The notes under the pieces: generated by a model
Told to the model about the DNA's origin: nothing
Database searches by the model: none
What the model saw: only the letters and a program-made list of their open reading frames with translations
From: a virus
Virus record (IMG/VR): IMGVR_UViG_3300048032_000096
Coordinates: 1 to 35,606 of that record
Reading direction: 5' to 3' (one strand)
DNA length: 35,606 nt
Position numbers and translations under genes: made by a program
Part shown: positions 1-35,606 of the stretch, in pieces
Numbering within the stretch: the first letter of the stretch is position 1
Layout of the letters: every line of letters begins with the position of its first letter

Positions 1-152
1 GCTCGTGTTTTCTTTACTACGGGTGCTTCAATTGCATACCATGTTTCACCTGGTTCATGCATAAGATGTGATTCTGCACGTACTGCTTGTTCAGCAGTTT
101 CATAAGTACCAAGTACCTTTTTAGTACGAAGGTCTACTACGTTGTAAGTCAT
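1..152 (-). CDS. Hypothetical protein, 3' end beyond window
   Basis: The gene starts at ATG 150-152, directly after the stop codon of the upstream gene (153-155), and stays open for 50 codons to the left window edge, so the C-terminus is missing. The visible protein begins MTYNVVDLRTKKVLGTYETA and continues with an Ala/Glu-rich stretch, then a segment with HEPGETWYAIEAP. It has no signal peptide or membrane segment. The layout suggests a small soluble domain, but I do not recognise a family. It is the last visible member of the small-gene cassette that follows the tail genes. Function unknown. Confidence 0.55.
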   Translation of the reverse strand, partial: MTYNVVDLRTKKVLGTYETAEQAVRAESHLMHEPGETWYAIEAPVVKKTR

Positions 153-404
153 TTAATTATTTCGGAGGACAATTTGGTCTAGTTTGTTTTCAATACGCAC
201 CATATGATCTTCCATACGCTGAACCATGGTTGATAGATCAGCTTTAGATACATAGTCCTGAGCCACGCTAAGTTCAATAGCGTCGATACGTCTGTCAAGA
301 CCACTAATGCGATCATGTACATTATTTATTCGATTGTGTAATCTGTTATTCAGAGTTGCGCCACCTGCTACTAAAGCAATGACAGCAGCGACTATTGCTT
401 CCAT
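153..404 (-). CDS. Small membrane-anchored coiled-coil protein
   Basis: This 83-residue protein has an N-terminal hydrophobic segment (residues 2-17, MEAIVAAVIALVAGGA) followed by a long charged helix (about residues 20-80) with repeated Arg/Asp/Glu heptad-like spacing, including RRIDAIELSVAQDYVSKADL and RMEDHMVRIENKLDQ. The likely arrangement is one membrane anchor and a coiled coil on one side of the membrane. Its start ATG overlaps the stop of the upstream secreted-protein gene as TAATG. Similar small anchored coiled-coil proteins are found in cyanomyoviruses, as far as I recall. A spanin-like or holin-accessory role is possible because of the membrane-protein context, but nothing in the sequence proves it. 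Confidence 0.6.
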   Translation of the reverse strand: MEAIVAAVIALVAGGATLNNRLHNRINNVHDRISGLDRRIDAIELSVAQDYVSKADLSTMVQRMEDHMVRIENKLDQIVLRNN

Positions 405-880
405 TATTTAAGGGATACGATTGGTACGATGTCATGGCAAAGCATTTCGACACGACTGCCAGGTCTAAAAGTAAAACCTGACTTCATAATTTCTGTACAC
501 TTAAGTGCTCTGACTAGCTCGTAGTCAAGACGCATCTTTTGCTCGTGTTTACGGGCGATACCTTTACAGGTTTCTATCATGCCACCATCTAGTGGGACTG
601 AAAAGTTCAGTTGTACGCCGAAGTTATTGCTTCGTACATACCCTGTGTTATCGTAAGGAATAGTATCGTTGCCCATATAAAAGGGCGAGAATTGCATGGT
701 TGCGCCATTACAACTATTGTTACTTGCAAAGTATTGCCTAGACGGTGCACCAGTGTTCTGAAACTGCACCGCCTGATTGGTCACATTACCTGTAGCTGCT
801 GCTACCGGAGATGATGTATTTTGTACCTTTGGGTCATCATTAGCGTAAGCAGGACTTACTGAGAGAAGACCGATAAGGAT
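404..880 (-). CDS. Secreted cyanophage protein, start codon uncertain
   Basis: The mature part is clear: a short hydrophobic signal segment ending in SVSPAYA (signal peptidase I type site), then a polar domain with SPVAAATGNVTNQAVQFQNT, an internal CNGATMQFSPFYMGNDT motif and a C-terminal helical, Cys-containing part ending GSRVEMLCHDIVPIVSLK. It looks like an exported or envelope-facing protein of a type I recall from cyanomyovirus genomes. The frame is open back to ATG 1048, but that extension lies inside the neighbouring gene and looks like a shadow. No in-frame ATG, GTG or TTG lies between it and the signal segment. The coordinate given uses an ATC codon (878-880) as a plausible non-AUG start, overlapping the upstream gene by 25 bases. 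The start, not the gene, is the weak part of this call. Confidence 0.6.
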   Translation of the reverse strand: MLIGLLSVSPAYANDDPKVQNTSSPVAAATGNVTNQAVQFQNTGAPSRQYFASNNSCNGATMQFSPFYMGNDTIPYDNTGYVRSNNFGVQLNFSVPLDGGMIETCKGIARKHEQKMRLDYELVRALKCTEIMKSGFTFRPGSRVEMLCHDIVPIVSLK

Positions 881-1203
881 GTAGTAGTAGTAACTTGTTC
901 GATTGTTTCTGTTACTAGGCTGTCTTGAATCTTTCCTGCTGCTCTGGTTACAATCTCTAGTTGAAATTGATCTCCTGCAGTATGGACTGAATAAGTTGTA
1001 GCAGCATTTGAGATGTCCCCACTTGGGACTACGTTTGTTCCAGACCATGATGTATAAGCACCACCATATACGTTGGTAGCAATGGTTCGGTCAATATCAA
1101 TGGTGGTAGTTGTTGTTGACTGCATTGAACCTTGCGTAAAGTTAGGGGTCACCTGAGCTGATACTGGACTAGCTAAAAACAATAAAAGTAGTAATCGTTT
1201 CAT
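856..1203 (-). CDS. Secreted protein with Thr-rich mature region
   Basis: This 115-residue protein has a textbook signal peptide: MKRLLLLLFLASPVSAQ, with cleavage expected after VSA (residue about 16). The mature part holds a polythreonine run, GGAYTSWSGTNVVPSGDISN, a beta-like middle and a second Thr/Ser-rich end finishing LSVFSQ. It starts within the stop of the upstream holin-like gene (ATGA overlap at 1200-1203). The protein is expected in the periplasm or outer envelope of the host, or on the virion. I recall similar proteins from T4-like cyanophages, where the function is also unknown. The neighbouring gene at 404 is also exported, so the two may act together. Confidence 0.7.
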   Translation of the reverse strand: MKRLLLLLFLASPVSAQVTPNFTQGSMQSTTTTTIDIDRTIATNVYGGAYTSWSGTNVVPSGDISNAATTYSVHTAGDQFQLEIVTRAAGKIQDSLVTETIEQVTTTTSLSVFSQ

Positions 1204-1508
1204 TCTTCTTTCTTTTTAGGATCAGGAGATTTGTTATTAGATTTATTATTGGAAGTAGTTAAACCAAAAGTAGCAAGTGCACCAGTAAACACAGAAGCAA
1301 CAAACGTTATATCACCACCACTCTGACCTTTTTTAATCATGGGTAGTTCAACATAGTTTAGAGTAATAATAAAACCACTCCAAATAACAACGCCTAGACG
1401 AACAAAGGTTCCAAGGATTTGTAGTTCATCTTCTGTATTTTCTTTTACCTTTGCTAAGAAGTTTTTACTGGGTCCGGTTGATTCTTCTTTTTTGTTATTT
1501 TGTTCCAT
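1200..1508 (-). CDS. Two-TM membrane protein, holin candidate
   Basis: This 102-residue protein has a charged N-terminus (residues 1-28), a hydrophobic segment around residues 30-50 (LGTFVRLGVVIWSGFIITL), a short loop with MIKKGQSGGD, a second hydrophobic segment around residues 66-84 (ITFVASVFTGALATFGLTT) and a Lys/Asn/Ser-rich hydrophilic tail ending DPKKKEE. Two membrane spans, small size and a charged C-terminal tail fit a class II holin, which would form the inner-membrane lesion at lysis. It sits in a run of membrane and secreted genes after the tail genes, where lysis genes are common. The holin call is inferred from topology and context, not from a diagnostic motif. Confidence 0.55.
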   Translation of the reverse strand: MEQNNKKEESTGPSKNFLAKVKENTEDELQILGTFVRLGVVIWSGFIITLNYVELPMIKKGQSGGDITFVASVFTGALATFGLTTSNNKSNNKSPDPKKKEE

Positions 1509-1924
1509 GCTTGCTTCATGATTGGTTTCATAAGCATCACTAAGTATTTAAATAGTGATGTAGCAGCAAGGGTGGCAGCTACAGAAATAAATGCTGTAGT
1601 TGCTGCAGTAGTCATGATCGTTGTCGTCGGCATCGGGACTTCAATGTCCGTAAATGGGATCTCAATGATCTGAGCTTCAGGTGGTATAGCTGGTTTAGCT
1701 AATGTTGGATTGTTTTGTTGTTGTTGTTGACTATCTGTATCTTGTGGCGGAGGATCTATATTAATACCCTCTATCCCTGGTGGCGGTCTAAGTACGTTAG
1801 GAGGCACCACAAGCGGCTCATACGACGGTATATCTGCCTGTGGTACCTCTAGTATAGGTATAGGTAATTGGAACGCTTCAGGGAGCAATAGAGAGGGTAG
1901 TTTGGGTGGGTTGACCCACTCCAT
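1454..1924 (-). CDS. Proline-rich protein with C-terminal membrane span
   Basis: This 156-residue protein starts MEWVNPPKLPSLLLPEAF. Residues 1-95 are strikingly proline-rich with a poly-Gln run (QQQQQ) near residue 67. A hydrophobic segment follows around residues 103-132 (TTAATTAFISVAATLAATSL and beyond), then a basic tail with KKK. One membrane anchor and a long extended domain are the simplest reading. It starts in a TAATG overlap with the stop of the 59-residue gene upstream, and its end overlaps the holin-like gene by 55 bases. I recall proteins with a very similar N-terminus in T4-like cyanophages. Function is unknown; an envelope-spanning or lysis-accessory role is only a guess from context. 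Confidence 0.65.
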   Translation of the reverse strand: MEWVNPPKLPSLLLPEAFQLPIPILEVPQADIPSYEPLVVPPNVLRPPPGIEGINIDPPPQDTDSQQQQQNNPTLAKPAIPPEAQIIEIPFTDIEVPMPTTTIMTTAATTAFISVAATLAATSLFKYLVMLMKPIMKQAWNKITKKKNQPDPVKTS

Positions 1925-2103
1925 TAATCAGCACCATACAACCCATCAGCACCAAATAAACCACGTTCAATAAAATCAACAGCGGTGTCATCAACTGTAT
2001 TGTCTGTTGTTGTAGCCATTTTCCGCAGCAGGTCAACAATTAAGCGTTTGACCTTTGGAGATTGGATAAAAGAGAACAGAATTGGACGGATAAGTGTAAT
2101 CAT
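1924..2103 (-). CDS. Small hypothetical protein (59 aa)
   Basis: This is a 59-residue reading frame that fills the gap between the 160-residue gene and the proline-rich gene. It starts MITLIRPILFSFIQSPKVKR, continues through LIVDLLRKMATTTDNTVDDT and ends GLFGADGLYGAD. The N-terminal 16 residues are hydrophobic and could associate with membrane; the rest is a short helix and an acidic, Gly-rich tail. Its stop forms a TAATG junction with the next gene, the coupling pattern used throughout this phage, which supports it being real. No family is recognised. Confidence 0.6.
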   Translation of the reverse strand: MITLIRPILFSFIQSPKVKRLIVDLLRKMATTTDNTVDDTAVDFIERGLFGADGLYGAD

Positions 2104-2121
2104 AATGATTATTAAGTAGTT

Positions 2122-2604
2122 TTAGTTAATTGAAGCTGTAACTCCTGTAATTACGCTGTCGTCATTAGTAGAAATTACAATACAAGTATCACAATGCTTT
2201 TCAAATACAACAGGACTAGTTGTACCTAGACCACCTAAAATTGCATCAAGAAAAGTTGTTAAATTGGCCTTAGCATCTAAATTTGAAGCAGTAAAAGAAA
2301 GATTTGCTTCTTCACTACGCTCAACAGTAAAAGTTACTGATACAGTACTAGTAGCTTGATCAAGATTGACAGCCCAAAAACGCCAAAAATTGTCTGAGTT
2401 ATCTAGGTCATCGTTATATTGGATAACTGCCTCTGGTTTAATGTAGGCACCAGTTTGGTAATTAGGTGTGTATCCAGATTCAACTTGTGAACGTAAAAGT
2501 TCATAGTTGTTAGCGATCATTTTATCTCGTCGCTCTTCATAAGTATTAAACTTATTTTTAATTTGTTGGAATTGCAGGCGTGCTGTTTCTTCTGTGTTGT
2601 TCAT
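2122..2604 (-). CDS. Hypothetical tail-region protein (160 aa)
   Basis: The protein has 160 residues. The first 60 or so are helical and charged (MNNTEETARLQFQQIKNKFN onward). The middle, about residues 70-120, looks beta-rich with NFWRFWAVNLDQATSTVSVT, and the C-terminal half contains an isolated CDTC motif near residue 140. It follows the large fibre gene by a few bases and precedes the secreted and membrane cassette. The position suggests a tail-fibre accessory, chaperone or small structural protein, but I do not recognise a domain. No signal peptide or membrane span is visible. Confidence 0.6.
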   Translation of the reverse strand: MNNTEETARLQFQQIKNKFNTYEERRDKMIANNYELLRSQVESGYTPNYQTGAYIKPEAVIQYNDDLDNSDNFWRFWAVNLDQATSTVSVTFTVERSEEANLSFTASNLDAKANLTTFLDAILGGLGTTSPVVFEKHCDTCIVISTNDDSVITGVTASIN

Positions 2605-2609
2605 AATTA

Positions 2610-5423
2610 TTAAGCAGGAGTGACGGTGTTACTAGTTGCACTAACAGTGCCTTGCGAGTTTGCAAATTGAGCACTTACAGTAATTGTTGTACCAGCCGAT
2701 AATTCAACATCTGGTGTATTACCAGAAGGTAGTGTTGCTGGAAATGTAATAGTATTGTCAGCTAGATAACCTAAATTAACAAAACTAGGATCAACTGACG
2801 TTAGGTCAGTAACTGTACCTGCACTATTAATAATACCATACATTGTAGATATGTTGCCACCAAAATAATTTACTGTATTTGTTAAAGGTGATCCTGTTGA
2901 TATGGTTCCATTAATATTAAATAACGTAACATCAGAACCTGAAATGTTTCCAATAAATGCTGTATTACTTCCTTGTCGTACTTTATTACCAGATCTAAAA
3001 GAATTGTTAGCCAAATTTGTAGTATCAGTTAAAGTTGCAATGTCAGAATCTTCACAGTAAATAAGTGATCTATAGTACTGTTGGGTAGTACCTTGATAGT
3101 TATATCTTCCATGACAAAAAATATAACCACCAGCGCTATGGAAAAATCTAACTCCCCTTGTACTCATCGTATCTAAAAAATCTTTACTGTATTGATTATA
3201 ACCACCAACTTCAGTTGATCTCCTAAGTGAAGGAGTCCAACTACTTCCGTTATTACTACTCATAAAATACGCATAATAGTAACTTGTATTGCCAGTAACA
3301 GCTTGGTTGGTACCTTTAATCATTGCAATTAATCTACCCCTTGAAAATGTAAGCCCTTTAACCTGTTGAACAGACCAACCTGTTGCAGATACATTAATAT
3401 TGGTATAACTTGCACCGTTATTAGTTGAAACATAGATTGTATCAAGTTGATCCTTACCAAGTTGAACTACAATGTTGTTTCCTGATACTGCTGTTCTTGA
3501 ATAGTAGTAATCTTGATTGGTTCTCAGTGGTCCGGCTGTTGCTACCCAATGGGAAATTTGTGAGCCATTATTTACACTAAAATCACAAGTATAAAAGTAG
3601 TTATCATAACCATTATTATGATAGTGTTTAGCAACCATTGTGATTTTTGAGCCATGTCCAAAGAAACCATCAATCTTGTTGGTGCTAGAAGTTGAATAGT
3701 TGGGAAAACTACTCCACTGAAATACTAAATCAGTTGTGGTAACTGTTGCATTACTATCACAAATGTCTCCATTCATAATATGAATAGTAGCCTGAGTGCT
3801 GTTACTCTGGCTGCAGTTTACAGAATATGTGTGGTCAGAAGTAAAGCCAAACCCGTACTCACCCTCGGTTGCATCTTGAGCTGAGGTATTACCACCAGTA
3901 TTTATTTTTTTCCACTTATTATTAGACCCCGATATTGATGTAACATTATTTAAATAGCACCACCTTGGGCCGTTTTGATATTGCAAAATTGTATCACCTT
4001 TCCACACGTCAGACCATTTAACCCCTGAGGAACTGTTACCTCCACCGGGTTCTTGATATGAATTTCTATTTGTAGTATGAGTATCATCAATATAATACTC
4101 CCCCTCCGTAATTTTTGGAGAATAACTTGCATTGGCAGCATTCGCATCACCAAAGGATGTACCACTGGCAATGCCGTATGTACTTCGGAACATTTTGAAC
4201 TTCTCGTAGGAACTATAGTCCGTCGGAAAAGTAACAAACGCTGCACCACCAACGGAAGATGATACAAAATGCGACGTCCAAGTATTTCCGTTTGATGAGT
4301 TTTGATCCCCGCCTGCATTATTTTGATGTATGAGATTTGTTGAGTTATTTACGTTAGATCCAATATCATCGTTTGATGTAATTCCTGTTACATTTGAAGT
4401 TTCAGGAAATGTACTAAAAGTACCATCTAGTTTAACTTTTAGTGCTTTAGTTGTAACAGGTACACCATCAGGATTTAAGTTAGCAACAGCACTAAATGTC
4501 TTAGATGTATATCGTGCTCCAGCAGTATTATCTTCAGTAAGAACAAGGCTTCCAACAGTAGCTGGTCCTAAAGTGTTAATCTGGCCTGATGCTGCACTTT
4601 CTATATCAAATGTTAGTGGTCCACCAGTATTCGACGGCGATGTATCAGTACCAGTTGTAACGGCACGGATGTAATATCCAGAATCTGCACTCTGGATAGT
4701 ATATGTGGTTCCTGCTGAACCAATGTCAAACCATCCACTTGTTCCATTGAAGGATCGCTGCCAACGTGTCGCATAGGTATAAGGAGCTGTACCACCAGTT
4801 ACGGTACCTTCTGTGGCAGTAGCTGTACCACCAACGCCTAAACTAGACAAAGAAATTGTCGTTGCAGTAGATTGTGATAATGTTGTTAAATTAGATTGAA
4901 CAACAGTCCACTGAAAATGCACACTACCAACTTGAAGAGCACCAGCATATGTAGTGTTATCTGTAGTAGTATTGGGAGTATCAGTATAATTTAATTTAAA
5001 GGTGTAGTTACCTGCACTGTTAACAGTACCAACTTCCTGACTTTTAAAGCGGTCAGAAACAACCGCACTATTATCGGTAAAGACAACAAGATCACCAGGA
5101 TTAGCGTTAGCAATAGTAATTTGTTGTGCTGAATTTAGAGTTCCACCAGCAAACGGAGAAGCACCATTAGTAATTACAAATGGATCAGCAGAAGTACCAG
5201 CACCACTTACAAAAGCAGGTGAGGCAGTTACATCAGATGGTGTTGGAGCAGCTTGAGAACTAGAAGAAATGCTAGTTAAAGCAGAACCTTGTTTAACATA
5301 TAGTTTACCTTCATCAGTAGCAAAGGTAATTTCACCTTCTTGAAGATCAGTTAAGGATCCATTTAAATTGGAATATGTACCTCGCGCTACACGCAGAGGG
5401 GTTCGATTAGTAGGTGTAGGCAT
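2610..5423 (-). CDS. Large fibre/adhesin-like structural protein (937 aa)
   Basis: Residues 8-50 carry the N-terminal signature common to many phage receptor-binding fibres, with RVARGTYSNLNGSLTDLQEG followed by EITFATDEGKLYVKQG. Residues about 60-300 are Ser/Thr/Gly-rich and include an Ig-like or bacterial adhesin-like stretch (TGGTAPYTYATRWQRS and YTIQSADSGYYIRAVT). The C-terminal half, about residues 550-850, has repeats with the flavour of BNR or propeller blades, such as IYVSTNNGASYTNINVS and YFMSSNNGSSWTPSLR. The likely role is a secondary tail fibre or tail-tip adhesin contacting the host surface. It starts in a TAATG overlap with the end of the gp17-like fibre. Fold assignment is by eye; the structural role is fairly safe. 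Confidence 0.7.
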   Translation of the reverse strand: MPTPTNRTPLRVARGTYSNLNGSLTDLQEGEITFATDEGKLYVKQGSALTSISSSSQAAPTPSDVTASPAFVSGAGTSADPFVITNGASPFAGGTLNSAQQITIANANPGDLVVFTDNSAVVSDRFKSQEVGTVNSAGNYTFKLNYTDTPNTTTDNTTYAGALQVGSVHFQWTVVQSNLTTLSQSTATTISLSSLGVGGTATATEGTVTGGTAPYTYATRWQRSFNGTSGWFDIGSAGTTYTIQSADSGYYIRAVTTGTDTSPSNTGGPLTFDIESAASGQINTLGPATVGSLVLTEDNTAGARYTSKTFSAVANLNPDGVPVTTKALKVKLDGTFSTFPETSNVTGITSNDDIGSNVNNSTNLIHQNNAGGDQNSSNGNTWTSHFVSSSVGGAAFVTFPTDYSSYEKFKMFRSTYGIASGTSFGDANAANASYSPKITEGEYYIDDTHTTNRNSYQEPGGGNSSSGVKWSDVWKGDTILQYQNGPRWCYLNNVTSISGSNNKWKKINTGGNTSAQDATEGEYGFGFTSDHTYSVNCSQSNSTQATIHIMNGDICDSNATVTTTDLVFQWSSFPNYSTSSTNKIDGFFGHGSKITMVAKHYHNNGYDNYFYTCDFSVNNGSQISHWVATAGPLRTNQDYYYSRTAVSGNNIVVQLGKDQLDTIYVSTNNGASYTNINVSATGWSVQQVKGLTFSRGRLIAMIKGTNQAVTGNTSYYYAYFMSSNNGSSWTPSLRRSTEVGGYNQYSKDFLDTMSTRGVRFFHSAGGYIFCHGRYNYQGTTQQYYRSLIYCEDSDIATLTDTTNLANNSFRSGNKVRQGSNTAFIGNISGSDVTLFNINGTISTGSPLTNTVNYFGGNISTMYGIINSAGTVTDLTSVDPSFVNLGYLADNTITFPATLPSGNTPDVELSAGTTITVSAQFANSQGTVSATSNTVTPA

Positions 5424-7522
5424 TAGAATGATCCTCCGTCGAAGGTTGTTGATGTTTGTACAAGTGATGACCCGTTGTTAAAATTACCGCCATCACAAAT
5501 AGCGATAACGTCTGCATTATCTACAGTCCACTTAGATGTTGCAGTTTTATATCTAAGGACTTGGTTGTTAGCTATAGGTGCTGTACCATTACTCATTTGA
5601 GCCGAATATATAGATACAGAGCCACTTGTTGGCACGTTGACGCTCCAGCCGCCTCCAAATTTAACCTGTAGATTACCAATTCCTGTATCGACTATTGGCA
5701 ATTGAGTTATTGTTGTGGTCCAAGTTACCGCCCAGAATTGGTTAGTACCATGAGAAGTTGTATAATCTATAGTTACACTATCGCCAACTGATAAAGTATT
5801 TAAAGCATCTTTAACTTGTGTATCACTAGGACTAAACCATAAATGTGCATATCCGCCAATGTTATTAACATAGTATTCTCCAGATGATATGATTCCAGAA
5901 ACTCCTACTATATTTAAATAAGTTGGAAGTGTTAAAGTATTACTTGTTGGCGCATAAGCAAAGTCAGTCTGGTTAATAATTGCACCAGCTACATCAGAAA
6001 AACTAAGAACACCACTACCATTAGTAGTTAGTGCTTGACCAGTTGTACCAGTATCATTAGGTAGTGTCAGTGTGTAGCTAGCAGCCGCACTATGTGGTGG
6101 TCCTTTAATCTTAATCCCATGAGAATTGTTCTCACAGTTAAGAGTAATCTGACCTGAACCATTCGTGCTATCACCAGTTACTACTGGAACATTTCGGGTT
6201 AGATAACGTACTTCTGGATCATTTACTGTGTAAGCTGAGTAAGAATAGGTTTTTGAGCTATGTGTGTAGTCAAGCTTAGTTGTAATACCACTTGGTTGAG
6301 TTATCGTTGCGTAACTGCCAGGAATACCACTAAGGGTATAAGTATCAGTACCAATAGTCCAAGTGCCATTAGCCAATCCTGTTGAGTTAGTTACTTGATA
6401 ATAACCATCTGCGGTTGGTATAAGTGCTTCTAAAGCTGTTTTGCTAATTAGACTTGTGTAAAGGACAGAATCAGCAACATCAGATGCCGCTGTATTAGCA
6501 ATAGTTAGTGCTGAATTAGCAATTGAAATTGCTGAATCAAATCCACCAGAACCATCACTTTGACGGCTGTTGGCAAGAGCATCATTGGCAGTTGCTGTTG
6601 TGGAATTGGCGATACTAATGGCAGAGGTGAAACCGCCGGAACCATCACTTTGACGACTATTATTTAACGCAGTATTTGCAGTAGTAACTGCAGTATTTGC
6701 ATTAGTATTAGCACCATTTGCAGTAATTACCGCTGTTGCAGCATCCTGCGCTGCAGTGTTAGCTGTACTAACTGCAGCCGTAGCGTTTGTATTGGCTGTA
6801 TTAGCTGTTGATACCGCTGCTGTTGCACTTGTACTAGCACTATTGGCAGTATTAAGTGCAGTATTAGCTTTTGAAATAGCAGTAGTAAATCCACCAGAAC
6901 CATCTGATTCACGTGAATTGTTTAATGCGGTATTGGCAGTAGCATCAGCAGCGTTCGCCGTTGTAACAGCAGCACTAGCGTTAGTTGATGCAGTGTTAGC
7001 TGTATTAACAGCATTAGTAGAGTTTGTGTTAGCAGTGTTAGCAGTAGCTACAGCAGTATTAGAATTAGTTTCAGCTGTGTTAGACGTTGCAACTGCAGCA
7101 TCCGATTTAGTGTTCGCTGCGTTAGCTGTAGCCACTGCATTGTTAGAGGATGTCTCAGCATTGTTTGCCGTGGTTACAGCACCATTAGCTGTAGTCGTAG
7201 CTAGACCAGCTTCAGTATCAGACTCCTGTGTAACGTATAAGTTTTGAGTAAAGTTTTCGTTTAAATCCTCAGCTTTAATGGCGGAGCCAGGAAAGAAAGT
7301 AGAACTAAGGGTATCGATAGTAGTATCACGGAAGATACGAATAGCTACATCAGTAGCTGGTGCTGTAGTAAATGACAGCGTTGTAGCGTTAGCAAATGTA
7401 AATGCAGTTGTAGCAACTGTGTCAAGTGTTACCTTAACATCAGCTTGTTTCAAATATTCAAATGTAAATGAATAGTTCGTTGTAGAACCATTCCCTGTAT
7501 ATGTAGTTTGTGTTGTTGCCAT
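5423..7522 (-). CDS. Tail fibre protein (T7 gp17-like)
   Basis: The protein has 699 residues. The N-terminal 110 residues match the T7 tail-fibre attachment domain: FEYLKQADVKVTLD, then FTTAPATDVAIRIFRDT and the FFPGSAIKAEDLNENFTQNL motif. Residues about 110-350 are an Ala/Thr/Asn repeat region built on short units like AVxTANTA, interrupted three times by SRxSDGSGGF modules. This is expected to form a trimeric shaft. The C-terminal half is beta-rich and ends FDGGSF, presumably the receptor-contacting tip. It sits directly after the gp16-like ejection protein (TAATG junction), as gp17 does in T7. Structural call is strong; the receptor is unknown. Confidence 0.88.
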   Translation of the reverse strand: MATTQTTYTGNGSTTNYSFTFEYLKQADVKVTLDTVATTAFTFANATTLSFTTAPATDVAIRIFRDTTIDTLSSTFFPGSAIKAEDLNENFTQNLYVTQESDTEAGLATTTANGAVTTANNAETSSNNAVATANAANTKSDAAVATSNTAETNSNTAVATANTANTNSTNAVNTANTASTNASAAVTTANAADATANTALNNSRESDGSGGFTTAISKANTALNTANSASTSATAAVSTANTANTNATAAVSTANTAAQDAATAVITANGANTNANTAVTTANTALNNSRQSDGSGGFTSAISIANSTTATANDALANSRQSDGSGGFDSAISIANSALTIANTAASDVADSVLYTSLISKTALEALIPTADGYYQVTNSTGLANGTWTIGTDTYTLSGIPGSYATITQPSGITTKLDYTHSSKTYSYSAYTVNDPEVRYLTRNVPVVTGDSTNGSGQITLNCENNSHGIKIKGPPHSAAASYTLTLPNDTGTTGQALTTNGSGVLSFSDVAGAIINQTDFAYAPTSNTLTLPTYLNIVGVSGIISSGEYYVNNIGGYAHLWFSPSDTQVKDALNTLSVGDSVTIDYTTSHGTNQFWAVTWTTTITQLPIVDTGIGNLQVKFGGGWSVNVPTSGSVSIYSAQMSNGTAPIANNQVLRYKTATSKWTVDNADVIAICDGGNFNNGSSLVQTSTTFDGGSF
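6490..7190 (-). repeat. Coding repeats in tail-fibre shaft
   Basis: Within the fibre gene, many seven-residue units of the form TANTAxx/AVxTAN occur in a row. Three longer modules, ALxNSRxSDGSGGF followed by AISxAN, lie near 6535-6580, 6630-6670 and 6890-6930. The DNA copies are degenerate rather than identical, so the repeat has been kept at protein level. Such repeats can expand or contract by recombination and set shaft length. Confidence 0.75.
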
Positions 7523-10500
7523 TAGTAACGATTCGTTGGGATAATTCCTAGTTCGGCATTTCTATCATTCATTTTCTTAAGATTAATACGCTGCTGAATA
7601 GCATCTTGCATTTCAAAATCAAGTTCTTCAAATGCTAACTCTTCAGCTTGTTTCTGAGCATCTTTCAGTAAGATATGAATTTGATCATACCTACCAATTG
7701 GTAACTCTTTAGAACCAATAAAATTAGGAAAACGTCTTGCTTCTTTTAATTCTTTTATTGTATTACGAACATCTGCAATCTTACTAATCCTATTAATTTC
7801 TTGTCTAAAGAAACCACGTTTACCCATCTTAGCGTTTAACTCTGCACGTTCTTCAGCTAGAAGTTCAACACCATTACGTGTTTGAAATGCAGATGATACA
7901 TCATATTCAATGTCATATAAGAATTGTTCTTCTTTAGACATTGCAGGGTGTACTTTAAGTGGAGAATAAGTATTATAGATACGTTGTAACATATTATACT
8001 TATTAGGTGCTTCACCACTAATAGGACTAATAACAGTAGGTAACCTATTAGTTTCATCAATTAAACCCATTATCTGGTTACGATTAGCTAGTTGCTCAAT
8101 AATATTATTATTTACTTCTTTATAACCACCATCAAGAATACGACCAAATTCATTACGCATCCCAGCTAAAGGACCAAGTGAGTTAATTTGACCAGCTACA
8201 AAACGATTAGCTGAAAATTTATTACCACTTAAAGTTTCTACAAGAGGACGTAAAGCAGAGATACCAGCCTGATCTGTTAATGCTGCTGCAAGAACAAAAG
8301 TAGACTTTTCAAAGAAATGTTCAGTAGCAGCTTCACCTAGCATGTCGAAGTTATCAGCAATGTTAGCAACCATTGCAACCCAATTACTTAAACCAGGACC
8401 AAGCAGTTCATTATACTCAAACCTAGTACCATCAGGACCAACAACAGACCTCATTTTAAAGTTACTATTCTTTTGACGTGCACGATTTAGTTGACGGTCA
8501 ACTGAACCATCACCTGTTGTACTAAATAAACCATCACCAAATAGCTTATCTTTAATAACACTACCAATAACCATTGTAGTAACAAAACTGGCAATACCTT
8601 TTCTACCAAGAGTTTTATTCTTTAGGTCAATAAGAGTGTTTAATTTAGCAGTTTCATCCATTTGATTAACTTTATGACCACGCTTCAGTAGAATCTTGTC
8701 TACTAACTCAGGTGATTCCATAAAAGTTTGTACAGGTGTATATGCTAAATCATTAACATCTGCTTGGAATGAACGTAATGGAAAAGGTACATAATCATCA
8801 GCTACTCTTACCATATTCATCATCGTTGTTGGAAACGTAAGGAATGGTGTAAGACCAGGTAATGTTCTAAGTAAACCATTTACTTGTTCTGTTAAACCTG
8901 TATCTAAGTTAAGAGCAATATCAGCATTGTTATACTTAACAGCCTGATCTACAATAATACCGTTCTTATCAAACATACTATTGTATTCAGTTTCAGCTAG
9001 TTCTTTAACTCTTGCTGGTGTTGCTGCTTCTCCTAAACGATCAAGCTCATCCATTGCACGGAAACGTGCTTGTGCATTAGCTAATGTAGCACCAGTCCAA
9101 CCATCAAAACCTGTAAACAAGTTAGGTGTTAACCTAAATACAGGGTCAGCTGCCATTGCTTGTTGGTCTTCAAATAGTTTAACTAAGTATTTAAAACCAT
9201 GGTTACCACGCATGGATTCTTCTTCAGCAATAAAACGATATTGGTTTAGTTTTTCTTCTTGTTTCATAACAAGATCAAGACGTGTTTGACCTTTTACAGA
9301 GTTAGGGTTTTGTGATGCTTTAGTAAACAACTTACCAGCATAAGGTAATGCTTTCTTTTGTGTATCAAAGACAGCACTGTAAGCCATCCAACCGCGTTGA
9401 AGTGATTTTAGATCTTTGTTCATTAATGAACCAGCAAAATAAGCAACAGGTTCAGCAACTAAACCACTTAGGTTACCATACAATGCCTTAGCTGCAGTTG
9501 CAGGAGCAGACAATAATGAGTTATAGTAATTACCCCTTACAGCTTGTGCAAGGATATTAGGTGATTCTGGTGTACCATCATAAATAGGACGCCACCTAAC
9601 AAAAGTATTTAGAATATCGTCATTCATTTTAGCAATAGTATTAATCTTACCATCACTAAGTTCATATAGTTCAAGGAATGAATCTAAGATCTCAGGGCGA
9701 TTAGCTTGTAAATACTCCCAACTTTCAGTAAACTTCTCACTATCTGACTGAATACTCCTCAAAGCTTGAGGGTAAGACTCACGAATTGATTGTGAAATCT
9801 GTTCAGGTGATTTACCAAAGTTTTTAATACGCTCACCAAGGGCTAAGAAACCACGCTTTTTAGTTGCATAGTATTTAGTAGAACCTACAAGTTGTTGTAA
9901 GAAAGCAAGATTATCACGGATCTTTTCTTTAGCAGTATCAACAGCAATAGAACCTCTATTAATACGGACACCTTCAGACAAGTCAGCAATCTGTCCAGCC
10001 ATGGATGTAGCAGTATAAGCCTGTGCTCTAGCTATATCCATATCAGTATAGTCACTGACCATGTTACTAATAGAACGTAGTGCTCCACTGTAACCTTCTT
10101 CAGTTAATACATCAACGCCAAACTCATTAGTCTGGATTGATGGACCAAGTAGACGTTTGATGTCATCTACACTAGCAGAAGGGTCAAATAGTTCTACAAC
10201 TAGATTATCACCTTGTGCTATAACTTCATCAAAACTAATAGCCCAATCAGCTGCATCCATCCTATAACGGTCTGCATCTTTAAGTTGTTTAGTAAGACCT
10301 ACAGTAATCTCTTCTACACCACCAGGTGTTTCAAGACCATACTTAAGAGCAGGTTCACTGATGAAGTTACCTAGACGACCATACACTGTATCTTTATTAG
10401 CAGCAATACGTGCTGCATCAATACTAGCACCAACGATACCAAAGTCATCTACTGTTCGCATACCTGTTTCTCTGAAGTCATACAAATCATGTACACCCTT

Positions 10501-11517
10501 CATAGGAATGTTAGTATCAGAATTCTTAGACATATTATAATATCCAAGTTCATCTAGATCAGCTTCTTGTTTAGCAACATATTGTGCTAGTGCTTCTTCA
10601 GCATCTGCACTCTTAGGAGCAGGTGCATTATCTGCTAGGTACTTAACAGCTTGTTCAGACTCACCTACAATTACAGGTGGAGTCTTATATAGGTTACCAA
10701 CTTCATCAATAGCTGAACCAAATCGCTTAGCAAAACCTACAAAGGGAATAAGAAAACCTAATGCTAGATCTTCATTAATACTCTTTTGACGTTTTACATC
10801 AGGACTGTCATCATCGAGTGTCGCCCAACTATCGGGAATAAAATCCCATTGAGGTGGTAGTGACTTCTTTACCATTCCAGAAAGGTTATCACCTTCTTCG
10901 TATGGTTCAGCGACAGAACCAACAGCTAACGCTGAGGCAGCTTCTACACCCCTAGCGCCAATAAACTTCATGAAGGCTGTCTCACCTAGCTTAGAACCAA
11001 CTCTAGCTTGTGCAGCCTGTCCTGCTGCCATACCTTTACCCTGCAATATAGCAGTAGGTAATACAACAGCAGAAATATCTCTTGTTACTTGTGCTACTTG
11101 ATCTTCATATTTAGTAGCAGTAGGGATTTGTAAGTTATCTGGTAGCATCATGTTTACTGCATTTGTAACAGTATCAATAATACCTTGACCAGGTGCACTT
11201 AAGCGTTCTTTAACTTGTGTATTAGTTTCATCAAGGGGTTGACCAAAGTAACTAAGACGTTGACCGAGCCCCTCAAAGTAACCACCTTCTTCTTCTTGTG
11301 TGTCCCCACCCGTGGGTTGAGGTTCTGGTTGCATTGGTGTGGGTTGCACTGCCGTAGCAGGTTGTACTTGTTCAACAGGTTCAGCTTTCTGCTCTTCTCG
11401 GGCAGCTAGCCTTTGTTGAATTTCTTCAATCTGTTCATTAGAAAGCTCACGTTCAAGCTCTTCATCTTCAAGTACATAACCCTCACCTAAATTTGCATTT
11501 GCTGCAGGATCATTCAT
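7522..11517 (-). CDS. Internal virion protein D (T7 gp16-like)
   Basis: At 1331 residues this is almost the length of T7 gp16 (about 1318) and it lies between the gp15-like gene and the tail fibre, as in T7. Residues 1-75 are Glu/Gln/Pro-rich and disordered-looking (EELERELSNEQIEEIQQRLA). The body is long, mostly helical and weakly hydrophobic in places, for example FVTTMVIGSVIKDKLFG near residue 970. Near the C-terminus is NTYSPLKVHPAMSKEEQFL. In T7 this protein is ejected and helps form the trans-envelope channel. I see no lytic transglycosylase domain at the N-terminus, unlike T7 gp16; a wall hydrolase domain is instead on the gp15-like neighbour. Identification is by size, order and character. 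Confidence 0.75.
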   Translation of the reverse strand: MNDPAANANLGEGYVLEDEELERELSNEQIEEIQQRLAAREEQKAEPVEQVQPATAVQPTPMQPEPQPTGGDTQEEEGGYFEGLGQRLSYFGQPLDETNTQVKERLSAPGQGIIDTVTNAVNMMLPDNLQIPTATKYEDQVAQVTRDISAVVLPTAILQGKGMAAGQAAQARVGSKLGETAFMKFIGARGVEAASALAVGSVAEPYEEGDNLSGMVKKSLPPQWDFIPDSWATLDDDSPDVKRQKSINEDLALGFLIPFVGFAKRFGSAIDEVGNLYKTPPVIVGESEQAVKYLADNAPAPKSADAEEALAQYVAKQEADLDELGYYNMSKNSDTNIPMKGVHDLYDFRETGMRTVDDFGIVGASIDAARIAANKDTVYGRLGNFISEPALKYGLETPGGVEEITVGLTKQLKDADRYRMDAADWAISFDEVIAQGDNLVVELFDPSASVDDIKRLLGPSIQTNEFGVDVLTEEGYSGALRSISNMVSDYTDMDIARAQAYTATSMAGQIADLSEGVRINRGSIAVDTAKEKIRDNLAFLQQLVGSTKYYATKKRGFLALGERIKNFGKSPEQISQSIRESYPQALRSIQSDSEKFTESWEYLQANRPEILDSFLELYELSDGKINTIAKMNDDILNTFVRWRPIYDGTPESPNILAQAVRGNYYNSLLSAPATAAKALYGNLSGLVAEPVAYFAGSLMNKDLKSLQRGWMAYSAVFDTQKKALPYAGKLFTKASQNPNSVKGQTRLDLVMKQEEKLNQYRFIAEEESMRGNHGFKYLVKLFEDQQAMAADPVFRLTPNLFTGFDGWTGATLANAQARFRAMDELDRLGEAATPARVKELAETEYNSMFDKNGIIVDQAVKYNNADIALNLDTGLTEQVNGLLRTLPGLTPFLTFPTTMMNMVRVADDYVPFPLRSFQADVNDLAYTPVQTFMESPELVDKILLKRGHKVNQMDETAKLNTLIDLKNKTLGRKGIASFVTTMVIGSVIKDKLFGDGLFSTTGDGSVDRQLNRARQKNSNFKMRSVVGPDGTRFEYNELLGPGLSNWVAMVANIADNFDMLGEAATEHFFEKSTFVLAAALTDQAGISALRPLVETLSGNKFSANRFVAGQINSLGPLAGMRNEFGRILDGGYKEVNNNIIEQLANRNQIMGLIDETNRLPTVISPISGEAPNKYNMLQRIYNTYSPLKVHPAMSKEEQFLYDIEYDVSSAFQTRNGVELLAEERAELNAKMGKRGFFRQEINRISKIADVRNTIKELKEARRFPNFIGSKELPIGRYDQIHILLKDAQKQAEELAFEELDFEMQDAIQQRINLKKMNDRNAELGIIPTNRY

Positions 11518-11520
11518 TGT

Positions 11521-14127
11521 TTAGTTGCTGTAATACTTTTCATAACTGCGGTCTATAGGACCGGTATATATTCCACCACCTGCACGCTGTCCTGCATAGT
11601 GATAAAAGTTACCCATATCGTTGTATAATTTATCTCCTTGACCCATGTTTTGGCGTTGAGTAGTACCTTTAAAATCAGTTCTACCTTCTAAATCAACTAA
11701 CATTGATCGAATTTTTCTTTGACCTTCAGGTGAAGATAAGTCTTGTGCTAATACTGGGTCATATGTAGCTTTTCCTTGATAAACTGGTTGATACTGACCA
11801 GGTTCTCTAATTAGCTCTGAAATAGGTTTACCTGTTTTTGCAGCTCTATTTAAAATAGAAGCTACTACAGCATATACATCATCTCCTGGACCAGCTTCAG
11901 AACCTGCTACAAATGCTAGTTCACTATAATCATTATTTGTCAAACCCTTTAAACCACCTTGAGCAGCTGGTACTTCTTTAGAACGTAAGCGACTGCTGGC
12001 TGTGTTATCTTGCATCACAGCACCACGAATTGATTGTGTCTTATTGTTATGCTTATTAAAAATAAGGTTTGATATATCAGGAGCTTTAATCTGTTCAAAA
12101 ACAGAATTTTTAATAAGTGGTTTGTTTTCACCAGTTGCAGCATTGTTTGCCATCCTTTGTCTATTGAATACTTCAACAAATGAAAAACCATACTTAAGTG
12201 CAAACTCACGAATACCAGCACTAAACTCAGGTATCTGTCCAGGTATTGTAGAACTTTTAAATGTTTCATCCATACCTTGTGGCGTATCTAAAATAAATGG
12301 AAGGTCTACAGTTCCTGTCCCATCCGACAACATTTTTTTCAGTGCCAAATCATGCATCTCAACATCTTCTTTAGAAACGTCAGGCAGCTCAATATTAGGA
12401 AGAGATATTCGACCATTCTCTATTTTTTTATAATATTTACCTTTTAAATTTTCTTTATCTGTAGCTACTTTCCTTTTAACTTCTTCCCATGCAGCTAATG
12501 GATTTTCAAAACCAGCATTTTGTTTTGTTTTTAAAAAATCACGTTTTAATTGAGCATGTACTAAAAGAGTTTGAGGACTATTAGGACCATCACCTGTAAT
12601 GTCTGTTATGTCTCTTGCTGTGGCAATCAAGCCATCAGTAATAGCTTTTTCACTATCTCCATAAACTGAACTCTGTTGACCAGTATAAAGTTCTGAAGCA
12701 GCTTTACGGTTTGTATAAGATGAAGCGTTAACATCAGCCTTTGAAAGCGTACCATTTTTAGCTTTTTTTTCTAATTCTACAAGTTCATCTTCATTTGCTT
12801 TTGACTGATCAGCTATAATCCGAACAATTATAGGGTGAAGTTTACCATTACCTTCCTCTCTTGCTTGCTGATTTGCTAATTTAATAAATTGAGGAAGGTT
12901 TTGTTTAGCAGCTTCAACTAAGTTATCTTGATTTGTAATAGTTGATTGGTTATAATCAACTTGACGTTGACGTTGTGCCTCAGCTACTTTTTTATCTTGA
13001 TTGGCAATCCATGTAGCTTTATCAGCATTAAATCTTTTTGCCGATCTTTTTCTATAAAGTTCTTTATTATCAGTAGGAACATTACCAATTGCTTCAATTT
13101 CTTCTAGACTGTTAGCACCTGTTACTAAACCCGACATCCATTCTTGGGTTTTTTGATAACCTACAGTCTTGGTCATATTATTTTTAGCAATAGTAATCTG
13201 AGCTGTAGTACCATTTTTTGCTAAGTCAGTATAACGTTCAACACTATAATCTTTTACATCTTGTTCTTTATTTCTGGTAGCGTTAGCAATCCTAATATCA
13301 TTTTCGTCATTAAGCTTTATAATAACATCATTAAAATAATCATTGTTAGCAATACCTTTTGTGTGACGCATAAAAGTTTTAACGTCACTTATTGTTTTAT
13401 TATGAAGTGCTCTTTCTACAGCTGGATCTCTATCAGCACCTAAAAATTCAGGTTCTTTTCGTAGTTGACTCCTACGAGCAGTATAATTTGCTCCAAAAAT
13501 TCTACCATTTGATTTTCGGTTTTCAACTATATTGAGAGCTTTTTCACCAAGTCTGTTTTCATTTGTTTTATATACTGGTTCATTAGATTCTACAGCTTCT
13601 TTGTCAATTCCAGTGCCAGCTTGTAACGCAGCTTGTTCAACAGTATTATTAGCATTTAAAATATTTGAATACTGTTCTGAAGTACCAATATCAGCATTAG
13701 TAACCGGTTTTGCTTCCTGTCTTTTCGCTTCTTTTTCTAATTCAGCAGCTTTACGTTTAAGATCCAGTTTCATTGCAGATTCACTGAAATCAACAATACT
13801 ACTTATAATAGTTTCAGTAGCTTGTTGATCGTATTTAGCCTGCTGCTGATCTCGTGCTGTAATTTGATTAAGAGATGTCTGCTCACGTTGTAAATTAGCT
13901 ACTTCAATCTCTCTATTTTCTCTAAATCTTCGTTGTGTATATTCATCATTTTCCCTCATTGCTTGGAGGTTAGTCTCACGCTGTTTCATTTCAGCAGCAT
14001 GATTTTCCTGTAATCCTTTCAACACTGCAGCGTCACGCTTCTCCATTTCAGACAAGCTAGCTTTAGATAATTGAATTGGGTCAAACCCTTTTGATTTTGT
14101 AGCTGATCTAAATTGAAGACGTGCCAT
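11521..14127 (-). CDS. gp15-like internal virion protein with C-terminal cell-wall hydrolase domain
   Basis: The 868-residue protein begins MARLQFRSATKSKGFDPIQL, then has long charged coiled coil (residues about 25-140) and a largely helical body, as expected for an ejected core protein equivalent to T7 gp15. The C-terminal part, about residues 730-850, resembles the SleB/CwlJ type hydrolase family: LAFVAGSEAGPGDDVYAVVA with a likely catalytic Glu in SEAG, then SILNR, and QYQPVYQGKATYDP. This would cut peptidoglycan during DNA injection. It lies between gp14-like and gp16-like genes. The domain call comes from motif resemblance and should be checked by profile search; the structural role by position is more certain. 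Confidence 0.75.
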   Translation of the reverse strand: MARLQFRSATKSKGFDPIQLSKASLSEMEKRDAAVLKGLQENHAAEMKQRETNLQAMRENDEYTQRRFRENREIEVANLQREQTSLNQITARDQQQAKYDQQATETIISSIVDFSESAMKLDLKRKAAELEKEAKRQEAKPVTNADIGTSEQYSNILNANNTVEQAALQAGTGIDKEAVESNEPVYKTNENRLGEKALNIVENRKSNGRIFGANYTARRSQLRKEPEFLGADRDPAVERALHNKTISDVKTFMRHTKGIANNDYFNDVIIKLNDENDIRIANATRNKEQDVKDYSVERYTDLAKNGTTAQITIAKNNMTKTVGYQKTQEWMSGLVTGANSLEEIEAIGNVPTDNKELYRKRSAKRFNADKATWIANQDKKVAEAQRQRQVDYNQSTITNQDNLVEAAKQNLPQFIKLANQQAREEGNGKLHPIIVRIIADQSKANEDELVELEKKAKNGTLSKADVNASSYTNRKAASELYTGQQSSVYGDSEKAITDGLIATARDITDITGDGPNSPQTLLVHAQLKRDFLKTKQNAGFENPLAAWEEVKRKVATDKENLKGKYYKKIENGRISLPNIELPDVSKEDVEMHDLALKKMLSDGTGTVDLPFILDTPQGMDETFKSSTIPGQIPEFSAGIREFALKYGFSFVEVFNRQRMANNAATGENKPLIKNSVFEQIKAPDISNLIFNKHNNKTQSIRGAVMQDNTASSRLRSKEVPAAQGGLKGLTNNDYSELAFVAGSEAGPGDDVYAVVASILNRAAKTGKPISELIREPGQYQPVYQGKATYDPVLAQDLSSPEGQRKIRSMLVDLEGRTDFKGTTQRQNMGQGDKLYNDMGNFYHYAGQRAGGGIYTGPIDRSYEKYYSN

Positions 14128-14162
14128 AAGTTATTAGTTAGTTAGATTTTTTACTATGTATA

Positions 14163-15389
14163 TCAGCTATTAAATGCACCACCAGGTAGTGATGCATCAC
14201 TTAAAGTACCTGCTGCACTACCAATACCACTAATAAGTGGTGCCCATACACTTTGCTGTGCAGGAGATGGTACAAAACCAGGCATTGCTTTCATTGATTT
14301 GATAAACTCTCGTTCAGGTGGTTTCTCAGGTTTAGGATCATAACCACCAAATTCAGGTTCAAGCATCATAGATGCAAAAGTATTAAGGTCAGCATATTTT
14401 CTTTGTTGAATAAGTTCATCAATATTACGTTCAGTTTGATCGATAAAACTCTTCATATTAGAATTCATAATTCGACCATTGTACTCAGCTTCACCTTCTG
14501 CAGCTTCAATAGTATTAATGATCTTTTCTAAATTAAGACCAACACCAGTAATAGCTAGACTTGTTTCAGCATTTAACTCTGCTAACTGAATACCAGCTTG
14601 TTTACGCTTACCAGTTAACTCAGCTTCTAATCCTATAAGAGCACGTTGTAACGTAGCAGCTGATGATTGTTTTGCTTTGAGTCTTGATTTACCAGCTTGA
14701 CCTACAGCAGCTTTACCTTCTGCTATCAAACCATCTACTAAAGTAGCTTGTTTTTGAAGAGAACCAGCAGTCATCAAAGAATCAATTTGATTTGTAATAG
14801 CTGCTGTTCTTAAATTTCTGTTACTTCTAATACCAAGTAGTTTAGTATCTTGTTCCCTAATAGCAAAAGCTTGCTCAGTATAGGCATCTTTTAATGCAGA
14901 TAAACCACTTTCAGCTTGATACTGATTTTGAAGAAACATGTCTTCAAGTGAAGAAAACTGTGAGTCTAAAGCTTGATTTGCTGCTACTTGATTTAAACCA
15001 AATTGACCTGCAGCAATTTGATTACTTTTTTCAAATAGTCTTAGCTGTTGTGCATATGCAAAGTCTTTAAGTTCTTTACCACGTTCCCAATTCTTAATTG
15101 AGGTGTCGTAGCTATAATCACGCATTGCATGATAGTTAGCTTGTTCAGCTGCATCACGCTTTTCATTAAATTTGTTAGTCTTTTTAGCTACTTTTTTGTT
15201 AAATTTTCTTTGCTTCTTAGCATTCTTTCTAGCCTTAGAATTATTTTTGGATGCTTGACTAGCACCCATAATGCCACCGCCAATTGAAGCGACTGCACTG
15301 ATGCCAGCTAAAACTCCTGCTATATTCATCTCTAAACCAGAGACGGCTAGCTGTTCATCTAGAAGATGACTACCTTTTGGATTAAACAT
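14163..15389 (-). CDS. Internal virion protein B (T7 gp14-like)
   Basis: The protein has 408 residues and begins 4 bases after the nozzle gene stops. A hydrophobic Gly/Ala stretch at about residues 22-42 (NIAGVLAGISAVASIGGGIM) is followed by a very basic segment (KARKNAKKQRKFNKKVAKKT) and then long helices to residue 330. The C-terminal 70 residues are Pro/Gly-rich and end SLPGGAFNS. In T7, gp14 is the ejected protein that reaches the outer membrane, and the same hydrophobic plus helical pattern is seen. ATG at codon 21 is an alternative start just before the hydrophobic stretch. Order and character support the call. Confidence 0.75.
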   Translation of the reverse strand: MFNPKGSHLLDEQLAVSGLEMNIAGVLAGISAVASIGGGIMGASQASKNNSKARKNAKKQRKFNKKVAKKTNKFNEKRDAAEQANYHAMRDYSYDTSIKNWERGKELKDFAYAQQLRLFEKSNQIAAGQFGLNQVAANQALDSQFSSLEDMFLQNQYQAESGLSALKDAYTEQAFAIREQDTKLLGIRSNRNLRTAAITNQIDSLMTAGSLQKQATLVDGLIAEGKAAVGQAGKSRLKAKQSSAATLQRALIGLEAELTGKRKQAGIQLAELNAETSLAITGVGLNLEKIINTIEAAEGEAEYNGRIMNSNMKSFIDQTERNIDELIQQRKYADLNTFASMMLEPEFGGYDPKPEKPPEREFIKSMKAMPGFVPSPAQQSVWAPLISGIGSAAGTLSDASLPGGAFNS

Positions 15390-15391
15390 AT

Positions 15392-17929
15392 TTAAGCCCT
15401 CTTATAGAAACGTGGAGAATAGTTACCTTCCCACGTCATTGACACCAACGACACAGGGTATGGAAAATTACTTGTCACTTTTAATTCAAAATTAGTGTTA
15501 CGTTGGTGGATTGGTATAGTAAAAAGGTGTTCGGATGTAATAGGACTACTATCTGCTACATAAGTATTAGCGTCTGTTACATACTCTACGTTTTTCCACT
15601 CATCAGATCCATCTGCTTTTACTTTAAATTGCACTGGACCTGTCCTACCTACAGAGAATTTTACTCTAGAGATAGTTAATGTAGCTGTATAATCAGAGGT
15701 ATTAGGATCTTTCTTATAGTATAACTTAGGTAGTGTTACTTCAAAGTCATAGTTATAACCTACAACAATACCATCAGCATAGTTAGAATAATCACCTTTA
15801 ACTTCAAAGTAATGGTAACCAGTACCAATTTCTGTACGTTCTACTGCCTCTAGATAGAAACCAGCATCAGCATCCACTACTGCAGTTGTACCTACATCTG
15901 CTGTTGGAACAGTCAGAAGCATCACACCTTTAGTATTTCTGAATGGTGTATAAGGTACATAGATTTTAGTTACTTCATTCGTTGAATCATACACCACCGC
16001 ATTGACACCTACAGCAGGCTGTACGGGTCTTGTAGCCATGTCTAGGCATGTATTACCAGTAATGGTAGTTGCGGCTGATACAGAGCTTCCTGTGGGGATC
16101 TCATCAAGTATGATTCTACCTAATGTATATTCATCTTCTTGTTGTGAAATAATGAATACAGAATCATTAATGATGTCTGCTGTTTGGATACTACCAGGTA
16201 GTTGCCATTTTGTCCATGCTTGAAATAGATCTTTCTCTCCAGTATTAAAGTATCTAAATAGATACAAGTAAGATGTAGAGTTATCTACCAGCATAATGAT
16301 AGAGTTTTGTGGACTAACTGTTAAGCTATCAATACTTTCTGGAATCCATTCAAGTACAACCTTACTAATGTCTACCACTAGTGGACCTTGATCCACATCA
16401 CGTAGTTGCATAGTAAATAGTTTACTATACCCAGGTACCTTAGTAATAAATGCTGATGTAGAACCAACATCAACAGGTGCTATATCAGAATCCATTTCAT
16501 AGTTTGAAAGGTCTTTGATAATTGATGTACCAGGTGTTAAGATGTTAGAATCAGAAGCATATACTTGGAACTGTTGTCGTGCACTAAATAGAAGTAGACC
16601 TTGTGAAGAAGGTAAAACCTCAGACAATGTAACAGGACGGATACTAGCTACGTTTAAATCAATAGGATCAGTATCAACTTTTGTTGTAGCAGACTTAACA
16701 AAGAAGTTAAATGAATCATTTGCTGATCCAAAGAATACATTATCTTCAGATAAGATACCAAATCTATTACTAAAGAAGAAAGTAGATTGGATAGGAAAAC
16801 CGATAAAAGATGGAATAGGACTTGTTACATCGTCTCCAGTCTTTCTGTCAGTATATGTAAGAGGAGCAAATGTAAATGCAGTAGGACCAGTATTTTCTAG
16901 CTGGTGTGGCATGGTAGATGCATTAACACCAGGTGAGGTATTACGTGCTACAGTCTCTTGCCAATAACCCCTACCTCTTTCACCATCAGCTGCTTCAAAC
17001 TTAACGTAGTAATCATCTTCAGCAGATGAACTATTTAAAATTTGTACATTGTGATTATGAAATGATTCAACAGGAAGTTCAGAAATATTTGTAACTGAAT
17101 CTTGAAATGCTTCTAGTGCTGTGTTAGTAAGACCACCTTTAGCAGCCAGAGTAAAACCTACTGGTGTACCAGATGGTGTAGTAAAATTAGTTACAACCTG
17201 ATTACTACCATTAGTACGTTTAATAACAAGACTAGTGCTATAACCTTCTAGGTACCAAGAACCTGCAAAGGCTGCATTATTGGATGAATGTTGCGATTCA
17301 ATACCAGCTTTAATTGCATCAACAAGATGGTGTGAAGCATTAACATTACTAGAATCATACAACAACATGTCATCATATGTCGTAGTATTCTGAGCTGTAG
17401 CTGTAAACTTTACACCTTGAATAGTTGCTGAATATTCATAAGTACCAACAAGTTGTTTTAGATTTAACGTACCTACTGAATTTGATACAAACGTACCAAC
17501 TGGTTGCATTGCAGTTGTAACAGTCTTATTTGTAATAACTGTAACATCCTGTACACTACGGAAGTGATAATCTTTCTGTGTAGTACCAGTTAGATACGAA
17601 GCTGCATTGTTAGTTACAGTACAGAAGGTACCATCAGTTGTAGTCCATACATAAATGTTGGAACCTTTGATAGCACCAACATAAGAACCAGTTGCATCAC
17701 GTTCAATAAAGAACCAAATAGCACCCTCTAATTCAGCTTTAGTAAATGCAGTACCATTAGCTTTCTTTAATACATTTGTATGTTGCATCCCTGGTCTCTT
17801 CAATAGACCAAAGGTAGGATCAGGGTAACCGTTAATGCATTCAGTTACTTGTCCTAATAATTTTTTGTCATCATTTTGGCGAGACACACCACCAAGAAAA
17901 TTGGGTACTAGTTGTGTTACTGCTGGCAT
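15392..17929 (-). CDS. Tail nozzle / tail tubular protein B (T7 gp12-like)
   Basis: The 845-residue protein starts MPAVTQLVPNFLGGVSRQND and soon reaches VTECINGYPDPTFGLLKRPG, the usual gp12 N-terminal pattern (GGISQQ..., NGW..., GLQKRP in T7). The middle holds PSFIGFPIQSTFFFSNRFGI and LSEDNVFFGS, matching T7 PSFVG and FFFRNRLGFLSGENI. It ends VSMTWEGNYSPRFYKRA, like GWEGNYLRR at the end of T7 gp12. The protein forms the lower tail tube that the DNA passes through. It starts in a TAATG overlap with the adaptor gene, so the two tail-tube parts are translationally coupled. Confidence 0.92.
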   Translation of the reverse strand: MPAVTQLVPNFLGGVSRQNDDKKLLGQVTECINGYPDPTFGLLKRPGMQHTNVLKKANGTAFTKAELEGAIWFFIERDATGSYVGAIKGSNIYVWTTTDGTFCTVTNNAASYLTGTTQKDYHFRSVQDVTVITNKTVTTAMQPVGTFVSNSVGTLNLKQLVGTYEYSATIQGVKFTATAQNTTTYDDMLLYDSSNVNASHHLVDAIKAGIESQHSSNNAAFAGSWYLEGYSTSLVIKRTNGSNQVVTNFTTPSGTPVGFTLAAKGGLTNTALEAFQDSVTNISELPVESFHNHNVQILNSSSAEDDYYVKFEAADGERGRGYWQETVARNTSPGVNASTMPHQLENTGPTAFTFAPLTYTDRKTGDDVTSPIPSFIGFPIQSTFFFSNRFGILSEDNVFFGSANDSFNFFVKSATTKVDTDPIDLNVASIRPVTLSEVLPSSQGLLLFSARQQFQVYASDSNILTPGTSIIKDLSNYEMDSDIAPVDVGSTSAFITKVPGYSKLFTMQLRDVDQGPLVVDISKVVLEWIPESIDSLTVSPQNSIIMLVDNSTSYLYLFRYFNTGEKDLFQAWTKWQLPGSIQTADIINDSVFIISQQEDEYTLGRIILDEIPTGSSVSAATTITGNTCLDMATRPVQPAVGVNAVVYDSTNEVTKIYVPYTPFRNTKGVMLLTVPTADVGTTAVVDADAGFYLEAVERTEIGTGYHYFEVKGDYSNYADGIVVGYNYDFEVTLPKLYYKKDPNTSDYTATLTISRVKFSVGRTGPVQFKVKADGSDEWKNVEYVTDANTYVADSSPITSEHLFTIPIHQRNTNFELKVTSNFPYPVSLVSMTWEGNYSPRFYKRA

Positions 17930-18813
17930 TAGCGCATTAAAGTATGGAACGGCTGGTAGCTTTGATAGAAGTTCTTACCTTTAGGACTACCAAAGAATGT
18001 ATAGTCTCCTTGGTTACACTCATATTCTAAAGCTGTAGAACGTGTAAGAGCTTCCTTCTGTTGTAGCATTTGGAACTGATTAGGATCACCAATAATTCTG
18101 CTAGATACAATCGTAGCAGCTTTAGCAATAATAAATGCTTGGATAGGAGTAGGGATACTAGTCCAATCAAAGTACCAAATAATATCAACGTATAGTGTTT
18201 CGTCTGTCCACACAAATGAATGAGCAGTTTTATCGTAAAGTTTGCCTTCACGATTAACACTATCTCTATCCATGTTCTGTGTATAGGAAGCATTCAAATC
18301 CATCTGAAGTATATTGTTAGGAATAACTACTTCATTGTTTGAATCTGGTGTAATAGGATAGTCGTATTCTTTATTAAAAGACCATCCTTCTGATTGTATT
18401 TCGCGTGACACTTCTCTTAGGGTGTTGAGTGCAATCGCAACGTCCGGGTTGGTTTGTGATTCAACTCTACTTTTAACAATTGATTGTGTCAAGATTTGAC
18501 TACTAACAGTCTGGGAGATATTGATAGTATAAGTATATGTAACAGGGTCTGTAGCTGGTGATACCTCTACACCTGCAACGGCAATAGATGTACCTACAGC
18601 GACATTCGGACCACCAATATAGGTACCGACTGGGATTTCAGCTGTTGTAGTAGTTAGAGTAGTACCGGAAATAGAACCAGTAAATTTAGAAACTTCATTT
18701 AATACAAAAGTTTCGTCGCTTGTTAATGTTGTAACAGGAGCCTGACCAACTGACGCCAGGATCTGATTAACAGCTTGTAGCTCAGTGTTGGAGCCAGTAG
18801 TAGGGAAGGCCAT
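17929..18813 (-). CDS. Tail adaptor / tail tubular protein A (T7 gp11-like)
   Basis: The protein starts MAFPTTGSNTELQAVNQILA, then SVGQAPVTTL, matching T7 gp11 (AVNDILASIGEPPVSTL). The conserved helical part resumes at about residue 122 with NPDVAIALNTLREVSREIQS and EGWSFN, and the C-terminal part matches in IQAFIIAKAATIVSSRIIGD. It bridges the portal and the nozzle. At 294 residues it is about 100 longer than T7 gp11, because roughly residues 36-115 are an inserted Thr/Val/Ile/Gly-rich, probably beta-sheet segment. The frame also has a TTG start 18 bases upstream, but the ATG gives the usual N-terminus. It follows the capsid terminator. Confidence 0.88.
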   Translation of the reverse strand: MAFPTTGSNTELQAVNQILASVGQAPVTTLTSDETFVLNEVSKFTGSISGTTLTTTTAEIPVGTYIGGPNVAVGTSIAVAGVEVSPATDPVTYTYTINISQTVSSQILTQSIVKSRVESQTNPDVAIALNTLREVSREIQSEGWSFNKEYDYPITPDSNNEVVIPNNILQMDLNASYTQNMDRDSVNREGKLYDKTAHSFVWTDETLYVDIIWYFDWTSIPTPIQAFIIAKAATIVSSRIIGDPNQFQMLQQKEALTRSTALEYECNQGDYTFFGSPKGKNFYQSYQPFHTLMR

Positions 18814-18840
18814 AATGAGTATTATTCTCAATAAAGAATT

Positions 18841-18869
18841 AAAAAAAAGGAGCCCCCGAAAGGACTCCC
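18841..18869 (-). terminator. Intrinsic terminator after capsid gene
   Basis: Read on the minus strand, GGAGTCC (18862-18868) pairs with GGGCTCC (18849-18855) around the loop TTTCGG, giving a 7-bp stem with one G-T pair. Eight T residues follow (18841-18848). It lies 14 bases past the major capsid stop and before the adaptor gene, the same place as T7 T-phi after gene 10. It would make a capsid-rich transcript and lower expression of the tail genes. Confidence 0.88.
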
Positions 18870-18882
18870 ATGTATATAAAAA

Positions 18883-20019
18883 TCAGAATGCAGAAGGAGC
18901 AGTAGCACCAACATACAGTTCGACAGCAGCAGCAGGGTTCAGATAATCTGCACCACAGGCAAGCCGCCCGAGCATCACGTCACCTTGGTAAACCACGGAT
19001 ACGTCTCCACTGGTGACTTGCACCTGTGGACCGATTGCTTCGACCATACCGGCTGCTTCCTTCTGGAAGATCAAACCGCAGGACTTAGCGCCGACTTCAG
19101 CAGCAGTACCATAATCATTGTTGATACCGGTAGTAGCGTCACCGGCATCTTCCATGGTTTCACCAACGAAAGAACCAGTGTTACCAGGATCGGTTACACC
19201 AGTTGTACCGCCGTAAGCAGTACCATAGTTACCCAAGAACGGAATGTTCATGGACTTGTAGATCTTGATACCAGCAATCTCAATGATGCCTTGACCGGAC
19301 TGCAGAGCAGTGCCCTGAACGTCACGGTTCACCAAACCACTAGTACCAACAAATTGGATCAATTCATAGTATTGACGTGGGTTCAGGACGGCAACACGGC
19401 CATCGCTAGAGACACCCTTCTCGTCAAGAGCAGCAGCTGCATCATAGAATGCTGCCTGCAGGTTACTAGCGTTAAATGCATCAGAGTCATTGGTAGTTGC
19501 ACCAACACGGATCTGTGTACCACCTGGCTCAACATAATTAGTTGCAGAGATAGGTGAAGGTTTACGTGCACCACGTGCAACGGCACGGAATGCAAGACGG
19601 TCATACTTCTCTGCCAATGCATAACCGATCTTACGTGAGATCTCGCTACGCAGGTCATAATGAGAAAGTACCTCGTCCAATTCATAGACGAAAGCTGAGC
19701 TGATCAACAGGTCATCAACCGTGATCGTCTTCTCAGACACTGGAGGTGCACCATTGGTATCACCCAAAATGCTATTTCCAGGTGTATGAAATTCCGATTT
19801 GGTACGGCCTGTGAAGATGAACTGCAATGATTTGCCGTTCTTAAGTGTACGCTTCATGATCAAGTCACGAGCGATTGTGTTATTCTGGAAGCCTTTGAAC
19901 ATCTCGCCACTGAACAACTTAAGGTACAGTGCGCGTTTTTCAGAAGTATTAGCCGCCGCCAGATTATTAGCACCCAGCTGAGTTAGGTTAGCTGGGTTTG
20001 TAGAAGATTGAAAAGCCAT
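18883..20019 (-). CDS. Major capsid protein (T7 gp10-like)
   Basis: This 378-residue protein has the T7-type capsid layout: N-arm MAFQSSTNPANLTQLGANNL, then LYLKLFSGEMFKGFQNNTIA, the KSLQFIFTGRTKSEFHTPG segment, and ITVDDLLISSAFVYELDEVL. Central and C-terminal parts include RVAVLNPRQYYELIQF and an HK97-fold-like IIEIAGIKIYKSMNIPF. The late Gly/Thr-rich stretch around residues 265-310 may form a surface loop. No clear Shine-Dalgarno motif precedes the ATG; the leader is instead A-rich and contains two competing hairpins. A strong terminator follows. It should form the icosahedral shell with the scaffold protein encoded upstream. Confidence 0.95.
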   Translation of the reverse strand: MAFQSSTNPANLTQLGANNLAAANTSEKRALYLKLFSGEMFKGFQNNTIARDLIMKRTLKNGKSLQFIFTGRTKSEFHTPGNSILGDTNGAPPVSEKTITVDDLLISSAFVYELDEVLSHYDLRSEISRKIGYALAEKYDRLAFRAVARGARKPSPISATNYVEPGGTQIRVGATTNDSDAFNASNLQAAFYDAAAALDEKGVSSDGRVAVLNPRQYYELIQFVGTSGLVNRDVQGTALQSGQGIIEIAGIKIYKSMNIPFLGNYGTAYGGTTGVTDPGNTGSFVGETMEDAGDATTGINNDYGTAAEVGAKSCGLIFQKEAAGMVEAIGPQVQVTSGDVSVVYQGDVMLGRLACGADYLNPAAAVELYVGATAPSAF

Positions 20020-20027
20020 TTTTTTAA

Positions 20028-20061
20028 AGAGAGTTATTTTCGACTCTCTGAACGTTCAGAG
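20028..20061 (-). promoter_or_regulatory. Competing hairpins in capsid mRNA leader
   Basis: On the minus strand a perfect 16-base palindrome, CTCTGAACGTTCAGAG (20046-20061), overlaps a second hairpin formed by AGAGAGT (20043-20049) and ACTCTCT (20028-20034) with an 8-base loop. The AGAG part is shared, so only one hairpin can form at a time. They sit 9-42 bases upstream of the capsid ATG. The sequence shows the structure; a role in translation control, RNA stability or RNase processing is inferred. Confidence 0.5.
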
Positions 20062-20092
20062 TTATTTAGTTGTATATGTGTGGTCTGTCCCA

Positions 20093-20136
20093 CCGTCTAG
20101 ACGGCAAAGGGTATCCGCGTACGGGCCAATGCCAAT
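20093..20136 (-). promoter_or_regulatory. Possible phage promoter upstream of capsid gene
   Basis: The minus strand reads ATTGGCATTGGCCCGTACG at 20118-20136. Its parts ATTGG and CCCGTA recall the published Syn5 cyanophage RNA polymerase promoter (ATTGGGCACCCGTAA, from memory), but the spacing differs. Just downstream lies a 12-base perfect palindrome, CCGTCTAGACGG (20093-20104). T7 has its strong phi10 promoter at this point. I could not find an obvious second copy in the window, so this is a weak call. Confidence 0.25.
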
Positions 20137-20137
20137 A

Positions 20138-20183
20138 GTAAAGAGGGGACTCGAACCCCTCTGTAAGCCTATTTCTTATTTAC
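20138..20183 (-). other. tRNA T-arm-like hairpin upstream of capsid leader
   Basis: On the minus strand AGAGGGG-TTCGAGT-CCCCTCT (20142-20162) is a 7-bp stem with a 7-base loop. The loop and closing pair fit the tRNA T-arm consensus (G TTCRANY C) exactly. An outer pairing GTAAA/TTTAC (20179-20183 with 20138-20142) is possible with a 17-base bulge on one side. No D-arm or anticodon arm can be placed, so it is not a complete tRNA. It may be a tRNA relic, an attachment-site core, a processing signal or a weak terminator. Confidence 0.45.
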
Positions 20184-20228
20184 AGTTTTGTTGTACTTGT
20201 TGCCACGATACGTGAGAGTAACAGTCAT
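20169..20228 (-). CDS. Tiny basic protein (19 aa), tentative
   Basis: The frame encodes MTVTLTYRGNKYNKTVNKK. A GAGG motif stands 8 bases before the ATG, which is one of the better ribosome sites in this region and the main reason to list it. It lies between the 52-residue gene and the capsid leader. Short peptides with a similar YRG motif occur in other cyanophages, as far as I recall. Function unknown, and a chance frame is possible at this length. Confidence 0.35.
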   Translation of the reverse strand: MTVTLTYRGNKYNKTVNKK

Positions 20229-20302
20229 TGTTAATTCCTCAAATACCTGACCCCCGTTCCATGATCAGGTGGCATGCGTCCTAACGGATGAACGTAAGTA
20301 CA

Positions 20303-20461
20303 TTATTTACCTCGTGCTTTACCTCGTGCTTTATCGAGATCTTTCTGGCGTTGAGTAGACGCTCTTACAAATGTAGCTACTGGTGCTTTTCCTCTTTTTT
20401 CATCACCAAGCCAACCTCGTAGAAAGTTAATTGCTTGATCAGATTTGTTTTTGTTAGGCAT
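20303..20461 (-). CDS. Small basic hypothetical protein (52 aa)
   Basis: The frame begins 2 bases after the psbA stop and encodes 52 residues: MPNKNKSDQAINFLRGWLGD, then a basic helix and a tail with two KARGK units at the end. It is Lys/Arg-rich with no membrane span. Together with the tiny basic genes on the other side of psbA it forms a ring of small positively charged proteins around the photosynthesis genes, just before capsid. It could bind nucleic acid or be a minor virion component, but nothing in the sequence shows this. I recall related small proteins in other cyanophages. Confidence 0.6.
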   Translation of the reverse strand: MPNKNKSDQAINFLRGWLGDEKRGKAPVATFVRASTQRQKDLDKARGKARGK

Positions 20462-20463
20462 AA

Positions 20464-21543
20464 TTATCCAATAGTAGGTGCAGTCAGTGCTACCTGTGTG
20501 GTAGACGCTGCTGCTAGATCAAGTGGGAAGTTATGAGCATTACGCTCATGCATTACTTCCATTCCAAGTCCCGCACGGTTAAGAATATCAGCCCAAGTAG
20601 GGACAATACGGTTCCCGTTATCGACAATGGATTGATTAAAGTTGAAGCCGTTAAGGTTGAAAGCCATAGTGCTAACACCCAGGCTAGTAAACCAAATGCC
20701 AACAACAGGCCATGCAGCCAAGAAAAAGTGGAGGCTACGTGAGTTATTAAATGATGCATATTGAAAGATCAAGCGACCAAAGTAACCATGTGCAGCTACG
20801 ATGTTATACGTTTCTTCTTCTTGTCCAAACTTATAACCTTGGTTCTGACTAACTTGCTCAGTCGTTTCACGAACAAGCGAAGACGTGACAAGGCTACCGT
20901 GCATAGCAGAGAACAAAGACCCACCAAATACGCCGGCAACACCAAGCATGTGAAATGGATGCATAAGAATATTATGCTCCGCTTGGAAGACGAGCATGTA
21001 ATTAAACGTGCCGGAAATCCCGAGAGGCATTGCATCTGAAAAAGAACCTTGTCCAAATGGATAGACAAGGAAGACTGCAGATGCTGCAGCCACTGGTGCG
21101 GAGTATGCGACAAAGATCCAGGGCCTCATCCCTAATCGATAGCTAAGTTCCCATTCGCGTCCCATGTAAGAATAGATGCCAATGAGGAAGTGGAAGACGA
21201 CCAGTTGGAACGGGCCACCGTTGTAGAGCCATTCGTCAAGCGAAGCAGCTTCCCAAATTGGGTAGAAATGCAATCCGATTGCGTTGGAAGAGGGGACGAC
21301 GGCCCCACTGATGATGTTGTTTCCGTACAGGAGGGAGCCTGCAACTGGTTCTCTAATTCCATCGATGTCTACAGGGGGTGCGCCAACAAAGGCAATAATA
21401 AAACAAGTAGTAGCTGCAAGCAGCGTAGGAATCATCAGGATTCCAAACCAACCGACATACAAACGGTTGTTAGTAGAGGTAACCCAGTTACAAAAGGCTT
21501 CCCAGTTATTTAGTTTTTGTGGTCTTGAAAGTACAGCAGTCAT
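20464..21543 (-). CDS. psbA: Photosystem II D1 protein
   Basis: This is a full-length 359-residue D1. Key residues are in place: His92 and His118 (chlorophyll contacts), Tyr161 (YZ), Asp170 and Glu189-His190 (manganese cluster and YZ partner), and the C-terminal [14 protein letters not shown], which keeps the His-x-x-x-x-Asp-Leu-Ala end that is processed in D1. Residue 130 is Glu, the form cyanobacteria use under high light. The frame is not interrupted by an intron. During infection, phage D1 replaces damaged host D1 in photosystem II so that light energy continues to support phage production. It is flanked by tiny basic genes and by two hairpins. No good Shine-Dalgarno motif is visible. By eye its base composition is richer in G+C than the surrounding genes, in line with host origin. 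Confidence 0.99.
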
Positions 21544-21610
21544 TTAAGTAATAGTTCATGGTTGGGTAAGTAAAATTAAGTAAGACCAGTTTAAAGACTT
21601 GGCTGTCTAG

Positions 21611-21650
21611 AGCTAGGGGAGGAATTGCACCTCCCTTATTCTATTTAGCT
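21611..21650 (-). other. Hairpin with T-arm-like geometry upstream of psbA
   Basis: On the minus strand GGGAGG-TGCAATT-CCTCCC (21617-21635) is a 6-bp stem with a 7-base loop, enclosed by an outer pairing AGCTA/TAGCT (21646-21650 with 21611-21615). The loop differs from the tRNA T-loop consensus at one key base (TGCAATT). There is no T-tract after it, so a simple intrinsic terminator is unlikely. Its geometry resembles the element on the other side of psbA at 20138-20183. Confidence 0.45.
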
Positions 21651-21798
21651 ATTTTTTCTTAGCAGTTTTAGCTGAGCGTTTGAAGTTAGCAGCAGTAGGA
21701 GCACCTTTGCTACCAGCTTTCCGCATTGTTTCTCCACTACCTTCTTTGATGCGTTTCCGCTTGGCGTGGATGTTTGCGTAAAGTCCAGGTTTAGCCAT
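21649..21798 (-). CDS. Small basic protein conserved in marine phages (49 aa)
   Basis: The 49-residue frame starts in a TAATG overlap with the stop of the 90-residue basic gene. It encodes MAKPGLYANIHAKRKRIKEG, then SGETMRKAGSKGAPTAANFK and a Lys-rich tail. Nearly a third of residues are Lys or Arg. I recall proteins with the same MAKxGLYANIHAKRKRI opening in many marine cyanophages and pelagiphages, always without a known function. Likely cytoplasmic or virion-associated. Its stop lies within the hairpin upstream of psbA. Confidence 0.75.
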   Translation of the reverse strand: MAKPGLYANIHAKRKRIKEGSGETMRKAGSKGAPTAANFKRSAKTAKKK

Positions 21799-22070
21799 TA
21801 CTTTTTCCTTTTACGTTTGCTTTTACTGTTACCGCATTTCCATTTGCGTAGTGCTAATGCTTTGCGGGTTGGTTTGCCGTTAGGTTTTTTCATTGGTCCT
21901 TTAACACCACGCATCCTAGCACAGAAAGACTTCTTACGTTTTCCTCCACCAGGCTGTGGTGCTTTTAAATTAGAACCAGTTTCTCTATTGTATTTTTCAC
22001 GGCCAGCTTTTGTCAGCCCACCTGAACGGGACTTGTGCTTGCCGATCTTGAGGCTGACATTCTTAGCCAT
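21798..22070 (-). CDS. Small basic phage protein, DUF6321-like (90 aa)
   Basis: The protein has 90 residues, strongly basic throughout. Motifs are SGGLTKAGREKYNRETGSNL, then KAPQPGGGKRKKSFCARMRG, VKGPM, and RKALALRKWKCGN before a Lys/Arg tail. This pattern matches a family I recall as DUF6321, which is common in marine phages. The paired Cys residues (CARM and KWKC) are conserved in that family as I remember it. It may bind nucleic acid or be a minor head protein. Start and stop both lie in TAATG junctions with its neighbours, so the three small genes are translated as a coupled set. Confidence 0.75.
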   Translation of the reverse strand: MAKNVSLKIGKHKSRSGGLTKAGREKYNRETGSNLKAPQPGGGKRKKSFCARMRGVKGPMKKPNGKPTRKALALRKWKCGNSKSKRKRKK

Positions 22071-22138
22071 TAGCTACACATTTTTTTCTTAGGTGGACGA
22101 CCTTTCTTAGTACCGTACGTTCCTTTACCTTGTGGCAT
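22070..22138 (-). CDS. Tiny basic protein (22 aa)
   Basis: The frame encodes 22 residues beginning MPQGKGTYGTKKGRPPKKK and ending MCS. Both ends form TAATG overlaps, with hli before it and the 90-residue gene after it, which is strong support for a frame this short. Peptides starting MPQGKGTYG are found in other marine phages, to my knowledge without a function. Confidence 0.65.
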   Translation of the reverse strand: MPQGKGTYGTKKGRPPKKKMCS

Positions 22139-22308
22139 TACCAGACTCCAGGGATAAGTTGACCAGTTAGTGCATAAGCACCTAGTGCTGCAATGACACC
22201 TAGCATTGCTAGACGACCATTCAGCTTCTCAGCTTTTTCGTTGTGATTCACAGTTACTTCTTCCATGTACATGCGTGGTTCGGTGGGCCAGATCTGTGTA
22301 TCGTTCAT
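22138..22308 (-). CDS. hli: High-light-inducible protein (Hli)
   Basis: The 56-residue protein starts MNDTQIWPTEPRMYMEEVTV. Residues 24-54 carry the single-helix chlorophyll a/b-binding signature: EKAEKLNGRLAMLGVIAALG and then the ALTGQLIPG end. Hli proteins sit in the thylakoid membrane, bind chlorophyll and carotenoid and protect or help assemble photosystem II. It works with phage psbA, which lies three genes downstream. Its start forms a TGATG overlap with the outer-membrane-like gene and its stop a TAATG overlap with the 22-residue gene. Confidence 0.95.
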   Translation of the reverse strand: MNDTQIWPTEPRMYMEEVTVNHNEKAEKLNGRLAMLGVIAALGAYALTGQLIPGVW

Positions 22309-22652
22309 CAGAATGAATACTTCAGACCAGCTTTGGTTCCATAGGAAGTATTAATATCACCAGTCATGAAGGAGACCTCTCCATAAAGAGCTAGGCGCTC
22401 GCTAAGAGACGTGGTACCTCCAATCTTACCAGAGAGTTCCAGCTCAGATTCTGCACCATCACTAAGAACGATGGCAGGACCAGCTTGGATATACCAGTTG
22501 TTACCTTCGTAACCAACATGATTATCAATAACAGTACCGGCATAATCATTACCAGCATAGCCAGAGTTTGCTTCGACATTTACATATGGACCTGCAAAAG
22601 CAGCGGGTGCAGCAGCAAAGACGGCTGCAGGAAGGATAGCAAGAATTTTCAT
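22308..22652 (-). CDS. Small outer-membrane beta-barrel-like protein with signal peptide
   Basis: The 114-residue protein begins with a signal peptide, MKILAILPAAVFAAAPAAFA, cleaved after about residue 20. The mature part alternates polar and hydrophobic residues in short strands, for example YVNVEANSGYAGNDYAGT, WYIQAGPAIVLSDG, ESELELSGKIGG and LALYGEVSFMTG, and ends in LKYSF with a terminal Phe. An aromatic last residue is typical of outer-membrane barrels. Its expected place is the host outer membrane or periplasm. It lies between a lysozyme-like gene and hli. It is small for a closed barrel (about 94 mature residues), so oligomer formation or a partial barrel is possible. Confidence 0.7.
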   Translation of the reverse strand: MKILAILPAAVFAAAPAAFAGPYVNVEANSGYAGNDYAGTVIDNHVGYEGNNWYIQAGPAIVLSDGAESELELSGKIGGTTSLSERLALYGEVSFMTGDINTSYGTKAGLKYSF

Positions 22653-23101
22653 TTGAGTTTATTTAAAAAAGAATAAGTGTGTTTTGTGCGATTACCATGA
22701 ATGCCCCACCCTAACCAGTAATAAGCAGCATTCATATAGTAAGGGACTGTCTGATGGTTAGTCAGAAATGAGCTAAGGTCATCCCTAAATCTTAGCTCAT
22801 GTATCATGTAAGCTGTTTGACATTCTATGGAACTAGGATCATCTTTCCGTTTAGTACAGAAAGTACCTAGTCCATCATAACGATGTTTAGATGTCCATTG
22901 AATTAAACCATAACCACCATTAAGACACCTATCATAAGGGATGATAGAACCGCCTTCACAGACGTTAGGTTTAAAGGTTGACTCCTGATAGATGTTACCC
23001 ATAATAACAGCAAGTGCAGTTCGATCTGTTACACCCGCAGAAGTCTGTAGTTGTTCTAGAACGTACTGCTCTTGTACAGTACATTGTGGGCAGTCAATCA
23101 T
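22649..23101 (-). CDS. Peptidoglycan hydrolase, phage tail lysozyme-like
   Basis: The 150-residue protein carries LAVIMGNIYQESTFKPNVCE, with a probable catalytic Glu in QES, followed by NGGYGLIQWTSKHRYDGL and an Asp/His/Glu-rich middle with YMIHELRF. This is the pattern of the lysozyme-like domain found in phage tail lysozymes (AAGLLGNIQAESGF..., GYGLAQWT...). It has no signal peptide or membrane segment. It may be the endolysin, needing the holin candidate at 1200-1508 for access to the wall, or a structural muralytic enzyme. It sits between scaffold and the outer-membrane-like gene and is coupled to scaffold by TAATG. Confidence 0.75.
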   Translation of the reverse strand: MIDCPQCTVQEQYVLEQLQTSAGVTDRTALAVIMGNIYQESTFKPNVCEGGSIIPYDRCLNGGYGLIQWTSKHRYDGLGTFCTKRKDDPSSIECQTAYMIHELRFRDDLSSFLTNHQTVPYYMNAAYYWLGWGIHGNRTKHTYSFLNKLK

Positions 23102-23745
23102 TAGAAACCAAGGTCAGAGTTTTCAAGTTTAGTCATAACGTCAGAGCGATATGCAGGATCATTATCATAACGTGGATCATTCATAGCTTGTACAAGTTCT
23201 GATTGACTACGGAATACAGCATTAGATTCTGCTGCTCCACGTCCTGTAAGAAGTTGACCTTCGGAACCTACAGCATCTGAATACTTATTAGACAATGCCT
23301 GAACAGCAAAGTAGATAGAGTTAGCACTACCAGCTCCCATAACAGAATCATACATTTCAATCTCTTCGTTTGAAAGATTTTGTCCTGCCCATTCCATCAT
23401 GGAGTCGTAGGCTTTCTCACCACCAACCATTTTATATAGTTGGTCTGCCTGTGCTTCAGTTAGTTGTCCACCAGGGGATTCATCATCGTCGTCATCATCG
23501 TCATCATCTTCTGATTCTTGTTCTTCTGGTTCATCAGCTTCAGGTTCTTCCTCACGTGACTCGCCAAGTTTCTTTTGTAGTTCTAGGTAAGCTTGCTCAA
23601 GAGACTGTGGGCTATCAAACTTACCTGCTAGCAACTGCTGTTGTTCCCCTTCATTAGCCTCAGCAATAGCTAGAGACTCTTGCTCATCAGCATTTAGTTC
23701 TGGCTGATCAGCTGGTGCATCAGTTGATGTTAGTGTTTCACTCAT
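23101..23745 (-). CDS. Capsid scaffolding protein (T7 gp9-like)
   Basis: The 214-residue protein is very acidic, with a run of nine Asp near residue 80, a Glu/Gln-rich N-terminal half containing FDSPQSLEQAYLELQKKLGE, and a C-terminal half with QADQLYKMVGGEKAYDSMME and MNDPRYDNDPAYR. The motifs and the place between portal and capsid genes match T7 gp9. It would guide capsid assembly and then leave the procapsid. Its start overlaps the portal stop as TAATG. Confidence 0.9.
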   Translation of the reverse strand: MSETLTSTDAPADQPELNADEQESLAIAEANEGEQQQLLAGKFDSPQSLEQAYLELQKKLGESREEEPEADEPEEQESEDDDDDDDDDESPGGQLTEAQADQLYKMVGGEKAYDSMMEWAGQNLSNEEIEMYDSVMGAGSANSIYFAVQALSNKYSDAVGSEGQLLTGRGAAESNAVFRSQSELVQAMNDPRYDNDPAYRSDVMTKLENSDLGF

Positions 23746-25322
23746 TAGATTTGTGGTGGTTGTTGTTCTTGTTGTTGCATAGCTTGCATTTCAGCTTGCT
23801 CACGCTTTTGTTCAACAGCTGCCATCTGTGGTGCTTGTTGTTGTGCAGCCATAGCCTGCTGTTGTTGCATTGCTTCCTGTTGTTCACCTTGTATCTCTTC
23901 CATACTCTTCACAAGGTTGAGTACGTCGATACCAGATGCTGCTGCCAAACGTTTGACAACTTCTTCTGGATTAATAAACTGTTGAATAGCTTCTGGACCC
24001 ATTGTCTGAGCAATAACTTGTAGGAATTGACCAAGACTTTCACGATCCTGACCACGACCAAGTGCATTGATACCAGCAACAATAGTTGGTTTAACAATAC
24101 CACCTTTAGGTAAGCGTGGGATCTCTCCAGTTTTCTGTGCAACGTTTAGTTTACGATTTAGATATGGTACTAAGAACTCAACAGTAAGCAAACTAAATAG
24201 TCCACCAAGTTGTTGCTCTAGTTCCATCTGTGTCATCCTTACTTCTTCTGCTGTAGTCCTTTCAGACTGACGAACATTAAGAATAAGGAATGCTTCACTA
24301 AGACGTTGTGATAATGTACCTACCATTTGATAGGCAGTCTGGAAGTCAGCTGTCTTTCCAACCTGTACTACACCAATGTCATCAGGTCTTCCCTGGATGA
24401 TAGCACCGTTACCTGCCTTAGCAAGTGTCGATGGTTTGGTGGAGGAGCTTGGACTGACAGTGAATACAATCTTAGCAGCTGCTGCGCTGCCTTCAACCAG
24501 TGCTTGTGACAGAGCTTCAAGTGACTTTAGATCACCAAGGAACTCTTCTACCCTACCACGTCCGTAGACTTCGCCGTCTACGTGGTTAAAGCGTAGCACA
24601 AGCCAGGGGTTAGAGTCAAGAGGAGATTTACTCATTGACTTAGGAAGGATCTGATCGTCTACTTCCTGATGCCACATCCAACGATTGTTATCTAAAACAA
24701 CGTGTGTATAGATGTCACATTCATCATCGTGACGTGTTGTATTGTCAGATGAATCATTGGGTTGTGGTTCTTTGTAATCTGGATTAAATTTTTTCAGTAA
24801 TTTTTTCGAGATTGTTTCCTTTGTTACAATTTCAATAACATTACCGTTACCATCTCTGTCTACTACATATCGGTTTAAAGGATAGAGCTTAAGTCCATCC
24901 TTACCCATAAAGACAAGAGCATTACCAGCTACTACAAGATGCTTTAGTGCTTGGTGAACGACAACACGATCACTGGAAGCCGCAATGGATTCCATGATAG
25001 TACGTTCGATCTTAGCAAACGACAAGTCTAGTTCAGATCTAATCTCTGGTCCTAGTTCTTCAGGTAAGTTAACATCATTAACCTGTAGCTTAAAGAAGCT
25101 AGTTTGTGGAGGTAACAATGCAAGCATTAGTTTACTTGCAAGAGTCACCACACCTTTAGCTCCCTGTGATTGCCACGGGGTTGTAAGTTTAACTGAACCT
25201 TTAGTATAAACCTCATCATCACGGATGAGATAAGGAAGAGTTAGATCTGCTGCTTGTCTAGCAGTGTTTAGAAACTGTGAACGGTCTGAAGACAATCTGT
25301 CATAACGTGTTTTAGCTGTCAT
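23745..25322 (-). CDS. Portal / head-tail connector (T7 gp8-like)
   Basis: The 525-residue protein opens with RYDRLSSDRSQFLNTARQAA and TLPYLI, then TPWQSQGAKGVVTLASKLML and ALLPPQTSFFKLQ, all close to T7 gp8. Further matches are LKHLVVAGNALVFM, YGRGRVEEFLGDLKSLEALS and the TAEEVRMTQMELEQQLGGLF motif. The last 60 residues are Gln/Ala/Met-rich low complexity. As a dodecamer it forms the DNA entry and exit vertex and binds the adaptor gp11-like protein. It is preceded by the two genes that share a C-terminal module. Confidence 0.95.
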   Translation of the reverse strand: MTAKTRYDRLSSDRSQFLNTARQAADLTLPYLIRDDEVYTKGSVKLTTPWQSQGAKGVVTLASKLMLALLPPQTSFFKLQVNDVNLPEELGPEIRSELDLSFAKIERTIMESIAASSDRVVVHQALKHLVVAGNALVFMGKDGLKLYPLNRYVVDRDGNGNVIEIVTKETISKKLLKKFNPDYKEPQPNDSSDNTTRHDDECDIYTHVVLDNNRWMWHQEVDDQILPKSMSKSPLDSNPWLVLRFNHVDGEVYGRGRVEEFLGDLKSLEALSQALVEGSAAAAKIVFTVSPSSSTKPSTLAKAGNGAIIQGRPDDIGVVQVGKTADFQTAYQMVGTLSQRLSEAFLILNVRQSERTTAEEVRMTQMELEQQLGGLFSLLTVEFLVPYLNRKLNVAQKTGEIPRLPKGGIVKPTIVAGINALGRGQDRESLGQFLQVIAQTMGPEAIQQFINPEEVVKRLAAASGIDVLNLVKSMEEIQGEQQEAMQQQQAMAAQQQAPQMAAVEQKREQAEMQAMQQQEQQPPQI

Positions 25323-25328
25323 TATAAT

Positions 25329-25832
25329 TTAGATGTTTAACGTTCGACCTTTATTTTGAACAGTATTAGGTGCTGTAAATCCTATTGCACTGAATGGTGT
25401 AGCAGCTCCTGCTCCTCTACGACGGAAACCAAACGAACCAGGTAGTCTTGATTGAGATGCAGAGTTAAGTTTTAAATCAGCTGTCTGAGTACCACGTGTT
25501 TGGTTGCCCAATGTAGTACGTTGTGCTGTATCAAATCCTTCCTGCATTATTTTTAATCTTTCTTTAAAATCAGACGCTTGCTGTTCAGATTGTATTTTCA
25601 ACTTCTCCAGCATGTCCTGGTAATATTTATCTTGTTCTCCAAATTGAGAGCTAGGATTTTGAGAATAATATCCTTCAATCTGTCTAAGATCATTTGCACT
25701 ATCAAGAGATTGAATACCAGCAGATCTGGCTCCTTCTACTGCACGGTTGATTTGATTAAGATCATTCTGGCTATCAATATTTTGAATGCCAAGTAAACTA
25801 GCAACACGTCTTTGTTCTGCTGTAACGTTCAT
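25329..25832 (-). CDS. Virion-associated candidate sharing a C-terminal module with next gene (167 aa)
   Basis: A strong GGAGG site lies about 8 bases before the ATG. The N-terminal 65 residues look helical with two copies of an IQ/LDSxNDLxQI motif (IQNIDSQNDLNQI and IQSLDSANDLRQI). A coiled-coil stretch follows. The C-terminal third contains AQRTTLGNQTRGTQTADLKL, then GSFGFRRR, and ends GRTLNI. The same arrangement ends the upstream protein (25850-26632). Position before the portal and the terminal Leu-Asn-Ile recall T7 gp7.3, a small ejected virion protein that ends in GINI. The gp7.3/gp6.7-type role is inferred from place and tail only. Confidence 0.6.
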   Translation of the reverse strand: MNVTAEQRRVASLLGIQNIDSQNDLNQINRAVEGARSAGIQSLDSANDLRQIEGYYSQNPSSQFGEQDKYYQDMLEKLKIQSEQQASDFKERLKIMQEGFDTAQRTTLGNQTRGTQTADLKLNSASQSRLPGSFGFRRRGAGAATPFSAIGFTAPNTVQNKGRTLNI

Positions 25833-25849
25833 TTAATTTGCCTCCATAT

Positions 25850-26632
25850 TTAAACGTTCAACATTGAACCAGCAGAAATACCACCCATCAAAGCTTGACG
25901 ACGACGACGCCTAAATCCGTATGTACCACCTCGTTTCATACCTGGATCGGAACCTAATTTGAACTCAGCTTGTTGACCAGCACGGGCTTCATTACCAATC
26001 GTAGTACGTTGAGCTAGTTCAAACTGTCTCCTTTGTTCGTCAGCTTGACGACGGTATTCTTCAGCAGCGGCAACTTGTTCAGCACGCATTGACTCAAGTT
26101 CACTTTGATATGATGCAAACCGTTCATCCATCATCTTTCGATAATCAGGCATTTCAAACCTTGGTGCTTCATAAGATTGTTGAGCTATCTGTTCAGCCAT
26201 CTGTTGTGCAGGTCCAGGTGCTGCTGCTCTTGGTGCAGGTGCCGGTGCAGGTGCAGGTGCTGAGGCTGCTCTAGGTGCAGGTCTAGGACGCGACCTAGGT
26301 TTTGGTCTTGGTTTTGGTCTTGACAAACGCTGGCGATCAGATGCTGCTGCGCCACGACTAATTAGAAGTGGTTCATATGTAGGTCTCCGACCAGAAAATC
26401 CGCGATCGTTTCTGTGATCTTTGAATTTATCATAATCCTTAGCTGATCTACGGTAATCCCTAATGTTTCTGTTGCGAATCGATCGGAGACTGATACCTCT
26501 TTTAGCAGCTTTGCGTCCTTCTTTCTTAGAGATCTTACCATCTCTAATAATCTTCCGCATAAACTTTTTCTTTTTTGCCCTTGCCCTACGTTCCTTTCTT
26601 TTAGCCCTTCTTTTATTTCTTTTTCTAGCCAT
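25850..26632 (-). CDS. Basic, Pro/Ala-rich virion candidate with shared C-terminal module (260 aa)
   Basis: The start at 26632 is favoured by GGAGG 8 bases upstream and by a TAATG junction with the 60-residue gene. Residues 1-40 are extremely basic (MARKRNKRRAKRKERRARAK). Residues about 105-145 are Arg/Pro then Pro/Ala repeats. Residues about 155-205 form a charged coiled coil. The end carries AQRTTIGNEARAGQQAEFKL, YGFRRRRR and a final SMLNV, matching the module in the downstream gene. A highly basic N-terminus suggests contact with DNA. It may be a core or ejection protein of the gp6.7/gp7.3 kind; this is inference. Confidence 0.6.
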   Translation of the reverse strand: MARKRNKRRAKRKERRARAKKKKFMRKIIRDGKISKKEGRKAAKRGISLRSIRNRNIRDYRRSAKDYDKFKDHRNDRGFSGRRPTYEPLLISRGAAASDRQRLSRPKPRPKPRSRPRPAPRAASAPAPAPAPAPRAAAPGPAQQMAEQIAQQSYEAPRFEMPDYRKMMDERFASYQSELESMRAEQVAAAEEYRRQADEQRRQFELAQRTTIGNEARAGQQAEFKLGSDPGMKRGGTYGFRRRRRQALMGGISAGSMLNV

Positions 26633-26814
26633 TAGTTTTCCTCCATGTAGCGGATGACCCATTCAACAACACTGCGTTGACCGGCTTGGTACATAATCTT
26701 TTCCATTGTATCTTCAGGTGTTGGATTAATGGGTGGAAAGATTTCTTCTAATTGATTTGTTAAACCACGGGCTTGCATACCCACGGTCTCAAGCATACTG
26801 GGGGAGATTGACAT
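26632..26814 (-). CDS. Small hypothetical protein (60 aa)
   Basis: This short acidic protein overlaps the end of the RNR beta gene by 26 bases and ends in a TAATG junction with the basic gene. It reads MSISPSMLETVGMQARGLTN, then a Pro-rich turn (FPPINPTPED) and a helix with MYQAGQRSVVEWVIRYMEEN. I recall similar short proteins at this place in other marine podoviruses. A second in-frame ATG five codons in (26799) is an alternative start. It bridges the nucleotide genes and the head genes. Function unknown. Confidence 0.6.
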   Translation of the reverse strand: MSISPSMLETVGMQARGLTNQLEEIFPPINPTPEDTMEKIMYQAGQRSVVEWVIRYMEEN

Positions 26815-27505
26815 TACTATGCTCGAAGAAAGACGGCATTCTAGCAGATTTGGTGAAGGAAAGTTCAGGAGCCTTGCCCTGATACATTAAGTTATCACTA
26901 GATTGCAGCCAAAATTTTTTATCCAAATTCTTATAGGTAGTATTTATACCTAGTGGTTGCATAACCCAGTTAATAGTTGCTTTACGCAGTTTATCAAGAC
27001 TTGGTGAAATATCTAGACCAAGTTCTTTACACACAATACTATTAGCCGCGACATGAATCTGTTCGTCTCGTGACACATCGGCACTTACTGTTCGCATTCC
27101 AGCGTCACCATTAGCGCGGAAGAATGGTAGAAGAACGAAGAAAATGCTACGCTCGGCCACCATTGCTTTCGTAATCGTGTGATCAGGATGCGAGATCCAT
27201 GCATCGCGTAACCGTAACGCTTCGGCTTCAGCTTTTTCATCCACCCCGTAAGCATTGGCGATGTAACCAAGAGCCACGTCGTGGTTTTCCTCGTCTTTGA
27301 CATTTGATAGGAGTAACTCCCGTGCCATGTCTGGAACTTCATTGGCAAGTGCATCAGTGATAAAATCTCCCACAGGTAGTTCCATGTGTCTTAAGGCAAG
27401 TGCACGGTGGATTGTCTCCTCCGCACCTTCCTTGCATGTACCAGCAGTTGTCTGTACTGGTGTCCATTTGCGCTTCCGCGCCATTAGTTTTTCGTAAGGG
27501 TTCAT
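26789..27505 (-). CDS. nrdB: Ribonucleotide reductase class I beta subunit
   Basis: The start at 27505 forms an ATGA overlap with the alpha-subunit stop, giving 238 residues; a TTG nine bases upstream is less likely. Metal-ligand pattern of a ferritin-like beta subunit is visible: Glu42 as probable first ligand, Glu72-x-x-His75 (DEENHD), Glu118 (VAERSIFFVLL) and Glu148-x-x-His151 (DEQIH). The position seven residues after Glu72, where E. coli NrdB has its radical Tyr122, is Leu79, so the usual tyrosyl radical cannot form there. It is far shorter than E. coli NrdB (about 375). It makes the radical cofactor for the alpha subunit and so supports dNTP supply. Reannotation of cyanopodovirus RNR as class I with an unusual beta subunit has been published, as I recall. 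Confidence 0.85.
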   Translation of the reverse strand: MNPYEKLMARKRKWTPVQTTAGTCKEGAEETIHRALALRHMELPVGDFITDALANEVPDMARELLLSNVKDEENHDVALGYIANAYGVDEKAEAEALRLRDAWISHPDHTITKAMVAERSIFFVLLPFFRANGDAGMRTVSADVSRDEQIHVAANSIVCKELGLDISPSLDKLRKATINWVMQPLGINTTYKNLDKKFWLQSSDNLMYQGKAPELSFTKSARMPSFFEHSNVNLPQYA

Positions 27506-28869
27506 TCTTGACAATCACATTGAGGTTCATTTAGTAAATCGTTCAGGTAATCATCAACATCAACATCAGCTAGAGCAGCATACGCATCGGTCTTATCCTG
27601 AACATCGCCCATTACTTGCAATGAATAATAAAGCGAGGTTTGTGGAGACCTTAGCCACTCTTCAATGAATGATTCATCCATGATAGCCAAATCTGACCAC
27701 CAGTTATATGAATATCCATGGAGAAGTCCACTGGTTTGGTAGAGAGACATGATGCCATCGGCAACACGTTTATAATTCTCCCATCCTACTTCACTGGCGA
27801 TTTCTACGTCACCATATGAGTATGTTTGCACTCCAAAAGTGCCTGAGTCTCGGTCTACAGTACGACCAATAGGTGGTGCAATTTCTGGGGTACAAGTAAA
27901 GCCATCAGCATCCTGTGAGCGATAGCTACAAGACGCTGTAGGAGCGATAGCAAACGCTCTGACCATATTGTACTCATGTGCAATAAGAGAGGCATCACGG
28001 ATTCCTGCAGCAAGTTGTTGTACAAGAGAGAATGCAGCAGTAGCTTCTACTTTGTTACTGTTGTACTGCTCTAATGCACGACCAAACTGCTCATAGCTTA
28101 CGCCATATCGTCGCAGCAGATTGGCAAGACCAAGTACACCGAGACCAACCTGACGATCTGTCTCTGATGGTAGGTACTCACCGCTATCTCCTATACCTGT
28201 TTTACCATGCAGTTCACATAGTTCTTTCATACCTTCTGCAAATGCAGTAGGGATTTGATCGAAACTACATGCACCCAGGTTCACGTGTTGTAAAAGACAA
28301 GTACCACGACTAGGTAAATATACTTCCAAGCACACATTACCTCGGATACGTTGTGTCCCTTGGTACTTTACTTTGTTTAGCCAAATGTCACCAGCCTTGA
28401 TACCTTGGATTAGCAAGTCTCGTAGCTCTTGTGACATATCATCCCACCATTCTTGTGTGATGTTAACGCAACGTTTGACCCAAGGTAGTACATCACGTGG
28501 TGTTGTGATGAACTCTTTTAGGTCAGCATGTTGAGCGTCAATATGTAAAACTATTGCTCCGTTTTTATATTTTCCGCCCCTTCTGAGAGTTTCGTTAAGA
28601 GCCGAATAGATTCGTCCAAATGATACAGGACCACTCGCAACGACGCCAGAGTCTCTCTCGAAGCCTCGTGGGTCAAGTTCTGATAAGTGGATTGCAACGC
28701 CAGCGCCATTGCGGAGAGCGTGACTAGCGAACTTCCAGGATGCTTCGATGCCATTGGGACCTTCCATTTGATTTGATACGTTCATAACCGTGCACGACAC
28801 GGGGAGACGGCCATCTGGATCATCGATCCACGATTGAACACGACCAGTTCTAGAAATTAATTCGCTCAT
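27502..28869 (-). CDS. nrdA: Ribonucleotide reductase alpha subunit, compact
   Basis: This 455-residue protein lacks the N-terminal 200 residues of E. coli NrdA, including any ATP cone. Active-site elements are present: Cys26 (LPVSCTVMN), the Asn178-x-Cys180-x-Glu182 motif (GNVCLEV), Cys191 (GTCLLQHVNLG), a Tyr414-Tyr415 pair (TSLYYSLQV) for radical transfer, and C-terminal Cys451 and Cys453 (CDCQE). The Tyr pair and the adjacent beta gene mark class I. The 11-residue step from Cys180 to Cys191 is like class II enzymes and explains how such proteins were once called class II. The reaction is reduction of ribonucleotides to deoxyribonucleotides for phage DNA. It is coupled to the MazG gene and to nrdB by ATGA overlaps. 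Confidence 0.9.
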   Translation of the reverse strand: MSELISRTGRVQSWIDDPDGRLPVSCTVMNVSNQMEGPNGIEASWKFASHALRNGAGVAIHLSELDPRGFERDSGVVASGPVSFGRIYSALNETLRRGGKYKNGAIVLHIDAQHADLKEFITTPRDVLPWVKRCVNITQEWWDDMSQELRDLLIQGIKAGDIWLNKVKYQGTQRIRGNVCLEVYLPSRGTCLLQHVNLGACSFDQIPTAFAEGMKELCELHGKTGIGDSGEYLPSETDRQVGLGVLGLANLLRRYGVSYEQFGRALEQYNSNKVEATAAFSLVQQLAAGIRDASLIAHEYNMVRAFAIAPTASCSYRSQDADGFTCTPEIAPPIGRTVDRDSGTFGVQTYSYGDVEIASEVGWENYKRVADGIMSLYQTSGLLHGYSYNWWSDLAIMDESFIEEWLRSPQTSLYYSLQVMGDVQDKTDAYAALADVDVDDYLNDLLNEPQCDCQE

Positions 28870-29246
28870 TTTACAAGATCATCGAGATTAGGTGGTTTAT
28901 AGTTTGGTCCTTTTAACACCTTACCGTCGGACCGTCGGATAGGTTTATTATCTAATCCAAGTTTAGATAGGTTTGATTTATGAACACGGTCTAGTGCTTC
29001 TTCTAGATCCCATTCCATGTTTTCTGCATATTGAAAGCAGACATAAACAAGATCAGCTAGTTCCTTAAGTTCATCTACATAACCTTCTTCGGTTGCTGCA
29101 TACATGAACTCTTTGAACTCTTCAACGATCAAATCCCGTTGCATAGTCCGGCTCCCCGTAGAGTTCGGGATCCCATATGCTGTCCGAAACTGAATTGCTT
29201 GATCCGAAAGTGATTGTTTTTGTAGATGTTGTGTTGTCAAGTTCAT
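28866..29246 (-). CDS. mazG: MazG-like nucleoside triphosphate pyrophosphohydrolase
   Basis: With the start at 29246 the protein has 126 residues: a short N-terminal helix (SDQAIQFRTAYGIPNST) and then the all-alpha NTP pyrophosphohydrolase signature, LIVEEFKEFMYAATEEGYVD followed by ELKELADLVYVCFQYA. The EExxE and ExxD acidic residues that hold magnesium are present. A C-terminal stretch with SNLSKLGLDNKPI is typical of phage members. It would hydrolyse NTPs or dNTPs, or perhaps affect alarmone levels, as suggested for cyanophage MazG. The frame is open to 29333, but that part is inside the DUF3310 gene. Even the chosen start overlaps that gene by 125 bases, and the ribosome site is weak. Confidence 0.8.
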   Translation of the reverse strand: MNLTTQHLQKQSLSDQAIQFRTAYGIPNSTGSRTMQRDLIVEEFKEFMYAATEEGYVDELKELADLVYVCFQYAENMEWDLEEALDRVHKSNLSKLGLDNKPIRRSDGKVLKGPNYKPPNLDDLVK

Positions 29247-29418
29247 TCTCAAGATAGTGGATAGCCTTTTTAAGGTCAGACGCTTTCGTGTTAGCATCTT
29301 TGTAACCGGCTCGGCAAGTATATTTAATAACATTACCTAGGTGGTAGTTGAGGTTTTGATCTCGGATAAAATCCCAGACTTCTATTGTTCCTCTAGTGTA
29401 GTGTGCGGGAGATTCCAT
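29122..29418 (-). CDS. DUF3310 protein (T7 gp1.7 C-terminal-like)
   Basis: Residues 1-60 match the DUF3310 pattern: ESPAHYTRGTIEVWDFIRDQ, then LNYHLGNVIKYTCRAGYKDA and DLKKAIHYLENEL. T7 gp1.7, a nucleotide kinase, has a related C-terminal region, but the catalytic meaning of DUF3310 alone is not settled. Residues 61-98 form a polar tail with SNSVSDSIWDPELYGEPDYA whose DNA also encodes the start of MazG in another frame. The gene overlaps the NblA-like gene by 37 bases. Context points to nucleotide metabolism. Confidence 0.75.
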   Translation of the reverse strand: MESPAHYTRGTIEVWDFIRDQNLNYHLGNVIKYTCRAGYKDANTKASDLKKAIHYLENELDNTTSTKTITFGSSNSVSDSIWDPELYGEPDYATGFDR

Positions 29419-29624
29419 TGGGCGAGTAGTTGTCCTACGTTGTTAGTAAGAATAAAGTTAGTTTTTTGTAGTTGCAAAAACAACTCTATCATCTGATCAG
29501 GAGGACACCGCTTTAACAGCTCCTCCATTCTTTTCAGTTTAAACTCTTGTTCTAGAGTTATGTCAGTCACTGGCATTGGTGGGAGTCCATAAGATGGGTC
29601 TGTTCTCTTTGAAGTCATAATCAT
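29382..29624 (-). CDS. nblA: NblA-like phycobilisome degradation adaptor candidate
   Basis: The open frame gives 80 residues; the third Met (29618) and the Met at 29576 are alternative starts, the last giving 64 residues, close to the usual NblA length. The core reads DITLEQEFKLKRMEELLKRC, then PPDQMIELFLQLQKTNFIL and NNVGQLLAQW. NblA proteins have LTLEQxFxLRxxE, an amphipathic helix with xxxQxxxLLxxLxxQ, and a second helix with a hydrophobic end; the match is clear in the first helix and fair in the second. NblA delivers phycobilisomes to the Clp protease. Homologues are known in freshwater cyanophages and have been reported in marine ones. It follows the exonuclease gene, overlapping it by 62 bases (14 with the short start). 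An unrelated two-helix protein cannot be excluded. Confidence 0.55.
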   Translation of the reverse strand: MIMTSKRTDPSYGLPPMPVTDITLEQEFKLKRMEELLKRCPPDQMIELFLQLQKTNFILTNNVGQLLAQWNLPHTTLEEQ

Positions 29625-30291
29625 CAGCAGTTAGTATCTTAGCTAATCGTGCATTGAGTAGTGCTTCGTCACTTGTAAGACCTTTAGACTCAAAAGCTTT
29701 AACAACGCTATCCCAAGTGTAGCCATGTTCAGAAAAAAATTTTACGCTAGTTTTTACGCCGAATCCTGGAGCGCCTGAGTAACCATCTGTGCTGTCACCA
29801 GCAAGAGTTTGGATAAGAAACCATTCCCAACCAGATTGTTTGTCTATTGTAAAGGTTTCATCTAGATTGTACAGAGTACCAGGTATTTGTTTCATGTCCT
29901 TGTCAGGGGACACAATTACACATTCATCATTTGATGTGGCATGAATACCCATGGCATCATCTGCCTCTAGTTGTGGCATCCTGATAACACGATAGTGATC
30001 ATGTAATTTGTAGATTACTCGTCTGTATCCACAAGGTTTCTTACGATTTCTGTGACCTTTGTAAGATTTTTCAACCGACTTACGAAAATTAACAGCATCA
30101 CTAAAGAACAGAATAACATCTGGATCGAAGAAAGCTGATTTAATTTTATTGAGTTCTCTAGTAACATTAGCATATGCTTCACTAAATCTACTGCCGACCA
30201 TGATTACATCATCACCCCAATCAATGTCATACTCAGCTGATGCACATGCTTTGTAGACAATGTAATCAGCATCGATCAGTAGAGTAGTCAT
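29563..30291 (-). CDS. 5'-3' exonuclease (T7 gp6-like, FEN family)
   Basis: The 242-residue protein starts MTTLLIDADYIVYKACASAE, with the first metal-binding Asp in LIDADY. Later acidic motifs are LFFSDAVNFRK, RMPQLEADDAMG, VIVSPDKDMKQ and LAGDSTDGYSGAPGFGVKTS, the last being the helix-hairpin-helix region with two Asp. These are the FEN/5'-nuclease motifs in order. In T7, gp6 removes RNA primers and degrades host DNA to recycle nucleotides. The start lies in an ATGA overlap with the 40-residue gene. Confidence 0.92.
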   Translation of the reverse strand: MTTLLIDADYIVYKACASAEYDIDWGDDVIMVGSRFSEAYANVTRELNKIKSAFFDPDVILFFSDAVNFRKSVEKSYKGHRNRKKPCGYRRVIYKLHDHYRVIRMPQLEADDAMGIHATSNDECVIVSPDKDMKQIPGTLYNLDETFTIDKQSGWEWFLIQTLAGDSTDGYSGAPGFGVKTSVKFFSEHGYTWDSVVKAFESKGLTSDEALLNARLAKILTADDYDFKENRPILWTPTNASD

Positions 30292-30410
30292 TTACCTTGA
30301 CCCCTACTCATCTTGCGATCACCTTTAGGTCTTGATAGTTTACCTTGACCTTGGGTTGTTTTTTTCTTAGTAGATTTAATCTCCTGTGCGTTCTTCTTTG
30401 AATAAAGCAT
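30288..30410 (-). CDS. Small basic protein between polymerase and exonuclease (40 aa)
   Basis: The frame starts in a TAATG overlap with the polymerase stop and ends in an ATGA overlap with the exonuclease start, filling the gap exactly. It encodes MLYSKKNAQEIKSTKKKTTQ, then GQGKLSRPKGDRK and a second GQGK at the end. It is rich in Lys and Gly with no hydrophobic segment. Position among replication genes and charge suggest nucleic-acid contact, but no family is recognised. Confidence 0.65.
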   Translation of the reverse strand: MLYSKKNAQEIKSTKKKTTQGQGKLSRPKGDRKMSRGQGK

Positions 30411-31747
30411 TAGTGGGTTTCGCTCCAGTTGTTTCCGGTGGTTGCTTCGGCGTCGATTCGACACCTGATGTTGTAGTATTCACCAGCTTCTGTACTGCTA
30501 AGTACCAAGGATGAACATAAGTCTGTGGCGTGCTCGGGAGAACACTCGAATTGTAATTCGTCATGAACAAATGCTAGTTGTGAACAGCATAGTTTTAGTT
30601 GTTTAATGTTGTGTTGATTGATCAGCATCCAACGCTTTGCCAGGATTGCAGAGTTTCCTTGCAAGCAGTAGTTTAACGCTTTATGCGGGCTATCCACGAT
30701 AATTTTTCTGTCATCGATAGCTTTGATGTATCCACGTTCTGAAGCTTTTTTAATTGCATCCAGGAGATCACCGAGTCCTTCAATCGCATCAACATATGCT
30801 TCTCTAATCTCTTGTCCTTTTTTCTTCGCTGACGAGGATGAAAGAAGTTTGTCATAGCTGTGTCCAATTTTTTCATTACCCGCCCCATAGAGCATCGCAT
30901 AGGTTACGGTCTTTACTTGTTTACGACTGATACCTATCTTATCAGCATTAACTTGATGGATGTCACCGTTAAGTAAGATGTCAGCATAACGACCGCCATC
31001 ATACTTAGCTAGGAAATGCGAAAGCATTCTTAACTCGATGCCTGCTAAATCAGCACCGACCATTACTAAACCTGGACTAGCAGTAAATAGCTGTCTAAAT
31101 CTAGGATCACTCGGAACTTGAGCCAAGTTGGGGTTACGATGAGCTTGCCTAAATGTTGCAGTAGCTACTGAACAATGGTGATGTATCCGACTAGCAGTCG
31201 TAGATAGCTTCAGCCATGCGTTCGCGCCTTCGGAGATCATCCCAAGCATTTTCGTTACCGTCAAACATCTCGCAAACTGCATAGCAATCGGAGACCCAAT
31301 CTCGGTCAGAATAACTTCGTCGATAACTGGTTTCCCAGTAGTTGTCTTCTGCGTTGGAGTCCAACCACAGAATGTTTGCAATATCCATGAGATGTGATCG
31401 CGTGATGTTGGATTAAGTTCTTTTAAACGTGTGAATGGAGCGTCTTTGACATAGCCTTGGGTCCGATTATTTCTCTTAGGAGTAAATATTGATCCGGCAA
31501 CGTAAGGGTGCCTGTCACGTAGTAGTTGATAAGTTTGCTCAAGCTCTCGTCTGAGAGTAGATGCAAGTTCCCATGCAGAGCGTTCATCAAAGTACCATCC
31601 ATGTAGTTCCTGTCTTGTGAGGATTTGGGCGGACTCATGCTCTAATTTAATCCACTCAGGTATGGTTGAAAATGTTTCCAAAGTTTGTTCGTAACAACAA
31701 CGTCTTGTATCATGTAATCTTGCATTTCTTGTGACCACTCCTTCCAA
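30410..31747 (-). CDS. DNA polymerase, polymerase domain (T7 gp5-like), separate frame from exonuclease
   Basis: This frame holds the family A polymerase domain. Motif A is VGADLAGIELRMLSHFLAKY, motif B is KQVKTVTYAMLYGAGNEKIG, motif C is LAFVHDELQFECS, and the C-terminus is NNWSETH (T7: PNWAICH). LNPTSRDHISWILQ and HRNPNLAQVPSDPRF also match T7 gp5. Homology begins at about TIPEWIKLEHESAQIL, near 31670; codons before that overlap the exonuclease frame and make no sense as polymerase. The loop where T7 gp5 binds thioredoxin is only about 30 residues long here against roughly 70 in T7. The polymerase would be made by a -1 shift from the exonuclease frame, or as a separate subunit, or the break is a one-base error. 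Confidence 0.9.
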   Translation of the reverse strand: MEGVVTRNARLHDTRRCCYEQTLETFSTIPEWIKLEHESAQILTRQELHGWYFDERSAWELASTLRRELEQTYQLLRDRHPYVAGSIFTPKRNNRTQGYVKDAPFTRLKELNPTSRDHISWILQTFCGWTPTQKTTTGKPVIDEVILTEIGSPIAMQFARCLTVTKMLGMISEGANAWLKLSTTASRIHHHCSVATATFRQAHRNPNLAQVPSDPRFRQLFTASPGLVMVGADLAGIELRMLSHFLAKYDGGRYADILLNGDIHQVNADKIGISRKQVKTVTYAMLYGAGNEKIGHSYDKLLSSSSAKKKGQEIREAYVDAIEGLGDLLDAIKKASERGYIKAIDDRKIIVDSPHKALNYCLQGNSAILAKRWMLINQHNIKQLKLCCSQLAFVHDELQFECSPEHATDLCSSLVLSSTEAGEYYNIRCRIDAEATTGNNWSETH

Positions 31748-32181
31748 TCTGTGTCCTTGCTAAATGTACCTTTGTTCTCAGATAGACGATAACCGTAAGC
31801 TTCTAGACTATGGCGACCATATAATTTAAGAGGCATGTCCTTCCATACACGTTTCTTATCTATGTCTAAGAGGTTTGGGTGATACAAACGACTGAGCAGA
31901 AGAGTATCCAGGCAATCACCAATACGTCTAAACCAGGGGTATAACTTATTAATGATAGCAAGATCGTACCCAATAATGTTATGACCAATAATACACTCAG
32001 CGTCCTCCAAATACTGAAGACCTCTAATAATTGGTTCAGTAGCTGCTTTATCTGTTGCATGTTTAAACGCTTGATCATTGTAAACCATTGTTTGCTCAGT
32101 TTCTGTATCATAAATACAGAGACAGTGGATCTTGGTAACATCACAGAGTAATCCGTCAGTTTCTAAATCAAAGATCAGCAT
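31642..32181 (-). CDS. DNA polymerase, 3'-5' exonuclease domain (T7 gp5-like)
   Basis: The 179-residue frame has the proofreading motifs of T7 gp5: MLIFDLETDGLLCDVTKIHC (ExoI, Asp and Glu), ECIIGHNIIGYDLAII (ExoII) and MQDYMIQDVVVTNKLW (ExoIII, Tyr and Asp). LDTLLLSRLYHPNL and HSLEAYGYRL also match T7. It stops 29 residues after the ExoIII Tyr with SGLN, where T7 gp5 would continue into the polymerase. The next frame carries that continuation, offset by -1, with a T4 run (31669-31672) at the likely join. The 43-residue gene ends in a TAATG overlap with this start. Confidence 0.9.
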   Translation of the reverse strand: MLIFDLETDGLLCDVTKIHCLCIYDTETEQTMVYNDQAFKHATDKAATEPIIRGLQYLEDAECIIGHNIIGYDLAIINKLYPWFRRIGDCLDTLLLSRLYHPNLLDIDKKRVWKDMPLKLYGRHSLEAYGYRLSENKGTFSKDTDWKEWSQEMQDYMIQDVVVTNKLWKHFQPYLSGLN

Positions 32182-32312
32182 TACTTACCGTGCCATTTGT
32201 ATGTCTTATCGACAAACTGTGCTCTAGCAATTGCTTGAGTTGTTGGTGGGTTAGGACGTTTCAATTCAGAAGTCTGTTGAGGGATTGAAGTCTGCTGGTT
32301 CTGTTGTTTCAT
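32181..32312 (-). CDS. Small hypothetical protein (43 aa)
   Basis: The frame begins inside the end of the primase-helicase gene (46-base overlap) and ends in a TAATG overlap with the exonuclease-domain start, the junction type used all along this genome. It encodes MKQQNQQTSIPQQTSELKRP, then NPPTTQAIARAQFVDKTYKW and HGK. It is Gln/Pro/Thr-rich and basic at the end. The region would otherwise be an 84-base gap between two tightly packed genes. There is no clear ribosome site. No family recognised. Confidence 0.5.
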   Translation of the reverse strand: MKQQNQQTSIPQQTSELKRPNPPTTQAIARAQFVDKTYKWHGK

Positions 32313-33897
32313 TGAATTTACAGGTAGATAAGTCATAGTTTAATCGACAAGCAACGCCTGTTTCCCCAGAGTAGCGATTTTTGAGAATTCTAACAGTTGT
32401 ATCAGAGTGTTTAGATCCACTCTGCTGATCTCTTTCGAGTCCAATAACTGCATCGCTAAGTTGAGCGATTGCCGCACTTCCTCTAAGTTGTCCGAGTGTA
32501 ACACGGGCACCTTCTTCATGATTTTGATCCGATGATGTTCTTTTTAAATGTGAGACTAGAAACAAAGCAATGCCTGTTCGCTCAACTAGTGAGCGGAGAC
32601 GGGTCATAGTAGTGTCTATCATACGTCGCTCGTCTCCATCTAATCCACTGAGTAGGATTGATAGGTGATCGAGAAAGATAACCTTGGTATCAAGACCTGC
32701 AGCAAGGTATTCAATACGATTGTAGATAATATCAGGATCAAAAGATCCAAACCCATCAAACAAAAATAAATCCCAATTGGCAAGCGTTTTCTCATAGGCT
32801 TCAGTCAACGTTGAACGATCGTGTTCACCCATGTGCAATGCTTTACCAACAATAGGAGACATAAGTCCTAAAGCAGTACGTCGGTTTGACTCTTCAAGCG
32901 CCAAATAACCGACCCTTTCTCCCTTCGATAACAAGTGAGCAGCCAAGTCTCTACAGACGGACGACTTGCCTTGTCCAGATCCTGAAGTAATTGTGACAAG
33001 TTCTCCATACCTGATCCCGTGAAGCTTTGCTTGTAATCCTTGAAATGGGTAGTCATGATCAGATGGTGGTGATGGTGTAGTAACTAATTCAAGTAATGAT
33101 TTACCATCTACAATACCATCGGGACGATATTCTCTACGTTTAAAGAATGCATCATCGATAGCTTTGTAATCATTAGCTTGTAATGCGTCTGAGAGGTCTT
33201 TGTAAGCCTCTAGACGGGCTATGAATGCCCTGCCAGGTGGTAACACACTCGCAGCTTCTTCAGCAGCCTTCTGTCCTGGTTCATCAGAATCAAACCAAAG
33301 TACAATTTCACCGTAACCTTGGAGGAATTCTAAGTTCTTTTGTATTGCTTTTTTAGCACCAGCTGCACCACTAGGTAGTGAAACAACAGGCCAAGTTGGG
33401 AATAGTTCTGCATATGATACGCAGTCTAGTTCTCCCTCTGTAATAATAATACGTTTACCACTGTTACCCCATAAGTATTGGGCGAAGAATGTACCAGGTG
33501 AGTCTCCTTCGTAAGTAAACTGTTTGTCCTTTGTTTTAACCTTAGCACCTTTGACAATGCCAGATTGATCGTGATAATAAAACCTTAGCTTATCGCCATC
33601 ACGATATACCTTGTATTTTTCACAAGTTTGTTGAGAGATTCTCCGTTTCTGCAGCCGTTCAGCTGAGCCTTTAATCTGCACGCGATTTGTATGATGAATG
33701 TGGATTGGCTCTTCATCACCTGGAGTATAGAAATGACACACAAAACAATAACCGTGACCATCAGAATAGATACTATTACCATCTGATGAGCCACAATTGT
33801 TACATGCCTCATGCCTAATAAACTCAGATGAGCCATTTAAGGGGGATGTTTTTGAATGATGTCCAAAGGATGTCATGTCTATCGCACCACTTTGCAT
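32266..33897 (-). CDS. DNA primase-helicase (T7 gp4-like)
   Basis: The 543-residue protein has the T7 gp4 domains in order. The zinc motif is at about residues 33-58 (CNNCGSSDGNSIYSDGHGYC then FVC). The TOPRIM primase part includes IIITEGELDCVSYAELF and IVLWFDSDEPGQKAAEEAA. The RecA-like helicase has Walker A in TITSGSGQGKSSVCRDLA, a hydrophobic strand with an Asp in VIFLDHLSILLSG, and the late motif VTLGQLRGSAAIAQLSDAVI. It ends PSTDF, an acidic tail with a final Phe like T7 gp4, where that tail docks on the polymerase. The protein unwinds DNA and lays primers. The endonuclease gene overlaps its start; ATG at codon 8 is an alternative. Confidence 0.96.
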   Translation of the reverse strand: MQSGAIDMTSFGHHSKTSPLNGSSEFIRHEACNNCGSSDGNSIYSDGHGYCFVCHFYTPGDEEPIHIHHTNRVQIKGSAERLQKRRISQQTCEKYKVYRDGDKLRFYYHDQSGIVKGAKVKTKDKQFTYEGDSPGTFFAQYLWGNSGKRIIITEGELDCVSYAELFPTWPVVSLPSGAAGAKKAIQKNLEFLQGYGEIVLWFDSDEPGQKAAEEAASVLPPGRAFIARLEAYKDLSDALQANDYKAIDDAFFKRREYRPDGIVDGKSLLELVTTPSPPSDHDYPFQGLQAKLHGIRYGELVTITSGSGQGKSSVCRDLAAHLLSKGERVGYLALEESNRRTALGLMSPIVGKALHMGEHDRSTLTEAYEKTLANWDLFLFDGFGSFDPDIIYNRIEYLAAGLDTKVIFLDHLSILLSGLDGDERRMIDTTMTRLRSLVERTGIALFLVSHLKRTSSDQNHEEGARVTLGQLRGSAAIAQLSDAVIGLERDQQSGSKHSDTTVRILKNRYSGETGVACRLNYDLSTCKFNETTEPADFNPSTDF

Positions 33898-34177
33898 AAG
33901 TGGTTTTACTTTTCTTACTAATTTTATTGAATGGAGATTGAAAGACCATGCGTAGATCTAGATCAGGGTTCAGTAGTTTAACTGCCTTGATCTTCCTACG
34001 ATCTTCAGCTTCCCAGTAGCCTTTACATTCTAGATGTATGCCATTGGGTAAGATAAAGTCAGGGCAATACAAATGCTCAATTACATATGGAATCTTGACG
34101 GTTTCGTATTCATACTCAACTCCAAGCTCGACAAGTAAATCAGCAACTTTCTCCTCAAGCCCGGAGCGGAATGCCAT
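33824..34177 (-). CDS. Endonuclease I, Holliday-junction resolvase (T7 gp3-like)
   Basis: From ATG 34177 the protein has 117 residues; a TTG one codon upstream is less likely, and the ATG forms a TGATG overlap with the preceding stop. It reads MAFRSGLEEKVADLLVELGV, then VPYVI-like KIPYVIEHLYCPDFILPNGI and HLECKGYWEAEDRRK. Catalytic residues by comparison with T7 endonuclease I are the Glu in SGLEEK, the Asp in PDF, and the Glu and Lys in LECKG. It cuts branched DNA, which in T7 also breaks down host DNA. It ends NIPLKWLI, matching IPAEWI. Confidence 0.95.
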   Translation of the reverse strand: MAFRSGLEEKVADLLVELGVEYEYETVKIPYVIEHLYCPDFILPNGIHLECKGYWEAEDRRKIKAVKLLNPDLDLRMVFQSPFNKISKKSKTTYAKWCDRHDILWTSFKNIPLKWLI

Positions 34178-34359
34178 CAATCCTCCAGTGCTTTCTCAAT
34201 AAGCTCATCAACGATCTCATTGACAGCACGTTGCATTTCATATCGGAAGTCATCACGAGATTTCTTCCATTTGGTTACACTGATCTCAGGTAGTTTGACA
34301 GTCATGTCGCACCGGTAGAGACCAAGCATATCATCGACAGTAATTTTAGCATCAACCAT
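34177..34359 (-). CDS. Small hypothetical protein (60 aa)
   Basis: A 60-residue helical protein, MVDAKITVDDMLGLYRCDMT followed by VKLPEISVTKWKKSRDDFRY and an acidic helix ending EKALED. It starts in a TGATG overlap with the SSB stop and ends in a TGATG overlap with the endonuclease start, so it is translated between two DNA-processing genes. No motif is recognised. A small partner of endonuclease or SSB is possible. Confidence 0.6.
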   Translation of the reverse strand: MVDAKITVDDMLGLYRCDMTVKLPEISVTKWKKSRDDFRYEMQRAVNEIVDELIEKALED

Positions 34360-34931
34360 CAGAAGTCGTCCTCTTCTAGTGTTGCGTCCTTGCTGGGTGT
34401 GATATTAGGTTCAGAAGCTTTAAAGCCTTCAGTAGTGCCAAACATAGCTACTACATCTTCTGTACTCATGTCTCCTGTATCTACACCAGCTCCGTTATTG
34501 AGAGACACCAGTTGTACACCAACCAGTTTAAGACTCGTGCCATAAGTGACTCCATCACGTAGGATATAGGGTTTCTGATAGAATGCCAACTTGACACGAC
34601 TACCAGCATACATAGGTGTAGCTTCATCTGTAATCTGTACGCCTTGCGTATCGACAACAGGTGGACGGTTCTCTTCGTTCCAGCTGAACTTGACTTTGTA
34701 CTGTCCATCAGCTACTTCTTCCCATGGTTCAGGCTTTAGTGTTGAACGCTTAGGGTTCTTTAGTTTACCTTCTGCCCACTTGAGTGACTCAACACGGTCA
34801 TCTTCAAGGGTATCAGCCATTGACTGATCGACAATAGCAGCTAGTGAATAACCAAACTTACTTGGTTTCAATACAGCTTGGTAGCCTTCAAGGACTACAG
34901 GCTGTTCGGTTTTGTGGATGTTTCGGGGCAT
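34359..34931 (-). CDS. Single-stranded DNA-binding protein (T7 gp2.5-like)
   Basis: The 190-residue protein has an OB-fold-like body with GYQAVLKPSKFGYSLAAIVD, MYAGSRVKLAFYQKPYIL and GTSLKLVGVQLVSL, the last matching the conserved segment before the tail in gp2.5 proteins. It ends with an acidic tail, ATLEEDDF, whose last residue is Phe, the hallmark of T7 gp2.5; that tail contacts the polymerase and helicase. The gene lies between RNA polymerase and endonuclease as in other cyanopodoviruses. Its start overlaps the RNA polymerase stop as TAATG. Confidence 0.9.
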   Translation of the reverse strand: MPRNIHKTEQPVVLEGYQAVLKPSKFGYSLAAIVDQSMADTLEDDRVESLKWAEGKLKNPKRSTLKPEPWEEVADGQYKVKFSWNEENRPPVVDTQGVQITDEATPMYAGSRVKLAFYQKPYILRDGVTYGTSLKLVGVQLVSLNNGAGVDTGDMSTEDVVAMFGTTEGFKASEPNITPSKDATLEEDDF

Positions 34932-35606
34932 TAACAGAAAAAATAAGTAGATTCAATCACGGATTCTGGTTCCAGATCTCCAATGATCGGTGGGTCAGTC
35001 TCCGCCTCTATTTGAGTAGCGAAGTCTTGTAAGTAATCATGCTCTGCAAATAAATGCATGTATGTTTTTCGTACTATGAAACTGAGTAGCTCCATGTCTG
35101 TAGCACGACACAATACAGAGTCATGTATGAGAGCAATAGGTGCATCGAAAGCTAATGCACTGAAATGTAGCAATGAGGCATCAAGTGAATGTATAAGATT
35201 TGGTGCTGTTGCGTTCTTGTGGTGTTGCTTGTCAACCTTGTCACTATCTTGTGTAGCAACAGTGAGCCTGCAATCACCCATTAACTGCAATTCAATACGC
35301 ACTGTTTCTTTCTTCATGAGCTTTTGATTGACAACAAAACCCGATGGAGTAGTCCATGTTAGTTTTGTTTTACCTCTGTCGATTGCATTAGCAACCTCAG
35401 ATTCAATCCAACTCATGACAGCCATAGGACCAGGTACAACCTCATCCATAGCATTTCTAACAGCGACAACAGTCTTTGTTAAGTCATCTTTCTCAATCTC
35501 AATACCTTTCTCTTTTAGTGCGTCCTTGATGTACCCACGGTTTGAGAATGGCTTCGCATTGTAAGGTACGGTCATTACTACTCTTTTGACTACCTTTCTA
35601 TCCATA
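34931..35606 (-). CDS. T7-type single-subunit RNA polymerase, C-terminal part
   Basis: The 5' part lies beyond the window. The visible 224 residues begin with DRKVVKRVVMTVPYNAKPFS, matching T7 residues around Lys631, Arg632 and Tyr639 (KRSVMTLAYGSKEFG), the NTP-binding helix. NATAPNLIHSLDASLL and APIALIHDSVLC follow, containing the second catalytic Asp (T7 Asp812). It ends ESVIESTYFFC, where T7 ends LESDFAFA; the aromatic C-terminus that reaches the active site is kept in form, though the last residue is Cys. This enzyme would transcribe the middle and late genes. Promoters for it should recur in the genome; one weak candidate is at 20118-20136. Confidence 0.95.
   Translation of the reverse strand, partial: MDRKVVKRVVMTVPYNAKPFSNRGYIKDALKEKGIEIEKDDLTKTVVAVRNAMDEVVPGPMAVMSWIESEVANAIDRGKTKLTWTTPSGFVVNQKLMKKETVRIELQLMGDCRLTVATQDSDKVDKQHHKNATAPNLIHSLDASLLHFSALAFDAPIALIHDSVLCRATDMELLSFIVRKTYMHLFAEHDYLQDFATQIEAETDPPIIGDLEPESVIESTYFFC

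Follow-up and report, generated by a model that had tools for sequence, protein, structure and literature searches.

A gene group that probably acts late on the host envelope in a marine picocyanophage, apparently a rearranged cyanomyovirus cassette with a conserved out-of-frame gene start

In phage T7 the slot between the fibre gene and TerS holds a holin, and we take the order of the late genes there to be gp17.5 (holin), gp18 (TerS) and gp18.5-18.7 (spanins). Among cyanomyoviruses, the closest described system is a mobile cassette of hypothetical genes, which in the parts of Sullivan et al. 2010 (PMC3037559) consulted comprises T4-GC 218, 219, 234, 235 and 237 together with a “plasmid stability” gene. 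The window analysed here is the whole 35,606-nucleotide stretch of the virus record IMGVR_UViG_3300048032_000096, and it contains a block of six genes, P1-P6, which all lie on the minus strand (2103-153) downstream of the fibre genes:

P1, 1924..2103, minus strand: 59 aa, hydrophobic start; phrog_2738 (5.5e-21)
P2, 1454..1924, minus strand: 156 aa, 27 Pro, C-terminal span, basic tail; phrog_9426 (4.2e-34), phrog_570 (5.7e-4)
P3, 1200..1508, minus strand: 102 aa, two hydrophobic spans, charged tail; DUF6450, Pfam PF20048 (1.1e-30)
P4, 856..1203, minus strand: 115 aa, N-terminal signal peptide (by eye), Thr-rich, all-beta; phrog_650 (5.6e-28)
P5, 404..1048, minus strand: 214 aa from the ATG at 1048; phrog_1755 (1.1e-46), phrog_848 (1.9e-43)
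P4/P5 out-of-frame overlap, 856..1048, minus strand: P4 in frame 0, P5 in the -1 frame, 63 codons
P6, 153..404, minus strand: 83 aa, N-terminal span, then coiled-coil-like (by eye); phrog_12220 (1.1e-25)
Seventh ORF, 3..152, minus strand: truncated by the contig end, 50 aa visible

All six block ORFs match PHROG families of unknown function (best E 5.5e-21 to 1.1e-46), so that, together with the Pfam DUF6450 match of P3, the six adjacent ORFs pointed out by the initial annotation are confirmed as genes and not chance frames. The seventh ORF has a relative in 50 of 83 podovirus loci of the podoA set.

To count relatives by HMM we used 83 podoA, 81 podoB and 82 myovirus loci, the last chosen by P5. 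It turned out that P1 is matched in 70 of 83 podoA and 79 of 81 podoB loci and P6 in 74 of 83 podoA and 0 of 81 podoB loci, with 0 of 82 myovirus loci for either gene, while the myovirus loci contain relatives of P2 (76-78 of 82), P3 (63), P4 (82) and P5 (82, by construction). The Syn5 segment 28,000-46,214 gave no match to P2-P5 and includes relatives of P1 (gp48, 1.2e-13) and P6; since both occur there, P1 and P6 are better read, from gene content, as podovirus backbone genes, P6 as one near TerS. Relatives of P6 are also found in the S-CBP1 and S-B28 segments, and in one further myovirus segment, from S-CREM2, a P1 relative is the sole match to the block. Apart from phrog_12220, the weak names that Pfam, PHROGs and NCBIfam gave for P6 were dismissed as coiled-coil noise, “lipoprotein” phrog_462 (1.4e-7) and phrog_29007 being kept less surely. 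The transferable unit is P2-P5, namely a proline-rich anchored protein, a two-span protein and two exported proteins. The earlier proposal that all six genes move together holds in part, as P2-P5 cluster in cyanomyoviruses and a further jump is likely, but P1 and P6 stay outside.

For the P5 family there were 442 and 460 matching phage records, named as Synechococcus, Cyanophage, Prochlorococcus, Tiamatvirus (P-SSP7), marine or uncultured. P2-P5 co-occur in podovirus and myovirus loci, but order and orientation differ between them: P2 points towards P5 in 78 of the 82 myovirus loci and is collinear with it in podovirus loci of the window's kind. In the myovirus P-RSM4 it does not face P5, and in the podoviruses P-SCSP1k, P-RSP2 and S37-C6 it does. 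The cassette sites vary among myovirus genomes, and the S-SCSM1 segment contains relatives of P3 and GC 219 only. In the tree, the podovirus rows except S37-C6 all fall in one clade behind a long branch, which indicates that the sharing between podoviruses and myoviruses is mostly old. S37-C6 (Autographiviridae) and MED4-184 carry copies of the myovirus type, and a second jump of the cassette into other phages is likely. A host origin was dropped, since the 16 loci from genome_contigs all carry other cassette genes and are therefore read as phage contigs. The proteins were also expected to be nearly identical to those of T4-like cyanophages, which was not borne out: the cyanomyovirus relatives are about 23-57% identical, that is, among the matches listed, 42-57% for P3 over its conserved part, 28-39% for P4 and 23-36% for P5.

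For the timing of expression, we searched for boxes like TATAAATA, presumably the T4 late-promoter motif, with at most one mismatch and 15-45 nt upstream of a gene. Among the 82 myovirus loci, 39 of 66 P4b genes and 37 of 63 P3 genes are preceded by such a box, where the background is 1.6% for random positions and 8.7% for the upstream regions of ORFs; it is found at neither of the internal genes P2 (0 of 75) and P4 (0 of 78). At the annotated starts of named isolates it occurs, again with at most one mismatch, at P4b in only 3 of 10 and at P3 in 0 of 2. Expression of the cassette late in infection is thus likely. The position after the fibres would place the podovirus block among the late class III genes, as these are defined in the parts of the literature on these podoviruses consulted. 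In S-CBP1 the slot between fibre and TerS contains a small one-span protein (by eye) and a lysozyme.

P3 has the layout of a class II holin, being short, with two spans (KD hydropathy peaks 1.84 and 1.54, at residues 31-49 and 67-85) and a charged C-terminus (KKKEE). The searches returned no holin-family match for it: DUF6450 and functionally unassigned PHROGs were all that it matched, with 0 matches in NCBIfam, and P3 appears holin-like in layout only. The S-RIM8 relative of P2 matches phrog_570 at 7.7e-108, and 225 ORFs are common to the HMM match sets of P2 and S-SM1_166. By eye, P2 has no signal peptide, which leaves the export of its proline-rich arm unaccounted for.

P4 starts with a predicted signal peptide, MKRLLLLLFLASPVSA followed by Q, whose cleavage would fall between SPVSA and Q, with no Cys (by eye). 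P4 of the window is below the cut-off of Pfam PF19847 (DUF6322), which its S-RIM8 relative matches at 8.7e-43. The AlphaFold2 model (pLDDT 84.6) has strands at 24-47 and 90-114, i.e. 24-25 residues each, and P4 is predicted from it to be an exported long beta-hairpin. The top PDB rows of this model are barrel-forming pores and phage nozzles, all non-significant (best Foldseek E 1.9e-3, best Z 4.2), and polar and apolar residues alternate in one of the two long strands only (shuffle p 0.016 and 0.87). Solved structures searched by sequence with the P4 and P5 profiles gave 0 matches. In BFVD six rows had values under 1e-3, four of them without a name.

P5 consists of a 52-residue basic tail, a signal-like stretch and a 145-residue domain predicted to be exported. 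The signal-like stretch, YYYYILIGLLSVSPAYA followed by ND, covers residues 53-69 of the long frame, with cleavage between SPAYA and ND (by eye) and no Cys. The domain contains four conserved Cys, invariant at 64, 112, 135 and 155 of the first alignment row. With a pLDDT of 60, the structure model of P5 is too poor (the best Z, 4.2, falls on a helical part), and fold assignment was dropped. Two signal-peptide proteins had been expected in the block; P4 fits, by eye, but in P5 the signal-like stretch is internal and no start codon is near it.

The P5 frame holds a single ATG, GTG or TTG. It is an ATG within P4, read in the -1 frame and placed at -190, 63 codons ahead of the P4 stop, and it is made of the A of TCA and the first two bases of TGG, a Trp codon of P4. 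All 85 loci have P5 in the -1 frame, and in 79 of them no start is near the signal-like stretch. Both observations would also fit -1 ribosomal frameshifting from P4, which would yield a P4-P5 fusion without a start of its own; this was our first idea for P5, given up when the ATG at -190 turned out to be conserved. We now regard it as very improbable: no conserved slippery heptamer is seen by eye in the codons inspected, S37-C6, P-SCSP1k and MED4-184 have ordinary, short P4/P5 overlaps, and the bases of the start fit initiation. The fourfold codon before Trp keeps the start A in 81 of 81 podoA and 75 of 75 myovirus loci, and C is found at the podoB start in 0 of 72. The A is not unique in this, as two more columns in podoA and one more in myoviruses are equally fixed. 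Judged by the fixed third base, by a podoB start that never has C and by a frame free of stops, the P5 start and its open frame appear conserved beyond synonymous chance in podoviruses and myoviruses alike. The coincidence with a Trp codon (242 of 242 loci with the start, 245 examined; 10 of 10 isolates with a long overlap) was dropped as evidence, since an NTG in the -1 frame needs a codon beginning with TG and P4 has no Cys in its last 100 codons (245 of 245), so the placement is arithmetic. In Bellamy and P-SSM2 the overlap is longer, and several GenBank P5 starts miss the internal ATG. What is new here is this conserved out-of-frame P5 start within P4, with both products predicted to be exported.

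Our tentative reading is that P2-P5 form a late-expressed module with which marine picocyanophages attack the host cell envelope, probably late in infection and perhaps so as to break it open; its likeliest task would be to assist lysis. A lysis or envelope module had been suggested before; the spans and export-type N-termini of P3, P4 and P5 speak for the envelope half of that suggestion, and lysis is what we infer. In such a module P3 would make or regulate an inner-membrane lesion like a two-span holin, and P2, held by its C-terminal span, would carry the proline-rich arm. P4 would be exported, its long Thr-rich beta-hairpins assembling into an outer-membrane barrel or tube, and P5, exported and probably disulfide-bonded, would partner it; the two would be made together, as P5 starts inside P4. 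Within the block no endolysin was found, the lysozyme-like gene of the window being 20 kb away. Bolder, and in our judgement unlikely, is that many marine cyanophages breach the outer membrane independently of spanins, by a P4 barrel and a disulfide-bonded P5 encoded in two frames of one DNA stretch, on a self-promoting late cassette moving between podoviruses, myoviruses and possibly other tailed phages.

Several facts count against this reading. P3 has no holin-family match, the cleavage sites of P4 and P5 show no lipobox Cys, the block has no endolysin, P2 has no signal peptide by eye, the late-promoter-like box is rare at the annotated starts of named isolates, the P4 fold match is non-significant and the P5 model is poor. 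In addition, the Syn5 segment is without P2-P5 although Syn5 belongs to clade A, reported in the parts of the literature consulted to be faster and more virulent than clade B, and the carriers include slow infecters, namely clade B S-TIP37 and S-RIP2 and P-SCSP1k, of the MPP-C kind, for which the same parts report longer latent periods. These carriers and the myoviruses would suit another role, in which P4 and P5 alter the outer surface or permeability during long infections (superinfection exclusion or a nutrient pore), P2 and P3 support them from the inner membrane, and other genes lyse the cell; a phosphate-binding gene lies less than 3 kb from the cassette in S-SM1, P-RSM4, S-SKS1 and P-SSM2. 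We consider such remodelling possible but rather doubtful, as the late-promoter-like boxes point to expression at a stage that is late for exclusion, pstS is not annotated in the podovirus segments read (where many genes are unnamed), and the link to speed is confounded by clade and rests on three podovirus segments without the cassette. P4 and P5 might also sit in the particle as nozzle, collar or ejected protein, as their genes adjoin the fibre genes in podoviruses and the top Foldseek row of P4 is an upper-tail chain (Andhra), with phi29 and P68 tail proteins next, all non-significant. A virion role is nevertheless quite improbable: P4 and the relatives of P5 have export-type N-termini, which would take the proteins away from cytoplasmic assembly, and the annotated structural proteins gp53, gp54 and gp58 of Syn5, presumably its horn and knob proteins, have no match to P2-P5.

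In the parts of the literature consulted, we found no description of how phages with the P5 family breach the envelope. Once the unit is taken as P2-P5, with expression that is likely late and a likely start for P5, the envelope question becomes testable in S-TIP37 or P-SSP7, and the conserved overlap suggests corrected gene starts in public genomes, P-SSP7, S-SBP1, Bellamy and P-SSM2 among them.

In comparison with the known systems, the group appears from its gene content to be a rearranged version of the cassette known from larger, distantly related cyanophages. HMM match sets are common to P3 and S-SM1_163, P2 and S-SM1_166, P5 and S-SM1_167, and P4 and S-SM1_168/169. As far as the consulted parts of the 2010 paper go, P3 corresponds to GC 218, P2 to GC 234 and P5 to GC 235 (“gp165”), while P4 is GC 236, outside the list of five, its paralogue GC 237 being listed. 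In both versions P5 overlaps P4 in the -1 frame, and by eye it begins at seemingly the same Ser-Trp of P4. The cyanomyovirus cassette is mostly two convergent arms, many led by the late-promoter-like box, whereas the block analysed here is collinear on one strand after the fibres, and is without GC 219 (whose HMM matches myovirus loci only, 54 of 82), the P4 paralogue and the plasmid-stability gene; phrog_568 had 0 matches among the seven block ORFs and the three genes upstream. P-SSP7 gp42-gp45 (NC_006882), S-SBP1, S-TIP37 and SS120-1 have the same four genes in the same order as the window. In the P-SSP7 group, P1 is downstream of P5 instead of upstream, the P5 start is at -109 in 65 of 80 loci instead of -190, and gp45 of P-SSP7 is annotated from a GTG beyond the P4 stop. 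Against Rz/Rz1-type spanins, the cleavage sites of P4 and P5 lack the lipobox Cys (by eye). As for an Rz-type inner-membrane partner, P6 combines a span at its N-terminus with a coiled-coil-like stretch, but Arg-rich residues past the span would favour a cytoplasmic C-terminus. The block and the T7 late slot, between which no sequence relation was found, both have, from fibre to TerS, overlapping genes for small proteins of the membrane or for export; in the block the overlap is that of P4 and P5, in the -1 frame and between two exported proteins.

Gene content from profile matches identifies the window (35,606 bases, a virus record) as a T7-like cyanopodovirus, with genes for RNA polymerase, primase/helicase, DNA polymerase, ribonucleotide reductase, head-tail adaptor, psbA, major head protein, tail, internal virion protein and fibres on the minus strand. 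The six genes described past the fibres in the initial annotation (P1-P6) are all present, and every one has a strong PHROG match, to families of unknown function. A seventh ORF after P6 is cut by the contig end.

22308-23101, minus strand: near psbA, a lysozyme-like phage gene (PF18013, 7.7e-15) and after it a gene for a cyanophage outer-membrane beta-barrel protein (PF24653, 2.4e-39)
2610-5423, minus strand: fibre locus, a 937-aa protein with a weak Mtd N-terminal domain match (5e-4; below the Pfam cut-off)
2103-1924, minus strand: P1
1924-1454, minus strand: P2, one hydrophobic span near the C-terminus (hydropathy)
1508-1200, minus strand: P3, DUF6450 (Pfam), two hydrophobic spans (hydropathy)
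1203-856, minus strand: P4, standard signal peptide by eye
1048-404, minus strand: P5
404-153, minus strand: P6, one hydrophobic span at the start (hydropathy)

The lysozyme-like and beta-barrel genes are possibly a second shared envelope pair; in the annotation of S-SCSM1, too, two barrel genes lie near a tail lysozyme.

To compare loci, three IMG/VR sets of 80 were collected with P5 queries from the window, S-RIM8 and P-SSP7, each being the best 80 of at least 600 matches with P5 present by construction, and named isolates were added. Iterated HMMs were run over 246 sources: 83 podovirus loci of the window's kind (podoA), 81 of the P-SSP7 kind (podoB) and 82 cyanomyovirus loci. In that order, P2 was found in 75, 74 and 76-78 loci, P3 in 76, 78 and 63, P4 in 83, 80 and 82, P1 in 70, 79 and 0, and P6 in 74, 0 and 0, where a miss is not proof of absence because some loci are short. 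The order is P1 P2 P3 P4 P5 P6 in 62 of 83 podoA loci and P2 P3 P4 P5 P1 in 72 of 81 podoB loci. Among the 82 myovirus loci, P2 lies on the opposite strand, facing P5, in 78 (with P3 on P5's strand in 4 of those), and a P4 paralogue (P4b) stands in front of P4 in 69. Isolates with exceptional orientation are P-RSM4, with P2 on P5's strand, and the podoviruses P-SCSP1k and P-RSP2, with P2 facing P5. In the Syn5 segment P6 and P1 sit between fibre and TerS and the P2-P5 HMMs gave no match, and P6 is the only one of the six matched in the S-CBP1 and S-B28 segments. Given this distribution, P2-P5 is best read as the transferable unit and P1 and P6 as putative podovirus backbone, although MED4-184 and the S-CREM2 segment (myovirus) have P1 relatives too. 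The earlier proposal that all six genes move together between phages is supported for P2-P5 but not for P1 and P6; P2-P5 relatives lie together in podoviruses and myoviruses, but in different order and orientation.

In the P5 tree (62 rows, midpoint-rooted), podovirus copies of the window's kind form one clade (100/100) with P-SCSP1k and P-RSP2, set apart by a long branch. Myovirus copies form the other clade, which includes S37-C6 (Autographiviridae) and MED4-184 (38 kb, unclassified Caudoviricetes), whose exact places are unsure because both are on long branches. Since these two phages carry a myovirus-type P4b and a P2 facing P5, a second jump, into S37-C6 / MED4-184, is likely. P5 queries matched 442 and 460 records of the phage collection, named Synechococcus, Cyanophage, Prochlorococcus, Tiamatvirus, marine or uncultured. 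There were also 16 matches in bacterial and archaeal genome contigs, all 16 with other cassette genes. One of these, NZ_RMVE01000006.1 (188 kb, Nonlabens xiamenensis strain 1Q3), holds a full cyanomyovirus-type cassette and looks like a cyanomyovirus contig within the assembly of a bacterial isolate; cassette genes are likewise present on contigs labelled Euryarchaeota, Lewinella and others.

P5 overlaps P4 and is read in the -1 frame relative to it in 83/83 podoA, 80/80 podoB and 81/82 myovirus loci with both genes (locus L182 lacks P4). In 80 of 83 podoA loci an ATG lies 190 nt before the P4 stop, and in 80 of 82 myovirus loci the distance is 163 nt; in each group the ATG precedes a conserved P4 Trp (Ser-Trp). 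For podoB the usual start position is -109 (65 of 80 loci; GTG 31, TTG 20, ATG 14). Three loci (L063, L230, L159) have no start codon in the overlap, and L063 and L230 run off the contig. In the codon before the Trp, the third base is A in 81/81 fourfold codons of podoA and 75/75 of myoviruses; the podoB start has C in 0 of 72. This evidence is limited in that two other podoA columns (65/65, 83/83) and one other myovirus column (80/80) are equally fixed and that the ATG survives synonymous recoding in 37-38% of trials. Under random synonymous recoding of P4, covering only loci with the given start (40/80 podoA, 33/65 podoB, 40/80 myovirus), the -1 frame stays open in 0.9%, 18.5% and 10% of trials, the related loci not being independent draws. 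The other frame is open in 0/40, 0/33 and 0/40 loci (expected 0.8%, 1.7% and 3.8%), and the stretch of 40 codons directly ahead of the start is open in 0/79 podoA, 3/64 podoB and 2/79 myovirus loci.

The long overlap recurs in 10 of 13 further isolates, including Bellamy (289 nt) and P-SSM2 (310 nt), and is short in P-SCSP1k, MED4-184 and S37-C6. By eye, P5 of P-SCSP1k and S37-C6 opens with an ordinary signal peptide; MED4-184 is ambiguous. From these starts and the conserved overlap, P5 is most likely exported, by a signal that would in most of these phages be preceded by a basic tail encoded inside P4 (52 residues in the window). Annotated P5 starts lie past the P4 stop in L004 (10784, P-SSP7 gp45), L003 (14620), L249 (7010) and L260 (5977), where the sole start before the signal-like stretch lies upstream, inside P4. 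In the literature listings covered and in passages of PMC3037559, PMC4646655, PMC9860041, PMC10575957, PMC10665884, PMC9602691 and PMC9381782, neither the overlap nor the podovirus copy as a cassette is described, and a search on DUF and PHROG names of the families returned 0 papers.

Four Cys of P5 are invariant across 62 relatives, and its structural model is poor. The AlphaFold2 model of P4 (36 sequences; pLDDT 84.6, pTM 0.42) has two strands of 24-25 residues, about 40% Ser/Thr. Foldseek against PDB gave nothing below 1e-3, the non-significant top rows being a phage Andhra tail chain, the lysenin pore, other pore formers and phi29/P68 tail proteins, and VIA gave Z <=4.2. Long hairpins alone can be sufficient cause of such likeness in the model. 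Against BFVD, 6 rows fell below 1e-3, two named, both marine phages of this kind (S37-C6, S-SCSM1), and four nameless.

As for function, a TATAAATA-like box (<=1 mismatch, 15-45 nt upstream) precedes P4b in 39/66 and P3 in 37/63 myovirus loci, and P2 in 0/75 and P4 in 0/78; the background is 1.6% at random positions (n = 6000) and 8.7% at ORF starts (n = 1634). Exact NATAAATA occurs within 150 nt upstream of P4b in 25/66, P3 in 38/62 and P2 in 1/72, against a background of 2.2% of sequence windows. At annotated starts of named isolates the box (<=1 mismatch) is found at P4b in 3/10 (S-SKS1, Bellamy, S-RIM8) and at P3 in 0/2, so it is frequent, not general. We take the TATAAATA motif to mark T4-type late promoters, and from the placement of the boxes each arm of the myovirus cassette looks like a late operon. 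In S-CBP1, the slot between fibre and P6/TerS (7030-8596 of its segment), where P1-P5 lie in the window, holds a small protein with one span by eye and a lysozyme. Because of this slot and the boxes we tentatively favour a module that would attack the envelope late in infection and so help lysis, a reading still short of even odds. Infections by clade A, to which Syn5 belongs, are reported to be faster and more virulent than those by clade B; this and the absence of P2-P5 from the Syn5 segment count against the module being essential for lysis. Next in rank, and rather unlikely, is a reading in which the module would remodel the envelope in the course of long infections.

The P2-P5 unit has a known relative in cyanomyoviruses. 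According to Sullivan et al. 2010 (PMC3037559), T4-GCs 218, 219, 234, 235 and 237 cluster in all compared cyanophages except S-PM2, often accompanied by a "plasmid stability" gene and with signatures of mobility. By eye, the product of that gene (phrog_568; L001 7393-7713, L002 4865-5143) is small, has a hydrophobic span at its N-terminus and contains Pro at its end, and the gene's name looks doubtful. The cassette lies between regA and hsp20/gp43 in S-SM1, S-RIM8 and P-RSM4, adjoins psbA or hli genes in P-HM1, Bellamy, ACG-2014i and S-H9-1, adjoins a tRNA array in S-SKS1, and is near talC in S-CAM3 and P-SSM2; in Bellamy, P3 and GC 219 are about 6 kb away from P2. S-SM1_163, 166, 167, 168 and 169 are GC 218, 234, 235, 236 and 237, respectively, and by HMM S-SM1_163 resembles P3 of the window, 166 P2, 167 P5, and 168 and 169 both P4.
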